This document shows positions 1 through 47,523 of a stretch of DNA of 47,523 nt, one piece after another. The notes beneath the pieces were generated by a model, which was given only the letters and a program-made list of their open reading frames with translations, ran no database searches and was not told the DNA's origin. The translations under genes and the position numbers were made by a program. Positions within the stretch are counted from its first letter, which is position 1, and each line of letters starts with the position of its first letter. The stretch covers positions 1 through 47,523 of the forward strand of contig JAPPAJ010000281.1 in assembly GCA_026705565.1 (NCBI GenBank), written 5' to 3'. This DNA comes from Caldilineaceae bacterium. GTDB lineage: Bacteria; Chloroflexota; Anaerolineae; Caldilineales; Caldilineaceae.

Positions 1-1
1 C

Positions 2-664
2 ACGGTCAGTTCGCTTTGGACCGACGTGTACGGGCCTGCACCGATTACAGGAGTGGAGCTGGACCCCGCGATTTTGGAAGTGGGGCGCGAGTGGTTCGCC
101 ATGGACCGGCCGAACCTGACTGCGGTCGCCGCGGACGGCCGCCAGTGGCTGGCCGGTCAAGACTCATCCCAAGTATGGGATGTGGTGCTGGTGGATGCCT
201 ATCGGGTTCCCTACATCCCGTTTCACCTGACCACGGTGGAGTGGTTCGAACTGGTGGATGAGCACCTGGCGGCCAACGGTGTGGTGGCGGTGAATGTGGG
301 GCGGACCGAGACCGACCTGAGTTTGGTGGAGGCTATGGCAACGACCATGTCGGATGTTTGGCCCCGGGTGTTTGTGTTGGAGGAACCTGTTCCGGAAGGC
401 GTCTTGGGCAACGTGCTGGTGGTCGGTGTGAGTGAGCAGATTGGCATCGAAACTTTCGCCGACAACGTTGCAGGGCTGCCCGAACACCTGCCCGGTGAGT
501 TTCGTGCCTTCGCGACAACAGCCATTGTCCAAGTCCGGGTGGAGATACCGGACCTGGCCATGAAGCCTTGGACCGATGACAAGGCTCCCATCGAACGGAT
601 CGTGCACCGGATCGTGTGGAACTGGCTCGTTACTGGGAGCGAGCCGGTTCCGGACGCGTCGTGA
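2..664 (+). CDS. Spermidine-synthase-like protein, 3' part only
   Basis: The reading frame is open to the left edge of the window, so only the C-terminal ~220 residues are present. The segment ITGVELDPAILEVGREWF is the strand/turn carrying the acidic residue that binds the cofactor in spermidine-synthase-type methyltransferase folds. AADGRQWL and WDVVLVDAYRVPYIPFHLTT match the later motifs around the active-site aspartate. In spermidine synthase the family transfers an aminopropyl group from decarboxylated SAM to putrescine; many bacterial relatives, including those fused to membrane domains, have no proven substrate. Whether an N-terminal membrane domain exists cannot be seen. The nearest following gene starts about 525 bases downstream, so it appears to end its transcription unit. 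Confidence 0.75.
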   Translation, partial: TVSSLWTDVYGPAPITGVELDPAILEVGREWFAMDRPNLTAVAADGRQWLAGQDSSQVWDVVLVDAYRVPYIPFHLTTVEWFELVDEHLAANGVVAVNVGRTETDLSLVEAMATTMSDVWPRVFVLEEPVPEGVLGNVLVVGVSEQIGIETFADNVAGLPEHLPGEFRAFATTAIVQVRVEIPDLAMKPWTDDKAPIERIVHRIVWNWLVTGSEPVPDAS

Positions 665-1188
665 AGTTCAATGGTGTCTGGGTGGGTTACTCCGACTGAT
701 GTACAAGATCTTCGGGCGAGCCCTATCCGATCCAGGTAGAGTACGGCGATGTGAAGTTCTGACATCCCCTTGGGCGAGAACCTTATGGAGATCCTGATTT
801 CGTATGCGCAAGGGCCATGCCGCCGCAGGTATGAGAATCGTGCCGGATGGCCTCAGACATCGTTGTACTGTGACAGTATCGTTCTGCTGGGGAGGAGGCG
901 ATCAGTGGGGCCATCGGAACTCCTTGAGTGATGGCTGCGGATTCCTGGAAACTGCGATGATGTCGAGGCTCGGGAAAGCCGCTGTGCTGAACAAGGATCA
1001 TCGAATCAGGTAGTTGTGTGAATGCTTCAGGCACATCGGAAGGCGATCCTGCCGAGACGAGACATTCCGGTGTATGGTCTACTGCGACGGACGCGGCCAG
1101 ATTCGGATGCCGTGTCAAGCTCAAGAGGGTTCCACCCGGTTGAAACAGAGAAGACAACCCCAACCAGGTGTACCGAGGTATCTTCCAG
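665..1188. other. Non-coding gap, nothing recognised
   Basis: About 520 bases between the spermidine-synthase-like gene and the DUF4062 gene. No open frame here looks like a protein on either strand, and I see no strong hairpin with a T-run. The promoter of the DUF4062 gene should lie in its last 200 bases. Confidence 0.4.
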
Positions 1189-2814
1189 ATGGCCACCTTC
1201 AAAGTGTTTCTCAGCAGTGTTCAGAGCGAGTTTGCAAATGAGCGCGCATCTCTCAGGGAGTACTTCCAAACCGACCCGTTGCTCAGTGAGACGTTCGAAA
1301 TCCTCTTGTTCGAGGACATTCCTCCCTCTGAAGTCCCTCCTGACACCGCCTATCTTGAACGGGTGGACCAGGCCGACATTCTCATTGGGCTGTTTGGTTT
1401 GGAATACGGAATCGAGGGCGGCAACGGGATTTCGCCTACAGAGAAGGAGTACAACCGGGCATCGGATACCAATACCCATCGCCTTGTGTTTGTGAAAGAG
1501 GCCGAGGATGAGCACCGTCATCCCAAGATGCGTCAACTCATCGGGAAGGCTCAACAAAGCCTAGTCGTGGGCCAATTCAACACAATTGAGGATTTGAGAT
1601 CGGGCATCCAGACCGCGATGGTCGATTACATGAAGGTCAAGAGGCTGATTCAGACCGGCGGATTCGACGAAGCAATTTGCCAGGATGCCAAACTCAAAGA
1701 CATCAGTGAACAGGCGGTTGTCACGTTTGTAAGGTCGGCGCGGCGGGCGCGACAGCTCCCCCTTGGCGAAGAAACTCCTGTGGAGGATGTTCTAACCCAC
1801 CTTCGCTTGATCAAGGACAATGGTGTCACCAACGCTGCAGTCCAGTTGTTTGGCAAGAATCCCCAAAGGCTTGGCATCCGCTCGGAAGTGCGGTGTGCGC
1901 ATTTCCACGGTACTGAGATTGAGAAACCCATTCCATCGCTCCAAGTGTTTGGAGGGACATTGTTCAGCCAAGTTGACAGTGCCGAGGACTTCGTTCTCAG
2001 CAAAATCAACATGTCCGTTGGCACTCGTGCTGAGAGTGTCCGGGCACCCAGAACCTATGAAATCCCGGTGGAAGTGATCAGGGAGGCCATCGTTAACGCA
2101 GTGGTCCATCGGGATTTCACCAGCACCGGCAACGTACAGGTGATGATCTTTGCCGACAGGCTGGAAATTTGGAATCCGGGAAGGCTCCCGCCTTCGCTGA
2201 CGATCGAGAAACTCAGGGAACCCCATGGCTCGGTGCCTTCCAATCCCCTACTGGCCGAGTCCATGTTCCTGGCCGAATACATTGAACGCATGGGCACCGG
2301 CACTCTGGACATGATCCGGCGGTGCAGGGACGCAGGCCTGCCTGAGCCTGAGTTCAGGGTGGACGACATGTTCAAGGTGACTATCCACCGTGTACTCACA
2401 CGTGAGCGAATTCTCCGTAGTCGCCCTCGGCGAAGGATTCTTGGCCGAATGCCTTCACCCCGGTCTGAGCGGATTCGGGCGCGAGACATACGCCTCTACC
2501 AGCCGAACGTTTCTGCTAGTGGAAGCAATGATGGTCAAAACGCAGCTCCGCAAGTACCCGACAAGTACCCTGCAAGTACCCTGCAAGTCGGAAATCTTAT
2601 TCGCTGCCTGGACGGTGAACGTACACGAGCGGAAATTCTTCAGCGTTTGGGACTGAGAGACCGCTCCAATCTGACCAAGGAATATCTGCGCCCGGCTATT
2701 GCCGAGGGCCTTGTCGAGATGACCATTCCGGACAAACCCCGCAGCAGCAAGCAGCGGTATCGACTGACGTCGAGTGGTCGGGAGCTGCAGGAGCGTCTCA
2801 GGCGAGCAGAATGA
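1189..2814 (+). CDS. DUF4062 / ATP-binding / winged-helix protein
   Basis: A 541-residue protein in three parts. Residues ~1-150 (MATFKVFLSSVQSEF, then DILIGLFGLEYG) are a DUF4062 domain, a TIR-like fold common in bacterial conflict proteins. Residues ~290-400 (REAIVNAVVHRDF, MIFADRLEIWNPG, ERMGTGTLDMIRRC) are the GHKL-like ATP-binding domain of RecG-like/AlbA-type regulators. Residues ~470-541 form a winged helix ending in the usual PDKPRSSKQRYRLT segment. An in-frame GTG lies at 1168, but ATG 1189 begins exactly at the conserved domain start and is preferred. Residues ~401-453 are unlike the family and are a misread relic (see 2402-2549). An 11-bp repeat sits before the winged helix. It may be a regulator or defence protein; the exact role is unknown. 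Confidence 0.8.
   Translation: MATFKVFLSSVQSEFANERASLREYFQTDPLLSETFEILLFEDIPPSEVPPDTAYLERVDQADILIGLFGLEYGIEGGNGISPTEKEYNRASDTNTHRLVFVKEAEDEHRHPKMRQLIGKAQQSLVVGQFNTIEDLRSGIQTAMVDYMKVKRLIQTGGFDEAICQDAKLKDISEQAVVTFVRSARRARQLPLGEETPVEDVLTHLRLIKDNGVTNAAVQLFGKNPQRLGIRSEVRCAHFHGTEIEKPIPSLQVFGGTLFSQVDSAEDFVLSKINMSVGTRAESVRAPRTYEIPVEVIREAIVNAVVHRDFTSTGNVQVMIFADRLEIWNPGRLPPSLTIEKLREPHGSVPSNPLLAESMFLAEYIERMGTGTLDMIRRCRDAGLPEPEFRVDDMFKVTIHRVLTRERILRSRPRRRILGRMPSPRSERIRARDIRLYQPNVSASGSNDGQNAAPQVPDKYPASTLQVGNLIRCLDGERTRAEILQRLGLRDRSNLTKEYLRPAIAEGLVEMTIPDKPRSSKQRYRLTSSGRELQERLRRAE
2402..2549 (+). pseudogene. Out-of-frame relic of an AlbA_2 N-terminus
   Basis: Read one base off the host gene's frame, this stretch encodes VALGEGFLAECLHP then LSGFGRETYA and TFLLVEAMMV. 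The start of the AlbA_2 protein at 11110 reads VALGEGFTTEFKRS, ASGLGREICA, MILLGVADDG. The match sits exactly between the ATP-binding domain and the 11-bp repeat, where the paralogue has only a few residues. The likely origin is a deletion that fused a DUF4062 gene to the repeat and winged helix of a neighbouring AlbA_2 gene. Confidence 0.65.
2551..2590 (+). repeat. 11-bp tandem repeat in coding sequence
   Basis: Three units of CAAGTACCC plus two variable bases (2551-2561, 2562-2572, 2573-2583) followed by a partial fourth (CAAGTCG). The unit length is not a multiple of three, so a gain or loss of one unit shifts the downstream winged helix out of frame. In the present state the gene is in frame throughout. 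Confidence 0.85.
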
Positions 2815-2985
2815 GCCAATCGCTCTCTACCAAAGGCAACTTTGTCCAGCAGCCCACCGCCGACTACTCAAACGGCAACTGGGCTGGCAAGTGGGTTCAT
2901 TCTTCTGAAGCCAAGGGAACAGGCTTGGTTTTGAAGACGCACCATCTTGGAACTCCATTCCTACACCAACTCCTTCCAGATTCTC

Positions 2986-4338
2986 TTACTGCGCAACACG
3001 TCTCTCACCCGTAACGACCATGCGGAAACTGTCATCCGGACAAGAAAGAGGATTCCGGATCACATTCAGGACGTGATCCGGAGGCGACATCTCGACCTCC
3101 AGATGATGAAACAGGGCTGCGGTCACGATCAGGAACAGCAAATCCGCGGTTGAGGCACCCAGGCAGGCGTGGGACCCGATGCCGTAGGGCACATAGGCGT
3201 GCGTCTGCGTATGCTCCATGCGCGGAGGGGCATAGCGCTCGATGTCGAACCGTTGCGGTTCGGGGAAGAACTCCGGCAGGTGGTGTGTGACGGAAATGGC
3301 TATGAGACAACGGGCACCCGCCGGAATGTGATGTCCCTGGAATTCGAAGTCGCGTGTGGAGGTCCGCGGCAACGTCAACGCGATGGGGTGCATGCGCAGG
3401 GATTCCATGGCGATCCAGCGGGTGTGGCGCATCCGGCGCAGGGAGGCACGGGTGGGGACTCCCTCGGCAAAGAGCTGATCCGCTTCGGCAATGACCATTT
3501 CCCTCAGCGTGGAATCCCGGAGAATGTGATACAGGAGGAAGGAAAGGGAACCGGCAGCCGTGTCCATGCCCGCCAGGAAGGGAGTTTGAATGGTCGCAAT
3601 CGCGTCGTTTTCGGTCATCAGATCCGGATGTTCGGCCCGGAACCGCCGTACGTGATCGATGAAGTTGCCGCCCTCCTCGGCCATGTCGTGCATGAGATGC
3701 TCGTTCCAGATCCGTTTGCCCATGGCGAGCACGTTCCGCCGGGACTTTAGGTACTGCGGCATGTACTTCACGAACCCCGGGCGGGTTCGCGTGAGATGGA
3801 TTTTGATGACGGTCCGAAACAGGTAGATCAGATCGTCCATGACCTCGTCCGGCTCTTGATTGATGGCCATGTACGCCAGCAACAGGGATACCAGCCGCTT
3901 TACCAGGGGAGTCACCGACATGGCCTGGTGCCGAGGCCAACGCATCATCAGGCGGACCAGGCTGTCCATCAGCTTGGGCATCTGAGGGTAGAGCGTGGAG
4001 CCGGCGTAGCCCACCTTGAGGCCCGCGCGCAGCGTAGCGTGGTCGGGGCCGTCCCATGCCAGCATGAAGGGATTGTCGGACCCGAAGGCTTCCAGGACGT
4101 TTTTCCATGTGTCCTTGGACGTAAAGAGGGTGTCTCCTTCTTCGCGCATGAGGAGATTCGCCTCGGGACCGGCCAAGACGATCATGTGATGCTGGAGGAT
4201 GGACATCCGGAACACCGGTCCGAGTTCGTGGTACTGCTCCACCAGCCACAAGGGCGAGTCGAACGTCACACTGCCAAGCACAGGCAGTCCCTGGGCCTTG
4301 GGGATGGTCTTGGGAATGGACTGCGAAGTTTCGGCCAT
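2986..4338 (-). CDS. Cytochrome P450
   Basis: A 450-residue soluble P450 with no N-terminal membrane anchor. It contains the I-helix motif AGMDTAAG (oxygen activation), the K-helix ExxR as MESLRMHP, the meander region PEFFPEPQRFDIERY, and the haem-ligand loop YGIGSHACLG with the axial cysteine. The usual first phenylalanine of that loop is tyrosine here, as in the second P450 at 29510. P450s insert one oxygen atom into organic substrates using electrons from a redoxin; no ferredoxin or reductase gene is adjacent. It is flanked by a gene on the opposite strand at each side, so it appears monocistronic. Its substrate cannot be told from the sequence. Confidence 0.95.
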   Translation of the reverse strand: MAETSQSIPKTIPKAQGLPVLGSVTFDSPLWLVEQYHELGPVFRMSILQHHMIVLAGPEANLLMREEGDTLFTSKDTWKNVLEAFGSDNPFMLAWDGPDHATLRAGLKVGYAGSTLYPQMPKLMDSLVRLMMRWPRHQAMSVTPLVKRLVSLLLAYMAINQEPDEVMDDLIYLFRTVIKIHLTRTRPGFVKYMPQYLKSRRNVLAMGKRIWNEHLMHDMAEEGGNFIDHVRRFRAEHPDLMTENDAIATIQTPFLAGMDTAAGSLSFLLYHILRDSTLREMVIAEADQLFAEGVPTRASLRRMRHTRWIAMESLRMHPIALTLPRTSTRDFEFQGHHIPAGARCLIAISVTHHLPEFFPEPQRFDIERYAPPRMEHTQTHAYVPYGIGSHACLGASTADLLFLIVTAALFHHLEVEMSPPDHVLNVIRNPLSCPDDSFRMVVTGERRVAQ

Positions 4339-4994
4339 GGGATGGTTGTCCGGGAGAACTTTGACGGTCCGTTGGTAAGGCCTTGTTCAACGATCAACGA
4401 CTGATGTGAAGACCGAACATCGAGTCTGCCAATGATGCTACATGCCGTGGAGGTTCGGCGTATCGGATGGCCAAGGTATCCGGCATGCTCTGTCTTGTTG
4501 CGTCCTCGAACGGACAACTGCTCCAGTTCCCGTCATGGATACGGTGGTCCGCCAATGTAGGCACCGGGGTAGGGTAGCCCGGCCATAAACCCTCGTACCG
4601 ATCGTCAATGGCTTGTGGGCGAGGATGCTCACGGTGCCGGTGGATTGCATGGACCAGACCGACTGCGGGTCGCAAGCCGCACGCATGACTTGGCTGCACG
4701 TGATCAACGACAGGCCCCCCACAGCGGCTTGTTGTCGGACTACCCCTACAACCGCTTCGGTCCCGATTGGAGCCGGAGGGTGGCTTCAGCCTGTGTGCTG
4801 CGGGTGCTTCCGAGGTGGCCGAAAGGAACCGATTGCCCCGGATCAAATGAGGACAATCGGGCATGCTCTTCGCATTCCAAGGCACTTGCAGTGCCGAGCC
4901 GACAGGGGGCGGGTCTCACGGGAGACCTGGCGCTGCCAAGTACAATCCGGTCGGGTCGAAGGATTCGCGGGGAACCCTCATTCACTCACTGAAC
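4339..4994. other. Non-coding gap between divergent genes
   Basis: About 650 bases between the P450 start (minus strand) and the start of the disrupted AAA-ATPase gene (plus strand). I found no convincing gene; open frames on both strands have compositionally odd translations without motifs. It should hold both promoters. Confidence 0.4.
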
Positions 4995-5189
4995 ATGAAG
5001 CTACCTTCGTTGCACCCGGGTCGGTCGGAGTTCAGTCCGATTCGCCGGGACGGCGGGTTGTACGTCGACAAGACAGGCCACTTGCGCAAGCTGTTGGTTC
5101 CGGTGGGCGGTGACGGATCCCACTTGCATACGCAATATGCCTTCCTGGCCAGACCCCGTCGTTTTGGCAAGACCCTGCTTGTATCCACC
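4995..5189 (+). pseudogene. AAA-ATPase/PD-(D/E)XK gene, 5' fragment
   Basis: Encodes the first 65 residues of an AAA-ATPase-like (DUF1703-type) protein: MKLPSLHPGRSEF, then GGLYVDKTGHLRKLL and FLARPRRFGKTLLVST. The last segment includes the Walker A region. The coding sequence stops matching right after the ACC codon at 5187-5189 and resumes with CTT at 7285. Joining 5189 to 7285 restores VST-LETYFQGD and one uninterrupted frame of 586 residues. The gene is therefore split by the IS607-type element. As it stands the fragment reads into the element and terminates at 5261. Confidence 0.85.
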
Positions 5190-5201
5190 GGTCTCCAGAA
5201 C

Positions 5202-6606
5202 CTATGCCAACCTGCCACAGTCCGGTGCAATCACCGAACAGGGAGGCTGGCTGTCTGGTAGACGCTTCACGGACCGTGCGCAAGCCTCTCGGCGATGCGG
5301 CTTACAGGTCTCCACGTCCATTTCTCCGCCGGCGGACCTCGCCGGCCTGGGGAACTCGTTGCGATGTCGGGCCGGCTCCGAATGACCCGTGTACGCCTGG
5401 ATGTTCCGGGCGGCGTTTTCATCCCGGTCGCACTCGAAGCCGCAGCGGTTGCAGCGGTAGGTGCGCTCCGACAGCAGCAGCGACTGCTTCACGGCTCCAC
5501 ACCGGTTGCACGTTTTCGAGGACGGATACCAGCGATCCAGGCGCACAAACCCGGCTCCGTGCCAGGCGCACTTGTATTCCAGTTGCCGCACGAACTCCGA
5601 CATGCCCGCGTCGCTGATGGCACGGGCCAGTCGCCGGTTGTGCTTCATGCCGACCACATTCAGCGTTTCCACCTTCACCGTACCGCCGCGTTTGGCGATC
5701 TGCGCGGTGGCCTGGTGATGGTGGTCGTTCCGAATGTGGGCCGCGTTGTCGTAAGCGCGTTGTCGCTTGGCGTACTTCCTGTCCCTCCGCTTGCTGTGGT
5801 TCTCCTTGCCGTGCGTGTTCCGGCTGCGGGCGATGGCCTTGTCCAGTCGGCGGATGGCCCTCAGCTCGGAGTGCAGGGCGGCCGGGTTGGCGTATAGGTC
5901 GGGCGCGTTGCCACTGCCGTCCGAGACCGTGGCGAGCGTCTTCACCCCCCATGTCGATGCCCACCGTGGGGCCGGGCCTGGCTTCCGGCGCGGGCTTGCC
6001 CGTGTCCACCGTGAACGACGCGTACCAGCGTCCGGCCTTTCGGCTGACCGTGACGCTCATGATGTCGCTCTCGAACCGCAGTTCTTCCCGCATCCGCACC
6101 CACCCGATTTTGGGCAGATGCACACGGCACCCGTCCACCTTGATGCTGTTGCGACCGTTGGACGGCGTGAAGGCGAGCTTGCGGTGCCGCTTGCGGACGG
6201 GCGGGAAGCCGATCTTGCGGTGGGGCTTGCCGTGTTTCCTGGCCTTGCAGTACGCACCCCAGGAAGCCAGCCCCTTGCCCATGTTGATGATGGCGTTCTT
6301 GGACACGTGCTGGGAGTGGTCGCAGGACCAGTCGAACAGGTCGGCCTTGACGGCGTTGAAGTCCTTGCGCAGGTCCATGTCCGACAGCCACTGGCCACCG
6401 CCTGGGTTGACGTCGACGTGGGCATACCACTCATCGGCATGCTGTTCGTCGGTATGGCCGAACCAGGCCAGTTGGAACCTGCCGCGTGCCCAGTTGGCCG
6501 CCACCCGCGCCCACCCCGCGTGCTCCAGCATCCGCGTCGCCTGCTTGTCGGTCGGGGCGAGGGCGATCCGGTGGGACTTGCCCAGCCCTTTCAGATGCTG
6601 GCTCAT
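5202..6606 (-). pseudogene. tnpB: TnpB RNA-guided nuclease, frameshifted
   Basis: Transposon-encoded ancestor of Cas12. The start ATG at 6606 overlaps the tnpA stop as ATGA. The N-terminal part runs through FTPSNGRNSIKVDGCRVHLP and GRWYASFTVD to the first RuvC aspartate in GIDMG, then breaks at a run of six C on the plus strand (5945-5950). Removing one base gives GIDMGVKTLATVSDG, the usual TnpB sequence. The second part keeps the RuvC glutamate (VKVETLNVVGM), the zinc-finger CNRCG...CNRCG and the final aspartate (CDRDENAARNI). The corrected length is 467 residues, with a C-terminal extension of ~45 residues. The catalytic residues are intact, so a sequencing indel or slippage is possible. 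Confidence 0.88.
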
Positions 6607-7233
6607 GGCGCCGTGGCAGGCCCGGCCTCGGACTTTAGGACTTCGATCAGCTGGCGCGCCTTGGGCGACCGGCGGCCGTACAGACGCGCCGAGAACTCCG
6701 TGATGATCTCGAGCACGTCCCGGGCCAGTTCCTCCTCGAAGAATGGGGGATCGGTCTGATGGATCACCACCACTTCGACCCCCTGCTTCTCGCACAAGGC
6801 AAACACCAACTCGGCCCCGAAGCGCAGCAGCCGATCCCTGTGGGTCAGCACCAGACGTTGCATCTGGCGGCGCAGGATCAGGTCCAGCAAGCGCTGCAGG
6901 CCGGGCTTGTCATACTGCAACCCACTGCCCAGGTCGCGGATGATCTCGGTGCGCCAGCCCTGGGCCGCGCAGTACGCTTCCAGGGCGGCGTGCTGACGGT
7001 CCAGATCGGCCTTTTGGTCAGGGCCGGCGACACGGGCATAGCCGACGGTCGGGGCCGATTCGTTGCTCGCGCCCAGCAACGCGGCGCGGTCATAGTAGCG
7101 CGTCCCCGCCGCCGACTTGCGCGCCGGCAGCAACTCGCCGCTCTCCTCCCACTTCCGCATGGTCTTCACGCCCACGCCCATCAGCGCGGCGGGCCTCGCC
7201 TATGCGTATCAGTCGGTTTTGATGCTTGGCCAT
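6603..7233 (-). pseudogene. tnpA: IS607 TnpA serine recombinase, inactive
   Basis: The N-terminal MerR-like helix-turn-helix is followed by a small serine recombinase domain. From ATG 7233 the frame gives NRLIRIGEA, then one extra base in a GGG run on the plus strand (7191-7193) throws it off. Correcting it gives IGEAAALMGVGVKTMRKWEE, a normal MerR-type helix. An internal start at 7181 would leave an open frame lacking the first helix. The catalytic segment reads YARVAGPDQKADLDRQ, whereas active relatives have YARVS(S/T)xDQ; the nucleophilic serine is alanine. Both changes argue that it cannot catalyse transposition. Confidence 0.87.
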
Positions 7234-7284
7234 AGACCAGTATACTGCCACATAATATCTGATTTCAGAGAACTGTTACTACCC

Positions 7285-8850
7285 CTTGAGACCTACTTTC
7301 AGGGCGACCTGCCCAAGCCCGGTCCGGGTGACAGCTGTACGTTTGATCCCAATGCGGGGCAACGGGTAGACCTGTTCAGGGGTACCGCCATCGAGGACGA
7401 TGTTCGTCGGACCCGGGTACATCCGGTTGTTCGCCTCAACATGGCGATGGCGACCTCGGATACGCCTGCAGGGTTGCAGGCCAGGCTTCTGGAGCACCTG
7501 GAACGGTTGTACACTGATTGGCACCGACGCGGTGTGGAAACCGACATTGAACCAAGGCGGGCCGGGGGATACATCCGGTTTCCACCACCGCCCTCGGGCA
7601 CCGAGGCGGTTTCCGCTGCTAGCCGCCTGGATTCCCTGTTGCATGAACTTGAAAGGCAATTCAAGGCGCCTCCGGTGGTTCTGATTGACGAGTACGATGC
7701 GCCGCTCACGCACTTGTTGGGCAGAAACCTGGACCCGGAACCGTTCATCTCGGTTCTAAGGGAGTTCTTCGGGCGTCTCAAGCACAATGAGGATCGCCTT
7801 CATTTTGTTTTCATCACGGGCATTAGTCGCTTTGCCCACGTGAATCTGTTCTCTGCCTTGAACAACCTCACGGACATTTCATGGGATCCCGAGTATTCGG
7901 ACCTGTGCGGGTTTACCGAAGCGGACCTGCAGGATTACCTTCTGCCCTACCTGGAAGCCGGGGCCGGGAACCTGGGCAAGTCCGTCGAGCAGGTGACGCA
8001 GGAACTGAGGGACCACTACAACGGTTACTGCTTTGGCCATCCCGGTTTCACCGACAACGTCTACAACCCGTATTCGCTCCTGAACTGCCTTGATGACATG
8101 CAGGCTGCCACCGCGGGCGACAAGTGGCGGTGGCAGGGATGGCCCAACTACTGGTCCGAGTCCGGAACCCCGCAGTTCCTGGTGCGGCTGGCCAGGCAGG
8201 GAAACCTCGTTCTGTCCAAGGATCCACCGCCTGTTCATCAACTGACGCGGACCACCTATGACTTGAACAACATTGACTACGGCAGTCTGATGCTGCAAAC
8301 GGGGTACCTCACGCTGTGCTTGGACCAGGGACGTCTGTGTTACGACTACCCAAACAACGAGGTCAGGTTGATCTTTGCATCAAGTTTGTTGGAGAACTTC
8401 GGCCGGTACGCCACGGCGGATGAACTGGAAGGCTTGTACCGGACCTTGGCTGCGGAAGACTACGCGGGGTTCTGCCTTCGGCTCAACACATTCATGGCAG
8501 GCATGCCGGGCGAGAAAATAGTCGGCGAGACCGATTGCCACCTGATTCTGCATGCGCTGTGCCAGTTGATGAGGGTCGAGTTCCAGTCCGAAGTGCACCA
8601 GTTGGGCGGCCGGTCGGACCTGGAAGTGATTTTCCCCGGTCATGTCTGCGTGTTCGAGTTCAAGTACAACCGGTCGCCGGAGGCCGCCTGGCACCAGATC
8701 GAGGCGCGCGACTACGGTCGGCGCCACTTCGGCTCCGCGCGGCGCGTGGTGGCCATCGGCCTCAACTTCATTGGCGGTAGTTCGGAGGAACCACCCCGTG
8801 TCGAATACCAGGCGCGTGAGAGAAACCCATCCGGGGGCAATTCCACCTGA
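7285..8850 (+). pseudogene. AAA-ATPase/PD-(D/E)XK gene, 3' fragment
   Basis: Continuation of the gene begun at 4995. It holds LETYFQGD, the Walker B segment PPVVLIDEYDAPL, the sensor-like FVFITGISRFAHVNLFS, and the family's YNGYCFG and VYNPYSLLNCL motifs. At the C-terminus is a PD-(D/E)XK nuclease-like domain with GGRSDLEVIF and VFEFKYNRSPEAA. These proteins combine an ATPase with a nuclease-like domain; their function is not established. The sequence after the insertion shows no stop or frameshift, so the insertion is either recent or the remaining part is still expressed from a start inside the element's flank. Confidence 0.85.
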
Positions 8851-8891
8851 GCAGTCGCCTGTACCGTTCCGCCGGGCGGTGCAGGTCTTTG

Positions 8892-9692
8892 TCAGTTGGG
8901 CACCCTGTACCGTGTGGACAGTTCCGGTTCTGCACCGGGATCCGTCCACACCCGGTGGACCTCCAGCACTCGTTGGCCCAATGTCCGGCAGTGGGTAGCC
9001 AGAGCCTCCCACGAAGGTAGATCGTCGGGGCGACGCAGGCGGAGCCTCTGCTCCCACTGGTTCAGTGCCTTCTTTAGGTCGCGGGGAGCCGGGTGCGACA
9101 GACGCAAGCCCATCTCATGCAGAAAGGACAGGGGTGTCCGTGTTCCGTCGTGCGACCAGGCCGCATGTGGACGCAACCTGTAGCGGTGTTCCAAGGGCAC
9201 CAAGGTTTGAAACAAATAGGGATCGCGCATCCTACTGGCGAGTATGTTGCAGTCGGCGTAGTCGCGGGCCATGTTGCGGAATATGAGCAGGTAACTCTTG
9301 ATTCGCAGCATCTCCGCCATCGTGGGCAGGCGTAGAGTCAAGCCTTGCAAGGAGTAGGTTTGGATGTCCAAGGTATCGCCCTGACTGACGCGGTCATCGT
9401 TCATCAAGGTCGTTTCAATGCCGTCCAAGCGCCCCATGATGGTGTGCCGCTCCCGAACAACTTCGGTGGACCAGCCTGCCAGTGCTTTGAGTCCGTCCAG
9501 TACCTCCTCCCAGTTCGTGTGAAGATCGGGAACCAGGTGATCCGCGTCGCGTGAGGTGCGGTAAGGGGTATAGATCCCAACTGCCGAACCCCCTACCAGA
9601 AACGCCCCCGGAACGGCATCCTGAAGTTTGGATGCCGCGGCCAACACCCTTTGCCAGTGGTCAATTTCAGATGGCGTCAACGGCGCGGGCAT
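8892..9692 (-). CDS. Nucleotidyltransferase, AbiEii-like
   Basis: A 266-residue protein with the nucleotidyltransferase signature GAFLVGGSAVGIYTPYRTSR followed by DADHLVPD, giving the GG...S and D-x-D pattern of the minimal polymerase-beta fold. A later segment (LRLPTMAEMLRIKSYLLIFRN) resembles the helix after the catalytic domain in AbiEii-type toxins, and RDYADCNIL resembles their later conserved region. Known AbiEii toxins transfer nucleotides to tRNA acceptor ends and are paired with an upstream antitoxin. Its start lies 26 bases inside the 3' end of the upstream gene, implying translational coupling and a two-gene unit. It could also be a housekeeping-like NTase of unknown substrate. Confidence 0.7.
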   Translation of the reverse strand: MPAPLTPSEIDHWQRVLAAASKLQDAVPGAFLVGGSAVGIYTPYRTSRDADHLVPDLHTNWEEVLDGLKALAGWSTEVVRERHTIMGRLDGIETTLMNDDRVSQGDTLDIQTYSLQGLTLRLPTMAEMLRIKSYLLIFRNMARDYADCNILASRMRDPYLFQTLVPLEHRYRLRPHAAWSHDGTRTPLSFLHEMGLRLSHPAPRDLKKALNQWEQRLRLRRPDDLPSWEALATHCRTLGQRVLEVHRVWTDPGAEPELSTRYRVPN

Positions 9693-10164
9693 GGTCCAGA
9701 AACGCTTGGTAGTCCTCTGCCGCCCACGGGTGATCCAGCATCAATGGTGCGAAACGAAGTACTTCGTTTCGCACCTCGGCATCATCCTCGATGGCCTGCC
9801 AGAGCCGAGCCTTGTTCTCGCGGTTGCCCTTCTCAATGTAGCGGGAAATCACGCGGGCATTCCGCATGCCGTCCCTTACGGACAGGATCTCGGCCATGTC
9901 GTGCCGGGCCATCTCGAACAGACCGGGCTCATCAATGGTGACGACCAGTTGCTCCAAGTTCTGCAAGGCATCCCGCGAAAAGCTGTGCCTGCGCGCGAAG
10001 GCGCGCAGGTTGGATTCGGTCCAGGCACAGCCACGGGCAGTACGTTCGCCGGCACCGTTCATGCGCCGAGCCACCTCTGCCACAGAGATGTCGGAATACC
10101 AGCCGTGAAACTTGAGCGAGCAGCATGTCTGGCGTACTTGCTCGCTCCCGGTGCGACCGTTCAT
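9667..10164 (-). CDS. Unknown protein paired with NTase (possible antitoxin)
   Basis: A 165-residue protein without a family I recognise. Visible features are SDISVAEVARRMN near residue 24, a mostly helical middle (FARRHSFSRDALQNLEQLVV) and the acidic segment EIL-VRDGMRNARVISRYIEKG. It overlaps the nucleotidyltransferase start by 26 bases and is transcribed first, the usual order of antitoxin then toxin in AbiE-like pairs. It does not look like the standard AbiEi winged-helix antitoxin. The start ATG at 10164 has GGGGAG directly in front; a later methionine at 10062 is an alternative. Confidence 0.55.
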   Translation of the reverse strand: MNGRTGSEQVRQTCCSLKFHGWYSDISVAEVARRMNGAGERTARGCAWTESNLRAFARRHSFSRDALQNLEQLVVTIDEPGLFEMARHDMAEILSVRDGMRNARVISRYIEKGNRENKARLWQAIEDDAEVRNEVLRFAPLMLDHPWAAEDYQAFLDHARAVDAI

Positions 10165-10336
10165 CTCCCCATCTGCATTTCTCGGCGTGAATCACCCTGT
10201 CAGCATACCTGAGACACTCTGATGGAGTCAGGCTGTGCGGGTCGGTGAAATAGCTTACACAGGCCGAAATACGATGCTGAGGGCTTGAGACCAATCCTGA
10301 TAGTCGTTCCAACCCCGAAACCACATATTGACCCTG

Positions 10337-10763
10337 TCACAGAAGTGGTTTCGGAGAAGCAATTCGTTCCAGCTCCGCCAGCTTGCAAGTCGCCCCGAAG
10401 TTGCCTGACAACAACCGGTGTCGGAGGGTTTGGTGCATGGGATCGTTAGGCAACGCGTCAAGTGTCCGTTGTATCTGGGCCGCGTCCCGTTTTGCCGAAA
10501 GCTGTTGGCTAACACAGCTACTTTGCGCCGCTTCCATGCCGCGCGATCGCTCCGATGGCTACTTGGTTTCCGGCCATCTCAAGTGGAACGTGAATACCCA
10601 GCAAGTCACGCGCCCGACAGCATCTCAGGTTCGGATTCCATATTGGACTCAGCATTGATGGGACCGACGGGTTTCGTTCGATGCTGTTCCAACACAGTCC
10701 GATTGACAGATGCAATCTGAAATGTCACCGGACCATCCTCGCCATGTTCAGGTCCACTCATCG
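10337..10763 (-). pseudogene. Degraded small ORF with two frameshifts
   Basis: Three protein-like stretches follow each other in different frames on the minus strand. The first, from ATG 10763, begins MSGPEHGEDGPVTFQIASV and ends EPEMLSGA. The second is RDLLGIHVPLEMAGNQVAIG. The third, from 10537, begins MEAAQSSCVSQQL and runs through LDALPNDPMHQTLRHRLLSG to a stop at 10337. Joined by two frame shifts they would give a protein of about 140 residues. I recognise no family. The reconstruction is an inference from amino-acid plausibility only. Confidence 0.3.
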
Positions 10764-11109
10764 TAGAATGCTGTCGTGGTCGGGTCCTTTGCCCTGGTGC
10801 GTGAGGTAGTCGTCTTCCTGTGTGCATCTTCCGGGTGTCGTGCAGGTTGTTCGCGACGCTTCAGTGGCCGTGAAGGTGTTCTGCGGCCAAACAGCATTCA
10901 TGGACGACCACAACCAAATCACTCCCGGTGGTCGCAGGCGACCTTGGCGACAACGGGCATCAGGGTTGACTGTTCGAACCGTTGTTGAGAGGTTGCCAAT
11001 AGCGCCTTCGCCATTGTCCGGGAACGTGTTGCCGCAAGCGCCTGACACATGGGCTCTTGCGGGTCCGGCACCTTCTTCTCCCACGCCTGATGTTAGGGGA
11101 GGCGGCAGG
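10764..11109. other. Upstream region of the AlbA_2 gene
   Basis: About 350 bases with no gene I can support. The plus-strand frame of the following gene is open back to 10822, but its translation here is arginine/proline-rich and unlike the family. The only clear signal is the ribosome binding site at 11096-11102. Confidence 0.4.
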
Positions 11110-12357
11110 ATGAATCAGAATACTCTCTCCGACCTCGTCGCACTTGGCGAGGGTTTCACGACCGAGTTCAAGCGCTCCGGTGCCAGTGGGCTTGGTCGTG
11201 AGATATGCGCCTTTGCCAACGCCACCGGTGGAATGATCCTGTTGGGTGTGGCCGATGACGGTGAGGTGTTGGGGATTGACAACCACAATCGTTTGAAATC
11301 CGAAGTCCAGTCCATTGCCCGTTCGGCCGAGCCACCCATCGCGGTAGAGATCGAGAGTACCGGGCAGGTGCTCTGTGTACGAGTACCGGTCCAGCAGGGC
11401 AAGCCCTACTCGTTCGGGGGCAAGTTCTTCATCCGCGAGGGCGCGAGCAGCCAGCAGATGTCGCGCGAGCAAATTCGGGAGTTCTTCTATCGGGAAGGCG
11501 TCATCCACTTCGATGAGACCACATGCCGGAAGTTCTCACTGGAGACGGACCTCGACGAGGCGAACTGGAATGTGTTTCGGCATCGGGCCAAGGTTCCGGA
11601 GACGATGGCTCCGGAGATGGCACTACGCAATCTGCACTTGATTGGCGAGGATGGACGGATGACGTATGCCGGTGCCTGGCTGCTGGCGCGGGACATCCGC
11701 AAGTTCAATGTGAGTGCCCATGTTTCCTGCGGCCTCTTCATGGGTACCGACAAGGTGCGCATCCTCGACCGGCGCGACTTCCATGGCGACGTGTACTCGA
11801 TGATTGATGAAACGATGGGGTGGATCCTCTCCAAGATCAATGTCGAATACATCATCCAGGAGTTGCGTCGGGAGGAACGGCCGGAACTACCGGAGCAGGC
11901 GCTTCGCGAGGCAGTCGTAAACGCTTTGGCTCATCGTGACTACCGCTCTACTGCCAATGTGCAGGTCTACCTGTTTGCGGACCGGCTGGAGATTGTCAGC
12001 CCTGGCGGGTTGCCCGCTGGCATCACGGAAGCAGAACTGGGTACTCGGAGCGTGCCGCGCAATCCACTGCTGTTCGGGATGCTGCATCGAATGGACGCGG
12101 TGGAGCACATCGGGTCCGGCATTCGCCGCATCCGTGATCTTTGTCGGGAACACGGTGTGTCGGAGCCAGTGTTTGAGGCAACCGAACATTGGGTGGTTGT
12201 CACCTTCAAGCGGCCGAACGCTGGTGCCACCCACCAAGTCGGCACCAAGTCGGCACCAAGTCGGCACCAAGTCGGCACCAAGTCGGGAACAGTTCGAATT
12301 GCTCCGTTATTGCCTGCACGAGAAGACAATCATCGAATTGATGCAGGTGGCTGGTAG
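11110..12357 (+). CDS. AlbA_2 / ATP-binding regulator, C-terminus out of frame
   Basis: The start ATG 11110 follows GGGGAGG at 11096-11102. Residues ~10-130 form an AlbA_2 (Schlafen-type) domain: LGEGFTTEFKRSG, FANATGGMILLGVADDG, GKFFIREGASSQQMSR. Residues ~260-365 are the GHKL-like ATP-binding domain: LREAVVNALAHRDYRS, LFADRLEIVSPGGLP, EHIGSGIRRIRDLC. At residue ~373 the frame enters the 11-bp repeat and afterwards reads an unrelated tail ending at 12357 (415 residues in all). The normal winged-helix C-terminus is intact but lies one frame away (12285-12520). Proteins of this class are thought to be DNA-binding regulators or conflict-system ATPases. The present product would lack its C-terminal DNA-binding module. 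Confidence 0.82.
   Translation: MNQNTLSDLVALGEGFTTEFKRSGASGLGREICAFANATGGMILLGVADDGEVLGIDNHNRLKSEVQSIARSAEPPIAVEIESTGQVLCVRVPVQQGKPYSFGGKFFIREGASSQQMSREQIREFFYREGVIHFDETTCRKFSLETDLDEANWNVFRHRAKVPETMAPEMALRNLHLIGEDGRMTYAGAWLLARDIRKFNVSAHVSCGLFMGTDKVRILDRRDFHGDVYSMIDETMGWILSKINVEYIIQELRREERPELPEQALREAVVNALAHRDYRSTANVQVYLFADRLEIVSPGGLPAGITEAELGTRSVPRNPLLFGMLHRMDAVEHIGSGIRRIRDLCREHGVSEPVFEATEHWVVVTFKRPNAGATHQVGTKSAPSRHQVGTKSGTVRIAPLLPAREDNHRIDAGGW
12230..12284 (+). repeat. 11-bp tandem repeat, candidate frame switch
   Basis: Four perfect copies of GGCACCAAGTC (12241-12284) preceded by one copy with two mismatches (12230-12240). Because 11 is not a multiple of three, all three frames encode the same cyclic peptide, HQVGTKSAPSR. 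With five units the upstream frame does not enter the winged helix. Adding one unit or removing two makes 11110-12520 a single frame; with one added unit it is 473 residues. Confidence 0.9.
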
Positions 12358-12520
12358 GCGAGACCGCACCAAATTCCGGAACCAGGTTCTCAAGCCCTTG
12401 ATGGAAGCCGGGTGGCTGGAAATGACTATTCCGGACAAACCTCGCAGCAGCAAGCAGAAATACCGGGTTACAGCGAAGGGACAGGAACTGCTGATCGAGG
12501 AAACAGGAAGGGAAGAATGA
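12285..12520 (+). pseudogene. Displaced winged-helix C-terminus
   Basis: Read in the frame ending at 12520, this encodes EQFELLRYCLHEKTIIELM, RDRTKFRNQVLKPLMEAGWL and EMTIPDKPRSSKQKYRVTAK. That is the same winged helix as in the gene at 1189 (EMTIPDKPRSSKQRYRLTSS). It contains no stop codon or other damage, which suggests that the shift is recent or reversible. Confidence 0.8.
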
Positions 12521-13007
12521 ACTTTTTTCGCTACCCCGCCGACTACCTCCAACGGCGGCTGGATTGGCAATCGGTCTGTGCCGCGGCCATTGAGGTATGA
12601 CTATCAACACGGTTGCCGAATAGTTGCGTCCTTCCGGTCGGGACTGCTGGTGCGCTGTTGTACGAACACCGCCCGCGACTCCTACGGGACCATGCCTCCC
12701 GGTACTACACCGATCGGTTTGGGAATCAGTTCGGCATTGGTAGCTCCCCGCCCTCAGCCATCACGCGCTAGTTGACGCATCCTGTGTTCCAAGACTCCAA
12801 GCTAACAATCCCTTCTCGCACCGTGTGTTGGCAACATTGTTCTCGGCCAGCAAGACAAACTGCACCCCTGCACTTTCAGGTCATGCACGAAGCCCCGCGG
12901 GTTCTTGAGGTTGCGTTACAGGGGATACCAGATCACCGGAACGGTGTCCTTGCGCATCGGAGACGGATTCGGTACAAATGATTGTTTGCACCTCGTTCAA
13001 TGTATCT
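12521..13007. other. Intergenic, nothing recognised
   Basis: About 490 bases between the winged-helix segment and the methyltransferase terminator region. The first ~70 bases resemble the region just after the gene at 1189 (shared CCGACTAC, CAACGG/AAACGGC and GGCAA blocks). Nothing else is identifiable. Confidence 0.4.
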
Positions 13008-13030
13008 TGGAAGTGGTAGATCCACTTCCA
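13008..13030 (-). terminator. Hairpin after methyltransferase gene
   Basis: TGGAAGTGG and its exact complement CCACTTCCA are separated by five bases, 32 bases past the methyltransferase stop codon. There is no T-run on the minus strand, so if it terminates it does so weakly or with Rho. Confidence 0.45.
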
Positions 13031-13061
13031 CATACTCATTTATCCCAGTGTGACGCCATGG

Positions 13062-13859
13062 TTACGACTCGTTGATTGCCTTGAAGATGCCCGATTCCGT
13101 GGTTATTCGGAACGCTCCCTGAAGTTGGATTTCCCTGTCAAAGTAGGCATGCAGCTCAACAGCTTCCTCATCGGACAGATCCGTATAGGACATCACATAT
13201 TCAACCAGCGGTGCTGCTTCGGTCACGACCAAGACACCTTTCCTGCGTTCAACCTCGACTTCGGCAAACCACTGTGCCAACTCTCCGGTACCATTGTCCA
13301 GGTTGAACTGGGCGACCGTTTGATCGCTGCGATCCGATGTTCCAATTCCCAGCTTTCTTGGCACTTTCCTGAGTTCGGCCATGTGGCACAGCCCAACTGT
13401 AGTTGCGTATAGGCGTCCTTCTGGCTGTAGTACCCGACGAATCTCCGAGAGTGTCCGGGCCAAGTCCGGGACGTGATACAGCATGTGGTTGGCGATGACA
13501 GCATCGAAGCTGTGCTTCCGATAGGGAAGCAACTGGGCATCAACCACCTCAAAGGTGAACTTCAAATCGGTGTGGAGCAGGCCCTGCTCCGCCTCGTGCA
13601 CCATCCCCTGGGAAGCGTCGGACAGGGTGATGCGCCAGCCATGAGGTATCCGTCCCAGGTTCTGGCGCCACAACAATCCCGTGCCGCACCCGAGTTCAAG
13701 CACATTCCCGTTCTCTGGGATGTCGAAATGATCGAAGACCCAATGAAACCAGGGATATTCTTCCGTGCTGAAGCGAGTGTGCAGACCGGCCCTGGCACTT
13801 AGGTTGGACGAGTCCCGGTATTGCCGTTGGAGGTATTCCTGGTCTGATAGTGTGTCCAT
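13062..13859 (-). CDS. Class I SAM-dependent methyltransferase
   Basis: A 265-residue protein with motif I NVLELGCGTGLLW (SAM binding), the following acidic strand end ITLSDASQGMV, the motif near FEVVDAQLLPYRKHSFD, and post-motif IANHMLYHVPDLARTLSEI. This is the layout of the Methyltransf_11/25 families, which methylate small molecules such as quinones or natural products. The frame is open nine codons further up; ATG 13859 is preferred because conserved sequence starts there. It follows dppF by 93 bases on the same strand and could be the last gene of that operon, but nothing links its substrate to the transporter. Confidence 0.9.
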   Translation of the reverse strand: MDTLSDQEYLQRQYRDSSNLSARAGLHTRFSTEEYPWFHWVFDHFDIPENGNVLELGCGTGLLWRQNLGRIPHGWRITLSDASQGMVHEAEQGLLHTDLKFTFEVVDAQLLPYRKHSFDAVIANHMLYHVPDLARTLSEIRRVLQPEGRLYATTVGLCHMAELRKVPRKLGIGTSDRSDQTVAQFNLDNGTGELAQWFAEVEVERRKGVLVVTEAAPLVEYVMSYTDLSDEEAVELHAYFDREIQLQGAFRITTESGIFKAINES

Positions 13860-13952
13860 GAAACGGCAGTTTGACCCCGCGTGCAAGTTGCAGTCGGCGA
13901 ATGGAAACTTTGTTGTCCACGGACGAACTGCAACTACCCGTGGCCTGAATTT

Positions 13953-14964
<1,012 letters not shown>

Positions 14965-14972
<8 letters not shown>

Positions 14973-16023
14973 CGAACGCCTCCTCGGCCGACATGCCCAC
15001 GTCGGGGTCGTACAGAACACAGGCCACCGTGTGGCCTTCCGCAACCTCAAGCGTGCGGGGCTTGTCCACGTCGCAGATGCCGGGCTGCATCATTTCGCAG
15101 CGCGGATGGAAGTGGCAGCCCTTGGGCAGGTTGAAGGGATCCGGCACGGTTCCCACAATCTGCTTGAGACGGTCCTGCTGCGCTTCGCCGATGTGCGGGA
15201 TGGATTCCAGCAACGCGCGGGTATAGGGATGCCGCGGGTTGTCGAACAGGGACCAGACCGAGGCGTGTTCCACGACCTCGCCCAGATACATCACGACCAC
15301 ATCGTCCGCCATCTCGGCAATCACGCCCATGTCGTGGGTGATGAAGATGATGCTGGTGCCGGTGTCGCGCTGCAGGGTTCGCAGCAGGTCCAGGATCTGG
15401 GCCTGGATGGTCACGTCCAGGGCCGTGGTCGGTTCGTCGGCAATCAGGACCCGCGGGGCACAGGCCAGGGCCATGGCAATCATGGCCCGTTGCCGCATGC
15501 CGCCGGACAGTTCGAACGGGTAGGCATGGAGGCGCTTCTCCGGGTCGGGGATGCCAACCTGTCCCAGCAGCGAAACCACCCGTTCCTCGGCTTCCTTCGC
15601 AGTCATTTCCTCGTGATGAAGGATGGCCTCCCTAATCTGCCACCCGATCGTGTGCACTGGGGAGAAGGCCGTCATGGGCTCCTGGAAGATGATGGCAATC
15701 TCGCCGCCCCGCACATCCCGCAGGGCCTGGCTGCCGGGTTCCATCGCGGTCAGGTTGACCACCTCGCGATCCCGGTGCAGCAGGATTTCCCCGTCCTTGA
15801 TCGAGCCCGTGGGCCCCACGATCTGCAGGATTGACTGGACCATCACGCTCTTGCCGCATCCGCTCTCGCCCACGACGCCCAAGGTCTTGCCCCGCTCCAG
15901 CGAGAGCGTGACTCCGTCCACCGCCTTGACGACGCCCTCGTCGGACTCGAAGTGGGTGACCAGGTTGCGGATCTCCAGGACCGGCTCCGTCACGGCTGTG
16001 TTGGCGGAGCTGTCAGGTGGCAT
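14965..16023 (-). CDS. dppD: Oligopeptide/oligosaccharide ABC ATPase, DppD-type
   Basis: A 352-residue ATPase: Walker [12 protein letters not shown]-loop [15 protein letters not shown], signature [16 protein letters not shown], Walker [13 protein letters not shown], switch ITHDMG, and C-terminal [15 protein letters not shown]. It is the usual partner of DppF. Its start overlaps the dppC stop by 11 bases and its end overlaps dppF by 8, so dppBCDF are tightly coupled. It acts on the cytoplasmic face of the membrane. Confidence 0.95.
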
Positions 16024-17158
16024 AGGGATCCATGGCGTCGCGCAGGCCGTCCCCCAGGAAGTTGAACATCAGCACGGTGACGATCACGAACAGGCAGGGA
16101 ATGAGCTTCCAGGGATGGAGTGCCAACGTGACCACGTTCTGGGCATTCTGTAGCAGGACGCCCCAGCTGACGGCCGGCGGCTGCATGCCCAGTCCCAGGA
16201 AGCTGAGTGCCGTCTCTCCGATGATCATGTTGGGCACCATCAGGGTCAGCGTCACGATCAGATGACTCATGAAGGACGGCAGTAGATGGATGGACATAAT
16301 GCGCATCTCGCTGGAGCCCACGAGACGAGAAGAGGTCACGAAATCCTCCCCCCTGAGGGAGAGGAACTTGCCCCGCACCTGGCGGGCCAGCGGCGGCCAG
16401 GAGATCAGGGACAGGATGATCGTAATGGCGAAGTAGGTCTTCACCACCGACCATTCCCGCGGCAGGGCCACGGACAGGGCCATCCACAGCGGAATGGTCG
16501 GCAACGAAACGATGAAGTCGATCACCCGCATCGAAATCTGATCGGCAACGCTGCCGAAATAGCCGGCGATGCCGCCAATGAGGAGACCCAGCACAAAGCT
16601 GATCACCACGCCCACCAGACCCACCGTAAGGGAAATCCGGGCCCCGTACATGGTTCGCGTGAACAGATCGCGTCCGAGGCGGTCCGTACCAAAGAGGAAG
16701 ACCGGGGCCCCGTCGGTGCCGAACAGGTGCCGGTCCGTGGGGAACAGGCCCCACATCTTGTATTCGAACTCGGGGTTGCGGTGCAGCAACCGGATAGGGT
16801 GAGGCTCACCTCCCTCCACGGGCGAGTACACGGTTAGGAAAGTCTCCATGTCCAGGGTCGGTTCAATGTCCAGGACATGGGGTCGGGTGAAGGCGCCGTC
16901 CTCGGTGCGGATGCGAATGCGGCTGGGCGGCGCGTCCAGGTAGCCGTCAAAGCGATGCAGCGTGGAATACGGGCTCACGAACTCGCAGAAGAGGGCGAGC
17001 AGGTACAACACGCCCAGGACTGCCAGGCCAATCATGGCGGCCCGGTGCTTGCGGAAGGCCCACCAGATCAGTTGCCACTGCGTGGCGCGGAAGAACTCCT
17101 CGCCGGAGCCCTCCACGGTCTCGTGGGTTACGGGTACGTCAAGCTCCGCGAGAGTCAT
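16013..17158 (-). CDS. dppC: ABC permease, DppC-type
   Basis: A 381-residue inner-membrane permease. The N-terminal segment MIGLAVLGVLYLLALFCEF is the first membrane span. A long extracytoplasmic loop (~residues 70-165) follows, then the core with FGTDRLGRDLFTRTMYGAR and the EAA-type loop RGEDFVTSSRLVGSSEMRIM that contacts the ATPases. DppC proteins are usually about 300 residues; the extra length lies in the extracytoplasmic loop. The start overlaps the dppB stop as ATGA. Confidence 0.94.
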   Translation of the reverse strand: MTLAELDVPVTHETVEGSGEEFFRATQWQLIWWAFRKHRAAMIGLAVLGVLYLLALFCEFVSPYSTLHRFDGYLDAPPSRIRIRTEDGAFTRPHVLDIEPTLDMETFLTVYSPVEGGEPHPIRLLHRNPEFEYKMWGLFPTDRHLFGTDGAPVFLFGTDRLGRDLFTRTMYGARISLTVGLVGVVISFVLGLLIGGIAGYFGSVADQISMRVIDFIVSLPTIPLWMALSVALPREWSVVKTYFAITIILSLISWPPLARQVRGKFLSLRGEDFVTSSRLVGSSEMRIMSIHLLPSFMSHLIVTLTLMVPNMIIGETALSFLGLGMQPPAVSWGVLLQNAQNVVTLALHPWKLIPCLFVIVTVLMFNFLGDGLRDAMDPYAT

Positions 17159-18153
17159 TCTTCAACATTTCCGAAACGAATGCGGGGATCGATCCAGATT
17201 AGCAACAGGTCGGCAATCAGGTTGCCGAAGATTACAAGCAGGGACAGGATCAGTGTGATGCTGCCGGCCAGATACATGTCCTGGGACAACAAGGCATCGA
17301 ACAACACCGGCCCGGTCGTTTGCAGATTCAAGACGATGGAGACCAGCACTTCGCCTGCCACGATGCCGGGTAGAATCCAGCCGATGGTGCTGATCACCGG
17401 GTTGATGGCAATCTTGACCGGATAGTAGAACAGTACCCTCATTTCAGGAATGCCCTTGGCCCGGGCCGTTACCACGTACTGCTTGCGCAACTCGTCCAAC
17501 AGGTTGCCTCGCATGACCCTCATCAGTCCGGCCGTGCCGCTCAGGCCGATGAGCACAACGGGGAACCAGATGCGAGACATCAGGTCAAGAACCCGGGCGA
17601 TGCTCCACGGGGCGTCGATGTACTCCGGCGAGAACAGGCCGCCCACACTCCAGTTGAACAGTGTGAACATACCCCACATCAGGATCAGAGCCAGCATGAA
17701 CGGGGGAATTGAGACCCCGACAAAGCCCATGAAGGTGAAGAAGTAGTCGAAGAGGGAGTACTGGTTGGTGGCGGAGAAGATCCCGATCGGAATCGCCATC
17801 ACGAAGACGAAGATGGTGGAGGTAAGGGAGACGGCGACGGTCAGCGGCACCCGTTCCGCCAGGATGTCCGCGACCGGCTTGTTCCAGCTGAAGGAGCGGC
17901 CCCAGTCGCCTTCCGTAACGATGTTGCGTATCCAGTAGAAGTACTGGTAGGTAATTGGGCGGTCCAGGCCGTACTGACGGCGCAGGGTGGTGGCCAATTC
18001 ATCGGAGACCTCGATGCCGGAGGATTCGAGGTTGGCGATGTAGGTGCTCATAAAGTCGCCAGGCGGCAACTGAATGATCCAAAAGACCACGGCCGAGATT
18101 ACGAACAGCATCGGGAACAGAAAAAGAACCCGGCGCGCAATGTAGGCAGTCAA
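17155..18153 (-). CDS. dppB: ABC permease, DppB-type
   Basis: A 332-residue permease beginning YIARRVLFLFPMLFVISAVV (first span) with the family motif YGLDRPITYQYFYWI near residue 75, ATNQYSLFDYFFTF and the EAA-type loop KQYVVTARAKGIPEM. The start is a TTG at 18153; AGGGGA lies about 10 bases upstream. A 34-bp palindrome precedes it in the gap after the binding-protein gene, which may lower its expression relative to the binding protein. A truncated copy of this 5' end is found at 20687-20775. Confidence 0.93.
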   Translation of the reverse strand: MTAYIARRVLFLFPMLFVISAVVFWIIQLPPGDFMSTYIANLESSGIEVSDELATTLRRQYGLDRPITYQYFYWIRNIVTEGDWGRSFSWNKPVADILAERVPLTVAVSLTSTIFVFVMAIPIGIFSATNQYSLFDYFFTFMGFVGVSIPPFMLALILMWGMFTLFNWSVGGLFSPEYIDAPWSIARVLDLMSRIWFPVVLIGLSGTAGLMRVMRGNLLDELRKQYVVTARAKGIPEMRVLFYYPVKIAINPVISTIGWILPGIVAGEVLVSIVLNLQTTGPVLFDALLSQDMYLAGSITLILSLLVIFGNLIADLLLIWIDPRIRFGNVEE

Positions 18154-18178
18154 GACGGATGGTCCCCTGAGAAGATGG

Positions 18179-18212
18179 CGCAGACCGGGGGCTCGCGAGC
18201 CCCCGGTCTGCG
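18179..18212 (-). promoter_or_regulatory. 34-bp perfect palindrome between SBP and dppB
   Basis: Two perfectly complementary 17-base arms (core GGGGGCTCGCGAGCCCCC) lie between the binding-protein stop and dppB. There is no T-run, so it is more likely an mRNA-stabilising or attenuating hairpin than a strong terminator. An identical copy is at 20801-20834. Confidence 0.8.
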
Positions 18213-18250
18213 GTCAACAGATGTCTGCTACGGGCAGCGAACGAGACGGA

Positions 18251-20242
18251 TTACTCGTCGATGTACCACTGCTCCATGCCGTACATGATCACGATGCCCA
18301 TTTCCTCAACCTGGCCTACGGGCGTGTTCTTGATGCGCACGCTGGTGCTGGTTGGGTAATAGGACTCCTCCACCGGGTTGAAGGTCCAGTGGTTGTCTCG
18401 GATGTTCTGGTACAGCGCCTCGCGGGCGGCATCGCCCTCGGGTGTGCCGATGGGTGCCTGCAGGAACGCCGTGTGGAGGTCGTACAGTTCCAGCACTTCG
18501 GCCAGGGGCTCCTCGCCCACTTCACCGCCGGAGCCCATGTACTGTGCCCAAGCGCGACCCCAGAAGTTACTGGGCAGGTAGTCGTCCCAGCCGGCGGACG
18601 GCCAGATGTCCTCGTGGTTCCACAGGGTCATGCCCTGAGTTTCGTTGGCCAACCAACGTTCGCGGACCAGGCTCCACTCGCCGGCCTTGACCGAGGTATT
18701 GATGCCCACCGCTTTCCAGTGTTCGGCGATCATCTCGGTCATGGGCACGTGATCCTGCGACATGGGCGCCGGTTCAAAGATGATCTCGAACGGTTCGCCG
18801 TCCGGACCCAGGCGGAAGCCATCGTCGCCGCGTGCGTCGAGGCCCATCTCATCCAGCAAGGCGTTGGCCCCGTCCGGATCATAGACCGGGACGCTGGTTT
18901 CATAGGCAGGCTTGGCGAAGGCGCCCAGATAGAAGGTCTGGATGATCTCGTCATTGTTGATGGCAAGGTTCATCGCCTCGCGGAACCGGACATCCTGTGT
19001 GACCTGACGGTACACATCGTCCTCGTAGGTCAGGTTCAGCGTAAAGTTGATGGGCAGTCGGTGCATGCGCGGAATGAAGACGTTCAGGACGCCGTCGTTC
19101 TCGGCCTGCTTGAGCAGGGGCAGGTTCTGCAGGGAACTGCGCTCGCCCAGGTAGTCCAGCTCGCCCGAGAGGATCTTGAGAACGGTGGTCTCACGGTCCT
19201 GGACCAGAACCATCTGCACATGGTCAATGTAGGGCAGCTGATTGCCGGCTTCGTCCACCTTGAAGTAGTACGGGTTGCGGTCGAAGTTCCAAACGCCGTT
19301 GCCGAAGTCCACCATCTGCCAGGCGGTCAGGACCGGGTGGCCAAAGCCATCCTCGTTGATGACCCGCCACAGGTTGTTGGGCATCTGCTTGGCGTTGAAG
19401 AGGTTGTACCACTGGCCTTCCTCAATCGACTCGTCCTCCATCTTGGCGGCCAGCTCGTCCGCATCGGCGTAGTCCGCGTGGAACTGCTTCAGGTAGTGGG
19501 CAGGCTTCAGGAAGTCCTGGTAGCCGCGCCACTGGGCGATGGCCATCTGGGCCGGGAAACTGCCGTACTGGCCGTCGAAGGTGACCGTGAAGGTGTAGTC
19601 GTCCAGGATTTCGACCGAGGCCAGGCCCGCTGACGGTGAGGAGCCGGTGCGCAGGTAGTTGGGCGGAACGGCCGTGACCTCCTCGTTGGTGATCACATCA
19701 TTCCACGTGAAGTCGACGTCCGCGGTGGTGACAGGTTCGCCGTCGGACCACTTCATGCCTTCCCGCAGGGACAACGTATAGACATTGTGTCCGTCGTTGG
19801 CCTCCCAGTCCTTGAGAACGTTGCCGTAAATCCCCATGTCGTAGTTGAAGGCGCCGGGCGCCCAGACCAGAGGCTCAACGGAACCGATGTAGATGTGCGG
19901 ATCGCCGCCGGGTCCTTCCTGGGGCAGGCGCATCGTGCCGCCGTACTTGCCAATCTCCGTGTCGTAGCTGACCACCAGCATGCGGTTGGTGACCACGAAC
20001 GGCTCGGTCGGCAGGCGTTCCTCAACGGGGGGCAGTGTTCCGGCCGCAACCATTTCGGCCAGCATCGGCGATTCGTTGTAGGCGCCGTCGGCCATGGGCT
20101 CTTCGGCAGCCGGTTCTTCGGCCATGGGGGCCTCTTCGGCCGGCATTTCCGCAGCCGGGCCGCAGGCCGCGAGGGCGAGGGCCAGCGTGCAGGCCAATAC
20201 AGCCCAGCCTAGCCGGACCAGTTTGGAGCGATTTAACAACAT
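18251..20242 (-). CDS. Family-5 solute-binding lipoprotein (copy A)
   Basis: A 663-residue extracytoplasmic binding protein. The signal peptide LGWAVLACTLALALAAC ends in a lipobox cysteine and is followed by an acidic/alanine linker (PAEEAPMAEEPAAEEPM). The body has the SBP_bac_5 pattern: LREGMKWSDGEPVTTADVDF, YLGERSSLQNLPLL, NLAINNDEIIQTFYLG. The start ATG 20242 has GAGGAGG just upstream. The family binds peptides, but relatives bind oligosaccharides; the adjacent GH32-like gene favours a sugar. It is the member of the duplicated pair directly before dppB. Residues ~400-630 differ clearly from copy B while the remainder is almost identical. Confidence 0.95.
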   Translation of the reverse strand: MLLNRSKLVRLGWAVLACTLALALAACGPAAEMPAEEAPMAEEPAAEEPMADGAYNESPMLAEMVAAGTLPPVEERLPTEPFVVTNRMLVVSYDTEIGKYGGTMRLPQEGPGGDPHIYIGSVEPLVWAPGAFNYDMGIYGNVLKDWEANDGHNVYTLSLREGMKWSDGEPVTTADVDFTWNDVITNEEVTAVPPNYLRTGSSPSAGLASVEILDDYTFTVTFDGQYGSFPAQMAIAQWRGYQDFLKPAHYLKQFHADYADADELAAKMEDESIEEGQWYNLFNAKQMPNNLWRVINEDGFGHPVLTAWQMVDFGNGVWNFDRNPYYFKVDEAGNQLPYIDHVQMVLVQDRETTVLKILSGELDYLGERSSLQNLPLLKQAENDGVLNVFIPRMHRLPINFTLNLTYEDDVYRQVTQDVRFREAMNLAINNDEIIQTFYLGAFAKPAYETSVPVYDPDGANALLDEMGLDARGDDGFRLGPDGEPFEIIFEPAPMSQDHVPMTEMIAEHWKAVGINTSVKAGEWSLVRERWLANETQGMTLWNHEDIWPSAGWDDYLPSNFWGRAWAQYMGSGGEVGEEPLAEVLELYDLHTAFLQAPIGTPEGDAAREALYQNIRDNHWTFNPVEESYYPTSTSVRIKNTPVGQVEEMGIVIMYGMEQWYIDE

Positions 20243-20468
20243 GGGGCCTCCTCGGGTCCTGTTGTCGAGTTGGATTGAACGGCTTCGACGCAATGGAGCG
20301 ATGTGGGGAGCCTCAAGTATACCCACATCGCCCAAACTCCTGACTCGTTGTGTCAAGGCCGGTTGGGACAAACCGTGTTCGGACCAAGGCGACACGGGCC
20401 CGTGGGCAACCACTCCTCACGATTGCCGAAGTTGCTGGGGGCCGGGAACGCCATCCGCGTTCCCGGGA

Positions 20469-20620
20469 TCAATGGTGGTTTGTACGCTTGACTTCCGTGG
20501 CGACCGTGTCCAGTTCGCAGGTTCCGCCTTCGGCCCAGTAGCTGATCATGGCGTTGGCGGGCTGAGTCGGGTACATACGCCGCATGGCCCGCGGGCCGCC
20601 CGCACAGGCCTCGACGATGG
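20469..20620 (-). pseudogene. Truncated GH32 3' end at duplication junction
   Basis: Encodes SIVEACAGGPRAMRRMYPTQ and ISYWAEGGTCELDT and the terminal TEVKRTNHH with the same stop codon context as the full GH32 gene, whose end reads SIVEAFAGGTQAMRRMYPTR. Homology to the full gene stops near 20620. Confidence 0.88.
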
Positions 20621-20686
20621 AGACCGGCACTTCGCCCGTTACGCTGCCGGACGATTTACGATTGGTGGTATAGGTGCAGTCGCCCG

Positions 20687-20775
20687 GGGCAACTGAATGA
20701 TCAATGGACCAGGGCCGCAACCACGAACAGCATCGGGAACAGAAAAAGAACCCGGCGCGCAATGTAGGCAGTCAA
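20687..20775 (-). pseudogene. Truncated dppB 5' end at duplication junction
   Basis: From the TTG codon at 20775 this matches the first ~30 codons of dppB (identical over the first ~16, then diverging) and stops matching near 20687, where a ~65-base unrelated stretch leads to the GH32 remnant. Confidence 0.85.
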
Positions 20776-20800
20776 GACGGATGGTCCCCTGAGAAGATGG

Positions 20801-20834
20801 CGCAGACCGGGGGCTCGCGAGCCCCCGGTCTGCG
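20801..20834 (-). promoter_or_regulatory. 34-bp perfect palindrome, second copy
   Basis: Identical in sequence to 18179-18212, placed after the stop of binding-protein copy B. Here it is followed by the dppB remnant instead of a working permease gene. Confidence 0.8.
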
Positions 20835-20872
20835 GTCAACAGATGTCTGCTACGGGCAGCGAACGAGACGGA

Positions 20873-22861
20873 TTACTCGTCGATGTACCACTGCTCCATG
20901 CCGTACATGATCACGATGCCCATTTCCTCAACCTGGCCTACGGGCGTGTTCTTGATGCGCACGGTGGTGCTGGTTGGGTAATAGGATTCTTCAACTGGGT
21001 TGAAGGTCCAGATGTTGTCTTTGATGTTTTTGTACAACTCAGCCAGGGCAGCGTCTCCTTCGGGAGTACCGATCGGCGCCTGCAGGAATGCCGTGTGACG
21101 TTCGTACAGTTCCTGCACCGCTGGAGGTGGCTCTTCGCCCTGTTCACCACCGGAAGTGTTGTACCGTCCCCACAGGAGTCCCCAACCTCTTTGAGGCAGG
21201 TAATCGTCCCAGCCCGCCGAGGGCCAGATATCTTCGTGGATCCACACAGTCGTACCCTGGGTCTCGTTGGCATTCATGCGCTCGCGGATCAGACTCCACT
21301 CACCAGCTTTGACCTGGGTATTGATACCCACTGCCTTCCAATGTTCGGCAATCATTTCGGTCATCGGAATATGGTCCTGAGAGAGTGGACCCGGTTCAAA
21401 AAGAATCTCGAACGGTTCTCCATCAAGACCCAGGCGGAAGCCATCATCACCGCGTGCGGAGAGCCCCATCTCATCGAGGAGGGCGTTGGCCTTGTCCGGG
21501 TCGTATTCCGGGATACTCGTTTCATAGGCAGGAACCGCGAAGGCACCGAGATAAAAGGTCTGGATGATCTCATCGTTGTTGATGGCGTAGGTCATCGCCT
21601 GCCGAAATCGCAAATCGTTAACGATCTCGCGATATTGCTCATCCTCATATGTGAGGTTCAGCGTAAAGTTGATAGGCAGCCGGTGCATGCGCGGAATGAA
21701 GACGTTCAGGATGCCGTCGTTCTCGGCCTGCTTGAGCAAGGGCAGGTTCTGCAGCGAACTGCGCTCGCCCAGATAGTCCAGCTCGCCCGAGAGGATCTTG
21801 AGAACGGTGGTCTCACGGTCCTGGACCAGAACCATCTGCACATGGTCAATGTAGGGCAGCTGATTGCCGGCTTCGTCCACCTTGAAGTAGTACGGGTTGC
21901 GGTCGAAGTTCCAAACGCCGTTGCCGAAGTCCACCATCTGCCAGGCGGTCAGGACCGGGTGGCCAAAGCCATCCTCGTTGATGACCCGCCACAGGTTGTT
22001 GGGCATCTGCTTGGCGTTGAAGAGGTTGTACCACTGGCCTTCCTCAATCGACTCGGCCTCCATCTTGGCCGCCAGTTCGTCCGCATCCGCGTAGTCCGCG
22101 TGGAACTGCTTCAGGTAGTGGGCGGGCTTCAGGAAGTCCTGATAACCGCGCCACTGGGCGATGGCCAACTGGGCCGGGAAACTGCCGTACTGGTCGTCGA
22201 AGGTGACGGTGAAGGTATGGTCGTCCAGGATTTCAACCGTGGCCAGGCCTGCTGACGATGAGGAACCGGTGCGCAGGTAGTTTGACGGTGCTGGCGTGAC
22301 CTCCTCGTTGGTGATCACGTCATTCCACGTGAAGTCGACGTCCGCAGTGGTGACAGGTTCGCCGTCGGACCACTTCATGCCTTCCCGCAGGGACAACGTA
22401 TAGACATTGTGTCCGTCGTTGGCCTCCCAGTCCTTGAGGACATTGCCGTAGATCCCCATGTCGTAGTTGAAGGCGCCGGGTGCCCAGACCAGAGGCTCAA
22501 CGGAACCGATGTAGAAGTGCGGATCGCCGCCGGGCCCGTCCTGGGGCAGGCGCATCGTACCGCCGTACTTGCCGATCTCCGTGTCGTAGCTGACCACCAG
22601 CATGCGGTTGGTGACCACGAACGGCTCGTTCGGCAGGCGTTCCTCCACAGGGGGAAGTGTTCCGGCTGCCACCATTTCGGCCAGCATCGGTGATTCGTTG
22701 TAGGCACCGTCGGCCATCGGCTCTTCGGCTGCAGGTTCTTCGGCCATGGGGGCCTCTTCGGCCGGCATTTCCGCAGGACCACAGGCCGCGAGGGCGAGGG
22801 CCAGCGTGCAGGCCAATACAGCCCAGCCCAGCCGGGCCAGCTTGGAGCGATTCACAAACAT
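20873..22861 (-). CDS. Family-5 solute-binding lipoprotein (copy B)
   Basis: A 662-residue paralogue of the gene at 18251. It has the same signal peptide and lipobox (ACTLALALAAC), a linker shorter by one residue, and an SBP_bac_5 body. The start ATG 22861 is preceded by GGAGG. Residues 1-400 and the last ~35 are almost identical to copy A. The region between diverges, for example PQRGWGLLWGRYNTSGGEQG against PSNFWGRAWAQYMGSGGEVG. That region forms much of the second lobe in family-5 proteins, so ligand preference may differ. It is the first binding-protein gene after GH32 in the operon. Confidence 0.94.
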   Translation of the reverse strand: MFVNRSKLARLGWAVLACTLALALAACGPAEMPAEEAPMAEEPAAEEPMADGAYNESPMLAEMVAAGTLPPVEERLPNEPFVVTNRMLVVSYDTEIGKYGGTMRLPQDGPGGDPHFYIGSVEPLVWAPGAFNYDMGIYGNVLKDWEANDGHNVYTLSLREGMKWSDGEPVTTADVDFTWNDVITNEEVTPAPSNYLRTGSSSSAGLATVEILDDHTFTVTFDDQYGSFPAQLAIAQWRGYQDFLKPAHYLKQFHADYADADELAAKMEAESIEEGQWYNLFNAKQMPNNLWRVINEDGFGHPVLTAWQMVDFGNGVWNFDRNPYYFKVDEAGNQLPYIDHVQMVLVQDRETTVLKILSGELDYLGERSSLQNLPLLKQAENDGILNVFIPRMHRLPINFTLNLTYEDEQYREIVNDLRFRQAMTYAINNDEIIQTFYLGAFAVPAYETSIPEYDPDKANALLDEMGLSARGDDGFRLGLDGEPFEILFEPGPLSQDHIPMTEMIAEHWKAVGINTQVKAGEWSLIRERMNANETQGTTVWIHEDIWPSAGWDDYLPQRGWGLLWGRYNTSGGEQGEEPPPAVQELYERHTAFLQAPIGTPEGDAALAELYKNIKDNIWTFNPVEESYYPTSTTVRIKNTPVGQVEEMGIVIMYGMEQWYIDE

Positions 22862-22941
22862 GAAACCTCCTCGGCTTTTGTTGCCGATTTGGATTGAATG
22901 GCTTCGACGTAATGGAGCGATGTAGGGGAACCTTAAGTGTA

Positions 22942-22950
22942 CCCCCCCCC
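22942..22950. repeat. Run of nine C upstream of binding-protein copy B
   Basis: A C9 tract (G9 on the transcribed strand) about 80 bases before the ATG of copy B. The equivalent site in copy A has no such run. Its length may vary by slippage or be a sequencing artefact. Confidence 0.6.
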
Positions 22951-23079
22951 GGATTTGTCTTGGCAAGGCCGGTTGGAACAAGCTGCGTCCGAACCAAGCC
23001 GGCGCGGGCCCGTGGGCAACCAATCCCTACCGTTGCCGGAACCGGTGGAAGGCCGTCAACACCATCCGAGGTCCCGGGA

Positions 23080-24531
23080 TCAATGGTGGTTTGTGCGCTT
23101 GACTTCCGTGGCGGCCGTGTCCAATTCGCAGGTTCCGCCTTCGGCCCAGTAGCTGATCATGTCGCTGTCGGTCCGGGTCGGATACATGCGGCGCATGGCC
23201 TGCGTGCCGCCGGCGAAGGCCTCGACTATTGAGTTGTCGGCAAGGACGCGCAGGAGCATGCCGCCATCTTCCTGCAACTGAGCGGCCTGATAGTCGGGCA
23301 GGGGGGCCGTCTCCACGGTCCGCCGGCCCAGGGTTTCGCTGGAGCGCGTGGTGTCGATGAAGAGCACCTGTTCCCGGAGGTCCACGCCAACCACGGTTTG
23401 TTCCTCGCCTCCCGGCGAACGGCAGACGGTCACGCCGAAGCGGTGGGCATCCTTGGGCATGAACCAGGCGCAGATGTCGATTTGACGGTTGTGAAGGCCG
23501 TCCACGAGCACATCGGAACCATTCTCCAGAGTCAGCCGACGGTTGTCGCCGCCGTAGGTGATGTCCTGCAGTTCCTCGATTGGCTGCAGGTGGATGCGTC
23601 CCTTGTCCATGACCATGACGGAGGGGAAGGTGAAGGTTCCCGACCAGCCGCTGGCCGACTGCTCGGTCTCCCGGTCGCGCTCGTCGCGGGCCCAGGCCCA
23701 CATGATGCGGCGGCCCTTGTCGTCCAACAGACTCTCAGGGGCAAACCAGCCGTTGTCCACCCAGCTCATTTGCTCGTGGTACTCCGGATGGAACTGCTCG
23801 TTGCGCCAGTCTCCGATGTAGTAGCGGCATCCAAGCTCGTGGCTGATGCAGAGCATCACCCACTTGTCGCCCATGGGAAAGAAGTCCGGACAGGAGATGT
23901 CCTCGTGCAGGTCCACTCCTTCCAAGGGGTGGGCCAGGAAGTCGCCCACATGGTCCCAGGTCGAGTGCAGGTTGCGGGTCTTGAACACCGATGCCGTGTG
24001 GCCGCCGAAGATTCCGTAGTAGGTGCCGTCCGTATCCATCCAGCCGTGCGGATCCCAGGACGACCAGCCTTGGCTGCCGGTGCGGCGGCCGCTTTCGTCC
24101 TGGACGGGCACAATCGGATTGGCGGGCGACTTGCGCACCTGCTCCAGCCAGTGGTCGCTGGCCGTGGCGATGCTGTTGCCCTGTTGGGTGCCGTGGTACA
24201 GGAAGACGGCTTCGCCTTCGCCGTGGAAGCAGTTGCCGCTGAAGATGCCGGTTTCGGGACTGTCGTCCGTGGGGGTCAGCCACGGCAGGTGGTGTTTCCA
24301 GTGGAGCCAGTCGTGGGATGAGACATGGCCCCAGCAGTGCTCGCCGTGCCGCTGGTAGATGTAGCCGAGGTGCACGTTGCCCTGCCAGAAAATCGCGCCG
24401 TTGGGGTCGGCCGGATGGGCCAGGCCCTCGGGCACCACAAAGTGATAACCGGGTCGATGGGGATCGCGGAGCAGGTGTTCGCGCACGTCGCGCGCAGTCT
24501 CAATGTCTGCCTGGGTGATTTGGTAGGGCAC
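23080..24531 (-). CDS. GH32-like glycoside hydrolase
   Basis: A 483-residue protein. The five-bladed catalytic domain is marked by HPADPNGAIFWQGNVHLGYI (the DPNG nucleophile motif, Asp42), the SETGIFSG-like DSPETGIFSGN, SSWDPHGWMD in place of the usual RDP motif, and HEDISCPDFFPMGDKWVM where most GH32 enzymes have ECPD. A C-terminal beta-sandwich ends with SIVEAFAGG. GH32 enzymes cleave fructans and sucrose. No signal peptide is visible, so it probably acts in the cytoplasm on imported sugar. GTG 24531 is preferred over GTG 24567 because GGAGG (24536-24540) lies four bases before it. It is the first gene of the transporter operon. Confidence 0.85.
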   Translation of the reverse strand: MPYQITQADIETARDVREHLLRDPHRPGYHFVVPEGLAHPADPNGAIFWQGNVHLGYIYQRHGEHCWGHVSSHDWLHWKHHLPWLTPTDDSPETGIFSGNCFHGEGEAVFLYHGTQQGNSIATASDHWLEQVRKSPANPIVPVQDESGRRTGSQGWSSWDPHGWMDTDGTYYGIFGGHTASVFKTRNLHSTWDHVGDFLAHPLEGVDLHEDISCPDFFPMGDKWVMLCISHELGCRYYIGDWRNEQFHPEYHEQMSWVDNGWFAPESLLDDKGRRIMWAWARDERDRETEQSASGWSGTFTFPSVMVMDKGRIHLQPIEELQDITYGGDNRRLTLENGSDVLVDGLHNRQIDICAWFMPKDAHRFGVTVCRSPGGEEQTVVGVDLREQVLFIDTTRSSETLGRRTVETAPLPDYQAAQLQEDGGMLLRVLADNSIVEAFAGGTQAMRRMYPTRTDSDMISYWAEGGTCELDTAATEVKRTNHH

Positions 24532-24663
24532 TGGGCCTCCGATGGCTTCGAATCCGGTATCAAGCACGGTGGATACCGTCGGGAGCCATTATAGGAGCGC
24601 GAGTCTCCGGGTCCGGCCTCCGGACTCAAGGCACTCCCAAGCCCTGTGCTCCACGATTACTTT

Positions 24664-24704
24664 CCATTCACAGTGTGAATGATTATCATTCATGTCATGA
24701 ATGA
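24664..24704. promoter_or_regulatory. Four alternating half-sites, operator-like
   Basis: Half-sites TCATTCA/TGAATGA alternate in orientation at about 24664-24670, 24676-24682, 24686-24692 and 24698-24704, one per helical turn. Neighbouring pairs make three perfect odd palindromes: 24665-24681 (8-1-8), 24676-24692 (8-1-8) and 24686-24704 (9-1-9). The array lies between the divergent GH32 and DUF4143 genes and overlaps the latter's start codon. The central one resembles a Fur-type box (AATGATTATCATT). Confidence 0.7.
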
Positions 24705-25920
24705 CTTTCCGCACCCTCGCCTTGCCTTGTCCAGCCTCCGCGAGAGGCTGGACGCCATGCCGGCCGTCGTGGTTACGGGTGCCCGGCAGGCGGGCAAGAG
24801 CACGCTTGTCCGCGACTTGGCGGGAGGACGACGCCGGTATTGGAATCTTGACGATTGGGAAGTCCTTGACTTGGCACGAAGTTCGCCCGACGTACTTGTG
24901 CAAGGTCCTGAACCCGTCACTATCGACGAGATTCAACGGGAGCCGGCCCTGCTCGTCGCCGTCAAGCGCGAAATCGATCGGCGCAGGGAGCCGGGGCGGT
25001 TCCTGTTGACCGGGTCGTCCGATCTGCTCATGATGCGCAATGTATCCGAGTCGCTGGCCGGACGCTCCAGTTACATGACCCTGTGGCCGATGACCCGTCG
25101 GGAAACGTTGGCGACGGGTTCCTGTGGGATTTGGGACCACCTGCTCCAGAACCGCGATGCGGACTGGGAGGATGTGTTCGCCGGGAATTCTGTTCCTCGG
25201 GACGACTGGCGGTCACTGGCTGTGCAGGGCGGGTTTCCGACACCCTCAATCCACATGCAGATGGCCCGGGAACGCGAAATTTGGTTTGAAGGTTACGTGC
25301 GCACCTATGTGGAACGGGATCTGCGGGAACTCTCCGTGATCACCGGGCTCCCCGACTTTCGACGGCTAATGCGGGCGGTCTGCCTGCGGATTGGCCAGTT
25401 GGTCAACCAGACCAAGCTGGGACGCGATGTGGGCCTCACACAGCCCACGGTGCACCGGTGGCTGAACCTGCTGGAAACTTCCTACCTGTTGGTCAGGGTG
25501 CCCGCCTACGCAGCGAATCGGACCAAGCGGCTTATCAAGTCGCCGAAGTTCTACTGGAGCGACACCGGCTTGGCCATGCACATCGCGCAGGAACCTGAAC
25601 CTCGCGGTGCACATCTGGAGAACCTGGTGTTGAGCGACTTGTTGGCATGGCGGGACATACGGCTGGACCGCGCCGGGATCTTCCATTGGCGGACCATCGG
25701 CGGCGAAGAGGTCGACTTCGTTGTCGAAACGGCAGACGGTCTGCTGCCAATCGAAGTGAAGGCAACGGCGCGGCCGCGCTTGGGCGATGCATCGAATCTT
25801 CGTTTGTTCAGGCAGGAATACGGGGAACAGGCCCGTTCCGGCCTGTTGCTGCATACGGGCGAGGAGGTGGGTTGGATCACGCCCGAAGTTCTGGTGGTGC
25901 CGTGGTGGCGGGTCCTGTGA
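24697..25920 (+). CDS. AAA_14/DUF4143 ATPase
   Basis: A 407-residue protein. The N-terminal AAA_14 domain has Walker A VVTGARQAGKSTLVRDLAG, Walker B-like PVTIDEIQREPALL and the sensor GRFLLTGSSDLLMM. The C-terminal DUF4143 domain contains GYVRTYVERDLRELS, a winged-helix-like segment GLTQPTVHRWLNLLETSYLL, KSPKFYWSDTGLA and a PD-(D/E)XK-like end (EEVDFVVETADGLLPIEVKA). The family is widespread, often solitary, and of uncertain role. ATG 24697 gives the usual short N-terminus; ATG 24679 is in frame upstream. Both lie inside an operator-like repeat array. Confidence 0.93.
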   Translation: MNDFPHPRLALSSLRERLDAMPAVVVTGARQAGKSTLVRDLAGGRRRYWNLDDWEVLDLARSSPDVLVQGPEPVTIDEIQREPALLVAVKREIDRRREPGRFLLTGSSDLLMMRNVSESLAGRSSYMTLWPMTRRETLATGSCGIWDHLLQNRDADWEDVFAGNSVPRDDWRSLAVQGGFPTPSIHMQMAREREIWFEGYVRTYVERDLRELSVITGLPDFRRLMRAVCLRIGQLVNQTKLGRDVGLTQPTVHRWLNLLETSYLLVRVPAYAANRTKRLIKSPKFYWSDTGLAMHIAQEPEPRGAHLENLVLSDLLAWRDIRLDRAGIFHWRTIGGEEVDFVVETADGLLPIEVKATARPRLGDASNLRLFRQEYGEQARSGLLLHTGEEVGWITPEVLVVPWWRVL

Positions 25921-26040
25921 TCCGGGACAGCCGCAGAGCGTTCGGCGATGCTGCGGCAACCAACAAGTTGCCGGTGGGCAATCTGGCACCGGCGACAAAG
26001 TTGCTTTGGGGGTGACGCGGACCGCTGTCGGTCACTCGGT
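25921..26040. other. Convergent gap after DUF4143 gene
   Basis: A short gap between two convergent genes. No clear terminator hairpin with a T-run is visible. Confidence 0.3.
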
Positions 26041-26322
26041 TCACCCACTGTTCTCGCTCAATCGCCCAGACACGTACTTGTGGACGATGCTCGACAGCAG
26101 CGTCTGGAAGGGGATCCCTTCTTCCCGCGCTCGCGCGTGTATGAGCATGTAATCGCGTTCGGTGACGCGCAGATTGATCCGTCTGGTCTTTTTGAAAGTG
26201 CTGTGAGCTGCCTCCCGGGCATCCTCCATCTCCCGGTCGGCATCGGGTACCGGGTGTAACTCGCCCCTCTCGAAGCGGTCCAGAATGTCCCGCTCTTCTG
26301 CGTCCATGTCGTGGTTCGTCAC
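26041..26322 (-). CDS. BrnA/CopG-like antitoxin
   Basis: A 93-residue protein with an acidic N-terminus and a C-terminal segment RINLRVTERDYMLIHARARE then GIPFQTLLSSIVHKYV. That is the ribbon-helix-helix pattern of CopG/BrnA-type antitoxins. Its start overlaps the upstream toxin gene by four bases (ATGA). Toxin first, antitoxin second, is the BrnTA order. The antitoxin probably also represses the operon through the ribbon-helix-helix domain. Confidence 0.8.
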   Translation of the reverse strand: MTNHDMDAEERDILDRFERGELHPVPDADREMEDAREAAHSTFKKTRRINLRVTERDYMLIHARAREEGIPFQTLLSSIVHKYVSGRLSENSG

Positions 26323-26603
26323 GGCTGCCTCCTACTGTATTCTCTCGCGGCCTGGCGGCTGGGAATGAACGTCTTCAGAAATCGGGTGCCATTTGGCTTT
26401 ATCACGAACGGGACCAGGTGAACGTAAGCTTGGATGGCAACCACGTAGATGTATTGTCCGGGATAGCGCTCCTGGTTCGGGTGAACCAACACATCCAACA
26501 AAGCTCCCTACTCTATGGCGGATACCACTGTCTCGAAGGAGACATCCCGCTGCTCGATGAGTTGCTGGTTCTTCTCCATGCTCCAGTCGAAGGCGTTGCT
26601 CAT
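26319..26603 (-). pseudogene. BrnT-like toxin interrupted by amber codon
   Basis: From ATG 26603 the frame reads MSNAFDWSMEKNQQLIEQRD and VSFETVVSAIE, then a TAG (26508-26510), and continues without frameshift as GALLDVLVHPNQERYPGQYI and VPFVIKPNGTRFLKTFIPSR to the TGA at 26319. The combined 94-residue sequence matches the BrnT-like ribonuclease family (FDWdxEKNxxLixxRgVSFE). Only one base change from a sense codon (CAG, AAG or GAG) is needed. The toxin is therefore inactivated, unless TAG is suppressed or TTG 26501 restarts translation, which would lose the N-terminal part. The downstream antitoxin is intact. Confidence 0.85.
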
Positions 26604-27085
26604 GGACACATTACTCGCTGAATGTGTGCGTGTTGTCAACACTGCTCTGCTGTCGGATTGCGCCCAACACCTCCACGAACGCCCTTGGCTCCATCCCCGG
26701 AATGTCCGTCCGAACATCCTCGGGCGAGTGGACCACGGTCTGGCACCCTACGGCGCGGCCGGTTCACGCCTGCAGAGAAGAACGCCTACTTCCGCTGAAA
26801 GTAGCAGAGACACCGTAGGGTACAGGCGTGGTACTCGGCCGTGCGCCGCGGCGGCGGTTCGGACAACGCAAATATAGCGGTACCCGCATCCCGTATGACA
26901 GGGAATGGCTTGGGAGAGCCTTGACCTCGTGATGCAGTTCATCCGACCTGGCGGTGCACGGTTGGGACGGTGCCCCCTTTACCCCACTTGGATGCAGCCG
27001 AACATTGCAAAAATTCGATCGAAAGTTCAAGTGCCGTGGTATGCTGGCGCGCATCGGTGGGTCTCGTTGATGGTTCCAATGCATC
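26604..27085. other. Intergenic with possible pseudoknot-like repeats
   Basis: About 480 bases between the toxin and the first HEPN module. Within 26744-26840 are inverted repeats in crossing order: ACCCTACGG (26745-26753) with CCGTAGGGT (26813-26821), and CACGCCTG (26765-26772) with CAGGCGTG (26823-26830). The second pair is extended by GGCCG/CGGCC, and a small hairpin (CTACTT/AAGTAG) lies inside. A minus-strand frame just before the toxin reads VVHSPEDVRTDIPGMEPRAF and VEVLGAIRQQSSV and ends nine bases before the toxin ATG. It has a stop codon shortly upstream and may be a gene remnant. Confidence 0.4.
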
Positions 27086-27397
27086 ATGAACGACGTGGTA
27101 GAGGCCAAGATAGGCGGCTTCATCAGGGAAAAGCTGACGGAGCGCTTCAAGGACGACTTTGTGTTCGAGCCCATCCTGGTCCGCGAGGAAGTTGACGAGT
27201 ACGGGGATCCTTATCTCCACACGTACATCGTGTACGACGGTGATGACAGCAAGTGGGATACGCGCTGGAGGCTGTCCTTGACCCGGTTCGTCTGGCCGCT
27301 GTCAATCGAGCTCGGATATGACAATGTTCCGATGCAGTCGTACATCGAGAAGTCTGACTGGCTTGAAAACCCCCATACGTTGCAGGAACACTGGTAG
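27086..27397 (+). CDS. Small partner protein of HEPN module, copy 1
   Basis: A 103-residue acidic protein of no family I recognise: GGFIREKLTERFKDDFVF, then LVREEVDEYGDPYLHTYIVY and the end MQSYIEKSDWLENPHT. The regular alternation in PILVREEVDEYGDPYLHTYI suggests a beta-rich core. Its TAG stop overlaps the GTG start of the HEPN gene (TAGTG), so the two are translationally coupled. The second copy at 30996 is about 65-70 percent identical by eye. Its position before a HEPN gene suggests an antitoxin or nucleotidyltransferase-like neutraliser, but no nucleotidyltransferase GS...DxD motif is visible. Confidence 0.8.
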   Translation: MNDVVEAKIGGFIREKLTERFKDDFVFEPILVREEVDEYGDPYLHTYIVYDGDDSKWDTRWRLSLTRFVWPLSIELGYDNVPMQSYIEKSDWLENPHTLQEHW

Positions 27398-27927
27398 TGT
27401 TTCCCGATGATTTGCTGAACATGGCCGAGGGACTGGCCACGGGCGCGGTCTCCCACAGGCGCGGCAGGCCTCGACGATCAGATCTCAGCCGGGCTGTCAG
27501 TTCAATCTACTATGCGCTGTTCCACACTCTGGCTGCGTATGGATCCGATTTGCTTGTCGGTCGTACCAAGGACCTCCGAAGCGAACCCGCGTGGCGACAG
27601 GCCTATCGGGCCTTGGAACACGGAAAAGCGCGCAACCAGTGTCGACGCAAGGAGTACATTGCCAAGTTTCCCGGCGCGGTGGAAGATTTCGCCACCTTGT
27701 TTGTCCACATGCAACGGTTGCGCCACTTGGCCGATTACGACCCGGACACCTCGTTTTCCCGTTCGGAGGTGCTTCAATGGTTGGACGACAGCCGGGATGC
27801 CCTTCACGACCTTAGTCGAGTTCCGCATAAGGATCTCCGCGCGTTTGCAGTATATTTGCTGCTTCCGATGAGGGAACGGGTCGCGGTACCAAGTCCGGCA
27901 CTTCGCAGCCGGAGCGGCTTGACTTAA
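27397..27927 (+). CDS. HEPN-domain protein, copy 1
   Basis: A 176-residue helical protein starting at the GTG that shares a base with the upstream stop. HEPN features are the helix SRAVSSIYYALFHTLAAYGS (the S-x-x-YYA-x-FH pattern of the UPF0332-type HEPN group) and RLRHLADYDPDTSFSRSE (the R-x-x-ADYDP pattern). YRALEHG could supply a histidine near an arginine, but the strict R-x4-6-H ribonuclease motif is not exact. HEPN proteins are often toxins or defence ribonucleases paired with a neutraliser. The C-terminus is 15 residues longer than in copy 2. Confidence 0.85.
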   Translation: MFPDDLLNMAEGLATGAVSHRRGRPRRSDLSRAVSSIYYALFHTLAAYGSDLLVGRTKDLRSEPAWRQAYRALEHGKARNQCRRKEYIAKFPGAVEDFATLFVHMQRLRHLADYDPDTSFSRSEVLQWLDDSRDALHDLSRVPHKDLRAFAVYLLLPMRERVAVPSPALRSRSGLT

Positions 27928-28029
27928 TCCGGATTCTGAAGGGTTGTGTAGCTGCTCCGCGTTTGAGGGTGGTTTCAGGCTGTCGAAACGCTTGGCGACT
28001 GTATCCGCTGATCTGCATCCGGACTTCAG

Positions 28030-29268
28030 TCATCCGGCACTTTGTTCGTCGGCAGCACGGGCCAACGGCAGCGCGGCGAACACCAATGCCGCTGCAACGA
28101 ACAGCGACCCGATGTAGTAGATGGTTGCTGCAAAGCCCAACGTCTCGTAAAGGGCTCCGGCAATGATTGGCGAGAGCACCGCCATCAGGAAGGCGACGCA
28201 GGCCACAATGCCCAGACCTGTCGAAGCCACTTCACTGCCAACCACATCAAAGACGGCTGCGGTCAGGATGGGCTGATCGGGGTAGAGAAACAATCCCAAC
28301 AGCGCGATCATGATGGTCAGCGGCATCCCGGTATCGAAGATGGTCAGGGCGAGGGCCACCAGGCAGGACCACAACAATCCGGGGACCAGTACATTCTTGC
28401 GGCCCAGCCGATCCGACAGGAGGCCGGCCACCGGTTTGGCGAACAATCCGACCGCAATCAACAAGCCCACATGAAAACCGCGCCCCGCCGTGCCCATCTG
28501 CAGTTCGTTGCCAAGGTACAGGGGCAGGATCGTGACCAGCGCCACCAGCGCCATCGCGCGAAAACCCCGTACGACGGTCAATCCCCAAAGCGCAGGGGTT
28601 CGCAGAAGGCGCTTGGTGGCCTCCACGCGCTGTGAGACCGCCACCGTTGGCTGTTCCTTGGTCACCCCGATATTACGAAAGGTCCAGACAGCCGCTGCTG
28701 CCAGGAAAAAGGGAATCACCGCGTAGGCGCTAATCAATTCCCGCCAGCCGAGGAACACCAGCAATGCTCCTGTGACCACGGGGCCGGCCACGTCGCCAAC
28801 GCTGCCCCCAACACCGTGTGCGGCCAGCACCGCACCCCGCCGGTGCGGAAAATGGTGGGACAGCGAAGCCGATGCCGGCAGATGCCAAATGGAGTGGGAG
28901 ACTGCCACCACCGCCATGCCGACCAGCAACAGCGGATACACCGGGGATACGCCTATGACCAGGCAACCCACCGCAGCGATGCCCAGGCATGCAGCCAAGA
29001 GCTGTCCCCAGTACCGCCTGAGAATGTCAACCACCACGCCTCCAGGCAGGGCAACCAGACCGGAAGCCAGTTCCCGGGCCGACAGGATGCCTCCAACCCC
29101 CACGGAGTTGAGTTGAAACGCCGTCTGGATTTCCGGCAACGCCACCACGAAGCTCTGAACAATCCAGTGGAACACGGTATGCCCGGTTGCCAGTCCGGGG
29201 ACGATGAGCCGACCGCGGGGCGCTGATTCCTGTTTCTCAGGAGAAGATTCCATTGCGCGATGTTCCAT
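28030..29268 (-). CDS. MFS transporter
   Basis: A 412-residue major facilitator protein with about twelve hydrophobic segments. The cytoplasmic loop after helix 2 reads GGVVVDILRRYWG, corresponding to the GxxxDRxGRR signature, and the second half has the equivalent GLLSDRLGRKNVLVPG. It exports or imports small molecules with proton coupling; the substrate is unknown. It converges with the first HEPN module and diverges from the second P450, with about 240 bases between the two starts. Co-regulation with the P450 (for example product efflux) is possible but only inferred from position. Confidence 0.93.
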   Translation of the reverse strand: MEHRAMESSPEKQESAPRGRLIVPGLATGHTVFHWIVQSFVVALPEIQTAFQLNSVGVGGILSARELASGLVALPGGVVVDILRRYWGQLLAACLGIAAVGCLVIGVSPVYPLLLVGMAVVAVSHSIWHLPASASLSHHFPHRRGAVLAAHGVGGSVGDVAGPVVTGALLVFLGWRELISAYAVIPFFLAAAAVWTFRNIGVTKEQPTVAVSQRVEATKRLLRTPALWGLTVVRGFRAMALVALVTILPLYLGNELQMGTAGRGFHVGLLIAVGLFAKPVAGLLSDRLGRKNVLVPGLLWSCLVALALTIFDTGMPLTIMIALLGLFLYPDQPILTAAVFDVVGSEVASTGLGIVACVAFLMAVLSPIIAGALYETLGFAATIYYIGSLFVAAALVFAALPLARAADEQSAG

Positions 29269-29509
29269 CTATGAGCCGATCCGCTATTGTCCTTCATGAC
29301 AATGCCGACTCTGGAATCCCACCCGTACGCTATACCTTGCTGTCCAAGCGGAGAAGCTGCTGGTCGAAGGTAGGGAGGCCATCTGTGTGGTTTGCTGGTT
29401 CTGGGCACCCCATCACAAGAAATTGTGGTATCTGTACCCGTCGCCTCTGCTGTCCGGCGCACCGTAAAGATGACCATGCCTGCGGCTTCCCAACCCGAAC
29501 TACACTGCG

Positions 29510-30868
29510 ATGATGTCCACTGAAGGCTTCAAACCCATTCCGCAGGTCGCCGGTTATCCGGTGATTGGCACACTTGAGCCGAAGCGGTACGACCTTCTGA
29601 CGCTTGTTCGCAGGCAGTACGCCCGTTTGGGACCGGTTTTCCGCATCAGTTCGTTCAACCGGACCTCGGTCGTGCTTGCCGGGCCGGAGGCCAACCGGTT
29701 GATGCGGACCGAAGGGCATCGCTTGTTCACGTCCGTTCCGGCCTGGATCGAGTTGAATCGGGCCTTCGGCGGTGACAATCCCGTCCTGTTGTCGATGGAC
29801 CCGCCGGACCACGGCAAGATCCGCTCTGCGTTGAAACCCGGATACGCCGGCTCGGCCCTGTATCCCCGCATGAAGCAGCTTCTCGATAGTCAGTTGCGCC
29901 TCATTCAGGCTTGGCCGATGGACACGCCCATCAGCGCCTTTCCCCACATGAAGCGGCTCGTCTGTCTTCTGCTTGGCTATTTGGCGACCAATGAGGATCC
30001 CGGCGAAGTGTTGGATGACATCATCTTTCTCTTTGAGGCGGTGATCAAGATCCACGTGCTGCGCACTTGGCCCGGGTTCGCAAAACACCTGCCCAACTAC
30101 CTCCGCTCGCGGCGCAGGGTGTTGGCGATGACCAAGCGCATCTGGGAAGAACGGTATGCAGAGGACATGCTCAATGAAGCCGGAGATTTCGTCGCACTCG
30201 TGCGTTCCGCCCAGGCGGAGTTCCCGGAGCTGTTGACGGACAACGACGCCCGCGCTTCCATCATGGGGCCTTTCATCGCAGGCATCGACACGGTCGCTGC
30301 CGGGATTTCCTTTCTGCTCTACAACGTGCTCAGCCGTCCTTGGTTGCAGGAGGCGGTCGTGGCCGAGGCCGACGCGGCGATGGCCGACGGTCTCCCAACG
30401 CGGCAGTCACTGCGACGAATGGACGTGACCCGCCGGGCGGCCATGGAGACGTTGCGCATGTTTCCGCCCACGCCGGTTCAGCCGCGCGTGGCGAAGTGCG
30501 ATTTCGAGTTCCTGGGCCACCGCATTGAGGAAGGGGAGCGGCTCATCATCGCCCAGTGCATGACGCACTACCTGCCTGAATTCTTCCCCGATCCCGAACG
30601 TTTCGACATTGACCGCTTCACTTCGGAACGACGGGAACATGCCCAGGCGGACGCCTACGCGCCCTACGGGCTTGGTGCTCACACTTGCCTGGGCGCCTCC
30701 ACCGCCGATCTGCTGTTCCTCATTGTCTCGGCGGCGCTCTTCCATCACTGGCAGGTCGAAATGGATCCGGCCGGCTACAACCTCAAGGTGGCCATGCTGC
30801 CCCTGCCGGCCCCGGACGACCGGTTTCGGATGCGCCTGACGAAGGTGCGTCGCACACCAGCAGTATGA
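29510..30868 (+). CDS. Cytochrome P450, paralogue
   Basis: A 452-residue P450 close to the one at 2986. It has the I-helix AGIDTVAAG, the K-helix METLRMFPPTP, PEFFPDPERFDIDRF, and the haem loop YGLGAHTCLG. The segment GASTADLLFLIV is shared exactly with the first P450. The tyrosine in place of phenylalanine at the start of the haem loop occurs in both. Two adjacent ATG codons (29510, 29513) are possible starts. It lies between two HEPN modules and opposite an MFS transporter; no electron-transfer partner is adjacent. Confidence 0.95.
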   Translation: MMSTEGFKPIPQVAGYPVIGTLEPKRYDLLTLVRRQYARLGPVFRISSFNRTSVVLAGPEANRLMRTEGHRLFTSVPAWIELNRAFGGDNPVLLSMDPPDHGKIRSALKPGYAGSALYPRMKQLLDSQLRLIQAWPMDTPISAFPHMKRLVCLLLGYLATNEDPGEVLDDIIFLFEAVIKIHVLRTWPGFAKHLPNYLRSRRRVLAMTKRIWEERYAEDMLNEAGDFVALVRSAQAEFPELLTDNDARASIMGPFIAGIDTVAAGISFLLYNVLSRPWLQEAVVAEADAAMADGLPTRQSLRRMDVTRRAAMETLRMFPPTPVQPRVAKCDFEFLGHRIEEGERLIIAQCMTHYLPEFFPDPERFDIDRFTSERREHAQADAYAPYGLGAHTCLGASTADLLFLIVSAALFHHWQVEMDPAGYNLKVAMLPLPAPDDRFRMRLTKVRRTPAV

Positions 30869-30995
30869 GCGGAGCCGTTCTGGAGTTCACACCGGCATGG
30901 AGCATGCAGGGCCGATGACGAAACTCCGACTGGCCGTGCACATTGGGTGATACGATGGTCTGGAAGGTGAAGCATGCTGGAGGAATAGCAAGGGC

Positions 30996-31307
30996 ATGGC
31001 TGACGAGATTCAGGAGAAGCTCGGAGGATTCGTCCGAGAGAAGCTGGAGGAGCGCTTCCGAGACGCTTTCATATTCGACCCCATTCTCGTACGCGAGGAA
31101 GTTGACGAGTACGGGGATTCCTATCTGCACACCTACATCGTCTATGACGGAGATCGCCGCAAATGGGATCCATCGTGGATGGCAGGTTTGACCGAACGCA
31201 TCTTGCCTGTTTCGATCGAACTTGGATTTCCGAGCATCCCGATGCAGTCATACATTGAAAAGTCTGACTGGCTGGAGCATCCCCATACCTGGCAAGAGAA
31301 TTGGTAG
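30996..31307 (+). CDS. Small partner protein of HEPN module, copy 2
   Basis: A 103-residue paralogue of the protein at 27086, of exactly the same length. The most conserved block is ILVREEVDEYGDSYLHTYIV, plus the end MQSYIEKSDWLEHPHT. Divergence is concentrated in the middle (RRKWDPSWMAGLTERILPVS). The stop again overlaps the HEPN GTG as TAGTG. GGAGG lies about a dozen bases before the ATG. Conservation of both length and overlap in the two copies argues that both are functional genes. Confidence 0.8.
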   Translation: MADEIQEKLGGFVREKLEERFRDAFIFDPILVREEVDEYGDSYLHTYIVYDGDRRKWDPSWMAGLTERILPVSIELGFPSIPMQSYIEKSDWLEHPHTWQENW

Positions 31308-31792
31308 TGTCGCCTGAGGATTTGCTCAATATGGCCGAAGGGTTGGCTACAGGCGCGGTCTCCCACAGGCGAGGAAGGCCACGACGGGCAGACCTGAACC
31401 GGGCAGTCAGTTCAATCTACTACGCTCTGTTTCACTGTTTGGCTGCCTGTGGGGCCGACCTGCTTGTGGGCCGTACCAAGGGTTCCCGCAATGAGACTGC
31501 TTGGCGGCAAACCTATCGGGCCTTGGAGCACGGGAGGTTGCGGCAGCGATGTTCCCATACCGGAAACATCGCAGAGTTCCCTTATGAAGTCAGAAATTTC
31601 GCTTTCTTGATTGTCCAGATGCAACGAGCGCGCCATCTGGCTGACTACGATCCCGACACCTCGTTTTCCCGTTCCAGTGCACTGGACTGGGTGGATGTCT
31701 GCCGGGATACCATCGCGGATTTCAACCGTGTGGACGTTCAGGATCGCCGGGCCTTTGCCGTCTATGTGCTCCTTCCGATGAGGAAGGCGTGA
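31307..31792 (+). CDS. HEPN-domain protein, copy 2
   Basis: A 161-residue paralogue of the protein at 27397. The N-terminus LLNMAEGLATGAVSHRRGRP is identical in both. NRAVSSIYYALFHCLAACGA and RARHLADYDPDTSFSRSS are the HEPN hallmarks. Between them is a variable segment (RLRQRCSHTGNIAEFPYEVR). The GTG start is preferred over in-frame TTG/GTA codons just upstream because it keeps the TAGTG overlap seen in copy 1. A GC-rich inverted repeat follows near 31806-31829 and may end transcription. Confidence 0.85.
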   Translation: MSPEDLLNMAEGLATGAVSHRRGRPRRADLNRAVSSIYYALFHCLAACGADLLVGRTKGSRNETAWRQTYRALEHGRLRQRCSHTGNIAEFPYEVRNFAFLIVQMQRARHLADYDPDTSFSRSSALDWVDVCRDTIADFNRVDVQDRRAFAVYVLLPMRKA

Positions 31793-32055
31793 TCGAGTCT
31801 GGGTTTGGTCCCCCAGCTGCGGGGGCCGGTTCTCCCTGACAGCAGTTTGGCTCCGACATGGCGTAGCGCGTCCGGTGGGTTGGTTGGACACTGTTGAGGT
31901 CGAAGCGTCGGTTCGGTTCGTCCTAACCTCAAGACATGCTGCCCCAAAGGTTGCTGCCGGACTGGACATGTTCCTGATCGGCCAGATCCGGGCCACATCT
32001 GTGGAAGACTCTCTACATTAGTGGCACAACCTCACCATGAGGCCGACCGATAGTC

Positions 32056-35040
32056 ATGGAGCAACATAACGTGCGATTTACAACTGTTCTAAGTCTGATT
32101 CTGGCGACGTGGATACTCTCGGCCTGCTACCTGCCGGAGACCATGACCTCCGCGGGATGCACGCCGGACAACGTTCTGGACTGTTTGGTCGAGCTGCAGG
32201 AAGGTGGCACGTCGGAATCCGAAGTGGAGACGGTCAATGATGTGGAATGGCCGTTGCCATCTGCCGAGTTTCTGGAGGCCTTTGATCCCGCCGCACCATT
32301 CCCCCTCGACCCTGTGGTCATGACCGGACGGTTGGACAATGGCCTGACTTGGTACATCGCACCGAACGACGATCCGCCGGACCGCGCCCGCATTGCATTG
32401 GCGGTAGGTGTGGGCTCGCTCCACGAGGATGACGATCAACTGGGTGTTGCGCACTTCCTGGAGCACATGCTGTTCAACGGCACCGAGAACTTCACCCAGG
32501 AAGAGATGCGCCGCTTCTTCGAAGCCAACGGCATGACGATGGGGCCCCACGTCAACGCCGGCACGAGCTTTGAGCGTACGACCTATTATCTGGACATCGA
32601 CACGTCCAACCAGGAACTGATGGACAACGCGTTCGTGATCCTGGGCGACTGGGCCATGCGCGGCCTGCTGGAACAAGAGGAGATTGACAAGGAAAAGGGC
32701 GTCGTTGAAGAGGAGTGGCGGTTGGCCACGGAGAATGCGAGCGGTCGCATTCAGAAACGAATCTTCGAGGTGGTGCTTGCCGGTTCGCGCTATGCCGACC
32801 GCGATGTGATCGGCGACATGGACATCATCAACGGATTGACTTCCGAAACCGTCAGGCGATTCTACGAGGACTGGTACCGGCCTGATCTGATGACGGTCGT
32901 GGTGACGGGAAGTGTGGATCCGGAATGGGTTGAGGCCCGTATTAGGGAACAGTTCGGTGACATGCGCATGCCACAGGAACCGCGGCCCTCACCAGAATCG
33001 GCCATCATGCCCATGGAAGGCATGACCGTCGCGCCCTTCAGCGATCCGGAGTTTCCCTTTGTGTCGGCGCAAGTGTTTCAACTGGTGGAGACGGAGCCGT
33101 TCGAAACGTTGGGCGATGCCAGGCGTCGGTTTGTCGAGGGTTTGGCCCAGGCCATGTTGAACGAGCGGCTTGATCGCATCAGCCGTGAACCCGATTCGGC
33201 GTTTCAGTACGCCGGTTTGAGTTCCGGCGAACTCGGCATCGGCGGTGTCTCCCTGGCAAGCCTCTATGTCCAGCTGGCCGAAGACAAGGCTCTACCCGGG
33301 TTTGAAGCGGCCCTCACCAATTTGAGACAGGCCATGGAACACGGCTTTACGGATGGTGAACTGCATCGGGCCAAACTCAATCTCCTGGAGGCCTATGCCA
33401 GCGACTTCGAGGCCTTGGAGACGCGGCGCAACCGGGAAATCCAGGGAGGGATCCTCGGCCTGGTCCAATACGGGGATCCGTTCAGCGGCATAGCGTTCGA
33501 ATACGACCTGGCGAAACACTACGTCCCGACGATCACGCTTGCCGATGTGGATGCCTACATAGCCAACGCGCTGGACGTCAACCGCAGCCTCATCTTGTGG
33601 GTAGGGCCCGACAAGGACGATTTTCAACTTCCGGACGAGGCCGCGGTACTGGCCGCGGTGGAGGCGGTTGGCGATATGGCAATCGCGGCCTATGAGGATG
33701 ACAGCCTGGCTGCCGGTACAGTGCTGATGGATATCCTGCCCGAGCCTGTGGCCTGGGTGACGGAGAGCTACGACGAACGGACGGATGTCACAGTACTGAC
33801 TTGGGCCAACGGAGCCACCGCACTCCTGAAGCCGACAGACTTGACCGAAAACGAAGTGTTGCTGGATCTGTCCAGTCCGGGTGGCCTGTCCTTGATTGAG
33901 GACGCGGACTACTTTGCGGCCCAGCTGGTGACCACGACCGCCAATGAAAGCGGTGCCGGCCCGTTTGACTACGACGATTTGGAGCAGCTGTTGGCCGGGC
34001 AGACCGTCCGGGTGTGGACTTCCCTGGGAGGCCTGTCCGAAGGGTACGGCGCCAGTGCGGATACGGACGACATCGAAACCCTGTTCCAACTCATGTATTT
34101 GTCGGTCCTGCATCCCCGATTTGACGAGGACGCGTTCCGGAACGCCGTCGACGATCAACGCGTTTACCTGGAAAATCTTCATCTGGATCCGCTGTACCAT
34201 CTGATCGAGTTGGTTGACAGGGTGTTGTACGACAACTCGACGCGGGAACGTTTCATGCAGGTGGCAGACCTTGACGCCATCGAGTTTGCGGACGCCGCGA
34301 GCATCCACGAGGCCCGTTTCGGGACACTTGACAATCCGGTGGTCGTGATGGCCGGCGACTTCGAGCTGGAAGCGGCCAAGGGGTTGCTGAACACCTACAT
34401 AGGCTCGCTTCCGACCGGTGAGGAGGAAGCCTGGGCGGACAGGACCGTGGATATCCGACAAGGTCCGTACATGGAAAGCATTCGCCATGGGATCGCGTCC
34501 CAGGTGTTTGTGTACCAGGTACACGTGGACCGCGACCTGGAAGAGTTCAGCGATGCGGACCTGGCAGCCGTGGGCGCCCTGTCCAAGATTCTGGACTCCC
34601 GGTACACCGATGAGCTTCGGGAGCAAATGGGGGGCACTTACGGAGTCAGCGCCTCAGTCTCAGCCCGCAACCGGCCGGGACCCAGCGGGAGTTTCTCGGT
34701 ATTCTTCGGTACCAATGAAGAAGACTTTGAAGCGATGCGCGATGCTTCAAAGGCGATCATGAACGACATCCTCGATGCCGGGGTAACCCAGGAGGAGGTG
34801 GACGCTGCGAAGGCCCAGCTCACCCGCGACCTCGAGAACCGCCAGACTCGCAATTGGTACTGGATCGGCGAGTTGGAACGCGAGTTCCTTTACGGGGACA
34901 GGGACCTGGCGTTGGTCGACCGGCGCCAGGAACGCATTGATGCCATTACTGCAGAGCAGATTGCGGCCATGGCGGAACTGCTTCTGAAGCCGGATGGACT
35001 GGTGGAGCTGATCCAGTTGCCGGAAGCCAGCGGAGAGTGA
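32056..35040 (+). CDS. M16 zinc metallopeptidase, lipoprotein
   Basis: A 994-residue insulinase-family protease. The N-terminal signal TTVLSLILATWILSAC ends at a lipobox cysteine, so it is anchored on the outer side of the membrane. The first M16 domain has the inverted zinc motif HFLEH (VAHFLEHMLFNGTENFTQ) and the downstream glutamate in EKGVVEEEWR. The second half contains the catalytically inert repeat with SRYTDELREQMGGTYGVSAS, whose R...GGTY residues bind substrate in the family. Full-length two-repeat M16B/pitrilysin-like enzymes degrade peptides. It is monocistronic by spacing (about 260 bases before, 200 after). Confidence 0.95.
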   Translation: MEQHNVRFTTVLSLILATWILSACYLPETMTSAGCTPDNVLDCLVELQEGGTSESEVETVNDVEWPLPSAEFLEAFDPAAPFPLDPVVMTGRLDNGLTWYIAPNDDPPDRARIALAVGVGSLHEDDDQLGVAHFLEHMLFNGTENFTQEEMRRFFEANGMTMGPHVNAGTSFERTTYYLDIDTSNQELMDNAFVILGDWAMRGLLEQEEIDKEKGVVEEEWRLATENASGRIQKRIFEVVLAGSRYADRDVIGDMDIINGLTSETVRRFYEDWYRPDLMTVVVTGSVDPEWVEARIREQFGDMRMPQEPRPSPESAIMPMEGMTVAPFSDPEFPFVSAQVFQLVETEPFETLGDARRRFVEGLAQAMLNERLDRISREPDSAFQYAGLSSGELGIGGVSLASLYVQLAEDKALPGFEAALTNLRQAMEHGFTDGELHRAKLNLLEAYASDFEALETRRNREIQGGILGLVQYGDPFSGIAFEYDLAKHYVPTITLADVDAYIANALDVNRSLILWVGPDKDDFQLPDEAAVLAAVEAVGDMAIAAYEDDSLAAGTVLMDILPEPVAWVTESYDERTDVTVLTWANGATALLKPTDLTENEVLLDLSSPGGLSLIEDADYFAAQLVTTTANESGAGPFDYDDLEQLLAGQTVRVWTSLGGLSEGYGASADTDDIETLFQLMYLSVLHPRFDEDAFRNAVDDQRVYLENLHLDPLYHLIELVDRVLYDNSTRERFMQVADLDAIEFADAASIHEARFGTLDNPVVVMAGDFELEAAKGLLNTYIGSLPTGEEEAWADRTVDIRQGPYMESIRHGIASQVFVYQVHVDRDLEEFSDADLAAVGALSKILDSRYTDELREQMGGTYGVSASVSARNRPGPSGSFSVFFGTNEEDFEAMRDASKAIMNDILDAGVTQEEVDAAKAQLTRDLENRQTRNWYWIGELEREFLYGDRDLALVDRRQERIDAITAEQIAAMAELLLKPDGLVELIQLPEASGE

Positions 35041-35055
35041 CCGACGTCAAAATAT

Positions 35056-35064
35056 GGGGGGGGG
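35056..35064. repeat. Run of nine G after M16 gene
   Basis: A G9 tract 16 bases past the M16 stop codon. It lies outside any supported coding sequence. Confidence 0.6.
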
Positions 35065-35241
35065 CTGTTGGCGCGGTGGTGAACAGCGGGCGGCCTCGGA
35101 GCGGCAGCCGGGTTCTCTCGGTTCCAGCCCTGTGGATGCCGGCCCCCCTCTCATGCACACTGCCAACCATCCTCCAGCACTAGAATCGGTATCCGTGCCG
35201 ACCATTGCCTACCTCCGACACACGTTTTTTCCGGTATCGTT

Positions 35242-36153
35242 GTGAACTTGCAAGCTCCCAACTCATCGGATGTGACCGTCTCTGCGGCAGCCCCTGCCGC
35301 CAGCCACCACCCGGCTTGGTTGCGGGCCTTCTGGCACTATGATCCGGACTACGCTTATGCGCCAGAGACCTACGAGTACGGGCCCTATGGCACGACCGAT
35401 CCCTGCTACATCGAGGATGGGGTGCGCCTGAGTCCCAATGCGTACCATGACGAGTTTCTTACCGTCTCCAAGTCCAATGTGCTGCGTTTCCTGGGATTGA
35501 CTGGACAGAACTTGCCCGTCACCCGAGAGGTATCTGTATGGAATCTGCCGGATCTCCCGCTCGTCCGGCAGTCCCGTCAACGGCTGGAGCCCGACCTGGG
35601 AGTTTGGCCTGCGGGGACCCGGGTGCGTCAGGAATCCATGTTGCAATGGGAAAAAGTGGGCTTGCCCCGGCTGGTGGTGGAGTGCCTGTCGCGGTCTACG
35701 ACGCACAACGACCTGGTCACCAAACCCGATCTGTACCGCGATCTGGGGGTGGAGGAGTACTGGATCTGCCAGGCTCATCCCATGCAGGCGCACACCGTGT
35801 ATCAGCGGGATGACCGGGGACGGTGGCAGGCGCGGCCTGTGCCCGGCGAACAAGGCTTGTATTCCCCTGTTCTGGGCACTCGGGTGCGCGTTCACGAGGA
35901 GGACGGTTTCCAGTGCCAGGACCGGGCGACTGGGTGGTGGATTGAGGCCGATGCCAGCTTCTACAACGAAGGGTACGACCAAGGGCAATACCGGGGACGG
36001 CAACAGTCTCTCCTCGACCTTGCCGAAGTTCTGTGTACCGCGCAGGAACTGGCAATCCTTAGAGCGGAGTTGAAGGCTGTCGATCCGCAGGTCTGGCCGA
36101 GCATCAAGGACTTGTATGGGCGGTATCGCCCCCATGGCGAGGGATCACGCTGA
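35242..36153 (+). CDS. Uma2-family PD-(D/E)XK nuclease-like protein
   Basis: A 303-residue protein with the Uma2 (DUF820) core RLEPDLGVWP, then LPRLVVECLSRSTTHNDLVT and KPDLYRDLGVEEYWICQ. These give the PD...E-x-x-S...K arrangement of the restriction-endonuclease-like fold. Uma2 genes are abundant in cyanobacteria and Chloroflexota; most have no known function. It is longer than typical (about 190-250), with an N-terminal extension rich in tyrosine and proline (WHYDPDYAYAPETYEYGPYG). The start is a GTG at 35242. Confidence 0.88.
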   Translation: MNLQAPNSSDVTVSAAAPAASHHPAWLRAFWHYDPDYAYAPETYEYGPYGTTDPCYIEDGVRLSPNAYHDEFLTVSKSNVLRFLGLTGQNLPVTREVSVWNLPDLPLVRQSRQRLEPDLGVWPAGTRVRQESMLQWEKVGLPRLVVECLSRSTTHNDLVTKPDLYRDLGVEEYWICQAHPMQAHTVYQRDDRGRWQARPVPGEQGLYSPVLGTRVRVHEEDGFQCQDRATGWWIEADASFYNEGYDQGQYRGRQQSLLDLAEVLCTAQELAILRAELKAVDPQVWPSIKDLYGRYRPHGEGSR

Positions 36154-36235
36154 CCGATGGTCCGACCGAATCGATTCCTTGGGAGAGCTTGCGGCGCTGG
36201 CCAGCACCGCAAGTGCCAGGCGCAAATGTTTATTT

Positions 36236-36916
36236 TCAAGAAGATTCAAGAAGCTCGATAATGATTGTTCGCATTTTTGGAATGTTTAACAACTGCTGTG
36301 CTAAAAATGTTTGATTGATCTGAGCATCAGCTAATCGTTCACTAACAATAGTATCAAATTCGAATCCCATCAGAGCGCAAAACTCCCTGCCAGTCCAAAC
36401 TTGATCAATTGTGACCGCACCTTTGAAGCCTTCTACGATTGCTTGCTTATCCTCTTGGTTGAAACTGCAAACTCGGATGCTAGTTGCGTAGGCTAGAGTG
36501 GAACCAACATTGACACTGAAACTGGTTAGTGTACTTATTTCTCCCGACGCCTTCTTGGTATCGAAAGTATCGCCGTCTTTCAACTCCAAGACATAACAGT
36601 GCGGTGTTGTGTGTGTGCGTTGAAATATAAGGTAATCAGGTTCTGCTGCAGGAAAATTGATTCGTTTCGATTTTTTTATCTTCTTCTTGTCAGCGATAAA
36701 CACTCCTTCGCCGCTGTACTGTAAGAATTTGTCCAAATCGGTTATTGCCGTACCATTGGCTTCAGCTTCGCGTTGGATGATGTGTTCCAATTCGGTGCCG
36801 GCCCTTATGCTAGTGGCATGAACTCTAGATATAAGCGCGCCTATGTCCGGGTCAGCAAAAATTCGAGCATATCCGCCATCGCGACGTCCAGGTTTCGCTT
36901 GATCTATTCTAGACAT
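36236..36916 (-). CDS. Type II restriction endonuclease
   Basis: A 226-residue protein with a PD-(D/E)XK nuclease core: [20 protein letters not shown] continuing as [13 protein letters not shown], where the aspartate, glutamate and lysine are the catalytic set. The start ATG 36916 overlaps the methyltransferase stop by 8 bases (ATGTCTAG); a methionine at 36946 is also in frame. Its pairing with a DNA methyltransferase supports the restriction call. It is clearly more AT-rich and lysine/isoleucine-rich than its neighbours, a sign of transfer. The recognition sequence cannot be inferred. Confidence 0.85.
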
Positions 36917-37607
36917 ATAAATCACACCCCAGAAACTGCCGGTCAATGGATAAGGCAGCGGTCATTACTGAATAACTTCCGGCTGCTGGATCGAGAACAA
37001 TGTCACCTGGGTCAGTGACGGCTTGTATTAATTCAGCTTGTAACTTGATTGGCTTTGGATGGACACCTCTCTGCCGATCGACTGTCTCAGTCCACACATC
37101 CGGAATGTCGTGCTTTTGCCAGACACCTTTTGCCCGTATTGGATGTCGTTGCAAAATTACGAGATATTCGCTATACCGCCGGGTACGGTAGCCCATCCCC
37201 ATTCGATCTTTGTTCCAAGTCACCAAATCCACCACACTCACGTCTAATCCATCCAACCATGGTTGGATGCCGGAGCACAGATGATATTTGTCAGTCCATA
37301 AGAATATATGGCCCGAATGAGTAATTGACTTGGTGATTGCTTGTAGGAATGCTGTTATCGTGGCATCGTCCATCTGTGGTAGTTGACAGCGTTGTCGGCC
37401 ACGTGCAACTCCTTCGTTGCCGTATGCCATTTTGTCCAAGATGCCCCGATACTGAGGATCAAAAATACATAGTGGAACTGAGCCGGGTTCTATCTCGGCT
37501 AGGAGTTTTAACCCATCATAGGTATTTTGCTGATTAAGAGGTAATGGCCAAGTTTCGACCGCTGTAGGTCTTGGTGCTGACAACCGATCATGTGCTAGTA
37601 CAGTCAT
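36909..37607 (-). CDS. Type II DNA methyltransferase (beta-class, amino)
   Basis: A 232-residue N6-adenine or N4-cytosine methyltransferase. The catalytic motif IV is [20 protein letters not shown] (DPQY, a variant of DPPY). Motif I follows near the C-terminus as [19 protein letters not shown], giving the beta-class order [28 protein letters not shown] is the motif before it. The start ATG 37607 has GGAG about 10 bases upstream. It is transcribed before the endonuclease, as needed for host protection. No controller (C) protein gene is visible nearby. Confidence 0.9.
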
Positions 37608-38038
37608 CGTGTGTTTCTCCTTAGGTAGGTCCACCTTACGTAAGTCATCCGTTGGCCGTTGCAGAATATTGAGACATTATTGCTATGTGCTGTTTGTTGT
37701 CAAGTTGCTGGATGTCATGGATGTTGTTTGACTTTTGTATCGGCCCGGGCCTGTCTTCGGAAGCCATGGAGTGCACCCCCCCCTGTCGTTGCATGTGTAC
37801 CTCAAGCCACCGTGTTGGGCATGAACTAAAGGTAGAAGGAAGCTCACCCTTCCCTTGTCAATACCCTGAAACAAGCGTCCTCGTTGCTTGACCATGATGC
37901 CACAGATGTGAACTAGCCTACGGTTGGCGCTTCAGGCAGATGGACTGCAGTGCCGCTGGACCAATCCCCTCGCGTAGGGCAGCAGCCGGGATGAATTAGG
38001 TGGTTGATGCTAATGATCGCGCCGATCGAACGAGAAAA
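37608..38038. other. Gap between restriction-modification and sugar ABC operon
   Basis: About 430 bases. It should hold the methyltransferase promoter and the end of the sugar transporter operon. It contains a run of eight C (37776-37783) and the palindrome TTACGTAA near 37634. No gene is recognisable. Confidence 0.4.
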
Positions 38039-38896
38039 TCAGGCTTTGAGCCCCCCAGCCGTCAACCCTCGTACGTACTGCCGCATGCCGAACGAAAACA
38101 AAATCACCAGCGGAATTGACGCCGTGATGTAGGCCGCCATCCGGGGACCGATGTCGGTCACGCCAATCTCCGAAGTGAACTGCGTCAATGCCACGGCCAC
38201 CACCTGCCGCTTGGGCGAGGAGATTGCCACCAGCGGCCACATGAACTGGTTGTAGGTCGTGACCAGTCGAACCACGGCCACGGTGACCAGGATGGGAATG
38301 GACAACGGCACGGCAATCCGCCAAAAGGCCTGAAGTTCGGTCGCACCGTCGATGCGGGCGGCGTCGAAGAACTCCTCAGGCAAGGTTGCAAAGAAGCTGC
38401 GGCAGAGCAGGAGCGCAAACACCTGGCCACCGGATGTCCACGGGAGGATGAGGGCCCAGTAGGTGTTCTCGAGGCCCATGTTCAGGATGAGCACGTAGGC
38501 CGGGATCAGCGTCAGGATGGGCGGGATCATCAATAGGGCCAGGATCCCGGTGTAGATGATCTCCTTGGCCGGGAACCGGTGGCGCGCAAAGACATAGCCG
38601 GACAGGCTGGACAGCAGCAGCGTGGTCGCACAAGCCGAACCCGACGTGATGATCGAGTTCAGGATCGATCGGCCGATGACCGCCCAGCCCAAGGCGAAGT
38701 TTTCCCAGCGGTAGGGATTGGGCATCGACCAGAATCGGCCGTAAATCTGGCCGTTGTCCTTCAGGGCCAACACCGCCAGGTAGACAATCGGCACGAAGGT
38801 CAGGACCAGCAGGAACACCAGGATGATGGTGATCACCGTCTGGCCCAGGGACAGGCGCAGCCTCCGCATGGTGGGGGACATGGTTACGGCGGACAT
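38039..38896 (-). CDS. Carbohydrate ABC permease, MalG-type
   Basis: A 285-residue inner-membrane permease with six predicted spans, beginning TVITIILVFLLVLTFVPIVY. The EAA loop contacting the ATPase is EEFFDAARIDGATELQAFWR. The C-terminus FSFGMRQYVRGLTAGGLKA is the usual MalG-type ending. It pairs with the larger permease immediately upstream (3-base gap). No ATPase gene of the MalK/MsmX type is in the operon, so an ATPase encoded elsewhere must serve it. Confidence 0.95.
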   Translation of the reverse strand: MSAVTMSPTMRRLRLSLGQTVITIILVFLLVLTFVPIVYLAVLALKDNGQIYGRFWSMPNPYRWENFALGWAVIGRSILNSIITSGSACATTLLLSSLSGYVFARHRFPAKEIIYTGILALLMIPPILTLIPAYVLILNMGLENTYWALILPWTSGGQVFALLLCRSFFATLPEEFFDAARIDGATELQAFWRIAVPLSIPILVTVAVVRLVTTYNQFMWPLVAISSPKRQVVAVALTQFTSEIGVTDIGPRMAAYITASIPLVILFSFGMRQYVRGLTAGGLKA

Positions 38897-38899
38897 GGG

Positions 38900-40894
38900 T
38901 CAGGCCTCGAATTCCGTCGCGGTGCGTACGTAGCGCATGTTGATGATGGTGCCCACCAGGATGATCAGGAACAGGATCATACCGATGGCGGAGGCGACCC
39001 CCATGCGGTCCATGCGCATGGCCATGTAGTACAGCTCCAGGGCCGGAACATACGTCGAGTCGCCGGGCCCCCCTCCCGTGGTGAGAAACACCAGCTCGAA
39101 CGTCTGCACTGCGTTGATGAAGTTGAGGATCAGGAGGAGCTTTACTTGGCCCATCAGCAGCGGCAGGTCGATATTCCAGAACCGCCGGAAGACATTGGCC
39201 CCGTCGACCCGGGACGAATCGATGATTTCGTCCGAAATGGAGATGAGCCCACCGTAGAAGATCAGCAGGGCGAAGGCGTTGACCCAGGGCACGCCGATGA
39301 ACAGCACCGAACTCAATGCCACCTTCGGGTCGCCGTACCAGACCCGGGTCCACTCGGGCCTGCCCACCAGTTCCAGGAACTCGTTCAACAGGCCGATGGC
39401 CGGGTCGTAGATGTTGTTCCAGACCAGGATTTCCACCACGGCCGGCAGCACAATCGGGACCACGAAGAGCGTTCGCATCCAATACTGGGTGTAACGGTTC
39501 TTGAGGTTGAAGACCAGTTCCGCCACCAGGAGCGGCATGGTCATCGTCTTGACAATCGAGACCACGACCAGGATCAGGGCGTTGCGGAAGCTGGCGATGA
39601 AGAACCGGTCCGTCATCAGGAAACGGAAGTTCTCCAGTCCGACCCAGGGTGAATGCCCCGCGGGGTTCCAGTCCGTAAAGGCGTGGTAGAGACCCGAGAA
39701 CGCCGGGTAGTAGTTGAAGGTCAGAAGAAACAGAAGGGTCGGCAGGATCAACAAATAGGAGAATCGAGCTCGCCACACGGCTGCCAGGCCGCGCCGCGGC
39801 CCCACGGAGTGCTGGACCCATATCCGACGGCCGCCGGTGGTGAAGATGATCAACAGGATCACTCCCGCCAGCAGGAGCGCCACGAGGCCCGCAGTGGCGG
39901 TGATGGCCATGTTCCGGGTGCGGGCGGCAGTGGCCAGGATGGCGGAATGTTGCATGCGGTCCAGCACCTGCACCTGTCCGTCCGCCAGACCGAATGCCAG
40001 GCGCGTGCCGTCCCCGGTCAAGGCGATTTGCCGGATCTCGCCTTCCTGCTGCAGCCGTCGGATGACGGAGCCGTCGGTGTCCAGATACAGGACGTTGCCC
40101 CGTTCGTCCCGGGCCATCAGAAGTTGACCGTCTCCGGACATGGCCACGTCCGTAATCTCAGCGTCTGCCTTGGAAGTCCAGATTTGTTCCCCGTTGGCAC
40201 CGTTGATCAACGTGATCGAGCCGTCGGTGGTTCCCGCCAGGATGCGTCCCCCGGAACGGGAGACTGCCAGGGACTTGATGTCGTAATCCAGACGCGTCGA
40301 AAGGAGCTGCCGTCCCGACTTGGAGAAGATGGACAGCCGACCGTCGTCGGCTCCCACCACGACACGCGCATCGTCGCCGGATCCGTAGATGGACACCGCC
40401 TCCACCCCTAGGCCGCGTTCATCCGTCCACAGCAGTTCGCCCTGGCTGTCCATGACATAAACCTGCATGTCGTCGGATGCACCGGCGACCAGCGACCCGT
40501 CGCGGGAAATTGCGACGGAATTGAAAGTGCGGGATGCCTTGGTCCGGCCCAATTCGTTGCCGGTGTCACCGTCCAGCAGGTAGAGGAAGCGGTCTTCGGA
40601 GGAGATTGCCAGCCGGCGGCCGTCCTCACTCCAAGCCAGGCCGGTAATGCTGTTGTCGGCGGTGAAGGTCCAGAGTTCGTTGCCCTCTGCATCGCGCACC
40701 GACACTTCGTTGGCACGGGTGCCTACCGCGGCCCGTTGTCCGTCGGCCGACATGGCCAGGCCGGTAATCGGGCTGGCGAGATCGTCCGACCAAATCTCTC
40801 CGCTCTGGGCCAGCACAGGACCCGGAATAGCGGCCCACCAGCACGCAAGCAACAAGACGCCGGCTGCCAGCCGGCGCCAACCTTGGGCAATCAC
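38900..40894 (-). CDS. Beta-propeller fused to MalF-type sugar permease
   Basis: A 664-residue fusion. A signal sequence (VLLLACWWAAIPGPVLAQ) is followed by seven repeats of about 40 residues, each with an I-x-x-(L/V)-A-x-S-x-D/S-G-x-x-(L/V)-A-x-G pattern, for example ITGLAMSADGQRAAVGTR and FNSVAISRDGSLVAGASD (residues ~42-325). That predicts a seven-bladed WD40/PQQ-like propeller outside the cell. A membrane span (ATAGLVALLLAGVILLIIF) leads to a complete MalF-type permease with ILPTLLFLLTFNYYPAFSG and the EAA loop IDSSRVDGANVFRRFWN. MalF-type proteins are usually ~300 residues. The propeller may contact the binding protein, the ligand or the cell wall; no function is known to me. Confidence 0.92.
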   Translation of the reverse strand: MIAQGWRRLAAGVLLLACWWAAIPGPVLAQSGEIWSDDLASPITGLAMSADGQRAAVGTRANEVSVRDAEGNELWTFTADNSITGLAWSEDGRRLAISSEDRFLYLLDGDTGNELGRTKASRTFNSVAISRDGSLVAGASDDMQVYVMDSQGELLWTDERGLGVEAVSIYGSGDDARVVVGADDGRLSIFSKSGRQLLSTRLDYDIKSLAVSRSGGRILAGTTDGSITLINGANGEQIWTSKADAEITDVAMSGDGQLLMARDERGNVLYLDTDGSVIRRLQQEGEIRQIALTGDGTRLAFGLADGQVQVLDRMQHSAILATAARTRNMAITATAGLVALLLAGVILLIIFTTGGRRIWVQHSVGPRRGLAAVWRARFSYLLILPTLLFLLTFNYYPAFSGLYHAFTDWNPAGHSPWVGLENFRFLMTDRFFIASFRNALILVVVSIVKTMTMPLLVAELVFNLKNRYTQYWMRTLFVVPIVLPAVVEILVWNNIYDPAIGLLNEFLELVGRPEWTRVWYGDPKVALSSVLFIGVPWVNAFALLIFYGGLISISDEIIDSSRVDGANVFRRFWNIDLPLLMGQVKLLLILNFINAVQTFELVFLTTGGGPGDSTYVPALELYYMAMRMDRMGVASAIGMILFLIILVGTIINMRYVRTATEFEA

Positions 40895-40962
40895 GGTCCG
40901 GGTGTGTGCAAATGCATGGCGGGAACCGGCGTGGCCAGTCGGCGCGCCGATCCCTCACTCAA

Positions 40963-40998
40963 GCAGGCCCGATCCGGCTCCGGCCGGATCGGGCCTGC
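40963..40998 (-). promoter_or_regulatory. GC-rich hairpin between SBP and permease genes
   Basis: Two perfect 15-base arms (GCAGGCCCGATCCGG and its complement) around a 6-base loop, just after the binding-protein stop (41014) and 69 bases before the permease start. There is no T-run. It has the same position as the palindromes of the Dpp operon. Confidence 0.8.
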
Positions 40999-41013
40999 GC
41001 AACAGTCACAAAC

Positions 41014-42741
41014 TCAATAGGGTCCGGCAGCAACATAGCCGGGTGGACGCTTCTCGGGACTCTCCAAGTCTTCCTCGGTCAGGTTCAGATAGACGAGCAG
41101 GTCGTTGAAGCTGTCTTCCAACAAAGCCTGATAGTCGGCCGCGAATTCCTCCGCGGTTCGGGTACCGGCAAAGAACTCCTGCACCATGATGGACCAGATG
41201 CGCTTGGAGTCCTCGTGCTTGAAGAAGCCGCGGGCCACCGCGTCGCCGGGCGCGCCCGGCTTCTCGTAGTTGCCCACGAAGACGCTGTTGGCAAAGATGT
41301 CCTCCCACGGCGACGGCATTGATACGCCCTTGATCAAGGGCGGACCGGCGATGCCGCCCTGCAGGTTCTCCGTATCCAGCTTGTTCTCAAGGAAGATCCG
41401 CATGCCTTCGGGGCTGGTCCAGAACATCACGAAGTCCGCTTCCAGGTCGTTCTGGGCCCGGTTTTTCTTGGGCAGGGCCAGGTAGCCCTGGGTCAGCTCG
41501 TTGGCGCGGGCCGTGCCCTGCACGCACGGTCCCTCGATGCTCGGGAATGCGAAGCGGCCGTATTCGAACTCGACCGCGGCTGCCGCGGATTCCTCATCCA
41601 CCTCGCCGGAGCCACCGTATTCGCCCTGGGCCAGCGACCGGATGTCCTTGGGGAAGCTCGTGAAGAAGCCGCCATGGACCATGCGCATGGCCGCCTGTTG
41701 GGTCAGGAACAGCGGATAGGCATCGGTCATGCCGGCCCAGCCTTCGGGAACGAATCCGTTTTCGGTCTTGAAGACACGCCCGATCTGGGTCATCATCTCG
41801 ACCGTGCATTCGTTGTCGAAGTTGAGGTCACCGTCCTGCAGGGCGCGCATGTGGCGCACGATGTTGACCGAAACACGGTCGGGATCATCGTTGCGCACGT
41901 CGCTCGGGTCGTATTCCCAAACGTCATCGATGCCTTCCCGGAAGCACCAGTCGCCTTCCTGGCACTGGATGATTTGCAGGTCGTCGCGATGGTACTGGTC
42001 CATGGCGGAGCGCATCAGCCACGGCATGCGGCCGCCGCCCCAAATCTGTTCCGTGGTGCCTTCCATGGCGATCGGAATGTAGCCGGCCGCCTTGACCTTC
42101 TCGCTGTACTCGACGAGCTGGTCCCAGGTGGGCTGCACGGGCACGTCCGTAATGCCGGCCTCGGCAAAGATGTCCTTGTTGTAGACCCAGAAGGTCTGCA
42201 CCGACATGTACGGCAGGCTGTACATCTCCCCGGTGGAGGGATCCCGCACCAGGTTCAGGCCCCACTGCTGGAAGCTGTCCTCCCAGGTGGCTCCGGTATA
42301 GGGATTGGTCTGGCTCAGGTAGGGCCCCCAGTTGACCAGGCGGCCTTCCTGGGCGAACTCCCGCAGGTGCGGGGTTTCAATCAGCGACACGCGCGGTTCG
42401 TCGGAAGTGAACTGGGTGCGAATCCACTGGAGATAGGCGTCGGGACCGGTGCCCGGGGCCTTGAGCTCCACTTCGATGTTGACACCCGGGTTGAGAGCCA
42501 TGTAGGCATCCGCCAACGCCTGATAGGTTTGGATGTCGTTGGAGGCAATCGAGATGACGATTTCGCCTTCAAGGGCCGCCGCTTCCTCCTCGACGGTTTC
42601 CTCGATCTGAACTACTTCCTCTTCGGCGGCAGGCTCCTCCGCAGGAGCGGCTGGCTCCGCGGCCGGTGGTGCGCCGCAAGCCGCCAGCATCAAGGCCGCG
42701 AGCAGGCACCCGACTAGGGTCCATCGAATGCGTCCGGTCAT
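41014..42741 (-). CDS. Family-1 sugar-binding lipoprotein
   Basis: A 575-residue extracytoplasmic binding protein. The signal peptide WTLVGCLLAALMLAAC carries the lipobox, followed by a proline/alanine/glutamate linker of ~45 residues. The body has the SBP_bac_1 pattern: YQALADAYMALNPGVNIEVE, FWVYNKDIFAEAGITDVPVQ PTWDQL, and MRMVHGGFF. The start ATG 42741 is preceded by AGGAGG about 12 bases upstream. It delivers a sugar or related ligand to the two permeases downstream. It is larger than usual (about 430), with an inserted cysteine-containing segment (IIQCQEGDWCFREGIDD). Confidence 0.94.
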   Translation of the reverse strand: MTGRIRWTLVGCLLAALMLAACGAPPAAEPAAPAEEPAAEEEVVQIEETVEEEAAALEGEIVISIASNDIQTYQALADAYMALNPGVNIEVELKAPGTGPDAYLQWIRTQFTSDEPRVSLIETPHLREFAQEGRLVNWGPYLSQTNPYTGATWEDSFQQWGLNLVRDPSTGEMYSLPYMSVQTFWVYNKDIFAEAGITDVPVQPTWDQLVEYSEKVKAAGYIPIAMEGTTEQIWGGGRMPWLMRSAMDQYHRDDLQIIQCQEGDWCFREGIDDVWEYDPSDVRNDDPDRVSVNIVRHMRALQDGDLNFDNECTVEMMTQIGRVFKTENGFVPEGWAGMTDAYPLFLTQQAAMRMVHGGFFTSFPKDIRSLAQGEYGGSGEVDEESAAAAVEFEYGRFAFPSIEGPCVQGTARANELTQGYLALPKKNRAQNDLEADFVMFWTSPEGMRIFLENKLDTENLQGGIAGPPLIKGVSMPSPWEDIFANSVFVGNYEKPGAPGDAVARGFFKHEDSKRIWSIMVQEFFAGTRTAEEFAADYQALLEDSFNDLLVYLNLTEEDLESPEKRPPGYVAAGPY

Positions 42742-43065
42742 GTATTTGTTTCCTCCTGGCAGGCACTGAGTTGGCCCTCTGGGCACCGATCGGTAGGACC
42801 GGAGGACGTCTCACGCCTCCTGGAATCTCCGAGACCCGGCTCCCGACTAACCGCAACCTGCGCTGTTGAGTGGTGCCTCAATGGTACAAAACATGGAGAC
42901 TTAGCCCTAACGACTGGCATGTCGCCGCCTTTGGGGATTCCGGTTGATTGCTGTTGCACCGCATCCCGGAGCGCCGAAGTCCGTTGGCGTTGCCTGTGTG
43001 TCGGTTGTATATTGGATTTACCCACGGGCTTGCCGCGCCGACCCCTTCTCAGGAACTCCGAAAAC
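42742..43065. promoter_or_regulatory. Divergent promoter region of sugar operons
   Basis: About 320 bases between the starts of the transporter operon (minus) and the catabolic operon (plus). Both promoters must lie here, so shared regulation is likely. I could not identify a clear operator palindrome. Confidence 0.4.
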
Positions 43066-44025
43066 GTGTCCAAGGTACTCTTAATTTCCTCGCTCGCGCC
43101 CTCTGTCAACGAGCAGATCACGCAGCATGCCGGCCCCGACCACCAGGTCTGCGTCCGGCCGTTCGACCTGCCGGCGGACGAGCGCAACCGGCTTCTGGCC
43201 GAACACGACTGCCTGGTCCTGTTCCCCGGCGCGCTGGACGACGCGGCGGTGCGGGCTGCCGCCAACCTGCAACTGATCCAGCTGGTGTCGGCCGGCTACG
43301 ACCGGATCAACGTGAAGTTGTGCCGGGAACTCGGGGTGCCCGTGGCCAACAACGGCGGCACCAATTCCTTGGATGTGGCCGAACACGCGCTGATGCTGAT
43401 GCTGTCGGCCCTGCGCCGGTTTGCCGACTTCGACCGCTTCGTCAAGGCCGGCCAATGGCGGGGCATCGATTCGGGCACCAACACGTTCACCCTGGACGGC
43501 AAGACGGTTGGCATCATCGGGTTCGGCAACATCGGCCGGCGCGTTGCGGGCCTGTTGCGACCGTTTGGTTGTCGTGTAATCTTCAGTGATGCCTACCCGC
43601 CGCCGGAGGAGGTGTCCGCCGGCCTCGGGGCGCAACAGGTTGGTTTGACGGAACTGTTCTCCCAATCCGACCTGATCACCATCCATGTACCCCTGAACGA
43701 CGACACCCGGAACATGGTCAACAGCGACACTCTGGCCCTCATGAAACCCACCGCTTGGCTGGTCAACACCTGCCGCGGTGAGGTGGTGGACGAAACAGCC
43801 CTGCACGCCGCCCTGGAGCACCGACAGATTGCCGGCGCGGCCCTAGACGTCCTGGTCAAGGAGCCGCCGCCCCCTGATCATCCGCTGCTGTCGCTGGACA
43901 ACGTGATCTTCACGCCCCACACGGCCGGGGTCACCTTCGACTCCTTCTCCCGGCGGGGCGAGTTCATCTTCAACAACATTGATCGAGTCGCACGCGGGGA
44001 GGAGCCGCTCGCGCTGGTCAACTGA
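43066..44025 (+). CDS. D-2-hydroxyacid dehydrogenase
   Basis: A 319-residue NAD(P)-dependent dehydrogenase. The Rossmann motif is TVGIIGFGNIGRRVAGLLRP. The catalytic arginine (LVNTCRGEVVDE), glutamate (ALDVLVKEPPPPDHPLL) and histidine (VIFTPHTAGVT) are all present. SAGYDRINVKLCRELGVPVA and NGGTNSLDVAEHAL are the substrate-domain motifs. The GTG at 43066, with AGGA upstream, begins the conserved sequence; the frame stays open further back without similarity. The family oxidises or reduces 2-hydroxy acids. It is the first gene of a catabolic operon divergent from the sugar transporter. Confidence 0.92.
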   Translation: MSKVLLISSLAPSVNEQITQHAGPDHQVCVRPFDLPADERNRLLAEHDCLVLFPGALDDAAVRAAANLQLIQLVSAGYDRINVKLCRELGVPVANNGGTNSLDVAEHALMLMLSALRRFADFDRFVKAGQWRGIDSGTNTFTLDGKTVGIIGFGNIGRRVAGLLRPFGCRVIFSDAYPPPEEVSAGLGAQQVGLTELFSQSDLITIHVPLNDDTRNMVNSDTLALMKPTAWLVNTCRGEVVDETALHAALEHRQIAGAALDVLVKEPPPPDHPLLSLDNVIFTPHTAGVTFDSFSRRGEFIFNNIDRVARGEEPLALVN

Positions 44026-44073
44026 GCCCTGTTCGGCCCCCGGATGCCGGACTCCAAAACGGAAACTGCAGAC

Positions 44074-44916
44074 ATGAAACTTGGCTTCAGCTCATGGGGC
44101 ATGCCCAATGTCCCGGTGGATCACATCATTGCCAGTCTGGCGGAAATGGGGTACGACGGTGTTGAACTGACCGTCAAATCCGGCTACTCGATCGAACTGG
44201 ACACCCTGGATGAGGCCTACCGCAAGTATGTGGTGCGCCTTCTGGATATGCACAACCTCGAACTGCCGGCCCTGGCCGGCCACGAGAGTCTGGTGGAACA
44301 GGACCCGGACCGGGCGGCGGAATGCATGCGCCGCCTTAAGGGGACCGTCGACTTGGCCGTCGACTGGGCCCGCGGCGGTACGCCACCCTGTCTGGACACC
44401 ACCGCCGGCGGGAGCCCGGACGACTGGGAGGCCCTGCGGCCCCTATTGGAGGATAGGCTGGGGGATCTGTGCGGCTATGCCGCCGAGCGCGGGGTGGTGA
44501 TCGCCATTGAACCGCATGTCGGTACCATACTGGATACACCGCCGCGCGTGGTGGAGCTCGTCGACTCCATAGGCCTCGACAACCTGGGGGTTAACTTCGA
44601 CATCTCGCACTTCAACGTGATGGGCATTGACATCGAGACCTCGGTGTCCGCCTTGGCGCCGCTGTCGGCCCACACCCACGTCAAGGACGAGCGGGGTATG
44701 GCGCCGGACCACGAGTTCCTCATTCCCGGTGAGGGCGAGTTTGACTACGTGACCTACCTCAAGGCGATGCGCCGCCACGGCTACACCGGGTTCATCTCCG
44801 CCGAAATTTCCGTGATGGTGCAGCGCCGCGAGGGGTACGACGCCATCGCGGCGGCGCAACAGACGTACGATGTGCTGGATGCGGCCTTCAGGGAGGCTGG
44901 CATCGACCGCGGCTGA
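44074..44916 (+). CDS. Sugar phosphate isomerase/epimerase-like TIM barrel
   Basis: A 280-residue protein of the xylose-isomerase-like AP_endonuc_2 superfamily. MKLGFSSWGMP is the first strand and GYDGVELTVKSG the second; VVIAIEPHVGTIL and VNFDISHFNVMG hold the metal-binding glutamate, aspartate and histidine. AHTHVKDERG and FISAEISVMV supply the remaining metal ligands. Members isomerise or epimerise sugars, inosose or hydroxypyruvate. An in-frame ATG at 44044 would add ten residues; 44074 matches the usual family start. It sits 48 bases after the dehydrogenase gene. Confidence 0.9.
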   Translation: MKLGFSSWGMPNVPVDHIIASLAEMGYDGVELTVKSGYSIELDTLDEAYRKYVVRLLDMHNLELPALAGHESLVEQDPDRAAECMRRLKGTVDLAVDWARGGTPPCLDTTAGGSPDDWEALRPLLEDRLGDLCGYAAERGVVIAIEPHVGTILDTPPRVVELVDSIGLDNLGVNFDISHFNVMGIDIETSVSALAPLSAHTHVKDERGMAPDHEFLIPGEGEFDYVTYLKAMRRHGYTGFISAEISVMVQRREGYDAIAAAQQTYDVLDAAFREAGIDRG

Positions 44917-44955
44917 CATGCCCGCTTTCTCACTCATCAAACCAGGCAGGCCTAC

Positions 44956-46500
44956 ATGAATGGCGCCAGCAGCATGATGCACACGCTCGTCAACAACGAC
45001 GTGACTGTGTGTTTCTGCAACCCCGGCACATCCGAGATTTCGTTCGTCGGGGGCCTTGATGCAACGGACAAGATGCGGGGCGTGCTCTGCCTCTTTGAAG
45101 GCGTTGCGACCGGTGCCGCGGACGGCTACGGCCGCATGAAGGATTGGCCGGCGGCCACGCTGCTGCACCTGGGACCGGGCCTCGGCAACGGCGTCGCCAA
45201 TCTGCACAACGCCCGGCGGGCCCAGACCCCCGTCGTCAACATCGTGGGCGACCATGCCACCTGGCATCTCAAGCACGACGCGCCGCTGACCTCGGACATC
45301 GAGGCCATCGCCGGCGCGGTGTCCGGCTGGTACCACTACTCGGGTTCGGCCCGGGATCTTCCCGGCGACACGGCCCGCGCGGTCCAGGCCTCGTTGCAGC
45401 CTCCCGGCCAGGTGGCTACCTTGGTGTTGCCGTCGGATGCCGCCTGGGATCCGGGCGGCCCTCCGGCCGGGCGGCTGGAGCCGGTACCGCAGCGGTCGGT
45501 GCCGTCCGAACGCGTGACCGAGATCGCGAAGGTTTTGGCCAGGGGCGAGGAGGTCGTGTTGCTGGTGGGCGGCCGCGGTTTCAGGGCCGAAGGTCTGCAC
45601 CACGCCGCGGCCGTTGGCGCGCGTACCGGTGTGCGCGTGCTGGGCGACCGGGTCAACAGTCGCATGGAGCGGGGTGCCGGGCGCTACGACCTGGTGCGCA
45701 TCCCCTACCCGGTGCCCCAGGCGATTGCCCTGCTCGAAGGCACCAAGCACATGGTGCTGGCCGGAGCGACGATTCCGGTCGGCTTCTTCGGCTATCCGGA
45801 CCAGCCCAGCCGCACTGCCCCCCCGGACTGCGAGTACCATGTCCTGGCGGAGCCCGACGAGGACGTGATTGGAGCCCTGTCGATGCTGGCCGAGGAGATC
45901 AGCGCCACACCGGATCCTGCCGGAGCCGGCCAATTCGATCCGCCGCCCTTGCCCACCGGCGACATTTCCATCGAAAAGGTGTGGGCGGCCGTGGCGCACC
46001 TGATGCCCGAAGACACCATCGTCTCGGACGAGGCGGTTACGTCGGGGCGGTCCTCCCAGGCCCAGACGGCCGGGGCGCGGCCCCACGACTGGCTGAACAT
46101 CACCGGCGGTTCCATTGGCCAGGGTCTGCCCGCGGCCCTGGGCGCCGCGATCGCGTGTCCGGACCGGCAGGTGTTCGCCATGGAATCGGACGGCTCCGCC
46201 ATGTACACGCTGCAGGGCCTGTGGTCGATGGCCCGGGAACAGTGCCAGGTGCTGACCATCATGTTCAACAACGGCGCGTACCGTATCCTGCAGGGCGAGC
46301 TGGAACGATTGGCACCGGACGCCACGGGCCAAACCAGCAAGGCCATGCTCGATCTCACGCAACCCGACATCGACTGGGTGTCCTTGTCACAGGGCATGGG
46401 GGTCGAAGCCAGTCGGGCCAACAACTGCGAAGAGCTGGTGGATCAGATGCGCTCGGCCCTGACCAACCGCGGACCCCGCTTCATCGAAGTACTGGTTTGA
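44956..46500 (+). CDS. Thiamine-diphosphate enzyme, acetolactate-synthase-like
   Basis: A 514-residue enzyme in the usual three-domain layout. The N-terminal domain has the catalytic glutamate in VLCLFEGVATGAADGYGRM and a conserved NPGTSE segment. The C-terminal cofactor domain contains ESDGSAMYTLQGLWSMAREQ and FNNGAYRIL, corresponding to the GDG...NN motif that binds thiamine diphosphate and magnesium. The middle domain is short and lacks an evident FAD-binding signature, so it may be a decarboxylase or benzoylformate-decarboxylase/IolD-like enzyme rather than a true acetolactate synthase. It is part of the plus-strand catabolic operon. Confidence 0.88.
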   Translation: MNGASSMMHTLVNNDVTVCFCNPGTSEISFVGGLDATDKMRGVLCLFEGVATGAADGYGRMKDWPAATLLHLGPGLGNGVANLHNARRAQTPVVNIVGDHATWHLKHDAPLTSDIEAIAGAVSGWYHYSGSARDLPGDTARAVQASLQPPGQVATLVLPSDAAWDPGGPPAGRLEPVPQRSVPSERVTEIAKVLARGEEVVLLVGGRGFRAEGLHHAAAVGARTGVRVLGDRVNSRMERGAGRYDLVRIPYPVPQAIALLEGTKHMVLAGATIPVGFFGYPDQPSRTAPPDCEYHVLAEPDEDVIGALSMLAEEISATPDPAGAGQFDPPPLPTGDISIEKVWAAVAHLMPEDTIVSDEAVTSGRSSQAQTAGARPHDWLNITGGSIGQGLPAALGAAIACPDRQVFAMESDGSAMYTLQGLWSMAREQCQVLTIMFNNGAYRILQGELERLAPDATGQTSKAMLDLTQPDIDWVSLSQGMGVEASRANNCEELVDQMRSALTNRGPRFIEVLV

Positions 46501-46514
46501 GCCGAGGCAATTAC

Positions 46515-46522
46515 AAGGAGGT
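46515..46522 (+). promoter_or_regulatory. Strong ribosome binding site before E1 alpha
   Basis: AAGGAGGT is placed eight bases before ATG 46530. It decides this start against a frame that is open far upstream through the preceding gene. Confidence 0.8.
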
Positions 46523-46529
46523 GGTACGC

Positions 46530-47507
46530 ATGTCGTCGGAGACTCCCGGCCAGGACGTGGAACACTGGCTGCACCTGTACGAGCAGATGTATCGCATCCG
46601 CTGTTTCGAGGAGGCGGCGGACAACCTGTACACGCGCGGGCTGATGCCCGGCATTGCACACCTCTATATCGGGGAGGAGGCGGTGGCCGTCGGGGTCTGC
46701 AGCGTGTTGCGGGACGACGACTGGATCACCAGTACGCACCGGGGACACGGGCACTGCCTGGCCAAGGGCGCCGACCTGGGCCGCATGTTTGCGGAACTGC
46801 TGGGCCGCGCTACGGGCTACTGCGGAGGCAAGGGCGGGTCCATGCACATTGCGGACCAGGACACCGGCAACCTCGGCGCCAACGGCATCGTCGGGGGCAG
46901 CACGGCCATCGTGGCCGGGGCGGGCCTGTCGGCCAGGATGCGCGGCACGGATGAAGTCGCCGTGGCTTTTTTCGGCGACGGAGCCCTGGGGCAGGGCCAA
47001 CTGTACGAGTCGATGAACATGGCCGCGCTCTGGAAGCTGCCGGTGCTGTATGTCTGCGAGAACAACCAGTACGGGGAATACACTCCCAACGACCAGACCA
47101 TCGCCGGCGAAATCCTGGATCGGGCCCGGGCCTTCGGCATCCCGGCGCACGAGGTTGACGGGCAGGACATTCGAGAGGTGTCGCGGGTGGCCGGGGACGC
47201 GGTCGCCGCGGCCCGCCGGGGCGACGGCCCCTCCTTTCTGCAGTGCACCACCTACCGCTACCGGGGCCATCACGTCGGGGATGTGGATCGGCCCTACCGG
47301 ACCCGGGCGGAAGAGGAGGAGTGGCAGGCCACGCGCGATCCCCTGAAAACCCTGGCCGCCTGGCTGGAGGCCGAGTTTGAAGTGGCGTCCGAAGTGGTCG
47401 CACAGCTGGAGGATGAAGTGCGGACGGCCGTGGACGATTCGGCGGCCAAGGCCCTGGAAGAGCCGATCCCGGAGGCTTCGGAGGTGACCACCCATGTCTA
47501 CGCCTGA
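46530..47507 (+). CDS. 2-oxoacid/acetoin dehydrogenase E1 alpha subunit
   Basis: A 325-residue thiamine-diphosphate E1 alpha protein. YEQMYRIRCFEEAADNLYTR and GIAHLYIGEEAVAVG are the family start. THRGHGHCLAKG and GYCGGKGGSMHIAD hold substrate-site residues, and AFFGDGALGQGQLYESMNMA then VCENNQYGEYTP is the cofactor-binding GDG...NN motif. Relatives decarboxylate pyruvate, branched-chain 2-oxoacids or acetoin and pass the acyl group to an E2 lipoyl protein. It overlaps the E1 beta start by 14 bases, so the two subunits are coupled. Confidence 0.93.
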   Translation: MSSETPGQDVEHWLHLYEQMYRIRCFEEAADNLYTRGLMPGIAHLYIGEEAVAVGVCSVLRDDDWITSTHRGHGHCLAKGADLGRMFAELLGRATGYCGGKGGSMHIADQDTGNLGANGIVGGSTAIVAGAGLSARMRGTDEVAVAFFGDGALGQGQLYESMNMAALWKLPVLYVCENNQYGEYTPNDQTIAGEILDRARAFGIPAHEVDGQDIREVSRVAGDAVAAARRGDGPSFLQCTTYRYRGHHVGDVDRPYRTRAEEEEWQATRDPLKTLAAWLEAEFEVASEVVAQLEDEVRTAVDDSAAKALEEPIPEASEVTTHVYA

Positions 47508-47523
47508 CGGCGCCGTGCGCCAA
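47494..47523 (+). CDS. 2-oxoacid/acetoin dehydrogenase E1 beta, first codons
   Basis: ATG 47494 opens the frame MSTPDGAVRQ, which runs off the right edge of the window. The upstream E1 alpha gene ends 14 bases inside it, and GGAGG lies about 10 bases upstream. E1 beta is expected here by family synteny; only ten codons are visible, so the identity is inferred from position. Confidence 0.6.
   Translation, partial: MSTPDGAVRQ

What the first reader, a model, noticed from the sequence alone, without database searches (positions are those of the whole stretch)
12230..12284. 11-bp repeat may be an on/off frame switch for a winged-helix domain
Five 11-bp units separate an intact AlbA_2/ATP-binding protein from an intact winged helix that now lies in another frame. 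Any gain of one or loss of two units joins them into one frame. Because 11 and 3 share no factor, the repeat encodes the same cyclic peptide in all frames, so the linker itself is tolerant of change while the downstream domain is switched. Related proteins of this class are known to me to carry repetitive linkers; the switching role is inference.
Basis: partly seen in the sequence, partly recalled or inferred. Interest (0 to 1): 0.75.

Follow-up and report, generated by a model that had tools for sequence, protein, structure and literature searches.

The report
Repeat joint before a swappable DNA-binding domain
Five 11-base repeats in a bacterial gene of a probable phage-defence family push its DNA-binding end out of reading frame; across bacteria the same kind of repeat travels with that end when it is swapped between genes and is nearly always kept in frame, so this looks like an accident at a swapping joint rather than a proven on/off switch.

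Summary
Observation confirmed. Window 12232-12286 holds five perfect CACCAAGTCGG units. Upstream is an intact SLFN_AlbA_2 + HATPase_c_4 frame, downstream an intact winged helix (PF21247) in the +1 frame. Gain of one or loss of two units would fuse them.

Switch reading: only partly supported. The sister-species gene (G002) has about two units and its winged helix is also out of frame, the other way, yet that domain evolves under strong constraint (dN/dS 0.09, CI 0.03-0.19). So the off state is recent or not permanent. But of 36 array genes from other species with an intact N-terminal frame, 34 are in frame (p = 2e-14 against 1/3). Off states sit mostly in broken genes, and two of four genus copies are remnants.

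Unexpected: array and winged helix form one exchangeable module. Array type (CAAGTCGG vs CAAGTACC) matches the recognition-helix motif in 48 of 48 rows, changes 11 times on the N-terminal tree and once on the winged-helix tree.

Best reading: a slippage-prone, in principle reversible frame break at a domain-swapping joint. A selected switch, or an array that is its own winged helix's DNA target, stays open. Unit numbers in reads could not be checked.

The parts
11110..12357 (+). ORF1: SLFN_AlbA_2 (residues 15-118) and HATPase_c_4 (residues 282-366), continues through the array into a 22-residue wrong-frame tail
   Evidence: ORF list; Pfam
12232..12286 (+). array of five perfect 11-bp units CACCAAGTCGG
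   Evidence: TRF; single array of this unit in the genome
12218..12520 (+). winged-helix frame (PF21247, domain about 12314-12472), +1 relative to ORF1
   Evidence: Pfam; AlphaFold model of 12272-12517, pLDDT 88.7, helix 3 starts at RTKFR; fold match 4rgl
1168..2814 (+). second member of the class: DUF4062 + HATPase_c_4 + PF21247, all in one frame
2550..2588 (+). 11-bp array (GCAAGTACCCT, 3.5 units) in the linker of the second member, winged helix in frame
   Evidence: TRF; translation

Best explanation
The gene belongs to the widespread class of Schlafen-type effector plus HATPase plus winged helix. Its linker is a tandem array that belongs, evolutionarily, to the winged helix: array and winged helix are passed between N-terminal parts as one module, and the array lies at the joint (co-inheritance shown by trees; the recombination step is inferred). 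Because the unit is 11 bp, every slippage step changes the downstream frame. In most lineages selection keeps the frame joined (shown). In this genome the array stands at a number that leaves the winged helix out of frame, so the product is the effector-ATPase without its DNA-binding end plus a short wrong-frame tail (inferred from sequence). The off state is recent, and arose separately here and in the sister species (inferred from different unit numbers, opposite wrong frames and low dN/dS). It is reversible in principle, but nothing shows that switching is selected or regulated, and the gene is being lost elsewhere in the genus.
For: 34 of 36 intact array genes are in frame, and off states cluster in broken genes. 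Array type follows the winged helix and not the N-terminal part: 11 changes on the N-terminal tree, as many as shuffled labels, 1 on the winged-helix tree of the same rows; 48 of 48 rows concordant, 9 of 9 independent pairs. Pairs with 80-94% identical N-terminal parts have 48-80% identical winged helices. L188 keeps a CGG-type relic upstream of an ACC array. G001's divergence jumps at the array from dS 0.31 to 1.9. G002 and the window are out of frame in opposite ways with winged-helix dN/dS 0.09. The closer relative G303 (63%) is in frame. G001 and G003 are remnants.
Against: Two recent independent off states in the only two genus members with an intact N-terminal part is more than the family rate (2 of 36) would predict, which favours either active switching or relaxed selection in this genus. 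No read data. Co-inheritance could reflect adjacency alone, without any role of the repeats in recombination. The search pattern fixed CAAGT and TIPDKP, so arrays with other cores were not sampled.
Confidence: 0.5

Rival explanations
1. A true phase-variation (contingency) switch: slippage of the array turns the winged-helix fusion on and off in cells of one population, giving two forms of a probable phage-defence effector.
For: Unit not divisible by three, both domains intact, unit number differs between near relatives, winged helix under purifying selection while out of frame in two genomes in opposite ways. dN/dS limits the time spent unconstrained to roughly a tenth of the divergence (up to a fifth at the upper confidence limit).
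Against: 34 of 36 intact genes, and all 12 with long pure arrays (3.5 units or more), are in frame. Close pairs keep the same unit number (L172/L190, L183/L186, L177/L182). No within-species variation could be looked at.
Confidence: 0.25
2. A pseudogene in an early stage: the frame break is permanent and the gene is on its way out, as in G001 and G003.
For: Two of four genus copies are remnants, the third family member of this genome has an in-frame stop; off states go with broken N-terminal parts; the broken G001 copy also shows low dN/dS (0.09), so low dN/dS does not prove present function.
Against: Both domains have no other lesion here; winged-helix dN/dS 0.09 in both intact copies, against signs of relaxed constraint in the remnant G003 (0.28).
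Confidence: 0.35
3. The array is a DNA target of its own winged helix (for example for self-regulation); type and spacing follow binding, and the frame is a side issue. Not exclusive of the other readings.
For: Array type and recognition-helix motif agree in 48 of 48 rows and switch together in 9 of 9 independent pairs; the motif sits in the first turn of helix 3; 8-base core constant and 3-base spacer variable with no codon-position preference; 11 bp is about one helical turn; 12-bp arrays share the CAAGT core.
Against: Physical linkage alone gives the same concordance. No core copies within 400 bp up- or downstream of the genes. The synonymous-site test is weak (p = 0.02) and the pattern fixed CAAGT.
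Confidence: 0.2
4. Assembly error or a consensus over a mixed strain population put the wrong unit number into the contig.
For: Draft assembly of 413 contigs; number of units in reads unknown.
Against: The array (55 bp) is shorter than ordinary reads; the G002 copy, with about two units, is out of frame too and cannot be a repeat-collapse problem of the same kind.
Confidence: 0.08
5. The winged helix is made as a separate protein or by ribosomal frameshifting, so the two frames are the working arrangement.
For: The domain stays constrained while out of frame in two genomes.
Against: No start codon in the array and the first ATG lies inside the domain; two different wrong frames in the two genomes; strong selection for one joined frame elsewhere.
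Confidence: 0.05

Closest known systems
[quoted passage not shown]
   Same: Same order of parts: SLFN_AlbA_2, HATPase_c_4, winged helix
   Different: Winged helix out of frame here; no BREX core looked for beyond PADLOC on four neighbours (weak pAgo-type matches only); repeat arrays are not mentioned in the passages read
Phase-variable genes with simple sequence repeats (contingency loci; review PMC11868660)
   Same: In-gene tandem array whose unit is not a multiple of three, intact coding on both sides
   Different: Long 11-bp unit with few copies; 34 of 36 relatives in one state; no within-population variation shown
In-gene repeats of Legionella pneumophila (PMC2639597)
   Same: Tandem arrays inside genes with varying copy number
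   Different: All 26 there are divisible by three; here 11 bp
HsdS specificity subunits of type I restriction systems (from general knowledge)
   Same: DNA-recognition parts exchanged between otherwise conserved partners, with repeats in the joining region
   Different: No sequence relationship; exchange here is of a winged helix together with its array
C-terminal domain of Fic protein Dde_2494, PDB 4rgl
   Same: The winged-helix domain itself: sequence profile 8e-20 and fold match
   Different: There it follows a Fic domain, not a Schlafen-ATPase

Membership tests
Schlafen RNase - minimal histidine kinase - wHTH proteins | SLFN_AlbA_2 domain (PF04326) | tested here: met
   8.5e-20, above cut-off
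Schlafen RNase - minimal histidine kinase - wHTH proteins | HATPase_c_4 domain (PF13749) | tested here: met
   3.2e-23, above cut-off
Schlafen RNase - minimal histidine kinase - wHTH proteins | C-terminal winged helix in the same polypeptide | tested here: not met
   Domain present and folded in the model, but in the +1 frame; relatives with the full protein exist
Schlafen RNase - minimal histidine kinase - wHTH proteins | RNase active-site residues | not tested
   -
Schlafen RNase - minimal histidine kinase - wHTH proteins | Linkage to BREX or other defence genes | tested here: inconclusive
   PADLOC on four proteins: weak pAgo-type matches and a marginal DrmMI match; the rest of the window not scanned
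Phase-variable contingency locus | Tandem repeat in a coding region, unit not a multiple of three | tested here: met
Phase-variable contingency locus | Unit number differs between close relatives | tested here: met
   5 vs about 2 in the genus; 7 vs 6 in Capnocytophaga
Phase-variable contingency locus | Both on and off states common among intact relatives | tested here: not met
   34 on, 2 off outside the genus; 2 off in the genus
Phase-variable contingency locus | Variation within one species or sample | not testable with these tools
   One genome per species, no reads; E. coli, for which many genomes are held, gave no match to a CAAGTACCCGA array query
Phase-variable contingency locus | Reversible variation within a clone with a phenotype | not testable with these tools
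   -

The most novel reading that the evidence does not exclude
A phase-variable, domain-swapping effector of phage defence in which the 11-bp array does three jobs at once: frame switch, joint for exchange of DNA-binding domains, and DNA target matched to the recognition helix of the domain it travels with.
Probability: 0.1. Interest if true: 0.85.

Novelty: new variant of a known kind. Interest (0 to 1): 0.5.

Why it matters
If the module reading is right, a short frame-breaking repeat marks the place where a large class of probable phage-defence regulators exchange their DNA-binding ends, as type I restriction enzymes exchange specificity parts. The one-to-one match of repeat type and recognition helix makes a direct binding test possible. 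It would also help to explain why a repeat that threatens the reading frame persists in many phyla.

Tried and rejected
Close relatives in viral contigs by protein: none. CAAGT x2 plus winged-helix anchor in viral contigs: none. CAAGT arrays in viral contigs: more than 120, mixed coding and non-coding, not followed into families. Strain-level variation in E. coli and plasmids: family members exist, but the one array query against E. coli found nothing. Operator copies near the genes: none. Q-codon bias in QV (74 CAA to 5 CAG) is not used as evidence because the search pattern forces CAAGT. Peptide-level versus DNA-level constraint: weak signal only. G611's arrays are intergenic and unrelated. 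No paper on frame-breaking repeats in this protein class was found.

Full report
Observation. The array is real and perfect: 12232-12286, five units of CACCAAGTCGG, the only such array in the genome. The upstream frame 11110-12357 carries SLFN_AlbA_2 and HATPase_c_4; the winged helix (PF21247) lies in the +1 frame. All frames of the array give the same cyclic peptide without stops. Gain of one or loss of two units would fuse the frames.

Surroundings. A second member of the class lies in the same window at 1168-2814, with DUF4062 in place of AlbA_2, its own 11-bp array (2550-2588, CAAGTACCCTG type) and the winged helix in frame. A third member elsewhere in the genome has a 12-bp array (TDQV repeats) with the same CAAGT core, and an in-frame stop upstream. 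In a 400-genome sample of the phylum only two genomes hold four CAAGT at 11-bp spacing: this one (in these two genes) and one whose arrays are intergenic and unrelated.

Sister species. G002 (86% identical N-terminal part) has about two units, and its winged helix is out of frame the other way. G001 has a degenerate array, has lost the N-terminal half through a deletion, and is also out of frame. G003 is a remnant. The 63% relative G303 is in frame. Between the window and G002 the winged helix has dN/dS 0.09 (bootstrap 0.03-0.19), close to the N-terminal part (0.13; 0.09-0.19); the same DNA read in shifted frames gives 1.4-1.5. So most of the divergence passed while the domain was in use. This does not prove present function, because the broken G001 copy also shows 0.09 over its remaining ATPase part.

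Family survey. A scan of one genome for each of 84,980 species with a pattern that does not constrain the frame (three CAAGT at 11-bp spacing, then the TIPDKP codons) found 49 loci with 50 arrays in many phyla and one archaeon. The winged helix is in frame with the longest frame entering the array in 41 and out in 9. With an upstream frame of at least 300 codons the count is 34 to 2, against one third expected without selection (p = 1.7e-14); with shorter, non-edge upstream frames it is 4 to 7. In Capnocytophaga two species have 7 units in frame, a third has 6 units out of frame together with a deleted N-terminal part, and paralogues with 12-bp arrays keep frame while their unit number varies. 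Frame is therefore under selection, and an off state usually goes with decay.

Module. Pairs of genes with 80-94% identical N-terminal parts have winged helices of only 48-80% identity, and several carry arrays of different type. Arrays fall into CAAGTCGG-like and CAAGTACC-like types, and the type matches the motif at the start of the recognition helix (R-T/S/A-K/R-F/L-R or not) in 48 of 48 rows. The model of the window's winged helix (pLDDT 88.7) puts R32-T-K-F-R36 in the first turn of helix 3, the usual recognition helix (nearest solved fold 4rgl, then MarR-type proteins). On the N-terminal tree array type changes 11 times in 35 rows, about as often as shuffled labels; on the winged-helix tree of the same rows it changes once. 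Nine of nine independent pairs switch both together (sign test p = 0.004). L188 keeps a CGG-type peptide relic upstream of its ACC array, the footprint of a swap inside the linker. In G002 the whole part after the ATPase of the second gene is replaced, and in G001 divergence from the window jumps at the array from dS 0.31 to 1.9. That array plus winged helix move as one unit is shown; that recombination between repeats does it is inference.

Possible DNA-level role. Changes inside arrays sit mainly in the three spacer bases rather than in the core and show no clear preference for third codon positions. Restricted to synonymous changes the difference is p = 0.02, which is suggestive only. No extra core copies lie near the genes. 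Binding of the array by its own winged helix is therefore a hypothesis.

Known relatives. [quoted passage not shown] This is the same order of parts; of the features tested for membership only the fusion of the winged helix is not met, and defence linkage was inconclusive. In Legionella all 26 in-gene repeats were divisible by three (PMC2639597), which shows how unusual an 11-bp unit is.

Verdict. The switch is possible but not shown, and the family survey lowers it. The more general result is a repeat-built joint that travels with the DNA-binding domain. Limits: no reads, one genome per species, CAAGT and TIPDKP fixed by the search pattern, trees made with a quick search, and the host of the window not named. 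The confidences given to the rival readings overlap, because the DNA-target reading does not exclude the others.

Noticed in passing
window 1168-2814: Second family member with DUF4062 (TIR-like by general knowledge) in place of AlbA_2 on the same HATPase-winged helix chassis, with its own 11-bp array, in frame.
   Followed up: partly
L155 (G002:C127) 3-1688: Counterpart of the second gene in the sister species: everything after the ATPase domain, array and winged helix included, is replaced by an unrelated C-terminus.
   Followed up: partly
L156 (G001:C1) near 7812: Deletion of about 2.85 kb relative to the window (9042-11895) joins the 7.3-9.0 kb block to the middle of the ATPase domain of this gene.
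   Followed up: partly
L160 (G000:C125, about 7150-8700, minus strand): Third family member of the genome with a 12-bp CAAGT array (TDQV repeats) and a stop inside the ATPase part.
   Followed up: partly
L243, L248, L249, L252, L253, L254 (G611): One genome of the same phylum carries many 11-bp arrays of CAAGTCGTGAT, apparently intergenic and followed by inverted copies; function unknown.
   Followed up: partly
L035-L154 (viral contigs): At least 120 viral contigs carry four CAAGT at 11-bp spacing, each array uniform inside but different from the others, many in non-coding DNA.
   Followed up: partly
L210 and L189, within 200 bp upstream of the gene starts: Extra arrays of CAAGT at mixed 12- and 11-bp spacing just upstream of the gene; perhaps the end of a neighbouring family member.
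   Followed up: no
L264 (Capnocytophaga, G696): Linker with 12-bp units followed by 11-bp units, which suggests that 11-bp arrays can arise from in-frame 12-bp arrays by loss of one base.
   Followed up: partly
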